A stretch of 51,675 nucleotides of DNA from Gammaproteobacteria bacterium (GTDB taxonomy: Bacteria > Pseudomonadota > Gammaproteobacteria > SZUA-152), in NCBI GenBank assembly GCA_021647505.1, contig JAKIUN010000021.1, positions 1 to 51,675 on the forward strand, in the 5' to 3' direction. How positions within the stretch are numbered: the first letter of the stretch is position 1; the number at the start of each line of letters is the position of its first letter. This document shows positions 1 through 51,675 of this stretch, piece by piece. Position numbers and translations under genes: made by a program. The notes beneath the pieces are model-generated. The model saw nothing but the letters and a program-made list of their open reading frames with translations, was not told the DNA's origin and did no database searches.

Positions 1-124
1 CCAGGTGGACGAGCACAATTGTGGTGTAGCTGGTGTCGATCCTGTGAAGGCTCAGGTAACCATCAATTATTTGCGGCTGGATGCTGAAAGATTACGCAAC
101 TTGCGCAAGGGTGAGCTTAATCGA

Positions 125-1702
125 ATCGTAACTACTCAGCCCGCCCCCGTGCCAAGCACCTTATTTTTTGGTCGGCGAAATAATCAGAGGAGCACCTTCA
201 AATGCATCACTCAACGCGTTGAAGACATTGTGTCCCTGTTTTTTCACCGTAGAGATGTAGCCTCGAATACGGCAAAACGTCTTTGCACCTTGATCCGAGC
301 GAAAGCAACCTGATACCTTTTGCTTCACCTTGACCATGCGCACATCACGCTCAGCCAGGTTATTATCAAAGGGCAGCGAGAAGTCGACTAAAAACGCCAA
401 CACCTCCTTTTTATGCTTCACCAATCGATCATGAAGGTTTTTGACTTTGTGCTGTTTCTTTTTCCCGCGCTTCTTGCTTTTGTCAATGGGCAATACAGGA
501 AGCTCATCTCGGCCCGCACGTAACAGGCGGCTATAGCGCCGATCAAAATAGATGACACGCGATGTGTCCAGTGACTGTGCACCTATCTCTTTGGCATCAT
601 CAACTTCTTTCTTCGCATCCAATAAGCACTGGCTTAATTCAGCGGCCCATCGTTGCTGATACTGCTCTTGCGCAAATGTCAGCTCACGTAGGTGGTGCGC
701 ATTGCAAAGAACATGTTGGCAATCGTAACCGTAGTAACTGGCCCAGTGATCATGAACGGCATATCCCTGATAACCCGGCAGTATAGCCATCACATCCATC
801 GCCGCTTGCCCTCGTCTGGCGTCGATATGGTAGCAGGTCAATTGTTGGGTTGAGGCAACGTGTAGCCAGTTCAAGTTCTTCTTTAAGCGTATTCCGCTTT
901 CATCAAAGTGGACGACGTCACTTTCCCTCAATACAGTCTTGACGGCGTTTTCAAACCGCTCAAGATGCCGATGGCCTCTGTTCAGAATGTTGTTGAGCGT
1001 GCCTTGGCTCAGTTTGATTTGAAACAGGTCGTGAAACAATTCCTGTAATCGCTTGTAAGGCAGCAGCTGATACTGGCTGAGATAGGCCGCTGTCGTGTGC
1101 ACTCGTTTACCGTATTGCACAGCTTGTGTCACATCCGCAGGAAACTCGGCTTTAACGCGAGCATTGCAGCAGGGGCAAATTTTGATCTGTGCGCGATGCT
1201 CGGTGACGGAAATTTTGATTTCCGGAAGATCAAAGACCTGCCGCGCCTCATGCTCAGTCATCGCTTGATTCGATAAGTCTGCATGGCAGTGCGTACAGTG
1301 TGATACTTCGTGATCCTGGATATTATCCGGGTGTTCCACCTGCTTTAAAGTACTGCCTTTATGACCGGGTTGCCCGCCACTCGAACGCCCGCTTTTCTTG
1401 CGCTGGCTTTTTGGCTTGGGTTTGTCATAACCGTCACTGGAGGGTGGCTTACTGCTATTACGGCTGTTCTTGGCCAGTTTGCCCTTTAATTCCTCGATCT
1501 CCTTTTCCAGACCAGCGATACGAGCGCACTGCACCATGAGGATTTCGTTTTGCTGCATCAGCAGTGTAATCAAGTCATTTTTTTCTAATGCGCTGAGGGC
1601 TTTTTTGTCGAGAGGTGTTTGCATGGCAACAAAGCTTATACCAAAATCGGACGGTTATTCAATGGCTTGTCTGAATTTGGCTGAGGGCTGAGTAGTTACG
1701 AT
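125..1702. mobile_element. IS66-family element with 18-bp terminal inverted repeats, transposase only
   Basis: The ends are perfect 18-bp inverted repeats, ATCGTAACTACTCAGCCC at 125-142 and its complement at 1685-1702. They enclose one complete transposase gene and no TnpA or TnpB accessory gene, as in the ISBst12-like branch of IS66. IS66 elements usually make 8-bp target duplications. Here I see only a 5-bp direct repeat (ATCGA) outside the inverted repeats, so either the true ends lie a few bases inside the repeat or the duplication has decayed. The element is about 1.58 kb and looks intact. Confidence 0.85.
161..1624 (-). CDS. IS66-family transposase (TnpC)
   Basis: A 487-residue DDE transposase that moves the surrounding element. 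The N-terminus is a leucine-rich coiled coil (about residues 10-55) followed by a basic Ser/Lys/Pro-rich linker typical of IS66 TnpC. Next comes a zinc-ribbon region with two Cys pairs (CTHCH and CPCC), then the catalytic core with acidic residues in VVHFDESG, AVHDHWASYY and NNLAERDVRM, and the IS66 C-terminal region. Full length for the family with no internal stops, so probably functional. The ATG at 1624 lies about 60 bases inside the right inverted repeat. The missing TnpA/TnpB partners suggest an autonomous one-gene member. Confidence 0.93.
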   Translation of the reverse strand: MQTPLDKKALSALEKNDLITLLMQQNEILMVQCARIAGLEKEIEELKGKLAKNSRNSSKPPSSDGYDKPKPKSQRKKSGRSSGGQPGHKGSTLKQVEHPDNIQDHEVSHCTHCHADLSNQAMTEHEARQVFDLPEIKISVTEHRAQIKICPCCNARVKAEFPADVTQAVQYGKRVHTTAAYLSQYQLLPYKRLQELFHDLFQIKLSQGTLNNILNRGHRHLERFENAVKTVLRESDVVHFDESGIRLKKNLNWLHVASTQQLTCYHIDARRGQAAMDVMAILPGYQGYAVHDHWASYYGYDCQHVLCNAHHLRELTFAQEQYQQRWAAELSQCLLDAKKEVDDAKEIGAQSLDTSRVIYFDRRYSRLLRAGRDELPVLPIDKSKKRGKKKQHKVKNLHDRLVKHKKEVLAFLVDFSLPFDNNLAERDVRMVKVKQKVSGCFRSDQGAKTFCRIRGYISTVKKQGHNVFNALSDAFEGAPLIISPTKK

Positions 1703-1837
1703 ATCGAAATGATACTGATTGTTGGGAAAAAGCTGTTTCAACTGTATTTATAGCATTTTCAAAATCATTGCCAACAGCAGAAGTAAAAATATCAGTGCAA
1801 AAAAATGCATACATAATTGATCTATAAAGAAAACATC

Positions 1838-1915
1838 CTTAAGGAAGTGCCATTCGGGACAGACCACGGCTTCCCGGTTTCCATGGAAAATATTAGCTAA
1901 ATCGTGGTCTGTCCC
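1838..1915. repeat. REP/MITE-like palindrome at the 5' edge of the crp remnant
   Basis: GGGACAGACCACG at 1856-1868 is repeated inverted at 1903-1915, giving a 13-bp stem with a 34-nt loop. Just before it, 1838-1855 reads CTTAAGGAAGTGCCATTC, 15 of 18 identical to the right terminal repeat of the nested element at 2487-2504. So this locus carries pieces of at least two small palindromic families. The crp-like coding sequence begins immediately after, without its first part. Confidence 0.7.
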
Positions 1916-1921
1916 CTATTT

Positions 1922-2284
1922 GCTCCCATTGTCAAAGGCTCGGTGACGGTGCTCATCGAGGATGAAAACGGCCGCGAGATCGTGCTGGCCTACCTGAATG
2001 CCGGTGATTTTTTTGGTGAAATGGGCCTGTTCGGCGAGGCTGCTAACCGCAGCGCCTTCGTCCGCGCCCGCACCAAGTGCGAGCTGGCCGAGATCAGCTA
2101 CGGCCGCTTTCGCCAGCTGTCGGAAAAAGACCCGGATATTCTTTTTGAGCTAGCCTCGCAAATGGCCCTGCGCCTGCGCAAAACCAGCCAGAAGGTCGGT
2201 AATCTCGCCTTCATGGATGTCACCGGCCGTGTCGCCCGCACCCTGATGGATCTGAGCAAGGAACCGGATGCCATGACCAACCTC
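1922..2284 (+). pseudogene. Crp-family regulator remnant lacking both ends
   Basis: The translation from about 1928 matches the middle of enterobacterial/pseudomonad CRP-Vfr proteins: [28 protein letters not shown] (cyclic-nucleotide pocket), the C-helix, then [17 protein letters not shown] and PDAMT. The N-terminal part of the cAMP-binding barrel is absent, replaced by a palindrome ending at 1915. At 2285 the frame enters another palindromic element and stops at 2320. The whole recognition helix-turn-helix, which would follow PDAMT, is therefore gone. It can no longer bind DNA as a CRP. The intact crp gene must lie elsewhere if the organism has one. Similarity is judged from known CRP sequences. 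Confidence 0.85.
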
Positions 2285-2525
2285 AAAAGGGGTCAAAGCC
2301 CTTTATTTGATGGAGTCTAGCGTAATCCGGAAAGCATTGGGCATTCTCCTCTTCCATCTTGCCGAGATCAAACATTAAAGGGCTCTGACCCGAATGGCAC
2401 TAAGTTAAGGGTGTTTAGCACCGACTATCAATAGCTTAGCCTCGTTCTGGCGCGGCTTTCCCGCAGGTCATCCCTATGCAAAAAGGCTTAACTTAGTGCC
2501 ATTCGGCTCTGACCCCTTTTAACTG
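2281..2525. repeat. Palindromic repeat copy A, interrupted by a second element
   Basis: A short element starting CCTCAAAAGGGGTCAAAG, with terminal inverted repeats of 21 bp (one mismatch; left end 2285-2305). It is identical over about 120 bp to copy B at 3406-3526, including the trailing AACTG, once the 113-bp insert at 2392-2504 and one 11-bp duplicate are removed. The GGGGTCAGAGCCC-type termini resemble REP sequences that in many gammaproteobacteria accompany Y1/RAYT transposases. No such transposase is in this window. Confidence 0.8.
2392..2504. repeat. 113-bp MITE-like element nested in copy A, 11-bp target duplication
   Basis: Perfect 18-bp terminal inverted repeats, GAATGGCACTAAGTTAAG at 2392-2409 and its complement at 2487-2504. 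The 11-mer GGCTCTGACCC lies directly outside both ends (2381-2391 and 2505-2515), and the uninterrupted copy B shows it only once. That is direct evidence that this unit moved into copy A. It has no coding capacity. Confidence 0.85.
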
Positions 2526-2699
2526 TTCTTCTCGCTCATTATCTGTTCCTCAGATCCTGGGGGACAGCTTAAACTACTGTCTGGAATCTGGGGTCCACTT
2601 TAAGCACAGCCAATCGACAAAGCCCCCAGCGAGCAGATTACTTAACACGCGCAGCAAGAAACAGCGGGATGCCAACATGGTGAGAAAAGGTTTCTCACT

Positions 2700-3392
2700 T
2701 TAATTTTCCGCCAATGTTTCGAGGCCTTTAACATGGTCACCCAACAATATTGACAAACGTGCAGAAGGCATCACACCCAAAACCCGAGAGAACAAACTAC
2801 TGCATTCCTTATAAATGGCAACGGCTTCTGGATATCGCTTAAGAAAAATCAGAAGGGCAATTTGATTTTAATAATTTCTTTCATTTAGGATATCTAACTG
2901 ACATATCTTTTTTAACAAAACCAATGCCTCATCGTACTGTAATTTATCACCAATATAACTGGCATATAAATTTAAACCGTTAAGCACTTTATTGTGCATC
3001 TCCTTACTATATTGAAAACACCAAACATCATCCAGCTCATTTTCGAGAAACTTACCTGCATACAAGTTGAGCAAACTATCCACCCGCTTTGATTGATTTT
3101 GAAAATCTTGTTTATTATGGATGGAACGCTCTATTCTAGAAGAATAATATTTAACAAGCCCCGCATCCACCCAAACCGTATTGGGATTTAGTCCGATATA
3201 ACCATCCTTGACCAAAATAGATTTTGTGCCAAGCAATCGCCTTAATCGGTGTACAGTTGTGTGAAGTGATTGCAGTGACTCCGCACCATCTGCATCTGGC
3301 CATATTTTTTCAGCAAGGTGGGATTGACTAATGCGCCATATACCAAAAGATAACATGGCTTTTAAAAGAATTATAGGTTTGCGTTGAGACTT
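2700..3392 (-). pseudogene. SARP/BTAD-type transcriptional activator fragment with an in-frame stop
   Basis: Reading leftwards, the frame opens at 3392 (KSQRKPIILLKAML) and continues through a winged-helix segment, SHLAEKIWPDADG and TVHRLRRLLG, into a bacterial transcriptional activator domain (tetratricopeptide-like). A TAA at 2868-2870 interrupts it. The same frame then continues with YPEAVAIYKEC and SRVLGVMPSARLS, the normal end of a BTAD domain, to a stop at 2700-2702. The 5' end is cut off by palindrome copy B at 3406. The ATG at 3356 is internal to the winged helix, so it is not a real start. It is AT-rich compared with the surroundings. One nonsense change plus a 5' truncation make it non-functional. 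Confidence 0.75.
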
Positions 3393-3405
3393 TCAACCTC
3401 AAAAG

Positions 3406-3526
3406 CCTCAAAAGGGGTCAAAGCCCTTTATTTGATGGAGTCTAGCGTAATCCGGAAAGCATTGGGCATTCTCCTCTTCCATCTTGCCGAGATCAAACAT
3501 TAAAGGGCTCTGACCCCTTTTAACTG
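3406..3526. repeat. Palindromic repeat copy B (uninterrupted)
   Basis: The same unit as copy A: AAAAGGGGTCAAAGCCC at the left (from 3410) and its imperfect complement ending at 3521, 112 bp between the outer ends. It carries an identical interior, CCTC on the left flank and AACTG on the right flank. It abuts the truncated 5' end of the SARP/BTAD remnant. The near-perfect identity of copies A and B 1.1 kb apart points to recent duplication or gene conversion. Confidence 0.8.
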
Positions 3527-3769
3527 CCCGCGCTGGGGCGCACGACCTCACAGACCGCGTTCTGGTCGGCCTGTTTACACAGGATGTCACTGGCCGATGC
3601 GATGGCGGTGCTCGATCGAGAGGGGGTGATCATCCCATGATGTTCTGATCCGAGACGATCCGGGGATAGCCTCACAACTGCCGGTGAGTCACCCCACAGA
3701 CTTTGCCCCTGTTGTCGCGGTTCGATTTGGGTTTTCCTCGTTGGCTCATTGATCACCGAGGAGAACCTG
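3527..3769. other. Unassigned stretch left of the transposition module
   Basis: About 240 bases between palindrome copy B and the transposase start. Short open frames exist on both strands (for example to a TGA near 3641) but none matches a family I know. The left terminus of the module should lie here. I looked for a copy of the GTCCCACG motif that occurs three times at the right end and did not find one, so the boundary is unresolved. A GAGGAG ribosome-binding site at about 3758-3763 serves the ATG at 3770. Confidence 0.4.
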
Positions 3770-5140
3770 ATGAACGATCTACACCCTGTGGCCCTGTTCC
3801 GCCTGTCTGTGCTCGGCCCCTTGGTCAGCCGGGATCGTCTGGAACGTGGCGAACTCAAACGGTTGATCCGAGAACTGGCCGGTCGTGACTACGACATTCC
3901 CGGCAGCGACCGTCAAGGCATCGGCGAGAAGACCATCGAAGCCTGGTTTTATGCCTGGCGCCGGGGCGGCATTGAGGCCTTGACGCCCAAGCCCCGTTCG
4001 GACCGGGGCCGATCCAGGCTGGCGTTGGCGGTTCAGGAGGCGATCCTGGATGCCAAGCGCAACAACCCCCGCCGTTCTATCGACCAACTGATCGCCTTGG
4101 TGGAGCACAGCGGTCAGGCGCCACGCGGGACGGTCCCGCGTTCCAGTGTCCACCGCCTGTTGCAAGGCCATGGGCTGTCCCGACCCAGCGGCGCCGCCAG
4201 TTTGCCGGAAGAACATCGCAGCTATGAAGCCCAATACGCCGGTGACATCTGGTATGGCGATGTGATGCACGGCCCCCGCGTGCCGGTCAACGGGCGGGTA
4301 CGCAAGGTTTACCTGGTCTCACTGATGGACGATGCGTCCCGGTTGCTGGCCCACAGTGCGTTTTGCACCGGCGAGACGGCACTGGATATCGAGGGGGTAC
4401 TCAAGTAAGCGGTGCTCAAGCGAGGACTCCCGGTTAAGTTGGTGGTTGATAATGGTCCGGCCTACCGGGCCAAGACCCTGCAGGGGATCTGCGCCCGACT
4501 GGGCATCCATCTGATCTATTGCCGTCCCTATGCCCCGGAGGGAAAAGGCAAGCTGGAGCGCTGGCACCGCACCGTGCGCGATCAGTTCCTCAGCGAGCTC
4601 GAACCCACGTGCATCCATGATCTGGCCGATCTCAATGCCCGTCTTTGGGCATGGGTTGAGAAAATCTACCATCGACGGATCCACAGCAGCCTGCAGGGGC
4701 AGACCCCCCTGCAACGTTATCAGCAGGATCTGGTGCGCATCCGTACGCTGGGCCAGCGTGCCGTTCGGTTGGACGCGCTCTTCTACCATCGACTCTCACG
4801 CAAGGTGCGCAAGGATGGCACCGTCGCCTACCAGGGGCAGCGCTTCGAGGTGCCCTATGAATTGGTGGGTCAGTCGGTACAACTGGTGGTTGATCCGCAC
4901 ACCGGACAGGTGATCTCGGTGGAAAACAATCAGGGAGAGACGTTGGGTGAGGCGACACCGCTGGATGTACTGGCCAATACCCACCGCCGACGGCGTAAAC
5001 CGGCTACGCCCGTCGAGGAGCATCAAACAACGCCTCAGGGACCCAACCTGGTGGAGATGGCCTACCGACAGTATCACGCCATCGATGATGATCTGGCCAT
5101 CCCGGTGCACCCCACCCAAACCGAAAACGAGGAACTGTAA
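3770..5140 (+). pseudogene. rve-core (DDE) transposase split by an in-frame TAA
   Basis: The frame runs from ATG 3770, has a TAA at 4406-4408, and continues in the same phase to 5140. The N-terminal part has a helix-turn-helix region (AWFYAWRRGGIEALTPKPR). The catalytic triad is visible as WYGDVMHG (D), KLVVDNGPAY (D) and GKGKLERWH (E). The nonsense codon lies between the first and second acidic residues, in GVLK-stop-AVLKRGLP. That fits a single C-to-T change in a CAA glutamine codon. About 456 residues if read through. The ATPase gene follows after 2 bases. Unless the stop is suppressed, the element cannot transpose with its own enzyme. The alternative start at 3749 is out-competed by the well-placed Shine-Dalgarno before 3770. 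Confidence 0.85.
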
Positions 5141-5142
5141 AA

Positions 5143-5937
5143 ATGTATCAACAACACTTTGGGCTCCACCATGCCCCGCTGGGCAAACAGATATCGGAAC
5201 TGTGGGATGACGGTACCCTGACCACGCTGGGGGACCGCTTCGGATGGTTGCTGGAAAGCCCGGGCGTGGGCCTGCTGACCGGCCCGGCCGGTGTCGGCAA
5301 GACCGCCGCTTTGCGCCAACTCACCCAGGACCTCAATCCGCACCGCTATCAGGTTATCTATCTGGCCGAAACCGACTTCGGCCGCCTCGATCTCTACCGC
5401 GGGCTGGCGTTGGCCCTGGGCATCGAACCCGCCTATCGCCGCGCCCAGCTGTGGCGGGACATCAAGGCGCGCATCCTGGAACTGGTCGATGGCAAACAGA
5501 TCCTGCCGCTGTGGATCATCGACGAAGCGCAGAATCTACCCGCCGAGTTCTTCCGCGACTTCCCGGCCTTCCTCAACTTCGCCTTCGACTCCAGGGATCT
5601 GATGAGCGTCTGGCTGGTCGGACATCCCGCGCTGGCTCGCACCCTGGATCGGGCGCCCTATGCCGCACTGGCCAGCCGCATCCAGGCCCGCGTGCAGCTC
5701 GAACCCATCACCGAGCGTGAACGCTTCAAAGCACTGATCGACCATGCCCTGCAATCGGCGGGCTGTTCCCATACTCTGTTGGCCGACTCCGGCATGGAAC
5801 TGCTACGACAGGCCTCCCTCGGGTTGCCCCGGCATGCCGGGCGCATCCTCAAGGCCGCCATGCAGATGGCGGTTCCCAAAGGACTGAACCATTTGCCGGA
5901 TGAACTGCTACAGCAAGCCATCGAGGAGTTGCGATGA
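5143..5937 (+). CDS. AAA+ ATPase of the transposition module (ExeA/TniB-like)
   Basis: 264 residues, a single P-loop domain. It starts MYQQHFGLHHAP, as in ExeA-type ATPases. Walker A is GPAGVGKTAALRQL (about residues 47-60) and Walker B is LWIIDEAQNLP (about 123-133). Sensor and arginine-finger-like segments follow (VGHPALARTL, ASRIQARVQL), then a small C-terminal helical lid. In related systems (TniB, TnsC, IstB) such proteins bind DNA with ATP and recruit the transposase to target sites. The gene begins 2 bases after the transposase stop and overlaps the next gene by 4 bases (ATGA), so the three are translationally coupled. The sequence is complete. Confidence 0.85.
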   Translation: MYQQHFGLHHAPLGKQISELWDDGTLTTLGDRFGWLLESPGVGLLTGPAGVGKTAALRQLTQDLNPHRYQVIYLAETDFGRLDLYRGLALALGIEPAYRRAQLWRDIKARILELVDGKQILPLWIIDEAQNLPAEFFRDFPAFLNFAFDSRDLMSVWLVGHPALARTLDRAPYAALASRIQARVQLEPITERERFKALIDHALQSAGCSHTLLADSGMELLRQASLGLPRHAGRILKAAMQMAVPKGLNHLPDELLQQAIEELR

Positions 5938-6131
5938 ACGATGAGATGTCATCCTTCGCCGAATCAATCTCCGATGAAGCTGCTTTTGCGTTGAGCGAGG
6001 CACTGCACTGGCTGGCCCTGGCCTGTGAGGAGAAATACCTCGCCCAGATACGCCGCCATATGACTACCCTGAACGAAGCCAGACCGGTCGATCCCGACCA
6101 GCCCTGGAACTCAAACCCGCCGACTGAGTAA
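5934..6131 (+). CDS. Small acidic protein, third gene of the transposition module
   Basis: 65 residues, starting in the ATGA overlap with the ATPase stop. It is acidic and helical (about residues 5-45: SFAESISDEAAF, ALHWLALACEEKYLAQIRRH) with a disordered proline-rich tail. There is no known motif, signal peptide or membrane segment. I do not recognise a family. Tight coupling to the ATPase suggests a role in the same process, for example as an adaptor between ATPase and transposase, but this is inference from position only. Confidence 0.7.
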   Translation: MNDEMSSFAESISDEAAFALSEALHWLALACEEKYLAQIRRHMTTLNEARPVDPDQPWNSNPPTE

Positions 6132-6138
6132 CGCCGTC

Positions 6139-6184
6139 GTCCCACGTTCTTGAAGGGCGCGTGCTCCCGGAAAGAACGTGGGAC
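6139..6184. repeat. 13-bp inverted repeat (GTCCCACGTTCTT) after the module
   Basis: GTCCCACGTTCTT at 6139-6151 and its exact complement at 6172-6184, loop 20 nt, no following T-run. An extra half-site CGTGGGAC is at 6235-6242. It could be a terminator for the upstream genes or, more likely given the third copy, part of the transposon end. Confidence 0.65.
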
Positions 6185-6275
6185 AATCTTGCTTATCCCA
6201 CCTCAATTAGGTCAGCATGAACGGGGGGAAACAGCGTGGGACGTAACACCTGCTTACCGAGCGATACAAATACAA

Positions 6276-6318
6276 ACGACACTAAAAAGTCCGCTTCACG
6301 CAGGCTTTTTAGTGTCGT
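6276..6318 (-). terminator. Rho-independent terminator of the rpoD-tRNA transcript
   Basis: A perfect 14-bp inverted repeat, ACGACACTAAAAAG at 6276-6289 and its complement at 6305-6318. Reading the minus strand, the stem is followed by TTTGTATTTG. It lies 20 bases past the tRNA 3' end and closes the macromolecular-synthesis operon. Confidence 0.85.
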
Positions 6319-6337
6319 GATCTTTAACCTAAATTTA

Positions 6338-6414
<77 letters not shown>

Positions 6415-6453
6415 GGTAACGAACTATCGTGTCGAGCTTTCGTTTCATCCGCA

Positions 6454-8298
6454 TCAGGAAGACGAGGATGAGGAGTTGCCTTCGGCATCGATGAAGCTGC
6501 GCAGGTGATCGGAGCGGCTGGGGTGACGTAGCTTGCGCAGGGCCTTGGCCTCGATCTGACGAATGCGCTCGCGCGTCACATCAAACTGTTTACCGACTTC
6601 TTCCAGCGTGTGGTCGGTGTTCATGTCGATACCGAAACGCATGCGCAGCACCTTGGCCTCACGGGCGGTGAGGCTGTCCAGCACGGAAATCGTCGCCTCA
6701 CGCAGGCCCTCGAAGGTCGCGGAATTCACCGGTGACAGGATGTTCTGGTCTTCGATGAAGTCACCCAGACGCGAGTCTTCGTCGTCGCCAATGGGGGTCT
6801 CCATGGAGATGGGCTCCTTGGCGATCTTCAGTACCTTACGCACCTTGTCTTCGGGCATTTCCATGCGTTCGGCCAGCTCTTCCGGGGTGGCCTCGCGGCC
6901 CATCTCCTGCAACATCTGACGGGAGATACGATTGAGCTTGTTGATGGTCTCAATCATATGCACCGGAATACGGATGGTGCGCGCCTGGTCGGCAATAGAA
7001 CGCGTGATGGCCTGGCGAATCCACCAGGTGGCGTAGGTCGAGAATTTGTAGCCTCGACGATATTCGAACTTGTCCACGGCCTTCATCAGACCAATGTTGC
7101 CTTCCTGGATCAGGTCGAGGAACTGCAGGCCGCGGTTGGTGTACTTTTTGGCGATGGAAATGACCAGGCGCAGGTTGGCCTCCACCATTTCCTTCTTCGC
7201 ACGGCGGGCCTTGGCCTCGCCGATGGACATCTTGCGGTTGATATCCTTGATTTCGCTGATGGAGATACCGGCTTCCTTCTGCACCGCAACCAACTTGTTC
7301 TGTGCACGCTGAATTTCATCCGCATATTCCTTCAGCACGGAAGAGTAACGCGCCTTGCGGTTGATCTGCTTCTGCAACCATTCCTGGTCGGTTTCGTTAT
7401 CCGGGAACGTGGTAATAAAATCCTTGCGCGGCATCTTCGCCTTGCTAACACAGATATCCATGATCACACGTTCATGGGTACGCAGCCGGTTGACCAGACT
7501 GCGCAGATTATAGATCAGCCGTTCAGAAACCTTGGGAATCAGCTTGATTTCGCCCAGCTTGGCGACCATTTCTTCGGTGAGCTTGCGGCATCGCTCATCG
7601 GCGCGACCATGCTTGGCAACCACTTTTTGGTATTTTTCGAACAACTTACGCAGCTCATCGAAACGCTCCCTGGCCTCCTCCGGATCAGGGCCGGTGTCAA
7701 CGGCTTCTTCCTCTTCGTCATCGCTGGCCTTTGCATTGGCAGCCGAAGGCACAACGGGCGGCTTCGGCGGCTCATCGTCCTCTTCACGCACAAAACCATT
7801 GATCAGGTCGGTCAGGCGGGCCTCGCCATCGGCCACGCGCTGGTAGGCATCCAACACACTTTTCATGGTGCCCGGATAGAAAGACAAGGCATACATGACC
7901 TGGTTAATGCCATCTTCAATGCGTTTGGCGATGACGATCTCGCCCTCGCGGGTGAGCAGTTCGACGGTGCCCATCTCACGCATGTACATGCGTACCGGAT
8001 CAGTGGTGCGGCCAAACTCGCTGTCTACCGAAGCCAGCGCGGCGGCGGCCTCTTCGGCGGCATCTTCATCGGTGGCAACATTGTTTTCGGACAACACGAT
8101 CTGATCGGCTTCCGGTGCTACTTCGTGCACCGTAATACCCATGTCGTTGATCATGCTGACGATATCTTCGATCTGGTTGGGATCGACGATATCGTTTGGC
8201 AAATGATCATTGACCTCGCGATAGGTCAGGTAACCCTGCTCCTTGCCGCGAGCAATCAATATCTTCAACTGAGACTGCTGCTCTGCATTCATAGACAT
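6454..8298 (-). CDS. rpoD: RNA polymerase primary sigma factor RpoD (sigma-70)
   Basis: 614 residues, the usual gammaproteobacterial size. Region 1.1 comes first ([20 protein letters not shown]), then region 1.2 with [13 protein letters not shown] long acidic non-conserved region follows, with an EEEEA stretch. Region 2 has [19 protein letters not shown] and [15 protein letters not shown] (-10 recognition). Region 3 is next, and region 4 has the -35-recognising helix-turn-helix [20 protein letters not shown]. The C-terminus ends in a poly-serine tail after the usual end of region 4, a minor oddity. It directs housekeeping transcription. It lies downstream of dnaG in the classic operon and is followed by a tRNA and terminator. 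Confidence 0.98.
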
Positions 8299-8387
8299 GT
8301 GATCGTCTGATACCTATAAAAAATAGCCGCACATTATAACCTAATTTCGCAGGGATTTGCGACCGATTTATAACGCCCTGCACCACA

Positions 8388-10184
8388 TCAGGCGCTACTA
8401 CCGCCTCGGGTGGCAAGCGATTGTTTCAATTGATATTTTTCCTCATCACTGAGATCGCCAAGCCGAGATTTCGCAAGCAGGCGATCCAAGGCCTGCTCAT
8501 CATACAGGGAAGCGATATGTGCCATCACATCGCTAAACTCGACCGCCAGGCCGTCATCCGGCACGTCGACCGGCAATTGCGCCAGGCGTGCGAGATGCCG
8601 ACCTTCGTCCTGGCCCCGCCAATGTTCAAGAATAGCGCCACAACTTAAATGTGGGCTGGTGCGCAATAAATCAATCATTGCCTGTAGCAGTGGCACGCCG
8701 GGTAATTCGAGCCCTCGCAGGGTATCAAGTTCCGTCAGGCCTTCGACAAGTTGCGGACGCTGCAACAATAGACGGATCGCACGACGCACGGGCGAAGTGC
8801 CCGCTGCCGGAGCAGGGCGCTTAAGCCCTGCTCCTGGTCGGGGAACCCCAGTCAGGTCGGCCAGTGCCGCAGCATCAAGCCGGGCGACCTCCGCCAACTG
8901 CGTCGCCATCATATGCCGAAGCACACCCTGTGGCAGCTTTTTCAATAACGGCCGGGCCAGCTCCACCAATTGCGCGCGGCCATCGATAGAACCTAAATCG
9001 ACCCGGCCCGACAAAGCTTCAAAAAAATAACGGGAAAAGGGGCTGGCGTTCTCCAAACGTTGTTCAAATCCTGCCTGCCCTTCCTTGTGCACCAGGCTGT
9101 CCGGGTCTTCACCGTCGGGCAAAAACATAAAGCGAATCTGCCGCCCCTCACTCAGCACCGACAAGGCATTTTCCAGTGCACGCCAAGCGGCCTCCCGCCC
9201 GGCACGGTCACCATCAAAACAAAACACTACCTGCGGAACAACACGAAACAGTCGTTGTAAATGTTCCGTCGTGGTGGCCGTGCCCAGGGTGGCGACCACA
9301 TTGCGCACGCCGAACTGCGCCAGCGACACCACATCCATGTAGCCCTCCACCACCAACAGGCGCTCCAGCTTACGCACTGCCTTGCGCGCCTGGTACAGGC
9401 CGTACAGCTCGCTGCCTTTGTGAAACACCGGCGTCTCCGGCGAATTGAGGTATTTGGGCCCGGTCGCTCCCGCCTTCCTGGCTCCCGTAACATTCGCACC
9501 GCCCTGTGCATCATCTTCGCCGCCCATGACCCGCCCGCCGAAGCCGATCACCCGGCCCCGGCGGTCACGGATGGGAAACATGATGCGCTCGCGGAAGCGG
9601 TCATAGTGGCCACCGCCATCCTTGCGGATCAGCATGCCGGTCGCTAGCAGGCACTCGGTCTTTACGTCCAGTGCGGCGGTCAAGTTGTCCCAGCCGGGCG
9701 GGGCGAAGCCCAGCTCGAACTCGGCGGCAATCTCACCGCTCAGCCCGCGTCCCTTAAGATAGTCCTGCGCCTGCTGTGCCTGCGGATGTTGACGTAGCTG
9801 CTGACGGTAGTAATCGGTGGCCTTGCCCAGCACCTCATACAAATCCTGATTGCCACGATCCGTCGACGGCGCCGCCGAGCCGGCCTCGTACGGCACCTCC
9901 AGCCCAACCGCGCCGGCCAGCTCTTCCACGGCCTCGGCGAAGTCCATGTGCTCGTATTCCATCAGAAAGCCGATGGCCGAGCCATGCACGCCACAGCCGA
10001 AACAGTGGTAGAACTGCTTTTCACGACTCACCGTGAACGACGGGGTCTTTTCGTTATGAAAGGGGCAACAGGCAGCATATTCGCGCCCGGCCTTTCTCAG
10101 CGCCACGCGGCCGTCGATGACGTCGACGATATCGACGCGGGTCAGCAGCTCATCGATGAAATGGGGGGGAATGTAGCCAGCCAT
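8388..10184 (-). CDS. dnaG: DNA primase
   Basis: 598 residues from the ATG at 10184 (MAGYIPPHF). It synthesises RNA primers at the replication fork with DnaB. The CHC2 zinc finger is C40-H43-C61-C64. The catalytic TOPRIM core includes VVEGYMDVVSLAQFGV and FDGDRAG. The C-terminal third is the DnaB-interaction helicase-binding domain. An in-frame ATG seven codons upstream would put the start inside the palindromic element at 10191-10431, so 10184 fits the family N-terminus better. That element lies only 6 bases upstream, leaving no recognisable Shine-Dalgarno of normal type, so translation may depend on element sequence or coupling. Confidence 0.97.
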   Translation of the reverse strand: MAGYIPPHFIDELLTRVDIVDVIDGRVALRKAGREYAACCPFHNEKTPSFTVSREKQFYHCFGCGVHGSAIGFLMEYEHMDFAEAVEELAGAVGLEVPYEAGSAAPSTDRGNQDLYEVLGKATDYYRQQLRQHPQAQQAQDYLKGRGLSGEIAAEFELGFAPPGWDNLTAALDVKTECLLATGMLIRKDGGGHYDRFRERIMFPIRDRRGRVIGFGGRVMGGEDDAQGGANVTGARKAGATGPKYLNSPETPVFHKGSELYGLYQARKAVRKLERLLVVEGYMDVVSLAQFGVRNVVATLGTATTTEHLQRLFRVVPQVVFCFDGDRAGREAAWRALENALSVLSEGRQIRFMFLPDGEDPDSLVHKEGQAGFEQRLENASPFSRYFFEALSGRVDLGSIDGRAQLVELARPLLKKLPQGVLRHMMATQLAEVARLDAAALADLTGVPRPGAGLKRPAPAAGTSPVRRAIRLLLQRPQLVEGLTELDTLRGLELPGVPLLQAMIDLLRTSPHLSCGAILEHWRGQDEGRHLARLAQLPVDVPDDGLAVEFSDVMAHIASLYDEQALDRLLAKSRLGDLSDEEKYQLKQSLATRGGSSA

Positions 10185-10190
10185 GGGACT

Positions 10191-10431
10191 AGTGTAGTGT
10201 CTCATACTAAATACGAATATAGAAAGCCATTAACGCCACGAGTACAAGGCGCAGCCCGCCGGAAAGGGTGGTTCCCTTTTCAAGGGCTGCAACGCCGAAA
10301 TCGTGGCGTTAATGGCTTCCCTTTGGGCGAAACGAGAAAGGCATCTGCGGTGTCGCCTAAAGCGCCTACTGTTGGTGCAGCTGTCCTTTCTCGTTTCGTC
10401 TATATCCGCATTTAGTATGAGGCACTACACT
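10191..10431. repeat. 241-bp multi-hairpin palindromic element upstream of dnaG
   Basis: Outer inverted repeats of 30 bp (27 matches) at 10191-10220 and 10402-10431, beginning AGTGTAGTG. Inside are two further palindromes. One is an 18-bp perfect stem (AAGCCATTAACGCCACGA at 10224-10241 with 10301-10318), itself enclosing GCAGCCC/GGGCTGC and GGAAAGGG/CCCTTTTC stems. The other is a 14-bp stem (CGAAACGAGAAAGG at 10328-10341 with 10385-10398). As single strand or RNA it would fold into a three-way junction. It sits in the yqeY-dnaG gap, within the operon, and must be transcribed. Confidence 0.85.
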
Positions 10432-10542
10432 CGGGTAGGCCCTCGCAAGAGGAATGTCTGTGCCGTATCAACCAACCGGGCCTGGCAACAGCCCAATGGC
10501 CAATCCGTCGAAAAATACAGCCGCAGGGCAAAGCCCCAGGCA

Positions 10543-10992
10543 TCAAGCGCCGAGACGCGCCTTGAGCTTGGCGCTCACGGCGCCCATGTCGGCCCGACCC
10601 TGCACCTTGGGCTTGAGGATACCCATGGCCTTGCCCATCTCCTTCATGGAGCTGGCGCCGCTGGCGGCGATAGCCTCGTCGATGAGGGCATCAAGTTCGT
10701 TGTCGCCGAGCGCTTCGGGCAGGTAGGTCTGCAATACCGTGATCTCGAAAGATTCCTGATCCGCCAGATCCTGGCGACCGGCCTCTTCGAACTGGCGCAC
10801 GGAGTCACGGCGTTGCTTGACCATCTTGTCGAGCACCGCCAGCACCTGCGTATCGTCCAGCTCCACGCGCTCATCCACTTCACGCTGCTTGATGGCGGCC
10901 AGCGCCAGACGCACCACGCCGAGACGAGGCTTGTCCTTGTCGCGCATCGCTTGCTTCATGTCAGCGGTGAGCTGTTGCTTGAGTTCAGACAT
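10543..10992 (-). CDS. GatB/YqeY-domain protein
   Basis: 149 residues from ATG 10992 (MSELKQQLTADMKQAM). A TTG four codons upstream is the alternative. The single YqeY domain, related to the tail of the GatB amidotransferase, is recognisable from RLALAAIKQREVDER, the central EEAGRQDLADQE and the end GRADMGAVSAKLKARL. Such proteins are frequently encoded between rpsU and dnaG. The role is unproven, with a tRNA-related function suggested by the GatB relationship. Cytosolic and complete. The 110 bases downstream, before the palindromic element, contain nothing I recognise. Confidence 0.92.
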   Translation of the reverse strand: MSELKQQLTADMKQAMRDKDKPRLGVVRLALAAIKQREVDERVELDDTQVLAVLDKMVKQRRDSVRQFEEAGRQDLADQESFEITVLQTYLPEALGDNELDALIDEAIAASGASSMKEMGKAMGILKPKVQGRADMGAVSAKLKARLGA

Positions 10993-11051
10993 AAGAGAAG
11001 TCAATCAGAAGAGGGGGAGAAAGCCACCCACTAAGGGAGCGGCCATCGAAA

Positions 11052-11267
11052 TCAGTACATGCGCTTGCGGCGTGTCACTTCGCGAGAGATCTTTTTCAGG
11101 TGACGCTTGACGGCAGAAGCCATTTTGCGCTGGCGAGCCTGGGTGGGCTTTTCGTAGTATTCGCGGCGGCGAACTTCGGTGAGAACACCGGCCTTCTCGC
11201 AGGAACGCTTGAAACGACGCAGGGCGACGTCGAAGGGCTCGTTTTCTCTGACACGGACGTTTGGCAT
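11052..11267 (-). CDS. rpsU: 30S ribosomal protein S21
   Basis: 71 residues, standard length: [21 protein letters not shown], a lysine/arginine-rich body and the end RRKRMY. It is a small-subunit protein near the mRNA exit that aids initiation. It is the first gene of the rpsU-yqeY-dnaG-rpoD operon, transcribed from the promoter at 11366-11394 and divergent from tsaD. Confidence 0.97.
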
Positions 11268-11365
11268 TTGTGTTCCAATCCTTGCTGCTAACTAGTGATA
11301 AAATTCGTTTTTCAATCCCGCGCCACTTCTGCCTGCGAGGGCACCCATACGCGGGAGAACGCGGA

Positions 11366-11394
11366 ATTCTAGTCGCATCACGCGTGAAATGCAA
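11366..11394 (-). promoter_or_regulatory. Sigma-70 promoter of the rpsU-rpoD operon
   Basis: On the minus strand a -35 box TTGCAT (11394-11389), exactly 17 bases, then a -10 box TAGAAT (11371-11366). It lies about 100 bases upstream of the rpsU start, in the gap divergent to tsaD. Prediction from consensus and spacing. Confidence 0.65.
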
Positions 11395-11413
11395 AATTCT
11401 TGGAACCCTATAT

Positions 11414-12439
11414 ATGAGAATCCTCGGCATCGAGACCTCCTGCGATGAAACCGGCATCGCCATTTACGACACGGAACAGGGCCTGCTGGCCGACGCCCTG
11501 CACAGCCAGATCGCCCTGCATGCCGATTACGGCGGCGTGGTGCCGGAGCTGGCCTCGCGTGATCACGTGCGCAAGACCCTGCCGCTGATCCGTCAGGTAC
11601 TGGCGGACGCCAACTGCACAGCAGACGACATCAACGGCATCGCCTTCACCGCCGGCCCCGGACTGGTGGGCGCCCTGCTGGTGGGCTGCGCCATCGGCCG
11701 CAGTCTGGCCTGGGCCTGGGGCGTGCCTGCGGTGGAGGTCCATCACATGGAAGGCCATCTGCTGGCACCGCTGCTGGAAGACGACGCCCCGGCCTTTCCC
11801 TTCGTCGCCCTGCTAGTCTCCGGTGGCCATACCCTGCTGGTGGCGGTGAAAGGCGTGGGCGAATACGAGATCCTCGGCGATACGTTGGATGACGCCGCCG
11901 GCGAGGCTTTCGACAAAACCGCCAAGCTGCTGGGCCTCGACTACCCCGGCGGCCCGGCACTGGCCCGGCTGGCTGAATCTGGCGACCCGACGCGCTTCCG
12001 CTTTCCCCGCCCGATGACCCACCGCCCCGGGCTGGACTTCAGCTTCAGCGGCCTGAAGACCTTCGCCGTCAACACCGCAAGCGAACATACAGACACCCCT
12101 CAGACCCGCGCCGACATCGCCCGCGCCTTTCAGGACGCGCTGGTGGACACACTGCTCATCAAGTGCCGCCGCGCACTGAAACAGACCGGCATGCAGCGGC
12201 TGATCATCGCCGGAGGCGTTAGCGCCAACCGGCAATTACGTGACAGTCTGCAGGCCAATGCCAAAAAGGAAGGCTTCAACGTGTTTTATCCACGTCCCGC
12301 TTTCTGTACCGACAACGGCGCCATGATTGCCTTTGCCGGCGCCCTGCGGCTTGATGCCGGTGAACGGATCGGCCTCGCCTTCAATGGCCGGCCGCGCTGG
12401 CCCATCGACACATTGGACGCACCCGGCCAGGCCATCTGA
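11414..12439 (+). CDS. tsaD: tRNA N6-threonylcarbamoyladenosine transferase TsaD
   Basis: 341 residues from ATG 11414 ([14 protein letters not shown]). The in-frame extension back to 11261 crosses the rpsU start and is rejected. It transfers threonylcarbamoyl to A37 of ANN-decoding tRNAs, with TsaB and TsaE. It has an ASKHA ATPase fold, metal ligands H111 and H115 in HHMEGH, SGGHT in the phosphate loop and [10 protein letters not shown] near the end. It is divergent from rpsU, the usual arrangement in gammaproteobacteria. A hairpin at 12471-12491 terminates it. Confidence 0.97.
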
Positions 12440-12470
12440 AACGCTGATTCGGCACAGAGAAAACACAAAA

Positions 12471-12491
12471 AAGGCGGCCAATAGCCGCCTT
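12471..12491. terminator. Bidirectional terminator between tsaD and the HU-like gene
   Basis: Stem AAGGCGGC (12471-12478), loop CAATA, stem GCCGCCTT (12484-12491). It is flanked by an A-run on the left and TCTTCGTT on the right, so it can serve both converging genes. Confidence 0.8.
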
Positions 12492-12513
12492 CTTCGTTAC
12501 TGACTGACAGAAC

Positions 12514-12957
12514 TTACTTGGAAACCATACCTTTCAGTTTGGTCAGCGGCAGAACCTTGATCTTAATACTGGCAGGCTTGGCGGCCACATTCATCAGCTC
12601 ACCGGGCTTGAACGGATTCGGTACGTTTTTGCGCGCCTTGCGAGCCAGCTTCTTTACCGTTTTCACCTTCAGCAGGCCAGGCAGGGTAAATTCACCACAG
12701 GAACGCGGTTTGATGTGGCGTTCGATCAGCACCGCCAGCTCATCCAGTACGGCAACAACCTGCTTTTTGCTAAGCTCCGTATTCTCGGCCAGCTCATTGA
12801 GAACCTGTGTCTTGGTGTAACGTTCCTTGATCGCCGTCAGCTTGCGCCCCGGAGCAGCTGCCTTCCTTGCAACGACCTTTTTCTTCGCAACGGCCTTTTT
12901 CGCCGGAGCCTTCTTCTTCGCGACGGACTTCTTGGTCGCCTTTTTCTTCATTGCCAT
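12514..12957 (-). CDS. HU-like DNA-binding protein with lysine/alanine-rich (histone H1-like) N-terminal tail
   Basis: 147 residues from ATG 12957, preceded by AGGGAG at suitable spacing. The longer frame to 13080 has no such site. Residues 1 to about 45 are a low-complexity Lys/Ala tail (repeats of KKA, VAKKK, APAKK) like histone H1. The rest is an HU/IHF-type fold: YTKTQVLNELAENTELSKKQV (dimerisation helices), then the DNA-binding arm with NPFKPGELMNV in place of the usual RNP-type arm, ending KLKGMVSK. It likely compacts or bends DNA nonspecifically. This domain combination is known in several proteobacteria. The specific role is unknown. Confidence 0.88.
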   Translation of the reverse strand: MAMKKKATKKSVAKKKAPAKKAVAKKKVVARKAAAPGRKLTAIKERYTKTQVLNELAENTELSKKQVVAVLDELAVLIERHIKPRSCGEFTLPGLLKVKTVKKLARKARKNVPNPFKPGELMNVAAKPASIKIKVLPLTKLKGMVSK

Positions 12958-13160
12958 GAGTGGGAATCTCCCTGGGAGGTAACAGAATGAAATAGATTTT
13001 CCATCGCCGAACAAACAGTATTCAGCAATTTCGCGGGTTTTATAGTCTTTTTTCCGCTCATGCGCAATGTCGGCGTGCAAAATACTCGTGCCAAAGGCTA
13101 TACATCACGCTATTATTGCCGACACACAGAGCAGCCTGCAAGGCCTACCATCCCCACCCC

Positions 13161-13706
13161 ATGCGCAAGACACCCGAAGTCCTCGACGCCAAAATCATCG
13201 CCCGCACGCGCTTCTTTCGTGTCGAGCAGCGCGACCTGCGCTTTACCAACGGCACCGAAGTCTGCTACGAACGACTAGTCGGCTCGTCAGGCGGTGCCGT
13301 GCTAATCATCCCCATGCTGGATGACGATACCGTGCTGATGATCCGAGAATACGCCGCCGGCGTGCATCGTTATGAACTGGCTCTGCCGAAGGGCAAAATC
13401 GAAAAAAATGAGGCCATTCTCGATGCGGCAAACCGGGAAATCATGGAGGAGGTCGGCTACGGCGCCCACAAGCTGGAACACGTAACCAGCCTGACCATCG
13501 CCCCCGGCTACCAGAGTCATTGCACCCATGTGGTGCTGGCGCAAGACCTGTTCGAACGGCGTTGTGAGGGGGACGAACCAGAAGAAATCGAAGTGGTACC
13601 CTGGCCCCTGAGCCGTCTGAATGAACTGTTGGCACAGGAAGAATGTACCGAGGCACGCAGCATCGCGGCGCTTTTCATAGCCCGCGAACACTTGGCCCAA
13701 CAATAA
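13161..13706 (+). CDS. nudE: NudE-type Nudix hydrolase (ADP compounds)
   Basis: 181 residues from ATG 13161. The Nudix box lies at about residues 78-100: GKIEKNEAIL then NREIMEEVGY, matching GX5EX7REUXEEXGU. Outside the box, ILIREYA-like (VLMIREYAAGVHRYEL) and GDEPEEIEVVPWPL match E. coli NudE, which cleaves ADP-ribose, NADH and Ap3A. cysQ follows 27 bases downstream; this pairing is conserved and links removal of ADP-containing by-products and PAP. No strong Shine-Dalgarno precedes the chosen ATG, so the start is the least certain part. Confidence 0.9.
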   Translation: MRKTPEVLDAKIIARTRFFRVEQRDLRFTNGTEVCYERLVGSSGGAVLIIPMLDDDTVLMIREYAAGVHRYELALPKGKIEKNEAILDAANREIMEEVGYGAHKLEHVTSLTIAPGYQSHCTHVVLAQDLFERRCEGDEPEEIEVVPWPLSRLNELLAQEECTEARSIAALFIAREHLAQQ

Positions 13707-13733
13707 CACCCCCACCAACCCAAGGAAGTAAAC

Positions 13734-14531
13734 GTGGCAAACCCCAGTGAACTCCTGAATGATGTTATCGACCTCGCCACCGACGCCGGTGAACGCATTC
13801 TGGAAATCTATCAGACAGACTTCGACATCACCCACAAGGAAGACGACTCACCACTCACCGCCGCCGACATGGCCGCACACAATGCCATCGTTGCCGGTCT
13901 TTCCATTCTCACCCCGGAGCTACCGATTCTATCGGAAGAATCCGCCAAAATTCCCTTCGAGGAGCGGAAAAAGTGGCAGACCTACTGGCTCGTTGACCCA
14001 CTCGATGGCACTCGTGAATTTATCAAGCGTAATGGTGAATTCACCGTCAACATCGCCCTTATCGATAAACACGAATCTATCCTCGGCGTCATCTATACCC
14101 CGGTCAGCGGATTGACCTACTACGCCGCACGCGGACACGGTGCCTACAGAAAACGCATCAAGGACGGTGAAGCCACGCGCATCCACACCCGCAAAAAAGA
14201 ACCCGGCCGTACCGTCGTCGCCGGCAGTCGGTCACATCGAGGTGATTCCCTCAAGGCCTTCCTCTCCCATATTGGTGACCACGACATCGTCAGCATGGGC
14301 AGTTCACTGAAATCCGGACTGGTGGCGGAAGGCAAGGCCGACATCTACCCACGCCTCGGCCCGACCTCGGAATGGGATACCGCCGCCGCCCACTGCATCG
14401 TCGACGAAGCCGGCGGACGCATCACCCAGACAGACCTGTCACCACTGCTCTACAACACCAAGGAATCCCTGCTCAATCCAGAATTTCTTGTCGTCGGCGA
14501 CTCGGACTACGACTGGGTGCGCTTCCTATGA
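13734..14531 (+). CDS. cysQ: 3'(2'),5'-bisphosphate nucleotidase CysQ
   Basis: 265 residues from a GTG at 13734, preceded by AAGGAAG. It hydrolyses PAP (and PAPS) to AMP, relieving PAP toxicity from sulfate assimilation. Inositol-monophosphatase-fold motifs are complete: LSEES (metal Glu), WLVDPLDGTREFI (metal DxxDG) and EWDTAAAHCIVDEAGG. Length is normal. It is probably co-transcribed with nudE. Confidence 0.96.
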   Translation: MANPSELLNDVIDLATDAGERILEIYQTDFDITHKEDDSPLTAADMAAHNAIVAGLSILTPELPILSEESAKIPFEERKKWQTYWLVDPLDGTREFIKRNGEFTVNIALIDKHESILGVIYTPVSGLTYYAARGHGAYRKRIKDGEATRIHTRKKEPGRTVVAGSRSHRGDSLKAFLSHIGDHDIVSMGSSLKSGLVAEGKADIYPRLGPTSEWDTAAAHCIVDEAGGRITQTDLSPLLYNTKESLLNPEFLVVGDSDYDWVRFL

Positions 14532-14657
14532 CAAAAGAAAAGCGATGATCTAGGAGGAAATACATAAGGAACCTTTTATCCCAGGGAACCTCTGACCAAA
14601 TTAACATCCCGCGCCCAGGCGCCTCAACTGCAAATGCAAAACTGCAAAGGAAACAAT

Positions 14658-15371
14658 GTGAAGACCGCCAGCACCGCACTTACAATTACTCTCGGCACAC
14701 TCCTGCTGAGCAGTACCTTGACAGCCGGCAACGCCCTCGCCGCTGACCCCAGCCTGAAAACCGAACAGGAAAAATTCAGTTATGCCATCGGCTATCAGGT
14801 CGGCCAGAGTTTCAAGCGCGAAGGTCTGGATATCGACAGCAAGGCCCTGGCACAAGCCATCGACGACGTCCTGAGCGACAGCGAACTAAAACTGAGCACG
14901 GATGAAATGCGCGACATTGTAGAATCCTTCCAGGCCAAACAGGCCGCTGAGCGCACCGCCCGTGCCGACAAGGCCCTCGAAGAAGGTAAGGCCTTCCTGA
15001 TCGCCAACAAGGAAAAAACCGGCGTAAAGGAACTGCCCAGCGGCGTACAGTACAAGGTCATTACTTCCGGCTCCGGCAAACAGCCCAAGGCCACTGACAG
15101 TATTTCCGCCCACTACCGCGGCACCCTGCTCAACGGCGAGGAATTCGACAGCTCCTACGAGCGCGGCGAGCCCGCCACCTTCGGAGTCAATCAGGTCATC
15201 AAGGGCTGGCAGGAAATCCTGCAGATGATGCGCGAAGGCGACAAATGGGAAATCTACATCCCCGCAGAAATGGCCTACGGGGCACAGGGTGCGGGCGGCA
15301 ATATCGGCCCCAATGAAACCCTGACCTTCGAGATCGAACTGATCAAAGTTAACGAGCCTGATTCCCAATAA
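14658..15371 (+). CDS. Periplasmic FKBP-type peptidyl-prolyl isomerase (FkpA/Mip-like)
   Basis: 237 residues from a GTG at 14658 with AAAGGA about 7 bases upstream; an ATG at 14634 is the alternative. There is a signal peptide of about 30 residues ending near GNALAADP. Residues about 35-115 form the helical FKBP N-terminal dimerisation domain (FSYAIGYQVGQSFK). A linker follows, then a canonical FKBP domain: ISAHYRGTLLNGEEFDSSY, the VIKGWQEILQMM hallmark and AYGAQGAGGNIGPNETLTFEIEL. It acts as a periplasmic folding catalyst and chaperone. The TAA stop is also the first base of the palindromic element that begins at 15371. Confidence 0.94.
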   Translation: MKTASTALTITLGTLLLSSTLTAGNALAADPSLKTEQEKFSYAIGYQVGQSFKREGLDIDSKALAQAIDDVLSDSELKLSTDEMRDIVESFQAKQAAERTARADKALEEGKAFLIANKEKTGVKELPSGVQYKVITSGSGKQPKATDSISAHYRGTLLNGEEFDSSYERGEPATFGVNQVIKGWQEILQMMREGDKWEIYIPAEMAYGAQGAGGNIGPNETLTFEIELIKVNEPDSQ

Positions 15372-15596
15372 GGAACGCGCACGTAATAATTTTCTGATAT
15401 GGCGCTCATATTTAGTCTGTATTTGTTTGTTCTGATTGCCTACAGGGATGTAGGTAAGGGGCGTGAGCAGGACGCGGAAGCCTTGAAAAAAGGCGCAGGA
15501 ATAGTTGTTCTATTTTGAGCTTTTGTGATTGAAGAACGGACGAAGACGGGCTGAAGATGGGATGCAAGATCGGGAAATTATTGCGTGCACGTTCCT
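15371..15596. repeat. 226-bp MITE-like element between the FKBP and J-domain genes
   Basis: Terminal inverted repeats of 22 bp with two mismatches: left 15371-15392 (AGGAACGCGCACGTAATAAT...) and right 15575-15596 (...TTGCGTGCACGTTCCT). There is no coding capacity. It fills the gap exactly, starting at the last base of the FKBP stop codon and ending 9 bases before the next ATG. It is unrelated in sequence to the dnaG-upstream element. Confidence 0.8.
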
Positions 15597-15605
15597 GAGC
15601 CACAC

Positions 15606-16181
15606 ATGGGTGCCAACACCTTTACGCTGAAACTACAGCAGGTGTTGCGCGCCCACCCCGCTGGAATCAGCGAATTCGGCCTCATCAAATGGCTTGAAGC
15701 CGACGGCCAGGCCGGCTTCGACAAGGACTGCCTGCGCACCAACTTGTCGCTATTTCAGACCCATTTTCTGCTGTTCCACAGCCTCTATCTGTTACGTGAC
15801 GAATTATCTGCCCGTGGTGATGCCCGCCTGGACATCAGCGCACTCTGTATCCAACTCATTCCACTCACACACACCTCGCCATCCGCCATCGACCGGCACG
15901 ATCCACTGCGGGCCTATTACCTGGATCTGGACAACCTGGAAAACACCCCCGACCACGAGGTCGATGCCTTGCTGAATACCTTCTGGGAGCACTTCATCGG
16001 CGACGACGAACGCCGACAGGCACTCAGCGTGCTCGAACTACAAGATCCGGTGGACTGGCCCATCATCAAGGCCCGACACCGTCGGCTGGCCATGCAACAT
16101 CACCCGGATCGTGGCGGCGACAAAGCACGACTGCAAGCCATCAATGCCGCCATGGATAGGCTGACACGCAGCTACAAGTAG
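15606..16181 (+). CDS. DnaJ-related protein with C-terminal J domain
   Basis: 191 residues from ATG 15606. The N-terminal 140 residues resemble the DNAJ_related region found in some gammaproteobacterial proteins (LRAHPAGISEFGLIKWLEA, QTHFLLFHSLYLL). The last 60 residues are a shortened J domain with helix II, the HPD signature in AMQHHPDRGGD (about 166-168) and helix III AINAAMDRL. The J domain would stimulate an Hsp70 ATPase. There is no zinc-finger or Gly/Phe region, so it is not a general DnaJ. Its upstream region is entirely the MITE-like element. Confidence 0.88.
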   Translation: MGANTFTLKLQQVLRAHPAGISEFGLIKWLEADGQAGFDKDCLRTNLSLFQTHFLLFHSLYLLRDELSARGDARLDISALCIQLIPLTHTSPSAIDRHDPLRAYYLDLDNLENTPDHEVDALLNTFWEHFIGDDERRQALSVLELQDPVDWPIIKARHRRLAMQHHPDRGGDKARLQAINAAMDRLTRSYK

Positions 16182-16208
16182 CCCTCTATTTGAAATACAG
16201 CGTTTTGT

Positions 16209-16240
16209 TTGCCACAGAGACACGGAGACTCAGAGAAAAG
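16209..16240. repeat. Solitary half of the CCACAGAG-type repeat
   Basis: TTGCCACAGAGACACGGAGA followed by CTCAGAGAAAAG. The same sequence forms the left arm of the inverted-repeat element at 38294-38450. Only one arm is present here, next to the aldo-keto reductase scar. Confidence 0.7.
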
Positions 16241-16255
16241 TTTAAATTCTTATGC

Positions 16256-16360
16256 ACTGACCCGGAACAGTTGCAGAACAACCTGGATAGCGCGAATATT
16301 CGACTCGATGACACTATTCTAGAGGCCATTCATGCCAACAACCCCAACCCGGCGCCCTGA
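16256..16360 (+). pseudogene. C-terminal scar of an aldo/keto reductase
   Basis: The frame reads DPEQLQNNLDSANIRLDDT, then ILEAIHANNPNPAP and a stop at 16358-16360. This is the characteristic end of the aldo/keto reductase family (a helix that closes the barrel, ending in NPNPAP). No barrel sequence precedes it. The 5' side is the solitary CCACAGAG repeat. It is a deletion remnant. Confidence 0.65.
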
Positions 16361-16424
16361 CCGCGACCATGAATAACGAACAGCGGCCGTTAATAACAAT
16401 AAGAACACACGCAGGAGAATCATT

Positions 16425-17033
16425 ATGAACCTCACTCGCCTGATGGCTATCATTGGCTTTACGGTTGCACTACTGCTCAGCAGTGGCTGTGCCACGGTCT
16501 ATACCCAACACCCGACACTCGCCGACAAGGCCGGCCCGGATGTCGCCAGCGTGTACTTTATCCGCACCGTCCCCGTATACACCAACGACTTCGCCGACGC
16601 CCCGGTCATCATCGAATTCCAGGACAAGAAGCTGCTCAAACTCGGCGAAGGCGCCTACACACTTCTCTATCTGAAGCCCGCCAAGGGCGAGCTAAAGGTT
16701 TCCAACAACACCCTGTACACCAACCAACTGAACAGTCAGCGTGTGTGGAAAGAACGGCACTATCGCTTTATCGGCGGGCGCACCTATTTTATTCACATCC
16801 AGCAAATTGACGAGGAGTTCCGTGGGATCTTCTATGAACCCGAGTTGGTATCTCTGCAGCAGGCCAAACAGCTGATCAAACATCTCCGTCGCATGGGAGC
16901 AAAGGCCGCGGCCCACCCCATCGACAAACTCACCCATGTCGCCGCCCCTCCGGAGAGCGCGGCCAAGGATAAAAAGCCCACCCTTCCGGAGAGCCTCTAT
17001 AAATCCACACCCTACATGCTAGACGAAAAGTGA
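16425..17033 (+). CDS. Lipoprotein of unknown function
   Basis: 202 residues with AGGAGA 7 bases before ATG 16425. Type II signal peptide with lipobox LLSSGC, so Cys22 is probably lipidated. The mature part is beta-rich (VASVYFIRTVPVYTND, KLLKLGEGAYTLLYLKPAKGEL, YRFIGGRTYFIHIQQID) and resembles DUF2846-like envelope lipoproteins, with a charged C-terminal tail. The gene ends 3 bases before the LVIVD-repeat gene, so the two probably form an operon and act together in the envelope. Family assignment is tentative. Confidence 0.75.
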   Translation: MNLTRLMAIIGFTVALLLSSGCATVYTQHPTLADKAGPDVASVYFIRTVPVYTNDFADAPVIIEFQDKKLLKLGEGAYTLLYLKPAKGELKVSNNTLYTNQLNSQRVWKERHYRFIGGRTYFIHIQQIDEEFRGIFYEPELVSLQQAKQLIKHLRRMGAKAAAHPIDKLTHVAAPPESAAKDKKPTLPESLYKSTPYMLDEK

Positions 17034-17036
17034 GTC

Positions 17037-20000
17037 ATGCCCGGAAAAACAGCCGTCACCGCAGACCAGCCTCGGCCGGGCGGGCAGCATCGTCTGACTA
17101 AAATACTGGCACTGCTCGCTGGACTGCTCGCCGGCGGCCTGGCCCTGGCGGCGCCGCAGATCGTCTCCGTCAGCCCTGATCAGGTGCAGAGCAATCAGCC
17201 CGTCACGCTCACTATCGAAACAGCGCACTGGCAGCCACAGTCACACCTGGCCCTGGTGCCTGGCGGCCCCTTCAGCAGCCATCGTCTAGAGCTACCGACC
17301 ACCCCACACACCATCGCCAGCGATGGGCGGCGCGCCTACGTCGCCCGCCACGGCGGCTGGCTGCAAAGCATTGAATTTCCACCGGGGGCTGAAGCCAGGA
17401 TCAGCGCTCAGCTGCAAATCGGCGACGGTGAAATCCGTCAGCTGAAAATCGCCCACGGCCATTTGTTGGCCGCTGTCGATGGCCGGGGCGTCATGCTGTT
17501 CGATATTTCACTGCCCACACAAATCATCCACCGCTGGACCTATCCTACGGATACACAGGTACAAGACATGCAACTGGGCCGTGACGAGGTCTGGCTACTG
17601 CTGGACAACCGGTATCTTGAACGCTTGCGCTTCGGCGACTCCGAGCCCAACGAGGCGGAAAGGCGCTGGATCCTGCCCTTCACCGCCCACAGTTTTGTCC
17701 TGCAGGGCGACACAGCGCTGGTGACCGGCCCCGAGGGCATCACCAGTCTGGATCTGAGTACGCCGTCGGCAACAATCTTTGACCGGCAAACCACGCGCGG
17801 TACATCTCGCCGGGTACAACTGGCCGCCGGACTGGCCCTGGTGGAAGATGGCCCGGGCGGGCTGGTGGTCTTCGATGCCCGCGACCCGCGCCAGCTACGC
17901 TGGCTGGGCAGCCACGCCAAGCGCGGCCCCATTCGTGGCCTAAGCGCCTCTGCCGACCGCGCCTGGGTAGGCATCGGTGAACGCACACTCCTGAGCATCG
18001 CCCTCGGCAATCCGACGCTGCCCACCGCCGGTGACGCCCTGCGTCTGGATGCTCCGCTGGTGGATCTAGCGGCGCACGGCGACATTGTCTTCGCCGCCAC
18101 CACCCGTGGCGTGCAACGCCTCGACTTCGGCACCCCGACCGTGGCTGACATATCCCCTGAGGGCATCAACCTCGGCGGCAGCCGCCGTGGCGTGATCCGC
18201 GACAACATCCTCTACGTCGCCGACTGGTTCTCCGGCCTGCATCTCTACGACATCCGCGATCCAGCCAATCCACGCCACCTCGGCAACTACCACACCCCCG
18301 GTTCCAGCAAGGGTGTGACCCTGTACGGTGACTACGCCCTGGTGGGCGACGACGACCGAGGCCTGCAAATCATCAACATCAGCGACCCGCGCCAGCCTCG
18401 CTGGGTGTCTGAGCTGAGCTGGGAGTCCGATATCTCCACCCTCGGCCTCGCCTACACCATGAAGCGCATCGGCAGCACCCTGTATCTGGCCGATCACCGT
18501 GGCGGCTTCCAGATCATCGACCTCAGCGACATCGAGCACCCACGCATCCTCGGTGCGCTGGACACCTCGGGCAAATCCTGGGCCATCGATGTGAGTGGCC
18601 ACACCGCCTTCATCGCCGACGATGACGGCGGCCTGCTCATCGTCGACGTCAGCGACCCCGCGCAGATCGGCCTCGTCGGCCGCTTCAATCCCGGCGGCCA
18701 CGTCGAAGACGTGGTGGTGCGCGACGACCTCGCCTACCTGGCCCTGTTCGACAACGGCCTGTTCATCGTCGACGTCAGTGACCCGGCGAACCCGCGCCCG
18801 CTGGCCCACCTCGCGATCCCCGGCAACGCTCGTGGCATCACACTGGTGGACAATCTGGCCTACATCAGCGGCTGGGAATCCGGCCTGCAGATTGTTGACA
18901 TCAGTCACCCGCAGGCGCCGCAGATCATCGGCCACTTCGATACCGATGGCGCCGCCTGGGGCACCGCCGTGCAGGGCAACACCGCCTATGTGCTGGACTG
19001 GTGGGGCGGCATCAAGGTGCTGGACATCAGCAACCCGGCCCGGCCCGCGGCCATCGCCCGCTACCAGGCCCGTGGCACCCTGCAGCAATTGCGTAGTACC
19101 GGCCACTACATCTTCGCCGCCAGTGGCATCGGCGGGCTGCAGGTGTTCGACATCCACAATCCCCTCAACCCCATCTGGACCAGCGGCGCGGATCTGCCCG
19201 GTGAGGCCCTGGATCTGTGGCTGGAAGAGGGCCACACCTATGTCGCCAGCGGCGATGCCGGCGTCACCGTGATCGACACCCTCGACCCCTTCTACGCACG
19301 CGTCATCGGACAACTCGACACCCCCGGGGCGGCGTGGCTGATCCGTGCCCGCAATGGCTACCTGTTCATTGCTGACAGGCACGCCGGCCTGCTGGTGGTG
19401 GACGCCCGCGAGCCACGTCACCCACGCATCCTGTCGCGCCAGCCCATGACCATCACCGACCTGTGGGTAGACGACGACAGCCTACTGGTCGCCACCCCCG
19501 AAGGCCTGCAACAGCTGACCCTGGACACCGCCGGCCGACTGACACCCGTGAGCCACTTCAGCACCCCGGGCGTGCAAAAGATCCGCAGCCAGGCCGGCCT
19601 GGTGGCGATCAGTCTCAGCGACGACACGGTGCAATTACTGCGCAGGGAGGCCAATGGATTTATCCCGCTGGGCCGCTTCCAGGCCCATGAGGCGGTACTC
19701 GACCTACAACTGGATGGCGGACAGCTGTTCATCCTCGGCGCCCGTTCCGGCCTGATGGCGGTGGATATCAGCCAGCCAGACACCCCGCGCCTGACGACCC
19801 TCTATCCCGCCACCGCCCACCATCGCAACCTGCTGCTGTCCGGCAACGCCGCCTTCCTCGGCGGCGAACGGCACCTGAATTCCGTGGCCCTACTGCCGGA
19901 CATCCGGTTCACCACTCCATCCAACAAACCGGCTCGCCTGCAACTGCCCAACGGCCTGCCCAGCGGCCGTTATCACCTCCTCACCTTCGATAATGATGGC

Positions 20001-20117
20001 CGACAACACCTGCTACCCAATGCCTTCACGGTGCGCTTCGGCATCCCCGGCCAGAAGCGCTTCAACCTCGAAACTCTACGCCAACTGATGAAAAAACCAC
20101 TCGTCAGCGACAACTAA
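17037..20117 (+). CDS. Large secreted LVIVD-repeat (beta-propeller) protein
   Basis: 1026 residues. A signal sequence ends near residue 39 (LLAGGLALAAP). Residues about 40-75 look like an IPT/TIG-type strand region (IVSVSPDQVQSNQPVTL). From about residue 340 to 800 there are at least ten repeats of about 45 residues with the core [G]LxI[VI]D[VI]S[DH]P, for example GLQIINISDPRQP, GLLIVDVSDP, GLFIVDVSDPANP, GLQIVDISHPQAP and IKVLDISNPARP. These LVIVD repeats build beta-propellers. The C-terminus has a further strand domain (LPNGLPSGRYHLLTFDN). It is exported, possibly surface-associated through its lipoprotein partner. The ligand is unknown. Confidence 0.87.
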   Translation: MPGKTAVTADQPRPGGQHRLTKILALLAGLLAGGLALAAPQIVSVSPDQVQSNQPVTLTIETAHWQPQSHLALVPGGPFSSHRLELPTTPHTIASDGRRAYVARHGGWLQSIEFPPGAEARISAQLQIGDGEIRQLKIAHGHLLAAVDGRGVMLFDISLPTQIIHRWTYPTDTQVQDMQLGRDEVWLLLDNRYLERLRFGDSEPNEAERRWILPFTAHSFVLQGDTALVTGPEGITSLDLSTPSATIFDRQTTRGTSRRVQLAAGLALVEDGPGGLVVFDARDPRQLRWLGSHAKRGPIRGLSASADRAWVGIGERTLLSIALGNPTLPTAGDALRLDAPLVDLAAHGDIVFAATTRGVQRLDFGTPTVADISPEGINLGGSRRGVIRDNILYVADWFSGLHLYDIRDPANPRHLGNYHTPGSSKGVTLYGDYALVGDDDRGLQIINISDPRQPRWVSELSWESDISTLGLAYTMKRIGSTLYLADHRGGFQIIDLSDIEHPRILGALDTSGKSWAIDVSGHTAFIADDDGGLLIVDVSDPAQIGLVGRFNPGGHVEDVVVRDDLAYLALFDNGLFIVDVSDPANPRPLAHLAIPGNARGITLVDNLAYISGWESGLQIVDISHPQAPQIIGHFDTDGAAWGTAVQGNTAYVLDWWGGIKVLDISNPARPAAIARYQARGTLQQLRSTGHYIFAASGIGGLQVFDIHNPLNPIWTSGADLPGEALDLWLEEGHTYVASGDAGVTVIDTLDPFYARVIGQLDTPGAAWLIRARNGYLFIADRHAGLLVVDAREPRHPRILSRQPMTITDLWVDDDSLLVATPEGLQQLTLDTAGRLTPVSHFSTPGVQKIRSQAGLVAISLSDDTVQLLRREANGFIPLGRFQAHEAVLDLQLDGGQLFILGARSGLMAVDISQPDTPRLTTLYPATAHHRNLLLSGNAAFLGGERHLNSVALLPDIRFTTPSNKPARLQLPNGLPSGRYHLLTFDNDGRQHLLPNAFTVRFGIPGQKRFNLETLRQLMKKPLVSDN

Positions 20118-20357
20118 CCCCGCCAGTCGGCCCGGCTATTTCATGAAACACGGCATATTTAGGTGGCCGGATCAATAATCACGCCAACCTCGTCGCAATT
20201 TCACCCAAACCTGCTGCAGTTTTTTTAACGGCGGTGCGACACATGCTTAACCCAAGCATTAATTTTTTTGGTCAGGCTGCCGCTAATGCTCTGGCGAGCA
20301 GACACTGCCCGCCAAATCCGGATAACACGATCTCAGGACGTTGCAGTGGGGAAAAAC
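20118..20357. other. Gap upstream of the YbaK-HDOD gene
   Basis: 240 bases without a supported gene. AT-rich patches are present (a T-run at 20221-20227, ATTAATTTTTTTGG near 20260). I see no convincing promoter or hairpin. It is probably the leader of the downstream gene. Confidence 0.4.
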
Positions 20358-21767
20358 ATGTCTACTTCGATTACAGTTCGGCGTTTTCTCGATACACAGG
20401 ATGTGCCTTATTCCGTCATCCGCATCAGTCGTAGCACAGACGGAAAACTGCTCAGTGAGGATAAAGAAATCCCACCTGCAAATATTGCCAAGGCGGTGAT
20501 TCTGAAAGACATTCGCGGCATGCTGATGGCGGTGTTTCCCATCACTCACCGCCTCAGTATGAACATCCTGAATCGCCAACTGCACCGGCGCCTGGAGCCC
20601 GCCGATACGGCGGACTATCACGGCGTGTTCGCCGACTGCGCCCCTGGCCTACTGCCTGCACTGGGTGAGGCCTACGGTTTCGAGACCATCATTGACGACA
20701 GCCTGCTGGATCAGAACCATGTCTACCTGGCCTCCGGCAACGCCGGCGAGCTGATCCGCCTCAGTGGCGCGGATTTTCAACTGCTGCACAGCAACGCCTG
20801 GTACGGCAATACATTTTCCAGCATCTCTGAAGGGCCGATGCAAAAAAAGGCCGCCAGAGGCACACCACCGGCGCCGGCCGCCGACCCCAACGAAAGCGGC
20901 ATCATCCCCATCGCCGACATGCGCCGACGCATTGAGCGCGTCAACGAATTGCCCGCCATGCCCTCACTGGCACAGAAGATCATCCAGCTCAACGCCAATC
21001 CCTACGCCCATGCCGAGGATCTGGCCAAACTGGTGGAACGCGATCCCAGCCTGTCGGCGCAGATCGTGCGCTATGCCCAGTCACCGCTCTATGGCTATCC
21101 AGGCAAGATCGCCTCGGTGCGCCAGGCCATTTCGCGTGTACTGGGCTATGACATGGTGATGAACATGGCCCTGGGCATCGCCGCCGCACGGCCCTTCAAG
21201 CTGCCCGTAGACGGCCCGCTGGGGTTGGGTGAATTCTGGCGCCACGCCACCTACAGCGCCACCCTGATGCAGTCCCTGTGCAAAGTCATTCCGCGCGAAA
21301 AACGGCCACGCCCCGGCACCACCTACCTCACTGGCCTGTTGCACAATTTCGGTTTCCTGCTGCTCGGCCACCTGTTTCCCAAGGAATTTAACGTACTCTC
21401 CAAGGCCCTGTGCAAAGAGCCGGAGATCCCCGTGGTAGAGCAAGAGCAGCGCCTGCTGGGCATTAGCCACATGGAAATGGGTGGCTGGCTGATGGAGGCC
21501 TGGAACATGCCGGAAGAAATCCTCGTCACCCAGCGCGAACACCACAACACCGCCTACGACGGGCCGCATGCCAGCTACGTACATCTGTTGCTGATTTCCG
21601 GGGCTCTGCTAAAAAGCCACGAGATCGGCGAGGCCAGCAGCAGCGAGCTGCCGGAGCGTTCCCTGCTCGCCCTGGGGCTGAGCGAGGAAGACGCCATCGG
21701 CGCACTGGAGAGCACCATCGAAAACCGCGAATCCCTGGACACCATGGCCCGCCAGTTGGTGGCCTGA
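20358..21767 (+). CDS. YbaK/aminoacyl-tRNA deacylase domain fused to HDOD
   Basis: 469 residues from ATG 20358, preceded by GGGGA; the longer frame from 20268 lacks a site. Residues about 1-150 resemble the YbaK/ProX editing fold (VPYSVIRIS, PPANIAKAVILKD, HVYLASGNAGELIRLSG). After a Pro/Ala linker comes an HDOD domain (about 190-400): NELPAMPSLAQKIIQLNA, LVERDPSLSAQIVRYAQS, LLHNFGFLLLGHLFP. HDOD lacks HD phosphohydrolase catalysis and usually acts in signalling assemblies. This fusion recurs in gammaproteobacteria but its function is unproven. A decayed GGDEF gene follows, suggesting an old c-di-GMP context. Confidence 0.85.
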   Translation: MSTSITVRRFLDTQDVPYSVIRISRSTDGKLLSEDKEIPPANIAKAVILKDIRGMLMAVFPITHRLSMNILNRQLHRRLEPADTADYHGVFADCAPGLLPALGEAYGFETIIDDSLLDQNHVYLASGNAGELIRLSGADFQLLHSNAWYGNTFSSISEGPMQKKAARGTPPAPAADPNESGIIPIADMRRRIERVNELPAMPSLAQKIIQLNANPYAHAEDLAKLVERDPSLSAQIVRYAQSPLYGYPGKIASVRQAISRVLGYDMVMNMALGIAAARPFKLPVDGPLGLGEFWRHATYSATLMQSLCKVIPREKRPRPGTTYLTGLLHNFGFLLLGHLFPKEFNVLSKALCKEPEIPVVEQEQRLLGISHMEMGGWLMEAWNMPEEILVTQREHHNTAYDGPHASYVHLLLISGALLKSHEIGEASSSELPERSLLALGLSEEDAIGALESTIENRESLDTMARQLVA

Positions 21768-21853
21768 AGCGGGTGATCGGGGCGATGCCACTGAACCAAG
21801 GCACGTGAAGGTCATTGAATCAGCCAAGGAACCCCGCGACAACGCCCGCCACC

Positions 21854-22471
21854 ATGACCACTGACAGCGACCTCTACCGTGAGAATCAACTGCTGCACCG
21901 CAAGGCTGCGCGCCTTTCTCATCCAGGCGCGTGAGAATGAGCAGAAGATGCGCCGCTTCCACGAACAGGAACTGCGTCTAATCAGAACTGGTGCAGCGCG
22001 TGCTGTACAATTACCGCACCGCCTTCACCCTCGACGTCGTGGGCCTCACCAACTCCCTCACGGGGTCAACAACCGGCGCTTCTTCGATCAGCGCCTGGGT
22101 GAGGAGGTAGCACGCGCGCAGCGCTCCGGCGAACCACTGGCCTGCCTGTTTCTGGATATCGATCACTGGTCAATGCGAGAAAAGAAAAGGCGCTGGAGAT
22201 TGCAGAACGCATTCGTGGCGTCATCGAGGCCAAACACTTTGAACGGGAGGATGGCGGCTGGCTGTCGGTCACCATCTCCATCGGTGTCTCCAGCCTGCCG
22301 ACCGGTACTGAGAGCGCCGGGGACATCGCCGAAGAGCTGGTGGATCGCGCCGATCAGGCGCTCTATCTAGCCAAAAATGCCGGACGAAATCAGGTGGTAC
22401 CGGCGCTGGAAGAAGAATCCCCAGCCAGCGCCCAGGTCACCGAGCTAAAGCCCAGAACCCAAGCGGATTAG
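21854..22471 (+). pseudogene. GGDEF diguanylate cyclase pseudogene missing its active-site segment
   Basis: Recognisable pieces occur in three frames: ENQLLHRKAARL, then FLIQARENEQKMRRFHEQEL, then ELVQRVLYNYRTAFTLDVVGL, then NRRFFDQRLGEEVARAQRSG and LACLFLDIDH. At about 22170 the sequence jumps to EIAERIRGVIEAKHF, SVTISIGVSSLP and ADQALYLAKNAGRNQVV, ending at TAG 22469-22471. At least three frameshifts and a deletion of roughly 50 codons remove the GG(D/E)EF loop itself. It cannot make c-di-GMP. It overlaps the converging rhlB stop by a few bases. Confidence 0.85.
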
Positions 22472-23781
22472 CGGTTACGCGGCCGCGATGAGCCGCTGCG
22501 GCCACGCGAGTGCCGAGAAGAACCTGAGCTGCCCCGGTCTCGCCCGGAGCCCGAACGACCACCGCCCGGCTTCGGCTTGCGCGCAATCCGCACCCGCGGC
22601 TTGATGTCTTCCGCCAACAATTCGGGCGTGACCCGCCCACGCGGAATCTCGTAGCTGATGTAGTCCTGGATATCCCCCAACGAAAAGGCGTAGTCCTCGC
22701 AGGCAAAACTGATGGCGTCGCCCTTGGCCCCGGCGCGCGCGGTGCGGCCGATGCGGTGCACATAGTCCTCGGCTTCCTGCGGCAGATCGTAGTTGATGAC
22801 GTGGCTGACATCGGCAATGTGCAGGCCGCGCGCCGCCACGTCCGTGGCCACCATCACCGGCAGCTCTCCGGCCTGAAATTGCGTCAGCAAACTGATGCGC
22901 TTGTTCTGCGGCACGTCACCCGACAACACGGCGGCCTGGATGCCGTTGCTCTCCAGATAGCCCCACACGCGCTCGGCGGCACGCTTGGTGTTGACGAAGA
23001 TGATGGTGCGCGTCGGATCCATGTGCCGCAGCAGGCCCAGCAGCAGCGGGATTTTTTCCTCATTGGAGGGCGCGTAGACGATCTCCGTGACACGGTCGGC
23101 GGTGACCTTGTCGGTCTCCACACTGATTGTCACGGCCTTGTTCATGTGCTCGTAGGCCAGCTCGGTGACACGCAGCGGCAGGGTGGCGGAGAACAGCATG
23201 TTGAGGCGCTCCTCCGGCGGTGGCATGCGTCGCAGCAGATAGCGGATGTCCTTGATGAAGCCGAGGTCAAACATGCGGTCGGCCTCGTCCAACACCATCG
23301 CCTGCACCTGCTTCAGGTCGTAGACGTGCTGCTTGAAGTAGTCGATGAGGCGGCCCGGCGTGCCAATGAGGATATCGACGCCCGCCTGCAAGTCATTGCG
23401 CTGCTGCTCGTAGCCGGAGCCACCGTAGACCACCTGGATGCGGAAATCCGTGTTGCCAGCCAGAGCCAGGGCATCCTTGTGGATCTGGATCGCCAGCTCG
23501 CGGGTAGGGGCGAGAATAAAGGCGCGCGGCTGATTAGGCCGGCGCGACTCGGGTGGCTGCACTATCAACAGACGGTGCAGCACGGCAAGCAGAAAGGCCG
23601 CCGTCTTGCCGGTGCCGGTCTGCGCCTGGCCAAGCACGTCCTGCCCCTTGAGGGCCAGCGGCAGGGTCTCTGCCTGAATCGGTGTGCAGTAAGAAAACCC
23701 CGCTGTTTCAACACCTTGTACCAGTGCGTCGGCGAGCCCTAACTCCCTGAATGAAGTCTCTGTGAGATGTGTGTCTGTCAT
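22468..23781 (-). CDS. rhlB: DEAD-box ATP-dependent RNA helicase RhlB
   Basis: 437 residues from ATG 23781 ([16 protein letters not shown]); the in-frame extension to 23967 has no support. All motifs are present: Q-motif with [10 protein letters not shown], motif [12 protein letters not shown], Ia PTRELA, Ib [28 protein letters not shown] and [12 protein letters not shown]. The tail is a Gly/Ser/Arg-rich RNA-binding extension. RhlB unwinds RNA for the degradosome. It is divergent from trxA and rho, matching the E. coli rhlB/trxA/rho locus, which supports RhlB over RhlE or SrmB. Confidence 0.93.
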
Positions 23782-24091
23782 AGGCGGAAGAGAATAACAA
23801 AATTGCCACGGCTTTGGGCTTGAAATCGATCGCGTATTAAGCTGAAATGTCACATTAGCCAGGGTTATCAATATTTTCCAGGAGTCTGTCGGGTTTATTA
23901 GGTGGTCATTGCGAGAGAAAACTATTTTTTGGGTCACGTTTTTTGATCGTTCGAGGCGAATAGCCATTGCTATTCAACGAAAAGGATCGAAAAATTGGCC
24001 AAAATAGATTTTTTTCCGCAGCAGATCCGCCTAAAGCCGACGCCCTCCCGAGCCGATGACCTCAATTTCATTCCAAATGGAGATCCATCAC

Positions 24092-24418
24092 GTGAGTGGA
24101 AACATCGTTTACCTCTCAGACGATTCCTTCGAAGAAGAAGTCGTCAATGCCGACGGCCCGGTTCTGGTCGATTACTGGGCAGACTGGTGCGGCCCCTGCA
24201 AGATGATTGCACCGATCCTCGATGAGATCGCCGAAGAATACAAAGGCAAGGTCAAGATTGCCAAGCTGAACATTGACGAAAATCCGGCCACCCCGCCGAA
24301 ATTCGGCATTCGCGGCATTCCCACCCTGATGCTATTCAAGGGGGGTAACGTTGAAGCAACCAAGGTGGGCGCCGTCTCCAAGTCCCAACTCACCGCCTTT
24401 CTCGACAGCAATATCTAA
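24092..24418 (+). CDS. trxA: Thioredoxin 1
   Basis: 108 residues from a GTG at 24092 with GGAG 9 bases upstream. Upstream ATGs at 24056 and 24077 would add non-homologous residues. The active site WCGPC is C33/C36 and the cis-proline loop is in GIRGIPTL. It reads [12 protein letters not shown] where TA or AP is usual; this is a mild variation near the substrate groove. It is a general disulfide reductase in the cytosol. The adjacent rho gene and divergent rhlB match the canonical locus. Confidence 0.96.
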
Positions 24419-24447
24419 CCTGGATATTTCATGAAATACCCAGGTTA
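24416..24447 (+). terminator. Hairpin over the trxA stop codon
   Basis: The stop TAA begins a near-perfect palindrome. TAACCTGG at 24416-24423 pairs with CCAGGTTA at 24440-24447 (one extra C), with ATATTTCATGAAATA between them. There is no T-run, so it is a weak intrinsic or Rho-assisted terminator. Confidence 0.5.
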
Positions 24448-24817
24448 ATGGAGGGGGATTCAATCAAATAAAGCCCTATTGTCGTGCTTTGCCGAACAAA
24501 AACAGAGGCTTGGCAGTATGGCTTTATTAGTTGAGAGCACCCCCAAATTATTCCAACATATTTGCCGGAAGCCGCAGAAACGCACAGTACAGTACTGGAC
24601 GACGCCCCGCTATCGTGTTAGCTTAGCGCCGAAGCGTCATAGTCAACTGCGTGCCGACGTTCCGGCCCACTCCCAAAATAAAGCCCTTTAAAGACACCCA
24701 GCAAGCCCATATCTGACCGCCTGCGCGTCGCGTCCGCTCCAGCGAACGCTCACCCCAGATTCCCCAGATCAACGAAACCCTTTCTATGAATCCATCCATC
24801 TAAGCAACCGAAGAACC
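24448..24817 (+). other. Long rho leader region
   Basis: 370 bases with no supported gene. It carries a 9-bp inverted repeat, AATAAAGCC (24467-24475) with GGCTTTATT (24520-24528), and CAGTACTG near 24590. In E. coli, rho is autoregulated by attenuation in a comparable leader, so this region may do the same here. That is an inference. The segment just before the ATG is C-rich and G-poor, as in Rho-utilisation sites. Confidence 0.45.
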
Positions 24818-26074
24818 ATGAACCTCACAGAACTGAAGAAAAAAACCGCCACGGATCTAATCGACCTGGCTCGTGAAAGCGGTGTGGAAGGCATGTCCCG
24901 CGCCCGTAAGCAGGACATTATTTTCGCCATACTCAAAGCGCACGCCCGCAAAGGTGAAGATATTTATGGTGACGGCGTACTGGAAATCCTGCAGGACGGA
25001 TTCGGTTTTCTGCGTTCCGCAGACAGCTCCTATCTGGCCGGCCCGGATGACATTTACGTCTCTCCCAGCCAAATCCGGCGTTTCAGCCTGCGCACGGGTG
25101 ACACGGTGTCCGGCAAGATTCGCCCACCCAAGGAAGGAGAGCGCTACTTCGCACTATTGAAGGTCAGTGAGATCAACTTTGAGCGGCCAGAGAACGCCAA
25201 GAACAAAGTGCCCTTCGAAAATCTCACGCCCCTCTTCCCCGATGAACGCTTACGCATAGAGCAAGGCAACGGCAGCACCGAGGATCTGACCGCCCGTGTC
25301 ATCGACCTCGCCTCCCCGGTGGGCAAAGGCCAGCGCGGCCTGATCGTATCACCGCCCAAGTCGGGCAAGACCATGATGCTGCAGAATATCGCCCAGTCCA
25401 TTGCCGCCAATCACCCCGAGTGTTACCTCATTGTGCTGCTCATCGACGAACGTCCGGAAGAGGTCACGGAAATGGCCCGCTCGGTACGCGGTGAAGTGGT
25501 GTCTTCCACCTTCGATGAACCTGCCAGCCGGCATGTGCAAGTCGCCGAAATGGTGATCGAAAAGGCCAAGCGTCTGGTGGAGCACAAACGCGATGTGGTC
25601 ATCCTGCTCGACTCCATCACCCGCTTGGCGCGCGCCTACAATACGGTGATTCCATCTTCCGGCAAGGTACTGACCGGTGGCGTGGACGCCAACGCCCTGC
25701 ATCGGCCGAAGCGCTTCTTCGGTGCCGCGCGCAACATCGAGGAAGGTGGCAGCCTGACCATCCTCGCAACCGCACTGGTAGAAACCGGCTCACGCATGGA
25801 TGACGTGATCTACGAGGAGTTCAAGGGCACTGGCAACATGGAGGTGCATCTCGACCGCCGTATCGCCGAAAAACGCATCTACCCCGCCATCGACATCAAC
25901 CGCTCCGGCACCCGCCGCGAGGAACGCCTTACCAAGCCCGATGAGCTGAAGAAAATGTGGATTCTGCGCAAGCTGCTGCACCCCATGGATGAAATCGCCG
26001 CCATCGAATTTCTCTTGGATCGTTTGAAAAACACCAAGACCAACGAAGAATTCTATGCTTCGATGAAGCGCTGA
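24818..26074 (+). CDS. rho: Transcription termination factor Rho
   Basis: 418 residues, standard length. The N-terminal helix bundle is [18 protein letters not shown]. The cold-shock-like RNA-binding domain carries the RNP motif DGFGFLR (about residues 62-68). The hexameric ATPase core has Walker A SPPKSGKT, Walker [17 protein letters not shown] and the R-loop region with [11 protein letters not shown]. It translocates along nascent RNA and terminates transcription. Nothing is missing. Confidence 0.98.
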
Positions 26075-26274
26075 CCCCTCCCCCGACAACGCTGTTCACT
26101 TTGACTTGCTACCGTGCCGCGCCCTTCAACCTATGATTGATCAGTCAGATCAGGATAAAAACAGCGTGGCTGGGGAAGAGAGGAAAGGAAAGACAACCAG
26201 GAAATTATCGACCTGCTGACGGCATCGAAAACCCCTCTTGATCACCCAACAGGCTCGTCGACCAGCGTTATGCG

Positions 26275-26976
26275 CTACCACCACTGCGCCCCGGAACCGG
26301 GGTGCGACACGCTGTGACAACGCTCGCAAACGAAGAGTGAAAACGACACCTTACCGTGGCAGACGCCACAGAATTCACCCGCCAGAACGGCATTCATGGT
26401 GATGTTGTTGCCACCCGTTTTGGGCTCAAAAAGCGCCGAATGGCAATTGGTGCAATCCAGCCAGGCGGTGTGCTTGCTGTGCGAAAACAGCACCCAGGGC
26501 ATGAGCTGCGTACGCTTCATGAGGATGTCCATATCCAGGATCTGCATCTCTGACTGCCCCAGTAGATCAGCCCGTGGCTCGATCAACCCTTCATCCAGCG
26601 CCAGCACCCAGTCCACTTCACCACGGCGGTCACGCGGAAACCCGGCCATCGCCTGCGTCGGATCCTGCAGGATGGCCAGCGATTCATTGAGCACGTCGTG
26701 GATACCGTCGTTGCGCGGTGACTCACTCGCCTGTTCCACCGCCGGGCTCTGCGTCAAGGGCGCGCTGGGTTCAACGGCCGGAGCCGCTGCAACGGACAGC
26801 GTCGGCATCTCGGCCTGAACAATGCCCTCGTCCAACGCCGCCTGCAATTCAGGCGTCAGCACCAGCGGGCTTTCCGCTTCCTCTGCGGACTGGGTGTTCA
26901 ACCCGGCCTTGCAGCCCGCCAGTACCACCGACAGTGCGGCCAGCAAAAAAAATAGTCGGAAAACGATACCCCTCAT
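26275..26976 (-). CDS. Triheme c-type cytochrome lipoprotein (copy 2)
   Basis: 233 residues from ATG 26976. That ATG overlaps the upstream gene's stop by one base (TGATG), so the pair is translationally coupled. There is a type II signal peptide with lipobox VVLAGC. A Pro/Ala/Glu-rich linker is followed by a domain shared with its neighbour (GIHDVLNES, FPRDRRGEVDWVLALD). Three haem-binding motifs follow, CTNCH, CGVCH and CERCH, with extra histidines (SHSKHTAWLD, SHPG) as likely sixth ligands. It resembles the c7-type triheme family proposed to move electrons outside the inner membrane. The partner enzyme is not in the window. Confidence 0.85.
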   Translation of the reverse strand: MRGIVFRLFFLLAALSVVLAGCKAGLNTQSAEEAESPLVLTPELQAALDEGIVQAEMPTLSVAAAPAVEPSAPLTQSPAVEQASESPRNDGIHDVLNESLAILQDPTQAMAGFPRDRRGEVDWVLALDEGLIEPRADLLGQSEMQILDMDILMKRTQLMPWVLFSHSKHTAWLDCTNCHSALFEPKTGGNNITMNAVLAGEFCGVCHGKVSFSLFVCERCHSVSHPGSGAQWW

Positions 26977-27599
26977 CACCACCACTTCTCTGGCGAACCT
27001 TCGTGTGGCACGCTGTGACAGCGCTCACACACCCACAACGTAAACGATACTTTGCCGTGACAGCGGCCGCAAAATTCACCGGCCAGCACCGCATCCATGG
27101 TGATCTTGTTGGCGCCGGCCTGGGGAACAAATATCTCGTCGTGACAGTTGGTACAGTCCAGCCACGCGGTATGTTTGCCGTGCGGGAACAACACCCAAGG
27201 CATGGCGCCGGTGTTCTTGAACATGATATCCATGTCCAATACCTGCATCTCGGATTCACCCAGCAGATCGGCGCGCGGGGAAATAATGCCCAAATCCAAC
27301 GCTTTCACCCAGTCAGCGGCGCCACGGCGGTCGATGGGGAAGGCCGCCAGCGCCTCAGCGGGCTCCTGCAGGGCCGAGAAGGCCTCATTCTGCGGATCGT
27401 GAATACCGTCACTGGCCAATGACTCCACATCCAGGGTCACCTGGCTAGGGCGCGAACGGCGCCAACTGGTACCGGTGTCTTCGCTGCCGTCCACCACATA
27501 GCTGGCGCTGCGCGAGACAGAATGAGGCTGAGATGAGCAGGCGGCCAGCAACAGAACCACCAGACCCAGTAAAATCAGTATTGTTGTAAAAACGCGCAT
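26976..27599 (-). CDS. Triheme c-type cytochrome lipoprotein (copy 1)
   Basis: 207 residues from ATG 27599; a GTG at 27611 is the alternative. Lipobox LLLAAC. It has the same architecture as the following gene: GIHDPQNEAF, FPIDRRGAADWVKALD, LLGESEMQVLDMDIMF, then CTNCH, CGRCH and CERCH, both ending in WW. The two copies are clear paralogues that differ mainly in the linker, which is shorter here. Probably a tandem duplication in an electron-transfer operon. The family match (c7-type triheme) is from memory of the pattern. Confidence 0.85.
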   Translation of the reverse strand: MRVFTTILILLGLVVLLLAACSSQPHSVSRSASYVVDGSEDTGTSWRRSRPSQVTLDVESLASDGIHDPQNEAFSALQEPAEALAAFPIDRRGAADWVKALDLGIISPRADLLGESEMQVLDMDIMFKNTGAMPWVLFPHGKHTAWLDCTNCHDEIFVPQAGANKITMDAVLAGEFCGRCHGKVSFTLWVCERCHSVPHEGSPEKWW

Positions 27600-27611
27600 C
27601 CCGTCACTCAC

Positions 27612-28079
27612 TCAGTATTCCGCATCGATAGCCAGCTTCAGCCAGTTCCGTATTACCCTCACAGGCGTTCCCCTGCCACAGTAAAACAAACATCAGCCGG
27701 CCAGTCTCCCACCACACGGCACCCCATTGCGCCCCCACCAAATACACAGTAAATCGCCAGCAACAACGACCGTAGTGTATTTTTTCGTCCGATTGTAACC
27801 AATCCCCTCCCCCGGGAATAGGCAGGCCCCCCGCCGCTCGGTTAAGATCGGCAACCTGACAACAGCGGCTGGCGACACAACCCATGGCATCCATACCCTA
27901 CCCCCATTGCGAGCAGAAACCTTTTTCCCGGCGGAACAAATACCATGGCAGGCCGTGGCACATCCAGCCGCGCACAAATTTGGACGGACTGGCTCTCGAC
28001 CGCTTCAACTCTCATATTGCCCCCTCCACCATGCATAAAACCGGCAGCAGTCCGGACAAGCGCCACTAAAGTCGCAACG
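27612..28079. other. Divergent intergenic region between cytochrome and sugar-kinase genes
   Basis: 468 bases. Open frames on both strands here have no family resemblance and are rejected. A run CCCCTCCCCCGGG lies near 27806-27818. Read on the minus strand, GGTTACAATC near 27795 could hold a -10 box (TACAAT) for the cytochrome pair. I see no convincing -35 partner and no strong hairpin. Confidence 0.4.
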
Positions 28080-28988
28080 ATGGCAAATATTCTCGGCATC
28101 GGCATCGCCACCCTGGATATCGTCAACCACGTCGCGGCCTGGCCCGCCGAAGACGAGGAAGTGCGCGCCCTGGCGCAGGACGTCCGCCGTGGTGGCAACG
28201 TCACCAACACCCTGGTGGTACTCAGCCAACTGGGCCACCGCTGTCGCTGGGCCGGCACTCTGGCCGACGATAGCGGCAGCGCCGCCATCCGTAACGACTT
28301 GATGCAATACGACATCGACACCGCTCATGTGCAACAGATCCCCGGCGCCCACGCCCCCACGTCCTACATCGCCCTCAACGTGCACAATGGCTCGCGCACC
28401 ATTATCCATTACCGCGACCTGCCGGAGTACGGCCTCGACGCCTTCCATCGTATCGACCTGCAAGCACTGGACTGGCTGCATGCCGAGGGGCGCAACGTGG
28501 TGGCCGTCGCCGAGATGCTGAAAGACGCCCGCCGGCAGTACCCACAACTGCCCCTGTCCGTCGAGATCGAAAAGCCCCGTGAACACATCGAGCAACTGTG
28601 CGGGCTCGCAGACCTACTGATATATTCCCGCCACTATGCACTACACCAACTCGGTGCAGAGGCCCCGATCACCCCTGAAGCCATCGCCAACACCTTTCTG
28701 CGCCGCCAGCAACAGCGGGCACCGCAGGCGATTCACGTCTGCAGTTGGGGAGAGCACGGTGCCTACGGCCTGGCGCCGGACAGCGAACTCTTCCACAGCC
28801 CGGCCTTCACGCCACCGAAGGTCATCGATACCCTCGGTGCCGGCGACACCTTCAATGCCGGCCTGATCCACGCCCGACTGGCGGGACAAGGGCTCACCGA
28901 CAGCCTGCGCAGCGCCTGCCGGCTGGCCGGTGACAAGGTCGGCCGGCACGGCTTTCACGGCCTCACCACCCAATCACTTCAGGAATAA
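28080..28988 (+). CDS. PfkB-family carbohydrate kinase (ketohexokinase-like)
   Basis: 302 residues from ATG 28080 (MANILGIGIATLDIV); the frame upstream to 27945 is non-homologous. Ribokinase fold: N-terminal GGNVTNTLVVLSQLGH, mid-section sugar-contact segment, and the C-terminal signature DTLGAGDTFNAGLIHARL with the catalytic aspartate in GAGD. It phosphorylates a sugar or nucleoside; among PfkB proteins it looks nearest to ketohexokinase-like members, but substrate cannot be set from sequence. thiO begins 2 bases after its stop, so they are co-translated. Confidence 0.87.
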   Translation: MANILGIGIATLDIVNHVAAWPAEDEEVRALAQDVRRGGNVTNTLVVLSQLGHRCRWAGTLADDSGSAAIRNDLMQYDIDTAHVQQIPGAHAPTSYIALNVHNGSRTIIHYRDLPEYGLDAFHRIDLQALDWLHAEGRNVVAVAEMLKDARRQYPQLPLSVEIEKPREHIEQLCGLADLLIYSRHYALHQLGAEAPITPEAIANTFLRRQQQRAPQAIHVCSWGEHGAYGLAPDSELFHSPAFTPPKVIDTLGAGDTFNAGLIHARLAGQGLTDSLRSACRLAGDKVGRHGFHGLTTQSLQE

Positions 28989-28990
28989 TC

Positions 28991-30091
28991 ATGCAAGACC
29001 ATCTCATCGTTGGCGGCGGCATCATCGGCCTACTCACCGCACGCTATCTTAGTCAGGCCGGTGCCATTGTCACCCTGTTGGAACGCCGCCAGATCGGCCG
29101 CGAATCCTCCTGGGCCGGCGGCGGCATCCTGTCCCCGCTCTACCCCTGGCGCTACGCGGAACCGGTCAATGCCCTCGCCCGCTGGAGCCAACAACACTAC
29201 CGCGCCCTCGCCGATGAATTACAAACCAACACCGGTATTGATCCCGAATGGATTCAGAGTGGCCTGCTAATCCTCGATGATGACGAAACCGCCCATGCCA
29301 CGGCATGGGCGAAAAAAGCCCACGCACGACTCGACATCATCGACCCCGACACACTCAGCCATATCGAACCCGTCATCGGCGAGCACCCCGCAGGTGGCCT
29401 GCTGTTTCCCGAGTTCGCCCAGGTGCGCAACCCCTACTTGCTGAAGGCCCTGCGCCAAGACGTGCAGGCACGCGGCGTGCGCATCACCGAATCGGCCGAA
29501 GTCAGCCATCTGCTGCACGAAAACGGCCGTATCCGTGGCGTCGGCACCGCCGATGGCGACCACATCACCGCTGAGCGGGTCGTCATCGCCTGTGGCGCAT
29601 GGAGCGCCTCCCTGTTGCGCGAGTTGGGCCAGGACATCGACATCGTCCCCGTGCGCGGTCAGATGCTACTCTACCGGGGAGAGCCGGGGCTGTTGAAACA
29701 CATCGTTCTGCATCGGGGGCACTATGCCATCCCGCGCCGCGACGGCCGCCTCCTCTTCGGCAGCACCCTGGAAGACGTGGGCTTCGACAAGACCGTCACC
29801 GAGCAAGCCCGGCACAAACTGGAACGCGCCGCCCAGGCCCTGATCCCCGCACTTGCCGAAATACCCTTGGAGCGCCACTGGGCCGGCCTACGCCCCGCCT
29901 CCCCCAACGGTATCCCCTACATCGGTGCCCATCCGCAGATCGAAGGGCTGTACATCAACGCCGGTCATTTCCGCAATGGTGTGGTCATGGCCCCGGCCTC
30001 TGCACACCTGCTGGTGGATCTGATGCTGGGGCGCCACCCCGTGCTGGATCCTGCACCATTTGCCCTCGACACGCACGCCAGCGCGGCCTGA
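28991..30091 (+). CDS. thiO: ThiO-like FAD-dependent glycine/D-amino-acid oxidase
   Basis: 366 residues. N-terminal Rossmann motif LIVGGGIIGLLTARYLSQAG, then RESSWAGGGILSP, typical of glycine oxidase ThiO. Later segments are VPVRGQMLLY, RRDGRLLFGSTLEDVGF (substrate domain) and GLRPASPNGIPYIG near the FAD-binding C-terminus. ThiO makes the dehydroglycine needed for the thiazole of thiamine. No other thi gene is adjacent, and the coupling to a PfkB kinase is unusual, so a different D-amino-acid substrate remains possible. Confidence 0.82.
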   Translation: MQDHLIVGGGIIGLLTARYLSQAGAIVTLLERRQIGRESSWAGGGILSPLYPWRYAEPVNALARWSQQHYRALADELQTNTGIDPEWIQSGLLILDDDETAHATAWAKKAHARLDIIDPDTLSHIEPVIGEHPAGGLLFPEFAQVRNPYLLKALRQDVQARGVRITESAEVSHLLHENGRIRGVGTADGDHITAERVVIACGAWSASLLRELGQDIDIVPVRGQMLLYRGEPGLLKHIVLHRGHYAIPRRDGRLLFGSTLEDVGFDKTVTEQARHKLERAAQALIPALAEIPLERHWAGLRPASPNGIPYIGAHPQIEGLYINAGHFRNGVVMAPASAHLLVDLMLGRHPVLDPAPFALDTHASAA

Positions 30092-30118
30092 AACAGCCAC
30101 TATTAGAAATTTTCCGCG

Positions 30119-30565
30119 TTGGACGATATACTTAGTACCATGGTAGGAAATAGCGACAAACAATTTGGTGGCGATGTCAGCGAACTGCTGGCCAACCACG
30201 GCATCTCGCCCACCCAACAGCGCCGGCAGATTGCCCGCATCATGTTTGCCCGCCCGCAACACCTCTCGGCGGAGCAGATCCTCGAGCGCGTCAATACGAA
30301 AGACCATCAGGTCTCGAAGGCCACGGTGTACAACACCCTCGGCCTGTTCACCCGCAAAGGCCTGATTCGCGAAGTGGTGGTCGATCCCAGCAAGATCTTC
30401 TACGACTCTAATACCCGACCACATCACCACTATTTCAACCTCAGCACCGGCATGCTGAGCGACATCGATGGCAAGCAGATGACCCTCAGCCAGCTGCCCA
30501 AGGCCCCCGACGGCACCGAGCTGGAAGGCATCGACATCATCGTCCGCCTGCGCAACAAGTCCTGA
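30119..30565 (+). CDS. Fur-family regulator, Irr-like, without zinc-binding cysteines
   Basis: 148 residues if the TTG at 30119 is used. The ATG at 30140 (MVGNSDKQFGG) gives 141 and is equally plausible; neither has a clear Shine-Dalgarno. The winged helix is SPTQQRRQIARIMFA, LSAEQILERVN and SKATVYNTLGLFTRKGLI. The dimerisation domain has DSNTRPHHHYFNLSTG. In Fur, Zur and PerR this region contains CxxC; here the cysteines are absent, as in the haem-responsive Irr branch. That suggests control of iron or haem genes. Targets are not visible, and it lies just after thiO. Confidence 0.8.
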   Translation: MDDILSTMVGNSDKQFGGDVSELLANHGISPTQQRRQIARIMFARPQHLSAEQILERVNTKDHQVSKATVYNTLGLFTRKGLIREVVVDPSKIFYDSNTRPHHHYFNLSTGMLSDIDGKQMTLSQLPKAPDGTELEGIDIIVRLRNKS

Positions 30566-30597
30566 CCTGCAGCGAAAAACCCATTCAGCGGCGCCGG

Positions 30598-30627
30598 TTG
30601 TTTCCGCACCCATCCATCTCGTATACT
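30598..30627 (+). promoter_or_regulatory. Promoter of tRNA-Thr
   Basis: -35 TTGTTT at 30598-30603, 18 bases, -10 TATACT at 30622-30627, followed by a GC-rich discriminator (CCCGCCTCCCGC) of the type seen at stable-RNA genes under stringent control. The tRNA starts about 25 bases past the expected start site. Confidence 0.6.
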
Positions 30628-30658
30628 CCCGCCTCCCGCACGGCAAACCCGATCACAC

Positions 30659-30734
<76 letters not shown>

Positions 30735-30902
30735 TATAAAATCAAAGGGTTAGCAAGGCAGAAACTGGAAGCGGCCATAGCCGCCGATGAGCGAGTAGAG
30801 ATCCGCTAAGGCCACGTCCGTTCAATGACATTGATCCACATGAAACAAGAGCATATGATAACCTCTATTCAATAGTAATTGGCGCGCACAAAAGCAAAGT
30901 AA

Positions 30903-32447
30903 ATGGTGGCCAGACGATCAGGACAGGCGCTCGCCGAAGCGCTCAGCCGCGTAGAGAGGCTGGTGCGGCAGGGGATCGTCAAGTCATCCGATATGCAGCG
31001 GACGGATCGCGAACGCCTGCAACGGGCCGGATGGCTACAGCCGATCATGAAAGGCTGGTACCTGCTGGGTCAGTCGGCCGATGCCCGACCGGGCAGCACC
31101 ACCCTCTGGTACGGCCACTTCTGGGATTTCATCCGATATTACTTGAGCGACCGCTACGGTGAGGCCTACTGCCTGTCGGCAGAGTGCTCACTGGATCTGC
31201 ATACCGACGCCACCAACATCCCCCGGCAGGTCGTGGCCATAACCGCGAATGGCGGCGCCAACACCCTGACCCTGCCTCACGACACATCCCTACTGGTCTA
31301 CCCGGATCTGGGCAATCTTCCGCCAGACGCCGTGCCATTGAATGGACTCCGGGTCATGGCCCTGCCGCCGGCAATTTGCCGTACCGCGCCGCGCTATTTC
31401 GAGACCAACCCTCTGAATGCCGAACTCGCCTTGCGCCTGGTGGAACCCATCGAACTGTCCCGCGTCCTGCTGGAAGGCGCACACACACGGGCCGCGAGCC
31501 GACTGATGGGCGCGTATCAGTTTATCGGCGAACCTGAACGGGCAGAACGCATCAAGGGCGACATGGCGGCCCTCGGTTACAGGCTGTCTCCCGTCAACCC
31601 CTTCCAGAGTCACCGGCCCCTGCTGGGTACAGGCACCAAACTGTCATCACCATTGGTCGGTCGCCTGCAGGCGCTTTGGATCGGCATGCGGGAAACCGTC
31701 ATCGAGGTGTTTCCGAAGGCGCCAGGTCTGCCCACAGATGCCAGCGCCTATATGAAGTCGATGGAAGACATCTACCAGCATGATGCCTACAACTCCCTGT
31801 CCATCGAAGGCTACCAAGTCACCCCGGAGCTGATCGAAAAGGTGCGTCTCGGCCAATGGAACCCAGACATCTCGTTGCAGGATCAGGCACAGGTAGCCGC
31901 ATTAGCAGCGAGAGGCTATTACGCAACATTCCAGCGGGTGGGAAACAATATCGGCGCGATCCTGACGGGCGGAGATGCCGCAGATACCGTCAGGGACAAT
32001 CTGCAAGACGGGTACCGGGCATTGTTCAGCGCCAGCGTACAGGCCGGCATACTGAATGCCGCCGACCTGGCGGGCTATCGCAACCGGCCCGTGTATATCC
32101 GCAGTTCCAATCACGTTCCACCACCCCATCAAGCCTTGATGGATGGCATGGAAACCCTGTTTACACTCCTGAAGCAGGAACCCGAGCCTGCGGTTCGCGC
32201 CGTGCTGGGGCATTTCCTGTTCGTATTCATTCATCCCTACCCGGACGGAAACGGTCGCCTCGGGCGCTTCCTGATGAACATCATGCTGGCATCAGGCGGT
32301 TACCCCTGGACCGTGATCCGACTCAAGCATCGCCAGCAATACATGGACGCCCTGGAACAGGCCTCGGTTGGTGGCAATATCCGCCCCTTCAGTGAATTCG
32401 TCCGCGAAGAAATGGCCGTTAACTGGCGCCACGAAGAAAATCAATGA
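30903..32447 (+). CDS. AbiEi-like winged-helix / Fic (AMPylase) fusion protein
   Basis: 514 residues. The N-terminus (about 1-60) resembles the AbiEi antitoxin-type winged helix: RTDRERLQRAGWLQPIMKGWYLL. The middle (about 60-240) matches the rest of AbiEi-like regulators. The C-terminal half is a Fic domain with the complete catalytic loop HPYPDGNGRLGR (His444), which transfers AMP to hydroxyl side chains. An inhibitory motif SLSIEG at 298-303 (pattern S/TxxxEG, Glu302) precedes it, so this is a self-inhibited class II Fic protein. The sensor plus toxin-like enzyme layout suggests a stress or phage-response switch. The target is unknown. Confidence 0.87.
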   Translation: MVARRSGQALAEALSRVERLVRQGIVKSSDMQRTDRERLQRAGWLQPIMKGWYLLGQSADARPGSTTLWYGHFWDFIRYYLSDRYGEAYCLSAECSLDLHTDATNIPRQVVAITANGGANTLTLPHDTSLLVYPDLGNLPPDAVPLNGLRVMALPPAICRTAPRYFETNPLNAELALRLVEPIELSRVLLEGAHTRAASRLMGAYQFIGEPERAERIKGDMAALGYRLSPVNPFQSHRPLLGTGTKLSSPLVGRLQALWIGMRETVIEVFPKAPGLPTDASAYMKSMEDIYQHDAYNSLSIEGYQVTPELIEKVRLGQWNPDISLQDQAQVAALAARGYYATFQRVGNNIGAILTGGDAADTVRDNLQDGYRALFSASVQAGILNAADLAGYRNRPVYIRSSNHVPPPHQALMDGMETLFTLLKQEPEPAVRAVLGHFLFVFIHPYPDGNGRLGRFLMNIMLASGGYPWTVIRLKHRQQYMDALEQASVGGNIRPFSEFVREEMAVNWRHEENQ

Positions 32448-32480
32448 TGACCACAACAAGCATCAATCTGCGTGAATAGG

Positions 32481-32519
32481 GTTCTCGCATTGCCCCCCAG
32501 AATGTAACAATGCGAGAAC
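32481..32519. repeat. REP-like hairpin 1 flanking the two unknown genes
   Basis: GTTCTCGCATTG at 32481-32492 and its complement CAATGCGAGAAC at 32508-32519, embedded in TAGGG...ACTGACCCTA. It matches hairpin 2 (33561-33602) in inverted orientation. Together they bracket the genes at 32595-33489. Confidence 0.8.
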
Positions 32520-32554
32520 TGACCCTACTCACTATTCACTCCTTCGGGTTATGC

Positions 32555-32577
32555 GTGGGCACAGAAAACGTGCCCAC
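32555..32577. terminator. GTGGGCAC hairpin after the Fic and unknown genes
   Basis: GTGGGCAC (32555-32562), 7-nt loop, GTGCCCAC (32570-32577). A stable stem but no T-run. It could act as terminator for the converging genes or be one more small palindromic repeat. Confidence 0.5.
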
Positions 32578-32594
32578 CCTACGGGCTCGACCTA

Positions 32595-33167
32595 TTATCG
32601 CTGCTCTATCGTTTCAAGTAAGCCCATTTTTTCGGCTGTTTTGACAAGGTCAAAAGGTTGCATCAATTCTGGAATACGTTCCAATTGTTCCCTGACTTCA
32701 GGGGCAATTTTCAAGTATTGCCATTGTTCCTCATAACGGCTTCTTGATCCCGCGCAACAAATGATTTCAAAATTGTTCTCGGTTTTTATAATATTTTCTC
32801 CTTTATAGAGCCTTTCGATATACTTGAACCGGGCAAATTCTATTGCAACCTTTGCCCATAGCTCCAGGCCTTCACATTTATGTTGGGCTAAAGAATAAAA
32901 ATATTTTAAGGTGACTCTAGCCTCCTGCTTCGTTAAAGATAATGTTTGGAACAGCACAGGAGAAAGTGTGTTGTTTCTTATTAAAAGTTCACACGCATCA
33001 ATTTTTTTTTCGAGCTCCTCAACCGATGCCCTCATTTGTGTATAAGCAAGATTGATAATCTCATCTTGTTGCTGTTTATTTATAAATTCAGGGTCTTCTC
33101 CTGCCCAAGCAGTCGCAGCAACAATCCATAACAAACAAGCCATTAAACCCTTTTTAATGGCAACCAT
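32595..33167 (-). CDS. Exported protein of unknown function
   Basis: 190 residues with a clear signal peptide (MVAIKKGLMACLLWIVAATAWAG cut at about residue 23), so probably periplasmic. The mature protein is mostly helical and charged (EELEKKIDACELL, LSLTKQEARVTLKYFYSLAQHK) with four cysteines (CELL, HKCEG and adjacent ICCAG). No known motif. It overlaps the preceding gene by 14 bases. The codon use is AT-rich relative to the core genes, which together with the flanking palindromes suggests acquisition by transfer. Function not assignable. Confidence 0.65.
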   Translation of the reverse strand: MVAIKKGLMACLLWIVAATAWAGEDPEFINKQQQDEIINLAYTQMRASVEELEKKIDACELLIRNNTLSPVLFQTLSLTKQEARVTLKYFYSLAQHKCEGLELWAKVAIEFARFKYIERLYKGENIIKTENNFEIICCAGSRSRYEEQWQYLKIAPEVREQLERIPELMQPFDLVKTAEKMGLLETIEQR

Positions 33168-33489
33168 CTGCGACAGCCTCCCAGAACTGTTTTTCGTCTG
33201 TCGTGAGAGGTTTTAGTAGTACTTTTCTTGCAACATCACGAATCCGTCGATTCAAAAAAATAGGTACTGCCCGCAGTGCTTGTGCCCACAGTTCCCAATC
33301 TTTTTGAACAATATTATGTGCACTGCCCTGTAGTTGTATGCGGTGTCCTGTGAAAATTTTAAGCAAAACACTGCTGCCCAGTACACGGGTAAGCATGTTT
33401 CCCGATTTTTGTACACGGTTTATTTCTTCTATTGCCGTTTGGCCTGAATGACTAAATCTCAACATTGAAATATCTGGACATTGCGTCAT
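33154..33489 (-). CDS. Small protein of unknown function
   Basis: 111 residues, no signal peptide or membrane segment. Basic and probably mixed alpha/beta (TRVLGSSVLLKIFTGHRIQL; FLNRRIRDVARKVLLKPL). It overlaps the following exported-protein gene by 14 bases, so the two are coupled and likely work together. I do not recognise a family. It is AT-rich. Confidence 0.6.
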   Translation of the reverse strand: MTQCPDISMLRFSHSGQTAIEEINRVQKSGNMLTRVLGSSVLLKIFTGHRIQLQGSAHNIVQKDWELWAQALRAVPIFLNRRIRDVARKVLLKPLTTDEKQFWEAVADGCH

Positions 33490-33718
33490 GAATATATCCT
33501 TATCTTGCAGTTAAATTAGATAACTGGCAAATCAATGCGCGAGCACTAAATAGGGTCAGTTCTCGCATTGTTACATTTCCCCTCGGATGTAACAATGCGA
33601 GACTCTACTCACGACTTACCCTCTGACGGAGTTGCTGAGGACAGCCGCACAGCGAAGATGGATGGCAGCTTTGCTCTGGCTTAGCTGGCAGGTTTCACTG
33701 GAATACGCAAACTATCGA
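33490..33718. other. Intergenic stretch with a palindrome, otherwise empty
   Basis: About 230 bases holding REP-like hairpin 2 and no recognisable coding sequence. The AT-rich segment near 33490-33530 probably contains the promoter of the two unknown genes on the minus strand, but I cannot place boxes with confidence. Confidence 0.4.
33561..33602. repeat. REP-like hairpin 2
   Basis: TCTCGCATTGTTACAT at 33561-33576 and its perfect complement at 33587-33602, 10-nt loop. Preceded by TAGGGTCAGT, which is the complement of the sequence following hairpin 1. Same repeat family, opposite orientation, longer stem. Confidence 0.8.
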
Positions 33719-33988
33719 TTATCCCCACGGATTGATAATATGCAACCCATCTATCTCTTTAAAATCAGATGTGTTTCGTGTTGCTAATGCCAATCTATGC
33801 AGTAATGCTATCGCAGCAATCTGAGCATCCTCCACACTGATTGGGAGTCCATTTTTTGTACGGCAAGAGACCAATTGCGCATATTTTGTAGCAGCCTGCT
33901 CATCAAATGAGAGGCAGCGAAAGGGAAACTCATCAAAGATCCCGCATGCTGCTACTGCCAGCTTATTCTTTCGTTTTCCGTCAGGGAG
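33719..33988 (-). pseudogene. VapC (PIN-domain toxin) C-terminal remnant
   Basis: The frame reads LPDGKRKNKLAVAACGIFDEF, then LSFDEQAATKYAQLV, GLPISVEDAQIAAIALLHRL and LATRNTSDFKEIDGLHIINPWG, stop at 33719-33721. This is the second half of a FitB/VapC-type PIN RNase, including the conserved acidic residue in SVEDAQIAA and ATRNTSDF. A TAG directly precedes it and the N-terminal half with the first catalytic Asp is absent. No VapB antitoxin is adjacent. It is a decayed toxin gene. Confidence 0.82.
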
Positions 33989-34068
33989 CTAGGAATCAGC
34001 CTATCTGTTGAGTGAAGACGCTACGATCTGCACAGACTGTCCGCCTGCCGCATAAAACCTGAGAGGCA

Positions 34069-34593
34069 TCACGAACCTCGAAAAAACCGCCCCCTGAGAA
34101 GATCACGACGACTGAGGGAGCGCTCCTCCAGCCGTTGTTTCGAGCTTGATGATTCCGCTGGCCCAGCGCCATCCTCGGCAACTGGATCGCACCTTTCCTC
34201 ACCCACAAACCCTCGCAACACCGCCTCGGCAGTGGCCACGGCAGTCTGCTGGTCAGCAAACTGGGACATCGGCGAAAACAGTGTGCACACTTGATAACGC
34301 CCGATGCCATTTTCCTCGGTGACGGTGAATTCATAGGCGCCGGTAGGGAACTCATGGATGCATTTCTCCCCCAGCCGCAGCCCGCTCCAGTCATCGCCCT
34401 CACGCGGAATCAGCATCAGGCCCATGAACCAGGGCGTGACCATTACGCCCAAACTGTGCCCCTGCCAGGAGCGAAATCCCACCGCCTCTACACGCAGATC
34501 GTCATTGATCACCGGCATATGCCGCATGCGCGCCTGCTTGATACGGCTGAAGGCCCGCTCCAGGCCCCGGCTAAGATAGTCTGGACAGGTCAT
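34069..34593 (-). CDS. HybE/HupJ-type [NiFe]-hydrogenase assembly chaperone, orphan
   Basis: 174 residues from ATG 34593, with GAGGAA upstream; the frame from 34629 lacks one. It matches the HybE family: MPVINDDLRVEAVGFRSW, VMVTPWFMGLMLIPREG, FPTGAYEFTV, IGRYQVCTLFSPMSQFAD. Such chaperones assist large-subunit maturation or quality control before Tat export. The C-terminal tail contains SRRDLLRGRFF, a twin-arginine-like string in an unusual C-terminal position. No hydrogenase genes are near. It is divergent from ubiCA. Confidence 0.83.
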   Translation of the reverse strand: MTCPDYLSRGLERAFSRIKQARMRHMPVINDDLRVEAVGFRSWQGHSLGVMVTPWFMGLMLIPREGDDWSGLRLGEKCIHEFPTGAYEFTVTEENGIGRYQVCTLFSPMSQFADQQTAVATAEAVLRGFVGEERCDPVAEDGAGPAESSSSKQRLEERSLSRRDLLRGRFFRGS

Positions 34594-34970
34594 GCTATAA
34601 ATTCCTCGATCAACAACAAAATCATTCACGACACCTCAGGCGGGTGTTGTGGCTTGGCGAACCGGGGCTCCAGCCGTCCCATTGCCCACCCCGCCATCAC
34701 CCTGACAAGCGGCCAAAAATCCACAGTCCACAGCCTATCAGAAAAAATCCATTCCCCTCACGATTCCAGTCTTCCACAAGCTTTGGTTTCTGCCTTTTCG
34801 ATGGCAACGGCACGAGATTGGCTGAAACCAATTCGCTTGCCAGGCTGCGCTGTCGTTATGCCCGGAGCTTCACGAATTGCCTTGACCCATCCACATCCCC
34901 CGAACACAGCGGTTTCCGTCGATTTTTCGGGTACAATACGGCCTTTTCAAATCCCCGGGCGCGCCCATCC

Positions 34971-35537
34971 GTGAATCAGGCTGGTTTTGGCAGGCATCGA
35001 CATGAGCCGCACTGGCATTCGCCGACGACGGTACAGCCGGCATGCGTGCCAGCACAGCAACTGGATTGGCTGCTGGATGATGGTTCGCTAACCCGGCGCT
35101 TGGTGGTGAACTGCGGGGAGGCATTCCGGGTCGCGCCGCTGAGTCAGGGCTGGCGCCGGCCGCTGCTCAACGAGGCGGGGGTGCTGGGTATGCGCCCGGC
35201 ACACTACGCCTTGGTACGTGAGGTGCACCTGCTGTGTGACCAGCAACCGTGGGTATTTGCGCGTACGGTGATCCCACCGCACACCCTCGGCGGCAGGCGT
35301 CGGCGTCTGGCACGGCTGGGCAACAAGCCGTTGGGCGCGGTGCTGTTCGCGGATTGCTCCATGCGTCGCAGCCCGATGCAGATCGCCCGCCTGCGCCCGG
35401 GGCAGTGGCTGTTCGATACCGCCACCGCGCCGTTGGAAGAGACTCCAGCGGAAATTTGGGGTCGCCGTTCGTTGTTTTATCTGGATGGCCATCCACTGCT
35501 GGTAAACGAGATTTTTCTGCCTGGGCTGGGGGAATAA
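34971..35537 (+). CDS. ubiC: Chorismate lyase UbiC
   Basis: 188 residues if the GTG at 34971 is used. That gives 30 residues before [14 protein letters not shown], as in Pseudomonas UbiC; the frame is open upstream to 34644 but not homologous. It converts chorismate to 4-hydroxybenzoate and pyruvate for ubiquinone. Motifs include [20 protein letters not shown] and a final glutamate-containing [23 protein letters not shown] candidate -10 box TACAAT is at 34932-34937; I see no good -35. Its stop overlaps the ubiA ATG by one base. Confidence 0.9.
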
Positions 35538-36412
35538 TGGACTGGCCTCACATCCGAGGTCGCGCCTACCAGTACGCTCTGTTGATGCGGCTGGATAAGC
35601 CCATCGGTGTGTTCCTGCTGCTGTGGCCAACCTGCTGGGCGCTGTGGATCGCCGGCGAAGGTAATCCGGACACAGGCGTGACCCTGGTGTTCGTGCTTGG
35701 CGTGGTGTTGATGCGCTCGGCCGGCTGCGTGATCAATGACTACGCCGACCGCGACATCGACCCGCACGTAAAGCGCACCGAGCAGCGCCCCATCGCCGCA
35801 GGGAAGGTGACACCAAAGGAGGCATTGACCCTGTTTGCGGTGCTGTGCGGGCTGGCCTTTGCCCTGGTGCTGACCATGAACTGGCTGACCATCGGCCTGT
35901 CCGTGGTGGGTGCGGTGCTGGCAGTGACGTATCCCTACACCAAGCGCCACACCTATCTGCCGCAGGTGTTTCTCGGTCTGGCCTTCGGCTGGGCGGTGCC
36001 TATGGTTTTTGCTGCGCAAACCGGCACGATACCGGCAGTGGCCTGGCTACTACTAATGGCAACGGTGCTGTGGGCCACGGCCTATGACACCCTGTATGCG
36101 ATGGTGGATCGCGAGGACGATGTAAAGATCGGCGTGCGTTCCACAGCGATCCTGTTCGGTGATGCCGACCGGGTGATCATCGGCATCATTCAGACCCTGT
36201 TGTTGCTGACCCTGTGGATCATCGGTAACAAGGTGGAGCTGGGAATTTATTACAATCTGGGCCTGCTGGCAGCAGCGGGACTGGCGGTGTATCAGCAATA
36301 CCTGATTCGTGACCGCGATGTACACGGCTGCTTTCAGGCCTTTCTCAACAATCACTGGTTTGGCGCGGTTATCTTCGTTGGACTGGTACTGGATTACTGG
36401 ACGAAATACTAA
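35537..36412 (+). CDS. ubiA: 4-hydroxybenzoate polyprenyltransferase UbiA
   Basis: 291 residues, an integral membrane protein with about eight helices. It attaches the polyprenyl tail to 4-hydroxybenzoate. Two aspartate-rich Mg/diphosphate motifs are visible: [12 protein letters not shown] and [13 protein letters not shown]. It is coupled to ubiC by a one-base overlap (TAATG), as expected. Ends DYWTKY. Confidence 0.97.
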
Positions 36413-36414
36413 CG

Positions 36415-37389
36415 ATGTTAATGGCTTGGTTGGCAATTATTGGTGGATTCGCACTGCTTATGTGGAGTGCCGAGCGCTTCGTACTGGGCGGCTCGGCGTT
36501 GGCGCGCAACCTTGGCGTGTCGCCGCTGGTCATCGGTATGGTGGTGATGGGCTTCGGTACCTCACTGCCGGAAATGTTGGTGTCCGGCATCGCCGCCTCT
36601 AACGGCAATCCGGCGCTGGGCATCGGTAATGCCATCGGCTCCAATATCGCCAATATCGGCCTGGTGCTGGGCATCACCGCGTTGATCGTACCGCTAACCG
36701 TGGCCTCCGGCACCCTGAAGCGCGAATACCCGGTGCTGTTCGGGGTGATGCTGCTGGCCGGCGTGCTGCTATGGGACGGCGACCTGTCTCGCATGGACGG
36801 CATCATCCTCTTCAGTGGCTTCTTTCTGGTCATGGGCTGGATGGTCTGGCAGGGCATGAAGGGCCGCAAGGACGGCGACGACCCGCTGGTGGTGGATCTG
36901 GAGAGCGAGATCCCCACCGACATAAGCACCGGCGTCGCCGTAATGTGGGGCCTGCTCGGCCTTGTTATTCTGGTTGCCAGTTCGCGCCTGCTGGTATGGG
37001 GGGCGGTGGAGGTGGCCCACAGCTTCGGTGTCAGTGACCTGATTATCGGCCTCACCATTGTCGCCATCGGCACCAGCCTGCCAGAACTGGCTGCCTCGGT
37101 AATGAGTGCCCTGAAGGGCGAGGACGACATGGCGGTGGGTAATGTGCTCGGCTCCAACATGTTCAACCTGCTGGCGGTACTGGCCCTGCCCGGATTGATC
37201 CTGCCCAGCACGCTGGATGCGGCCGTCATGCTGCGTGATTTTCCCATCATGATAGGATTGACCATCGCCCTGTTCGCCATGGCCTATGGTTTCCGCGGCC
37301 CGGGGCGCATCAATCGCATTGAAGGCGCGCTGCTGCTGACGGCATTCATCGCCTACATGGCCTGGCTGGGACATACCAGTCTGGCTTGA
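36415..37389 (+). CDS. yrbG: Ca2+/Na+ antiporter family protein (YrbG-like)
   Basis: 324 residues, about ten membrane helices in two inverted halves. Each half has the alpha-repeat cation site: GFGTSLPEMLVSG with GNAIGSNIANIG, and AIGTSLPELAASV with GNVLGSNMFNLL. It starts 2 bases after ubiA. In E. coli yrbG stands directly before kdsD; here a TraB/GumN gene and a palindromic element lie between. Ion specificity is not shown by sequence. Confidence 0.92.
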   Translation: MLMAWLAIIGGFALLMWSAERFVLGGSALARNLGVSPLVIGMVVMGFGTSLPEMLVSGIAASNGNPALGIGNAIGSNIANIGLVLGITALIVPLTVASGTLKREYPVLFGVMLLAGVLLWDGDLSRMDGIILFSGFFLVMGWMVWQGMKGRKDGDDPLVVDLESEIPTDISTGVAVMWGLLGLVILVASSRLLVWGAVEVAHSFGVSDLIIGLTIVAIGTSLPELAASVMSALKGEDDMAVGNVLGSNMFNLLAVLALPGLILPSTLDAAVMLRDFPIMIGLTIALFAMAYGFRGPGRINRIEGALLLTAFIAYMAWLGHTSLA

Positions 37390-37419
37390 TCCATCAATGC
37401 AGCGGACAGAGGAAATATA

Positions 37420-38292
37420 ATGACCACACACCGGCTCAGTTTCTCCCTGCTGCTCTGTCTTGCTCTGCTATCGTCACCGGTACTGGTGGCCGAGACCTCC
37501 CTGTGGCAGGTACGCGACGGCGATAGCGTGATGTACCTCGGCGGCACCGTGCACGTATTGGCCGCAGCCGACTATCCCCTGCCGGAGGAATTCGATCAGG
37601 CCTACGAGCAGGCCGACCGGCTGGTGTTCGAGACCGACATGCAGGCCATCAACAGCCCGGCCTTCCAGTTGCAGATGGTACAGCGGCTGACCTACAACGA
37701 CGGACGCAGTCTCAAAGACGAGCTGGGCGCAAAGGCCTACGACGCACTGCTGGCCTATAGCCGCAAACGCAGCCTGCCCATGGCCATGCTCGAACAGTTT
37801 CGCCCGGCGATGGTGAGCCTGGCCATCGTCATGACCGAGTTGGAGCGTCTTGGTATCAATGGCGCTGGCGTGGACGAACATTTCTACCGCCGCGCGCAGG
37901 CCGACGGCAAGCCCGTGAGCCAGCTTGAAACACCACAGGCGCAACTGGAATTTATCGCCGGTATGGGACGGGGGCAGGAAGACGCCCTGATCCTCAACAG
38001 CCTGCGCGACGCCGAACAGGTGGCCGACATGATGAGCAAAATAAAGGCTGCCTGGCGCAGCGGTGACCGCGCGCAGCTGGTGAAGCTGGGACTGGAACCC
38101 ATGCGCCACGACTACCCTGCCCTGTACCAAGACCTGCTGGTGAAACGCAACCAGGCCTGGCTGGTGAAGCTCGAACGGATGCTGAAGAACGCCGACACCG
38201 AACTGGTGCTGGTGGGGGCGCTGCATCTGGTGGGCCACGAAGGCCTGCTGGAGCAGTTGCGTGCGCGGGGCTATAAAATCATCCAACAGTAG
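37420..38292 (+). CDS. TraB/GumN-family putative protease, exported
   Basis: 290 residues with a signal peptide ending near SSPVLVAETS. The family's two GxxH-type motifs are present: MYLGGTVHVLAAADYPLP near the N-terminus and LVLVGALHLVGHEGLL near the C-terminus, which together form the predicted metal site. Conserved FETDM and the mid-protein GVDEHF also fit. It is periplasmic and predicted (not proven) to cleave peptides. Its place between yrbG and kdsD may point to an envelope role. A palindromic element follows 2 bases after the stop. Confidence 0.88.
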   Translation: MTTHRLSFSLLLCLALLSSPVLVAETSLWQVRDGDSVMYLGGTVHVLAAADYPLPEEFDQAYEQADRLVFETDMQAINSPAFQLQMVQRLTYNDGRSLKDELGAKAYDALLAYSRKRSLPMAMLEQFRPAMVSLAIVMTELERLGINGAGVDEHFYRRAQADGKPVSQLETPQAQLEFIAGMGRGQEDALILNSLRDAEQVADMMSKIKAAWRSGDRAQLVKLGLEPMRHDYPALYQDLLVKRNQAWLVKLERMLKNADTELVLVGALHLVGHEGLLEQLRARGYKIIQQ

Positions 38293-38293
38293 A

Positions 38294-38450
38294 TTGCCAC
38301 AGAGGCACGGAGAACACAGAGAAAAGCCTTGAAAAACGTCATTCCGGCGAAAGCCGGAATCCAGAGGCTCATAATGGAGTCACTGGATTCCGGATCTACG
38401 CTTCGTCCGGAATGACAAATGCTGTTTTTCTCTGTGTCCTCTGTGGCAAA
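38294..38450. repeat. Nested inverted-repeat element between the TraB/GumN and kdsD genes
   Basis: The outer arms are TTGCCACAGAGGCACGGAGA... from 38294 and ...TCTGTGTCCTCTGTGGCAA to 38449, an imperfect pair. Inside sits a second palindromic unit at 38338-38416, GTCATTCCGG and CCGGAATGAC. This contains its own ATTCCGGC-GAAA-GCCGGAAT stem (38341-38360). The inner type (GTCATTCC...GGAATGAC) is widespread in proteobacterial intergenic DNA. The outer arm also occurs alone at 16209. kdsD starts 53 bases after the element. Confidence 0.8.
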
Positions 38451-38502
38451 TCAATCAACACTGACGACGACCAACAAGCAACCAACAGACAAAACCACCG
38501 CC

Positions 38503-39477
38503 ATGAACGATACCCAGATACAACAACTGGCGCGCGCCGTCATCGACACCGAGGCAGCCGCCGTCTTGGCCCTGCGCGAACGCATCGGCCCAGCATTCCT
38601 GCATGCCTGCCGCTTCATGTACGACTGTCAAGGCCGCATCGTGGTGCTGGGTATGGGCAAGTCCGGTCACATCGGTGAAAAGATCGCCGCCACCCTGGCC
38701 AGCACCGGCAGCCCGGCCTTCTTCGTCCACCCCGGTGAGGCCAGCCACGGTGACATGGGCATGATCACCGGCGAGGATGTGGTGCTGGCGCTGTCCAATT
38801 CCGGCGAGACGACGGAAATCATCACGATTCTGCCACTCATCAAACGTCTCGGCGTGCCGCTCATCGCCCTCACTGGAAAGCCCGATTCCACCCTCGCCCA
38901 CACCGCCGATGCACACATCGACGTCAGCGTCGAGAAAGAGGCCTGCCCACTGGGCCTGGCACCCACCGCCAGCACCACCGCCACCCTGGCTATGGGCGAT
39001 GCACTGGCCGTGGCGTTGCTCGAACGGCGTGATTTCACCGCCGACGACTTTGCCCTCTCGCACCCCGGTGGCCAGCTGGGCCGGCGCTTGTTGCTGCATA
39101 TCGGCGATATCATGCACGGCGGTGAGCATACCCCCCGTGTGCGCGAGGATGCTAGCCTTAGCGAGGCTCTGCTGGAAATGACCGCCAAGGGACTGGGAAT
39201 GACAGCGATTGTTGACGGTCAGGATCGCGTGGCGGGGATCTTTACCGATGGCGACCTGCGCCGGGTGCTGGATCACGGCGAGGTGAACGTGCGCGAGATG
39301 GGCGTGGCAGAGGCCATGACCCGCAACTGCCAAACCGTCACCAGCGGCCAGCTGGCGGTGGAGGTGCTGCACCTGATGGAACAGCACAAGATCAACGCCC
39401 TGTTGGTGGTGGATGGCAACGGCAAGCTGGTTGGCGCACTCAACATGCACGATTTACTGCGTGCAGGTGTGGTGTAA
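38503..39477 (+). CDS. kdsD: D-arabinose 5-phosphate isomerase KdsD
   Basis: 324 residues from ATG 38503; the frame from 38419 starts inside the palindromic element. It makes arabinose-5-phosphate for Kdo. An SIS domain (about 1-180) includes GMGKSGHIGEKIAATLASTG, HPGEASHGDMGM and ALSNSGETTEI. Two CBS domains follow (IMHGGEHTPRVRED; AMTRNCQTV). Same length as E. coli KdsD. kdsC lies 57 bases downstream. Confidence 0.97.
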   Translation: MNDTQIQQLARAVIDTEAAAVLALRERIGPAFLHACRFMYDCQGRIVVLGMGKSGHIGEKIAATLASTGSPAFFVHPGEASHGDMGMITGEDVVLALSNSGETTEIITILPLIKRLGVPLIALTGKPDSTLAHTADAHIDVSVEKEACPLGLAPTASTTATLAMGDALAVALLERRDFTADDFALSHPGGQLGRRLLLHIGDIMHGGEHTPRVREDASLSEALLEMTAKGLGMTAIVDGQDRVAGIFTDGDLRRVLDHGEVNVREMGVAEAMTRNCQTVTSGQLAVEVLHLMEQHKINALLVVDGNGKLVGALNMHDLLRAGVV

Positions 39478-39534
39478 TTGTCCCATCGGATATTTTGATT
39501 GCCCAGCTAATTTTAGGGAACAAAGGAACCCACT

Positions 39535-40059
39535 ATGAAAGACATTCTGCAAAAGGCCGCGCAGATCGAACTGGTGATCTTCGACGTCGATGGCGTGCTC
39601 ACTGACGGCAGTTTATTCTTCAGCGATGACGGTCAGGAATACAAGGCCTTTCACTCCCGCGATGGCCACGGCATGAAAATGCTGCGCAGCAGCGGCGTGG
39701 AGGTCGCCATTATCACCGGCCGAACCTCGCAAGTGGTCACGCACCGTATGGCCAACCTGGGCATCGAGCACGTCTATCAAGGCAGGCAGGAAAAGCTGCC
39801 GGCCTTCGAGGCATTGATCGCAGAACTGCAACTAACACCGGAGCAAGTGGCCTATGTGGGTGACGATGTGGTGGATCTGCCCATCATGCTGCGCGTCGGC
39901 CTGGCAGTGGCCGTCGCCGATGCCCATCCGCTGGTGCTGAGACATGCCCATTGGCACACGCCACACGGCGGTGGCCAGGGTGCGGCGCGCGATGTCTGCG
40001 AACTGATCATGGAGGCCTGCGGCACGCTGGACGCGCAGATGCAGCCGTTCCTCCAGTAA
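39535..40059 (+). CDS. kdsC: 3-deoxy-manno-octulosonate-8-phosphatase KdsC
   Basis: 174 residues with AAAGGA before ATG 39535. HAD phosphatase without a cap domain: motif I FDVDGVLTDG (Asp17 nucleophile, Asp19), motif II IITGR, and motif III K with YVGDDVVDLPIM. It hydrolyses Kdo-8-phosphate. Complete, and in the usual place between kdsD and lptC. Confidence 0.97.
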   Translation: MKDILQKAAQIELVIFDVDGVLTDGSLFFSDDGQEYKAFHSRDGHGMKMLRSSGVEVAIITGRTSQVVTHRMANLGIEHVYQGRQEKLPAFEALIAELQLTPEQVAYVGDDVVDLPIMLRVGLAVAVADAHPLVLRHAHWHTPHGGGQGAARDVCELIMEACGTLDAQMQPFLQ

Positions 40060-40097
40060 CCGTTTGACGATGAACGAAACCGGACATCCCCGCACGC

Positions 40098-40676
40098 ATG
40101 TGGCGTAAACTCACCCTACCCCTCACGGTTGCGGCGCTGGCCTGGCTCAGTGCCGAGTGGCTATGGGAGCAGGAGGTCGAAGCACCGGCCGTGACACCCC
40201 TGACCGGAGTGGAAACACCCAACGCCTTCATGGAAGGTGTGATCATGCGCGCCATGAATGAGCAGGGCCAGCCGCGCTATGAGATGCGCGCCACGCGCGC
40301 CGTGCATTTCACCCAGGGTGATCGTACTGACTTCGATGCGCCCTTCATCACCTTTTACCGCCCGAATGGCAGGCTATGGACGCTGGCAGCGGAACAAGGC
40401 AGAGCCAGCGGCGGTGACCACGACATCCTGCTCAGTGGCGAAGTGCTAATACGCCGCCCACAAAATCCAGCCCAACCCACGGGGCCTGCGGAGATGGAGA
40501 TTTTCACCCGCGAACTACGTATTTTCAGCAGCCAGGAATACGCCGAAACCGACCAGCCCACCACCATTGTGCATGCCTACGGCCATGTAGACGCCGTGGG
40601 CATGAAGGTCTGGTTCAAACAGGAACGCCTGCAATTGTTGTCTCAGGTCAAAGGAATCTATGCACCGACTCATTGA
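40098..40676 (+). CDS. lptC: LPS export protein LptC
   Basis: 192 residues. An N-terminal membrane anchor (LTLPLTVAALAWLSAEWLW) is followed by a periplasmic beta-jellyroll: YEMRATRAVHFTQGDRTDFDAPFITFY and the DAVGMKVWFKQERLQLLSQVKGIY end. It accepts LPS from the LptB2FG transporter and passes it to LptA. It overlaps lptA by 17 bases. Confidence 0.94.
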   Translation: MWRKLTLPLTVAALAWLSAEWLWEQEVEAPAVTPLTGVETPNAFMEGVIMRAMNEQGQPRYEMRATRAVHFTQGDRTDFDAPFITFYRPNGRLWTLAAEQGRASGGDHDILLSGEVLIRRPQNPAQPTGPAEMEIFTRELRIFSSQEYAETDQPTTIVHAYGHVDAVGMKVWFKQERLQLLSQVKGIYAPTH

Positions 40677-41190
40677 TATACAGACCGGACTGTTACTGGT
40701 CTGCACACTGTTGCTGGCGGCGCCGGTACTGGCCGCCGACAAGGCACAGCGCGAGCTCGTGACCATCGAGGCCGGTAACTCCATGATCGATATGCGCAAG
40801 GGCCAGAGTATCTACACCGGCCATGTGGTCATCACCCAGGGCGGCATGCAGATTCATGCCGATGAGGTCACTGTGTACACCGAAGAGGACGAACTGAAAC
40901 GCATTGCTGCCAGCGGCGAGCCGGTGCGCTTCCGCCGCCAGCGCGTGGGAGAAAAAGAAATTCACGGCGAGGCACGACGGCTGGATTACCAGGCCAATGA
41001 CGAACACCTGCTGTTGCAGGATCAGGCCTGGCTCACCCAGGGTGGTAACCGTTTCAGTGGCCAACGCATCGAGTACGACATGCTGCGGGAGCGCGTCACT
41101 GCGGCACAGGCCGGGGACGGCAGCCAGCGGGTCAAGGTAACGATCCAGCCCAAGGCCAAATCACCGTCACCTGAAAATGGCCAGCGCTGA
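40660..41190 (+). CDS. lptA: LPS transport periplasmic protein LptA
   Basis: 176 residues. Signal peptide with cleavage after APVLAA near residue 27. OstA-like jellyroll: GHVVITQGGMQIHADEVTVY, EARRLDYQANDEHLLLQDQAWLTQGGNRFSG (in segments), ending in a basic tail. It forms the periplasmic bridge for LPS between LptC and LptD. lptB begins 6 bases downstream. Confidence 0.95.
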   Translation: MHRLIDIQTGLLLVCTLLLAAPVLAADKAQRELVTIEAGNSMIDMRKGQSIYTGHVVITQGGMQIHADEVTVYTEEDELKRIAASGEPVRFRRQRVGEKEIHGEARRLDYQANDEHLLLQDQAWLTQGGNRFSGQRIEYDMLRERVTAAQAGDGSQRVKVTIQPKAKSPSPENGQR

Positions 41191-41196
41191 GCCGGC

Positions 41197-41955
41197 ATGA
41201 ATCCGCCATCGACAACCCAGTCGGCCGCCGACGGCGGACTGGTGATTAAAAAACTGGCCAAACGCTATGGCGCCCGGCAGGTGGTGAGGTCGGTCTCACT
41301 CAAGGTGGGACGCGGCGAAGTGGTGGGTCTGCTGGGTCCCAACGGCGCCGGCAAGACCACCAGTTTTTATATGATCGTGGGTCTGATCAAGGCCGACAAG
41401 GGGCAAATCCTGCTCGACGGACAGGACATCACTCCCTATCCCCTGCATGCGCGCGCGCGCATGGGCATTGGCTATTTGCCGCAGGAGGCCTCGGTATTCC
41501 GCAAGCTGAGCGTGGCGGACAATCTGCTCGCCATCCTACAGACCCGCAGCGATCTCAGCCGCCAGCAACAACAGGCCAAGCTGGAGGAACTACTGCAGGA
41601 GCTGAGCATCACCCACATCCGCGACTCACTCGGCATGAGCCTGTCCGGCGGTGAGCGGCGGCGGGTGGAGATCGCCCGCGCCCTGGCCACCGAGCCCGCC
41701 TTCATCCTGCTCGATGAACCCTTTGCCGGTGTCGACCCCATATCTGTACTGGACATCCAGAAAATCATCCACCATCTTATCGAGCGTGGCATTGGGGTGC
41801 TGATTACCGATCATAATGTGCGTGAGACCTTGGGAATCTGCGCCCGTGCCTACATTATGAGTGAAGGTGAGGTTATTGCGCAGGGCGCGCCAGAGGAGAT
41901 CCTCCAGCACCGCCAAGTGCGCGAGGTCTATCTGGGCGAGGACTTCCAGCTCTGA
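41197..41955 (+). CDS. lptB: LPS export ABC transporter ATPase LptB
   Basis: 252 residues, about 10 longer at the N-terminus than E. coli LptB. Walker [13 protein letters not shown]-loop [15 protein letters not shown], signature [15 protein letters not shown], Walker [14 protein letters not shown] and H-loop [11 protein letters not shown]. It powers LPS extraction with LptF/LptG, which are not in this window. Complete. Confidence 0.97.
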
Positions 41956-41995
41956 ATAATATATAAGTAGTAGTTGACTCAGCAACTCCATTGTG

Positions 41996-42030
41996 TGGCC
42001 GTTTTTACTCATTGCATGGCCGTTTTTACT
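41996..42030 (+). promoter_or_regulatory. Two 14-bp direct repeats 21 bp apart upstream of rpoN
   Basis: TGGCCGTTTTTACT at 41996-42009 and again, identical, at 42017-42030. The centre-to-centre distance of 21 bp is two DNA turns, as for a regulator binding one face. A possible -10 box TAGAAT is at 42052-42057. The regulator is unknown; alternatively this is a chance tandem duplication. Confidence 0.45.
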
Positions 42031-42090
42031 AGCAACATGTCTGTATTGGGGTAGAATCAAAACAAACCCCGAGGAAAGTCTACGCCGTCG

Positions 42091-43581
42091 ATGAAACAAA
42101 CCCTCCAGCTCAAGCTTGGCCAGCAACTGACCATGACACCACAGTTGCAGCAGGCTATCCGCTTATTGCAGCTTTCCACACTGGAACTGCAGACCGAAAT
42201 CCAGGAAGCCCTCGAATCCAATCCCATGCTGGAAATGGTGGAAGACGACGGTGCAGCCGACGGCGATGCGGCCGCCGAGGGTGCCGCGCCATCGGCCACA
42301 GACAACGGCACGCACGAAGAAAACCCGGCACCGACGGAAGACGCCAGTGAACGGGCCGCAGACAGTCAGAGCGAAGACATGCCCAATGACCTCCCCGTGG
42401 ACAGCGACTGGGAGGATACCTATGAGAGTTATACGCCGGTCACTCGCGGTGCGCAGGATGGCGAGTTCAGCGATTTTGAACAGCCCGCCAGTGCTGACGA
42501 GAGCCTGCAGGATCACCTGCACTGGCAACTCAACCTGACGCCTTTCAACGATACCGACCGCATTATTGCCACCACCCTCATCGATGCCGTAGATGACGAC
42601 GGCTATTTCACCAGCAGCTGTGAAGAGGTTCATCAGTCCTTGCAGGAAGAGCTGGATATCGAGCTGGACGAAGTGGAAGCGGTACTGAACCGGGTGCAGG
42701 ACTTCGACCCCCCCGGCGTGGCGGCCCGCAACCTGCAGGAGAGCATGCTGCTGCAACTGCGCTATTACGACGCCGACACACCCTGGCTGACAGAGGCGAG
42801 ACGAATCGTCGGCGAGCATTTCAACCTGCTCGCCAAACGGGACTTCCACACCTTGAAACGACGCATGAAACTGCCGGAAAACGACCTGCAACCGGTCATT
42901 CAGCTGATCCAGACCCTCAATCCACGCCCCGGTGGGCAGATCGCCTCCACACCACCGGAGTACATCATCCCCGACGTGTTCGTAAAGAAGGTCAAGGATC
43001 AGTGGCGGGTGGAACTGAATCCGGACATCGCCCCAAAGATCGCCATCAACAACCTCTACGCCGGCATGGCGAAGCAAAACGCCACCAAAGACGCTGCTTT
43101 TTTGAAGAACAGCCTGCAGGAGGCTCGCTGGTTCCTGAAAAGCCTGCGCAGCCGTAACGAAACCCTGCTCAAGGTCTCCAACTGTATCGTCGAGCGCCAG
43201 CGCGGCTTTTTTGATTACGGTGAAGAGGCCATGAAACCCATGGTGATGCACGATATCGCCGAGGTGGTGGAAATGCATGAATCCACCATCTCCCGCGTCA
43301 CCACCAAGAAATACATGCATACCCCGCGTGGTATTTTTGAGCTGAAGTATTTTTTCTCCAGCCATGTGGGCACGGCGAGTGGCGGCGAATGTTCCGCCAC
43401 CGCTATCCGCGCGATCCTGAAAAAACTCATCGCTGCGGAAAACCCGGGCAAGCCACTCAGCGACAACAAGCTGGCCCAGCTGCTCGGTGAACAGGGCATC
43501 AACGTGGCCCGACGTACGGTAGCCAAATACCGCGAGGCCATGTCAATCGCACCGTCCAATGAACGCAAGTGCCTGAGCTAG
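42091..43581 (+). CDS. rpoN: RNA polymerase sigma-54 factor RpoN
   Basis: 496 residues. Region I is Gln/Leu-rich ([20 protein letters not shown]) and binds activators. Region II is acidic. Region III has the core-binding part and the helix-turn-helix [17 protein letters not shown] (recognition of -12), and the RpoN box [10 protein letters not shown] near the C-terminus recognises -24. It directs transcription of nitrogen- and motility-type genes with AAA+ activators. hpf, ptsN and the PTS genes follow, as in other gammaproteobacteria. Confidence 0.98.
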
Positions 43582-43687
43582 GAAGTCCCTGACCAAGTCA
43601 TGAACGAAAACCTTGAATCCGGACTGACTGTCAGTGGCTCTTTAATACATGCCGAGTTGGATAAACACCTAACCAAAGGAGTCCACC

Positions 43688-44020
43688 ATGCAAATCGACG
43701 TTACCGGTCAACATCTCGATGTTACCCCCGCACTCCGTGACTACATCACGGGCAAGCTGGAACGTCTGGAGCGACATTTCGACAAGGTAACCAACGTGCA
43801 CGCCGTACTCAGCGTTGAAAAGCTACGCCAGAAAGCCGAGGCCACCATCAACGTCAACGGCGCCAGCCTACATGCCAATGCAGAAAATGAGGACATGTAC
43901 GCCGCCATCGATGCCCTGGTTGACAAGCTGGATCGCCAAATCAAGAAGCACAAGGAAAAGCTCACCAACCACCATCGCAGCGAGGGATCACTGAAAAAGA
44001 TTCCACTGGCGGAGGAATAA
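43688..44020 (+). CDS. hpf: Ribosome hibernation promoting factor HPF (short form)
   Basis: 110 residues with AAAGGAG before ATG 43688. MQIDVTGQHLDVTPALRDYI, ATINVNGASLHANAENEDMYAAID and the basic LDRQIKKHKEKLTNHH end fit the S30AE family. It binds the 30S decoding channel and stabilises idle ribosomes. The short form lacks the dimerisation tail. It is located after rpoN, as usual. Confidence 0.95.
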   Translation: MQIDVTGQHLDVTPALRDYITGKLERLERHFDKVTNVHAVLSVEKLRQKAEATINVNGASLHANAENEDMYAAIDALVDKLDRQIKKHKEKLTNHHRSEGSLKKIPLAEE

Positions 44021-44109
44021 ACCAGCCCCGAGCAGCCCTGCGCGGATAGAGCAGCCCTACGGCCACCGCGCAGGGTCTTCGTAACGATTTTTTAAGTAAT
44101 TTACAAACC

Positions 44110-44574
44110 ATGCAACTTGCAGACATTTTGACCCCCGAACGCGTTGTCGGCCATGTTCAGGCCGGCAGCAAGAAGCGCGCGCTGGAAACCTTGAGCGAGA
44201 TCCTCGCTGAACATTCGCCCCTGGACGAGCCGGCCATCGACATCTTCGACAGCCTACTGGCGCGCGAACGCCTGGGCACCACCGCCATCGATCATGGCGT
44301 GGCCATCCCCCACGGGCGGCTAAAGACATCCACTGAAACTTTCGGCGCCTTCGTACAACTGGAAAAGGGCATCGATTGCGATGCCATGGACAGCCAGTCC
44401 GTACAACTGTTGTTCGCCCTGCTGGTGCCGGAAAAATCCACCGAGGAACACCTGCAGCTACTAGCGCGGCTGGCGAAGATGTTCAGCGATGCCGAGCTAC
44501 GTGAACAGTTGCGTACGGCAACTGACAGTCAAAGCCTGTACGATCTGCTACTGGAGTGGGATCGACAGCATTGA
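44110..44574 (+). CDS. ptsN: Nitrogen-regulatory PTS EIIA (PtsN)
   Basis: 154 residues. EIIA fold with phosphorylated His68 in DHGVAIPHGRL. LLFALLVPEKSTEEHLQLLARLA is typical. It is a regulatory phosphocarrier receiving phosphate from NPr/HPr and controlling potassium and sigma-54-linked processes. Its TGA overlaps the TTG proposed as the hprK start. Confidence 0.96.
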   Translation: MQLADILTPERVVGHVQAGSKKRALETLSEILAEHSPLDEPAIDIFDSLLARERLGTTAIDHGVAIPHGRLKTSTETFGAFVQLEKGIDCDAMDSQSVQLLFALLVPEKSTEEHLQLLARLAKMFSDAELREQLRTATDSQSLYDLLLEWDRQH

Positions 44575-45521
44575 GCACACGTATTCCAACGGTCAATGCC
44601 CTGGTTCAGTCGCGCGGGCAACATCTGCAATTGCAATGGTTAGCGGGCCGTAACGGCATCGACCGCGCGCTGGGCAGCCCCGCGCAAACCCCAGGCCAGG
44701 CGCTGGTGGGTTTTCTCAACCTGATCCACCCTAATCGCCTGCAAGTCATCAGCCAGCACGAACTCGATTATCTCGACGGCCTCGAGGCACAGGCACGCCA
44801 GGATCTGATCCGCCACCTGCTGGAAGCACTACCGGCAGCGATTATCATCGCCGAAGGGCTGACTCCGCCAGCGGATTTGCTGCGCGAGACCGAGGCCTCG
44901 CAAACGCCATTGATGTCCTCATCGCTGGACAGTATCAAGTTAATCGGCTGTTTGCGCCATTACCTGGGCGACGAGCTGGCGGAAAAGGCTGTACTACATG
45001 GCGTATTCATGGAGGTCAACGGCCTCGGCGTATTGATTACCGGCGAAAGCAGCATCGGCAAGAGCGAGCTGGCGCTGGAGCTGATCACACACAATCACCG
45101 CCTGATTGCCGATGATGCCCCCGAATTCTCCCGCGTCGGCCCCGAGGTCATACGTGGACGCTGCCCGCAGGCCTTGCAGGACTTTCTCGAGGTACGCGGC
45201 CTGGGACTGCTGGACGTGCGTGCCATGTACGGCGACAGCGCCATCAAACAGACCAAGGATCTAGGCCTCATTGTGCACCTGCAGCGCATGGCAGCCGAAG
45301 ATCTGTACAATCTCGACCGCGTGCATGGCAGTCACCAGGAGCTACTCATCCTGGATGTCGACGTCCCACAGGTCACCATCCCCGTAGCACCCGGCCGCAA
45401 CCTCGCCGTCCTGGTGGAAGCCGCAGCACGCAATCACATTTTGCGTCGTAAAGGGTACAATGCCCCGCAAGTCTTCATTGAACGCCAGCACAAATTGCTC
45501 GAACAGAAATCGCCCATATGA
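44571..45521 (+). CDS. hprK: HPr kinase/phosphorylase
   Basis: 316 residues from a TTG at 44571 that overlaps the ptsN stop (TTGA) and gives MSTRIPTVNALV. A GTG at 44556 is an alternative. Walker A GESSIGKSELALEL lies at about 148-161 and the family signature LEVRGLGLLDVRAMYG follows. It phosphorylates and dephosphorylates HPr at Ser46. The HPr in this cluster has Ser46, so the substrate is present. It overlaps rapZ by 4 bases (ATGA). Confidence 0.94.
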   Translation: MSTRIPTVNALVQSRGQHLQLQWLAGRNGIDRALGSPAQTPGQALVGFLNLIHPNRLQVISQHELDYLDGLEAQARQDLIRHLLEALPAAIIIAEGLTPPADLLRETEASQTPLMSSSLDSIKLIGCLRHYLGDELAEKAVLHGVFMEVNGLGVLITGESSIGKSELALELITHNHRLIADDAPEFSRVGPEVIRGRCPQALQDFLEVRGLGLLDVRAMYGDSAIKQTKDLGLIVHLQRMAAEDLYNLDRVHGSHQELLILDVDVPQVTIPVAPGRNLAVLVEAAARNHILRRKGYNAPQVFIERQHKLLEQKSPI

Positions 45522-46378
45522 AACTCGTCGTCATCAGCGGTGCCTCCGGCTCGGGCAAGACCACCGCCCTGCATGTGCTGGAAGACCTGGATTACTACTG
45601 CATCGATAACCTGCCGGTAGGCCTGCTGCCGGCCTTCGCGGAGAAAATGCGCGCCCTGCCGGAAGATCTCGGCGAGCGCGTCGCGGTGGGCATCGATGCC
45701 CGTAACCCGAGCCTGGATCTGCACCGCTTTCCACAGATTCTCGAACAATTGAGTGCCAGCGGCGTGGAATGCCAAATCCTCTATCTGGATGCCGATGACG
45801 CCATTCTGCTGAAGCGTTTCAGCGAGACCCGCCGCAAGCATCCACTCAGCAGCGAGCAGCGCCCACTAGCCGACGCCATTCGCGACGAACGCCTGCTGTT
45901 GGCGCCCATTGCCGACCGTGCCGATTTGTACACCGACACCTCGCACAGCAACATCCACCAGCTGCGTGACCTGATTCGCTCGCGTATCGAGGCCCAGCGG
46001 CAGACCACCCTGTCGATCCTGTTCCTGTCCTTCGGTTTCAAACACGGCGTACCCATGGATGCCGACTATGTGTTCGATGCCCGCTGCCTACCCAATCCGC
46101 ACTGGGAACCCAAACTACGCGCCCAGACCGGGCGCGATGCCGCCGTGGCAGAATTCCTCCAGGGACAGAACCTGGTCGAACGATTTGTGACACAGGTCGG
46201 TGGCTTTCTAAATAGCTGGATTCCCTGCTTCGAGGCGGATAACCGCAATTATTTGACCATCGCCATCGGCTGCACCGGTGGTCAGCATCGCTCCGTGTAT
46301 CTGGCCGAACGCCTGGGACAGGAGTTTCAGCCACAATACAACAATGTACTGATCCGCCACCGCGAGCTGGCTGGCTGA
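45518..46378 (+). CDS. rapZ: RNase adapter / nucleotide-binding protein RapZ
   Basis: 286 residues. Walker A GASGSGKT at 8-15, the family string DYYCIDNLPVGLLP, and a C-terminal domain with IGCTGGQHRSVYLAERL. In E. coli RapZ binds small RNAs and directs RNase E to GlmZ, sensing glucosamine-6-phosphate. The ATG overlaps the hprK stop, so synthesis is coupled. Confidence 0.96.
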   Translation: MKLVVISGASGSGKTTALHVLEDLDYYCIDNLPVGLLPAFAEKMRALPEDLGERVAVGIDARNPSLDLHRFPQILEQLSASGVECQILYLDADDAILLKRFSETRRKHPLSSEQRPLADAIRDERLLLAPIADRADLYTDTSHSNIHQLRDLIRSRIEAQRQTTLSILFLSFGFKHGVPMDADYVFDARCLPNPHWEPKLRAQTGRDAAVAEFLQGQNLVERFVTQVGGFLNSWIPCFEADNRNYLTIAIGCTGGQHRSVYLAERLGQEFQPQYNNVLIRHRELAG

Positions 46379-46407
46379 ACGGCCTGTCTTACAGAGGTCT
46401 GCAAATA

Positions 46408-46806
46408 ATGACGATTGGGATACTTTTAGTGAGTCACGGTGCCCTCGGTGAGGTCATGCTGGATATCGCGACGAAGACCCTCAACGTCTGCCCGCTGGCC
46501 ACCCGCACCCTTGGTGTGACCTTCGACTCCGACCCTGAAGCCATGCAGCACACGGCCCTGACCCTGCTTCACGAGCTGGACAGCGGCGACGGCGTACTGG
46601 TACTCACTGACATGTTTGGCGCCACCCCCAGCAATGTTGCCTGCACCCTGTCACAACAGGACAACGTGCTGGTGGTGGCCGGACTCAATCTGCCCATGCT
46701 GCTGAAGGTCTTCAATTACCCACAACTGGAGCTGAGCGAATTGGCAAAGCGGGCCGTGGAGGGCGGGCGCCAGGGTGTGATGCTGTCATCACTGGAATCA
46801 TCATGA
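46408..46806 (+). CDS. Mannose-type PTS EIIA protein
   Basis: 132 residues. EIIA-Man fold with His10 in LLVSHGALG as the phosphorylation site and VLTDMFGATPSNVACTL. No EIIB, EIIC or EIID gene is near, so it is probably regulatory, as in many proteobacteria where a single EIIA-Man stands in the ptsN-hprK-rapZ-HPr cluster. It overlaps the HPr gene by 4 bases. Confidence 0.94.
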   Translation: MTIGILLVSHGALGEVMLDIATKTLNVCPLATRTLGVTFDSDPEAMQHTALTLLHELDSGDGVLVLTDMFGATPSNVACTLSQQDNVLVVAGLNLPMLLKVFNYPQLELSELAKRAVEGGRQGVMLSSLESS

Positions 46807-47072
46807 GCCAGCGACAGGTCACCATCGTCAACAAGCTGGGCCTGCACGCCCGCGCCGCCGCCAAACTGGTGGCCACTGCGGGGCGCTTTGAGAGCGAGAT
46901 TAAGCTGCTCAAGGCTCACGCCGAAGTGAACGCCAAGAGCATCCTCGGCGTGATGATGCTGGCAGCGGCCAAGGATAGCGAGCTGACCCTGATCGCCAAA
47001 GGTATTGACGAGAACGACGCCCTCGATGCCCTCGAAGACCTCATCGCACGCCGCTTCGACGAAGACGAATAA
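46803..47072 (+). CDS. HPr-type phosphocarrier protein
   Basis: 89 residues. His15 in NKLGLHARAAAKLV is the PEP-dependent phosphosite; Ser46 in NAKSILGVMML is the HprK site. It carries phosphate from Enzyme I to the two EIIA proteins of this cluster. Enzyme I (ptsP/ptsI) usually follows; here the next sequence is a SulP scar, so Enzyme I must be encoded elsewhere if the chain works. Confidence 0.96.
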   Translation: MSQRQVTIVNKLGLHARAAAKLVATAGRFESEIKLLKAHAEVNAKSILGVMMLAAAKDSELTLIAKGIDENDALDALEDLIARRFDEDE

Positions 47073-47089
47073 CTCTCCTCTGACCCCCC

Positions 47090-47260
47090 ACCGAAGCCAT
47101 CGGCTCCCTGGCCGAACGTTATCTGAAGATCGGCAAACGCCTGCACCTGTGCCACCTCAGCCCGGAATGCACCCAGCAGCTGAAAAAAGCCGGTGACCTG
47201 GCGGAAGTCAACGTGATCGAAGACCCAAAATACTTTGTGGCCGACGGCAAGCTGGCCTGG
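47090..47260 (+). pseudogene. C-terminal STAS scar of a SulP-family anion transporter
   Basis: The frame reads EAIGSLAERYLKIGKRLHLCH, LSPECTQQLKKAGDLAEV and NVIEDPKYFVADGKLAW. This is the end of the STAS domain of SulP permeases (pattern ERYxKLGKxxHLxHLSPDC...EDPKY). A TGA at 47081-47083 precedes it and no membrane domain is present. It continues into unrelated DNA at about 47261, where the AT-rich island starts. It marks a deletion or insertion junction. Confidence 0.78.
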
Positions 47261-47299
47261 AGCAGAGCAAATCCGTATATGATATCTAAGGAACGGCCT

Positions 47300-48586
47300 T
47301 CATATTTTTTCATCACGCCAAGCCACAGTAACAATGAAAAAATCCTGCTCAATAGCAAAAATAAATTGCCAATCCAGCTTGGAACAGACCCGCTGCACCA
47401 GTTGCAACCCCAATCCAAACCCCGGCGAGTCAGTATATTCTTCGCTGCTGGCCCCTGTCTGTACAGGGTTGGCAATACGGAGACCATTCGTCGATACCTC
47501 CAGTTCTATCACACCATCGACACCGTACATAAAAGCATTTCTGACCAGGTTTGCAATCACAATGGAAAATAGATCGTTTTCGATATAAAGGCTGTCAACA
47601 TCGACATGCAAACAAAGATCAACCTGCCGATCATTAACTAAATAACGATGATCCTTGATAATTTGCTCACATAGAGCACGAACATCAACATAGCTTTTGT
47701 CAACAGGCCGTTCAGATTCACGCGCCAGCCACAACAATGCCGCAGATAGTCGTCTCATATTAGCGCTGGCCCTCAGTGCGCGCTGCACTGCTGGCTGACT
47801 GGTTTCATGATTTTGCAGATTCAAGGTATCCAGACTGGCCTGAATAATCGCCAAAGGTGTGCGCAATTCATGGCTGGCGTGCTTCAAGAACTGCTGCTCA
47901 CGCTGATTAAATGCCCGTATTCTACCGACACCTTCGTGTAGTTGTGCAGCAAGCTGATTCAATTCTTCAATAGGAAAATTGGTGCTCAGAGCTTGATCCG
48001 GATTCCGCCCCAGGCTGGATGCCCATTGGCTGAGCAGTGCCAATGGCTCAGTGGTACGACGAATCAGCCATCTCACCATAAAGAACAGCGATATAAAAAT
48101 AATTAACGTCAGCCAGAACGCCTGATTCAGTGCTGTTTTTACAAAAGCAAGGGATACCGCCTCGATCTCTGCTGCATGATGACGGCTAAGTAAAAATAGT
48201 TCGCCGTAATCGTCATCAACATGATGCAACAGATAGAGATAATCGACACTTCCATCAACATTACTAAGACTCACCTCCACGACTTTCCCGCTGGAGACAG
48301 GAGGACTACCAAAATAGTTGCGTAATGACTCGGGAATATCCTCCCACTGCCGATAGGCGCTAAATGTTTCACTGCGGGGTAAAGGTAAATCCGGATGTTC
48401 AGTTGCCTGCCGTATCAATGATTGCGCATCAAGCTGTATCAGGCTATTGGTATTTAATACAGCCGCGCGCCAGGAAAAAACCAGCGATATTAACAAGCAA
48501 ACAAAAAACAGACCCGTGCCGAGCCATAACAATTGCCAGCGTACCTGTTCGGCCAGCGTCCTGGTGCGGCGACAATTCTCAGGCAT
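47300..48586 (-). CDS. Sensor histidine kinase
   Basis: 428 residues from ATG 48586, overlapping the response-regulator gene by 8 bases. Two membrane helices (about 20-42 and 155-175) enclose a periplasmic sensor of about 110 residues. A HAMP-like linker follows, then HisKA with His239 in FLKHASHELRTPLAII, and an ATPase domain with N-box NLVRNAFMYG and G-box GFGLGLQLV. It belongs to the AT-rich operon with the exporter, so it probably senses an envelope or peptide signal. The stop at 47300 is about 40 bases from the SulP scar. Confidence 0.92.
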   Translation of the reverse strand: MPENCRRTRTLAEQVRWQLLWLGTGLFFVCLLISLVFSWRAAVLNTNSLIQLDAQSLIRQATEHPDLPLPRSETFSAYRQWEDIPESLRNYFGSPPVSSGKVVEVSLSNVDGSVDYLYLLHHVDDDYGELFLLSRHHAAEIEAVSLAFVKTALNQAFWLTLIIFISLFFMVRWLIRRTTEPLALLSQWASSLGRNPDQALSTNFPIEELNQLAAQLHEGVGRIRAFNQREQQFLKHASHELRTPLAIIQASLDTLNLQNHETSQPAVQRALRASANMRRLSAALLWLARESERPVDKSYVDVRALCEQIIKDHRYLVNDRQVDLCLHVDVDSLYIENDLFSIVIANLVRNAFMYGVDGVIELEVSTNGLRIANPVQTGASSEEYTDSPGFGLGLQLVQRVCSKLDWQFIFAIEQDFFIVTVAWRDEKI

Positions 48587-49250
48587 CTTTTTTTCTGAGG
48601 CACAAACCCACGCCGACAAGTGTGTGAATCAGGGGATAAGCAAAGGGCTTGTCCACGGCCTTGCGCAGTTGGTGTAATTGGACATTAAAGTTTCCGGCAT
48701 CCACATCATCATCAGGCCAGGCATGATCTTCCAGTTCAGCCCTTGACACCACTTCGGGACTACGTTGCGCCAGCAATTCAAGCATTCTCCAACCGATCGG
48801 CGTCAGCTTGACCTCATGCCCCTCGCGCGACACCCTGAGCTCCTTGAAATACAAGGTCAGCGTATCTATCGACAATTTATCTGTTTGTGGCTTATCACGC
48901 CGGTGCAAGGCCTGTAAACGGGCCCACAGCAGGGGCATAGGGCAAGGTTTGACAACATAATCATCAATACCGGCCTGAAATCCCGTGAGTTGCTCTGCGT
49001 TGGTATCACAAGCGGTTAACATTAAAATTGGCGTAAAATTCCCCTGTCTGCGCAGTTTTTCACACACCTCAAAGCCCCGCATTCTCGGCAACATCAAATC
49101 CAAAACAATCACATCAAACCGACACTCCTGAGCCAGTATCAAGCCAGACTCACCATGGTATGCAAAGTCACATTCAACGCCCTGCAAGACCAGGTAATCA
49201 CTCATGGCGGCCGCCAGCTCAGCATCGTCTTCGACAATTAAAACTCTCAT
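48579..49250 (-). CDS. OmpR-family response regulator
   Basis: 223 residues from ATG 49250 (MRVLIVEDDAELA). Its ATGA overlaps the exporter stop. The receiver has phospho-acceptor Asp51 in VIVLDLMLPRM and the switch residues in LMLTACD and DDYVVKPC. The winged helix is LTPIGWRMLELLAQ, SRAELEDHAW and NFNVQLHQLRKAVD. It is read between the exporter and its kinase, so it is most likely to regulate this same operon. Confidence 0.93.
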   Translation of the reverse strand: MRVLIVEDDAELAAAMSDYLVLQGVECDFAYHGESGLILAQECRFDVIVLDLMLPRMRGFEVCEKLRRQGNFTPILMLTACDTNAEQLTGFQAGIDDYVVKPCPMPLLWARLQALHRRDKPQTDKLSIDTLTLYFKELRVSREGHEVKLTPIGWRMLELLAQRSPEVVSRAELEDHAWPDDDVDAGNFNVQLHQLRKAVDKPFAYPLIHTLVGVGLCLRKKDA

Positions 49251-50923
49251 TCTTTTATCTTTTTGGTGGACAAGCATTCATTCTCAGTTAATTTTTGATG
49301 ATGATCAAGATCTACCAACTTGCCCTGCTCAATTTTTAGCACCTTATCAGCACAATCAAAATAACGATCATCGTGGGAAACAACAATAACGGTCTTTCCG
49401 CGTTTTTTCAGCGCTGGTAAAATCTCCCAATAAAAAATATCCTTGAACAAGGGATCCTGATCCGCAGCCCACTCATCAAGCAAAACAACCGACTTATTCT
49501 CGCAGTAGGTCTGCAGCAAAGCCAAGCGCTTGCGCTGGCCATGACTGAAATCCAGCCGGGATAACACTCCTTTTTTTGATGTAACTACAGCAGAAAGCTT
49601 CAGTTTTTCTAAAAGATCATGAATGATATGATCATCACAGAGGTTTCCTTTAGCGTCAATAATTTCCTCAAAAAGACAAAAGTCCGGTGTGATGATGGAA
49701 AAGTTATTACGAAAGGCTTCTACCTCGTCCGATGCAATCATTTTGTCATTCAGGTAAATATGACCACTGTCCAGCGGATACAAGCCACACAAAATTTTCA
49801 GCAAGGTGGACTTACCACTGCCATTGCCACCGATAATTAAAGTTATCTCTCCCGGGTTAAATTGAGTGGAAATTGGCCCAATATGAAACATCTCTATTTT
49901 ATCGTCTATTTCTAAGGTATAGGAATATTCGATATTTTTAAATTCCAGCTTCACCCCAGAAGAGTCAAGGTCTTTTTCTGTTTTTAGCGGTTTTAACTGA
50001 CCCCACCCAGAAACCTCAGCTAAGCGTAAACTGTCAATTTTATTAAATGCAACCTTGGCATCTACCAATTCATCCGCGCTATTAATAATAACTTCAATGG
50101 GTTCTAACAAAAACAGCAGGGTAATTACATAACCAGCAACGACCTCCATAGACAATAACCAATAGTTGCCAACAACAAAAATAATAATACCTAACATGGC
50201 AAATATTAGCAGTTGAGCCCACTGTTCAATCACAGCAAGAACGTTGAATATGCGGTGATTTTTATGGCGCATGTCCGTTGCGGTAGAAAATATTTTACGA
50301 GTAAAAAAGTATTTTCTAAAGCGATTAAGCGTCAACTCTTTTATACCTAAAACCACATGTTGATAATGACTCATCATTGCATCAGTCGATTCGCGAACGG
50401 CAACGCGATCTTTTTTGGTATACATCAGTAAAAAAAATATTGTGAAAAACATAATGACTAAAAACGCCAGTACAATACCTAGCAATTGCCATGATAAATA
50501 AGCCATGTAAGCAATACCAAAAATCACTATAACAATATTAATAATAAGTGCAGGCACCACATGGAAAAATTTTTCTGCGGTATTCAAATCTTCTGTTAAT
50601 GTTGCAATTACTTTAGGCAAACCAATTTCTTCCAGTTGAGATAATGGTGTTTCTATGACTCGGCGAATCATTTTGACTTGAATGTCATAACTGACATTAA
50701 CGGCCATTCTGACAACCAGCAGGTCATTAGTTAAGCCGACTGTAAACAAGATAAAAATAGCGCTAAAAAAATATTCAGCGCCATATTTCATATTATCCAG
50801 CTGATTACCTATCGCATCACTGATAATGGCAATAACACTCATACTCGCCATGCCCAGAAGAATGCTCATGGGAACGGTGATTAACAGATACCATTTGTAT
50901 TTTAAATACAATTCTTTATACAT
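49247..50923 (-). CDS. Cyclic-peptide-type ABC exporter (YojI/SyrD/PvdE-like)
   Basis: 558 residues, a fused membrane-ATPase half-transporter. Six predicted helices in residues 1-290. Walker A is GGNGSGKS (365-372), the signature is SRLDFSHGQRKRLALL (FSHGQ at 459-463, variant of LSGGQ), Walker B is VVLLDEWAADQDP (about 479-491) and the H-loop is VVSHDDRYFD. The DEWAADQDP string is typical of YojI, SyrD and PvdE, which export microcin J25, lipopeptides or pyoverdine precursors. GGAAAGGCGGG precedes ATG 50923. AT-rich, unlike the neighbouring core genes. Confidence 0.92.
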   Translation of the reverse strand: MYKELYLKYKWYLLITVPMSILLGMASMSVIAIISDAIGNQLDNMKYGAEYFFSAIFILFTVGLTNDLLVVRMAVNVSYDIQVKMIRRVIETPLSQLEEIGLPKVIATLTEDLNTAEKFFHVVPALIINIVIVIFGIAYMAYLSWQLLGIVLAFLVIMFFTIFFLLMYTKKDRVAVRESTDAMMSHYQHVVLGIKELTLNRFRKYFFTRKIFSTATDMRHKNHRIFNVLAVIEQWAQLLIFAMLGIIIFVVGNYWLLSMEVVAGYVITLLFLLEPIEVIINSADELVDAKVAFNKIDSLRLAEVSGWGQLKPLKTEKDLDSSGVKLEFKNIEYSYTLEIDDKIEMFHIGPISTQFNPGEITLIIGGNGSGKSTLLKILCGLYPLDSGHIYLNDKMIASDEVEAFRNNFSIITPDFCLFEEIIDAKGNLCDDHIIHDLLEKLKLSAVVTSKKGVLSRLDFSHGQRKRLALLQTYCENKSVVLLDEWAADQDPLFKDIFYWEILPALKKRGKTVIVVSHDDRYFDCADKVLKIEQGKLVDLDHHQKLTENECLSTKKIKE

Positions 50924-50924
50924 A

Positions 50925-51128
50925 CTAACCCGCCTTTCCTGATTTTTTTGTTGGTATAAAATCTATTAACCATAAAAGCCACAAAAGCATCCAGCCGGAA
51001 TACATTTCCCCCAGAAAAAAATGATAGGCATCAGACAGCCCAAAAATAGATAAGAATCCAAGATACCAGTGCTTGCTTAACTTATATTCTATGTTTTTAT
51101 GCATGGTTTTTTCTTTAAGTGGTTTCAT
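50925..51128 (-). CDS. Small two-helix membrane protein (TM2-like)
   Basis: 67 residues from ATG 51128, which overlaps the hydrolase stop as ATGA; an internal ATG at 51104 gives 59. Two hydrophobic segments (WYLGFLSIFGL and MLLWLLWLIDFI) flank YHFFLGEMYSGW, reminiscent of TM2 domains (FxLG...G...D). It ends 1 base before the exporter ATG. It may assist the exporter or give immunity. It is not itself an obvious precursor: no leader/core pattern and no Cys. Function unknown. Confidence 0.6.
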   Translation of the reverse strand: MKPLKEKTMHKNIEYKLSKHWYLGFLSIFGLSDAYHFFLGEMYSGWMLLWLLWLIDFIPTKKSGKAG

Positions 51129-51589
51129 TCATTCACTGTTTTTTCTTTGACCCAACGGGTTATAAAATCAAGAAAACCATCGGCAAAAGCATATTCTCCC
51201 AGAAGTTCAAATTTAATAATAAAGCCGATTCCTGGAACAGTCTCTTTAAAGTATTTTTTCTTCAAGAGACCGTGCTGCGCCTCCGGAAATATTTTTATGG
51301 TTAAATTCTTGTTGCCTGATTTCTCAAAAATCTCTTTATATATGCTAGCGCTTTCAGCGGCATCGACATTCAAGTCATGAGCACCAAATATAGCCAATGT
51401 TGGGGAGCTGATTTCTTTTAGACTCTCGCGTGCGTCAGAGCGCCAGTTAAGTTTGACAAATTGAAAATGTTGCGGCGTCTTGATTTCTGCTTTATTTTTT
51501 TGAGCTGTAGCAGACCGATAATACTGGCGGTACTCCTCATAAGTAGAAGGGTTCTTCGAAGAATTGTGTGAAGGCCTATGGGGCCATTT
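51125..51589 (-). CDS. Alpha/beta hydrolase, C-terminal part
   Basis: The open frame spans 51589 to 51125 (about 154 codons) below a TGA at 51590-51592. It includes YEEYRQYYRS, LKEISSPTLAIFGAHDLNVD and KIFPEAQHGLLKKKYF. GAHDLNVD and AQHGLL are the acid and histidine regions of an alpha/beta hydrolase. The nucleophile elbow (GxSxG) would be upstream but is cut off by the stop. The first plain ATG is at 51397, inside the domain. It is therefore a truncated gene, or has a frameshift near 51590. It is the first gene of the operon and overlaps the small membrane gene. Confidence 0.65.
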   Translation of the reverse strand, partial: KWPHRPSHNSSKNPSTYEEYRQYYRSATAQKNKAEIKTPQHFQFVKLNWRSDARESLKEISSPTLAIFGAHDLNVDAAESASIYKEIFEKSGNKNLTIKIFPEAQHGLLKKKYFKETVPGIGFIIKFELLGEYAFADGFLDFITRWVKEKTVNE

Positions 51590-51675
51590 TCAGGCCACCA
51601 CAATAAAACAATATGCTATTTCTGAATCCATCGAATGAACGATAACCCCTGGCATTCGACTTGACGGTCTGAATC

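Follow-up and report, generated by a model that had tools for sequence, protein, structure and literature searches.

Five coupled genes at a contig end as the probable distal half of an insertion-interrupted, sensor-linked efflux operon in a gammaproteobacterium

The right end of the window, meaning the whole stretch of 51,675 nucleotides analysed here (contig JAKIUN010000021.1 of a Gammaproteobacteria bacterium, SZUA-152), carries five genes on the minus strand. With gene starts set by homologues these are, counted back from the last gene of the operon, a sensor histidine kinase (47300..48586; HisKA 37.1 bits, 76–85% identical to homologues in the same position), an OmpR-type response regulator (48579..49250; Response_reg and Trans_reg_C, homologues 88–94% identical), an ABC exporter of 558 aa from the SyrD/PvdE/YojI-like family TIGR01194 (49247..50923; homologues 74–78% identical), a small hydrophobic, probably membrane protein of 67 aa or shorter (50925..51128) and the 3' part of an alpha/beta hydrolase lipoprotein gene with the catalytic Asp and His side (51125..51549; Peptidase_S9 28.3 bits). 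Kinase and regulator overlap by 8 bases and regulator and exporter by 4, exporter and small protein are 1 base apart, and the small protein overlaps the hydrolase stop by 4 bases. GC content is 0.35–0.50 in the five genes compared with 0.57 in the window. A sequence-only reading had described this as a set of coupled, AT-rich genes beside a SulP scar, and as an observation this is confirmed as a whole. All compared genes are under purifying selection (dN/dS about 0.04–0.2) and their order recurs in other species, so the arrangement is not due to chance. The small protein gave no family match in profile searches; a similar ORF occupies the equivalent place in L042 (WFXF01000034.1, a Gammaproteobacteria MAG), with 76% identity across 50 aa and a dN/dS of 0.06. 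We considered the 67-aa protein as a precursor peptide and set this aside, as it is hydrophobic and rich in tryptophan, shows conservation over its entire length and is not encoded next to the exporter of a related locus (L041). Scans for promoters and terminators gave hits in numbers close to those expected from shuffled sequence.

On its other side the operon is bordered by the 3' end of a SulP gene on the plus strand (47092..47259), a real scar as its 168 bp match the end of the intact SulP gene at 88% identity in G001, a genome of the same genus, in which the matching regulator and kinase lie about 2.3 kb from SulP. Comparing 47092–47300 with the G001 locus (L037, G001:C1016), the window is without the ~2.3 kb of small ORFs and a flavodoxin-like reductase gene found there between SulP and the kinase; with most of SulP lost in the window, this difference reflects either a deletion here or an insertion in G001. 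The kinase is absent from G002–G006, which belong to the same genus, and the GC content of the locus in other carriers is near 0.45, so the operon fits those genomes and not this one. Together with the GC contrast in the window this makes acquisition likely, as had already been proposed for the region, repeated loss being a possible alternative.

The exporter contains both motifs named earlier as the hallmark of the YojI/SyrD/PvdE type, DEWAADQDP and FSHGQ (E. coli YojI has DEWAADQDP and LSKGQ), and profiling it against TIGR01194, a check the earlier reading had asked for, identified it as a member over residues 5–538 (348.6 bits, cut-off 286.2). It falls outside the YojI equivalog PRK10522 (392.2 bits, cut-off 604) and far below the MsbA model (122.4 bits, cut-off 602), and E. 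coli YojI is 30% identical to it over nearly the full length. A sample of 369 genomes of the class contains exporters of this clade only in the window's genome and in that of L042 (G097). The next relatives in this sample are about 28–34% identical and stand without the other operon genes; neither a sensor pair nor a hydrolase or DUF6134-like gene was found near such relatives in 14 sampled genomes and in G016 and G055. In G270, read by eye, a 32% identical relative lies a few kb before a set of outer-membrane factor (OMF), adaptor (MFP) and RND genes in an apparent siderophore region, near a gene resembling a phosphopantetheinyl transferase; from this reading, the pairing of exporter and RND pump may recur in a siderophore context. 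Between the window and L042 (47300–50923) the synonymous divergence (ps) is about 0.4 in regulator and kinase and about 0.74 in the exporter, which suggests different histories of these genes or recombination near the 3' end of the exporter.

The hydrolase had been taken for a remnant reaching to 51589, and here the earlier account has to be corrected. Its coding part ends at 51549, and the last 126 bases of the window (51550..51675, minus strand) are the end of an ISL3-like multi-copy insertion sequence, coinciding with the contig end. The genome contains 23 matches to this end, and at least ten of these sit at the very start of a contig; most copies are 99–100% identical. It is a recent expansion of this insertion sequence that breaks the assembly. 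The element resembles ISL3 in its 8-bp target duplication and its transposase tail; its terminal repeats are imperfect, and the short tail of 32 aa matches DDE_Tnp_ISL3 of Pfam weakly (14.7 bits, under the cut-off of 23). The front half of the hydrolase gene terminates contig C7 of the same genome (G000:C7:19337-19966) and is 70% identical to the gene of G008, a genome of the same family, and the 3' part in the window is 68–70% identical to the intact genes of G008 and L042. The duplication CTTCTACT (51542..51549, minus strand) is repeated at the C7 breakpoint and adjoins element ends at both breakpoints, and homologues cross the joint in frame. The supposed remnant is therefore one half of a single gene cut by the insertion, and the contig break is the element itself. 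Judged from the duplication, the reading frame and the homologues, C7 and the window contig (C53) are probably adjacent through the element. Near-identical element copies and intact frames on either side point to a recent insertion.

The 11.6 kb of C7 that were read (L057, G000:C7:8500-20092) bear out the earlier suspicion that the operon may begin beyond the right edge. Following MgtE and an OmpA-like gene, a DUF2860 barrel (L057:3295-4278), an OMF (L057:4282-5730; OEP match), an RND adaptor (L057:5720-6862; RND_mfp 143.1 bits, cut-off 94.9), an AcrB-family RND pump (L057:6865-9996; ACR_tran 534.8 bits, cut-off 28), a DUF6134-like protein (L057:9993-10835) and the front part of the hydrolase with its lipobox (L057:10838 onward) are encoded in the same direction, with gaps of 2–3 bases or overlaps of 4–11 bases. 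OMF, adaptor and AcrB-family permease encoded together constitute an RND tripartite efflux system. With this upstream half on C7, the five genes of the window become the 3' half of an operon with ten genes, about 12 kb long without the element, in the order DUF2860 barrel, OMF, adaptor, RND pump, DUF6134-like protein, hydrolase lipoprotein, small membrane protein, TIGR01194 exporter, regulator and kinase. The insertion, upstream of the small protein, exporter, regulator and kinase, probably severs this distal half from the operon promoter, unless the element supplies a promoter, and probably uncouples the pump from exporter and sensor in this genome. Annotation can be misled when a multi-copy insertion sequence places a contig break in the middle of an operon and keeps one half out of sight, as it did here.

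The rightward extension with a search for small ORFs and RiPP or NRPS genes, which had also been recommended, revealed no precursor peptide, NRPS or maturation gene within the 11.6 kb of C7, the true upstream region. No linked precursor, maturation or synthetase gene, as expected of a RiPP or NRPS cluster, was found in the window and the C7, L041, L042 and G008 stretches either. This and the patchy distribution argue against an operon that secretes a home-made cyclic peptide, lipopeptide or siderophore, with the biosynthesis genes elsewhere in the genome and the sensor pair tuning the export. As TIGR01194 exporters are typically linked to such products, and as the G270 relative, seen by eye, is followed by OMF-MFP-RND genes in its apparent siderophore region, we regard secretion of this kind as unlikely but as an explanation deserving some weight.

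Related records are mostly MAG contigs, some of them ending inside the operon. The order exporter, regulator and kinase was found in five other genomes (L040, L041, L042, G001 and G008), so that the exporter–regulator linkage, which the earlier reading had made a condition of its interpretation, is conserved in homologous loci; in G001 only the final 22 codons of the exporter precede regulator and kinase at a contig end, and in G008 the exporter copy beside the sensor genes is decayed. This linkage is thus common to several species, with one case of decay. The full five-gene order of hydrolase, small protein, exporter, regulator and kinase occurs in one other genome, that of L042. L041, a Lysobacterales MAG, encodes OMF, adaptor, RND pump, DUF6134 protein, a fatty-acid hydroxylase, exporter, regulator and kinase, with no small protein or hydrolase beside the exporter. 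One contig of G008 carries genes for DUF2860, OMF, adaptor, RND pump, DUF6134, hydrolase, a protein of 123 aa, an AmpH-like protein, an OlsE-like hydroxylase and the exporter; on a second one the decayed exporter tail directly precedes regulator and kinase, the intact pump–exporter operon and the sensor genes thus being on separate contigs. On the latter (L036:8517-8760, G008:C90) the exporter tail has frameshifts and the regulator directly behind it is apparently intact; the kinase frame match has one TAG upstream of its likely start. In L162 (G153:C184) an OMF-MFP-RND set is immediately preceded by a fatty-acid-hydroxylase gene 34% identical to that of G008, a hint that such enzymes and RND pumps are linked repeatedly. 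No pump or exporter of this type was found within 1.5 kb of DUF6134 (PF19630) in 27 sampled genomes, and DUF6134 is therefore no marker of the system.

The enzymes of these loci could also be read as envelope enzymes, the operon then serving envelope maintenance by exporting or remodelling lipids or membrane-damaging breakdown products, with a kinase that senses envelope stress. The G008 cluster, with its genes for the hydrolase lipoprotein, an AmpH-like and a fatty-acid-hydroxylase-like protein, would fit this function, as would the hydroxylase in L041 and the profile matches of the kinase, which are general envelope and metal sensors. We nevertheless consider it quite improbable, because such enzymes differ from copy to copy and the exporter belongs to TIGR01194 and scores far under the MsbA cut-off.

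The kinase itself leads to the RND pump. Among the closest relatives of the pump outside the clade, those at ranks 1, 3 and 4 (G223, G167 and G366) carry coupled genes for OMF, adaptor, RND pump, regulator and kinase, without exporter or hydrolase. In all three genomes the best genome-wide match of the window kinase is the RND-coupled kinase (E 1e-40 to 1e-42), the next-best match in any of them having an E of 5e-27, and in a tree built from 41 kinases the three RND-coupled kinases fall together with the window clade in a single group (support 96/85), which places the window kinase among kinases whose genes directly follow those of related RND pumps. The kinase HATPase_c domain is below the Pfam cut-off, a weak or undetected match that is shared by the window clade and the RND-coupled relatives, and in the window kinase, its homologues and these relatives N-P replaces the usual aspartate motif of G1, as read by eye from the sequences. 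An AlphaFold2 model of the kinase from four sequences had a mean pLDDT of 60.8 and was too poor for a fold search. The nearest outside relatives of the kinase are thus coupled to the RND pumps most closely related to this one, so the sensor pair probably arrived along with the pump rather than with the peptide exporter. The simplest history would start from a sensor-regulated RND pump, with the genes for DUF6134, hydrolase and exporter later added between it and the sensor genes. Of the earlier interpretation, TIGR01194 membership, linkage, acquisition and the extension beyond the right edge therefore stand, whereas its assignment of the sensor pair to the peptide exporter is not supported, since the upstream half contains an RND tripartite pump and the nearest outside kinases stand behind such pumps without an exporter, and neither is the hydrolase remnant, the gene having been cut by the insertion sequence.

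The same comparison raises the question whether an unrelated exporter and hydrolase were simply inserted into the gene set of an RND pump and its own sensor pair, the parts being only co-transcribed. RND–regulator–kinase sets without the insert exist, the genes between RND pump and exporter vary, and the higher window–L042 identity in the sensor genes than in the exporter may reflect different histories. However, L041 and G008 keep the DUF6134-like gene and the exporter together with the pump, the coupling of exporter, regulator and kinase is maintained elsewhere, and purifying selection acts on every part, so that we give separate modules very little credence.

Taking as observed the gene content, order and coupling on both contigs, their conservation in related species, the insertion and the kinship of the kinase to RND-coupled kinases, we favour, with moderate confidence, a probably acquired operon of ten genes, of which the five genes form the promoter-distal half and which would serve as a sensor-controlled two-stage efflux system for amphipathic or peptide-like compounds, without linked biosynthesis genes. 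Pump and exporter modules are also joined in L041 and G008. In such an operon the kinase would detect such a compound, or the damage that this does to the envelope, and the response regulator would activate the operon. The ABC exporter would then move the compound from the cytoplasm or inner membrane into the periplasm and the RND pump would carry it across the outer membrane, and the hydrolase, in G008 together with the AmpH-like and fatty-acid-hydroxylase-like proteins, may modify the compound or the envelope.

Literature searches turned up no operon of this kind and no paper naming DUF6134. The closest known layouts each share a part of it. AdeRS-AdeABC and SmeRySy-SmeYZ, compared by gene layout, also have a sensor pair encoded beside the RND pump that it presumably controls, whereas here the DUF6134-like, hydrolase, small protein and ABC exporter genes separate the two. 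PvdE is the inner-membrane exporter of the pyoverdine system. This system combines an exporter of this subfamily with a tripartite pump, PvdRT-OpmQ (PMC8277102), which is an ABC pump of the MacAB type and not RND, and which is part of siderophore biosynthesis. E. coli YojI, which effluxes microcin J25, shares the exporter subfamily, the 30% identity and the DEWAADQDP motif, but the exporter described here is below the YojI equivalog cut-off and E. coli yojI adjoins neither an RND pump nor a sensor pair; a review considers it unclear whether YojI works within a true tripartite system (PMC8277102). The published precedent for two stages is SyrD and the PseABC RND pump of Pseudomonas, which both act on syringomycin and combine, for one product of the syringomycin/syringopeptin type, a cyclic-peptide-type inner-membrane ABC exporter with an RND tripartite pump (PMC9679282). 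Theirs lie in an NRPS cluster with LuxR-type regulators (PMC9679282), whereas here exporter, pump and two-component pair share one operon with no linked biosynthesis gene. It is a tentative thought, and one we hold with low confidence, that this may represent an undescribed class of sensor-controlled two-stage export in which the cyclic-peptide-type ABC exporter hands its substrate to the RND pump of the same operon, aided by dedicated DUF6134-like and hydrolase factors, and which would have spread horizontally as a defence against the peptides or lipopeptides of neighbours. An operon encoding the exporter, the RND tripartite pump and the sensor pair together makes a hand-over from exporter to pump directly testable, and it bears on how the substrates of SyrD- and YojI-type exporters are carried past the outer membrane.
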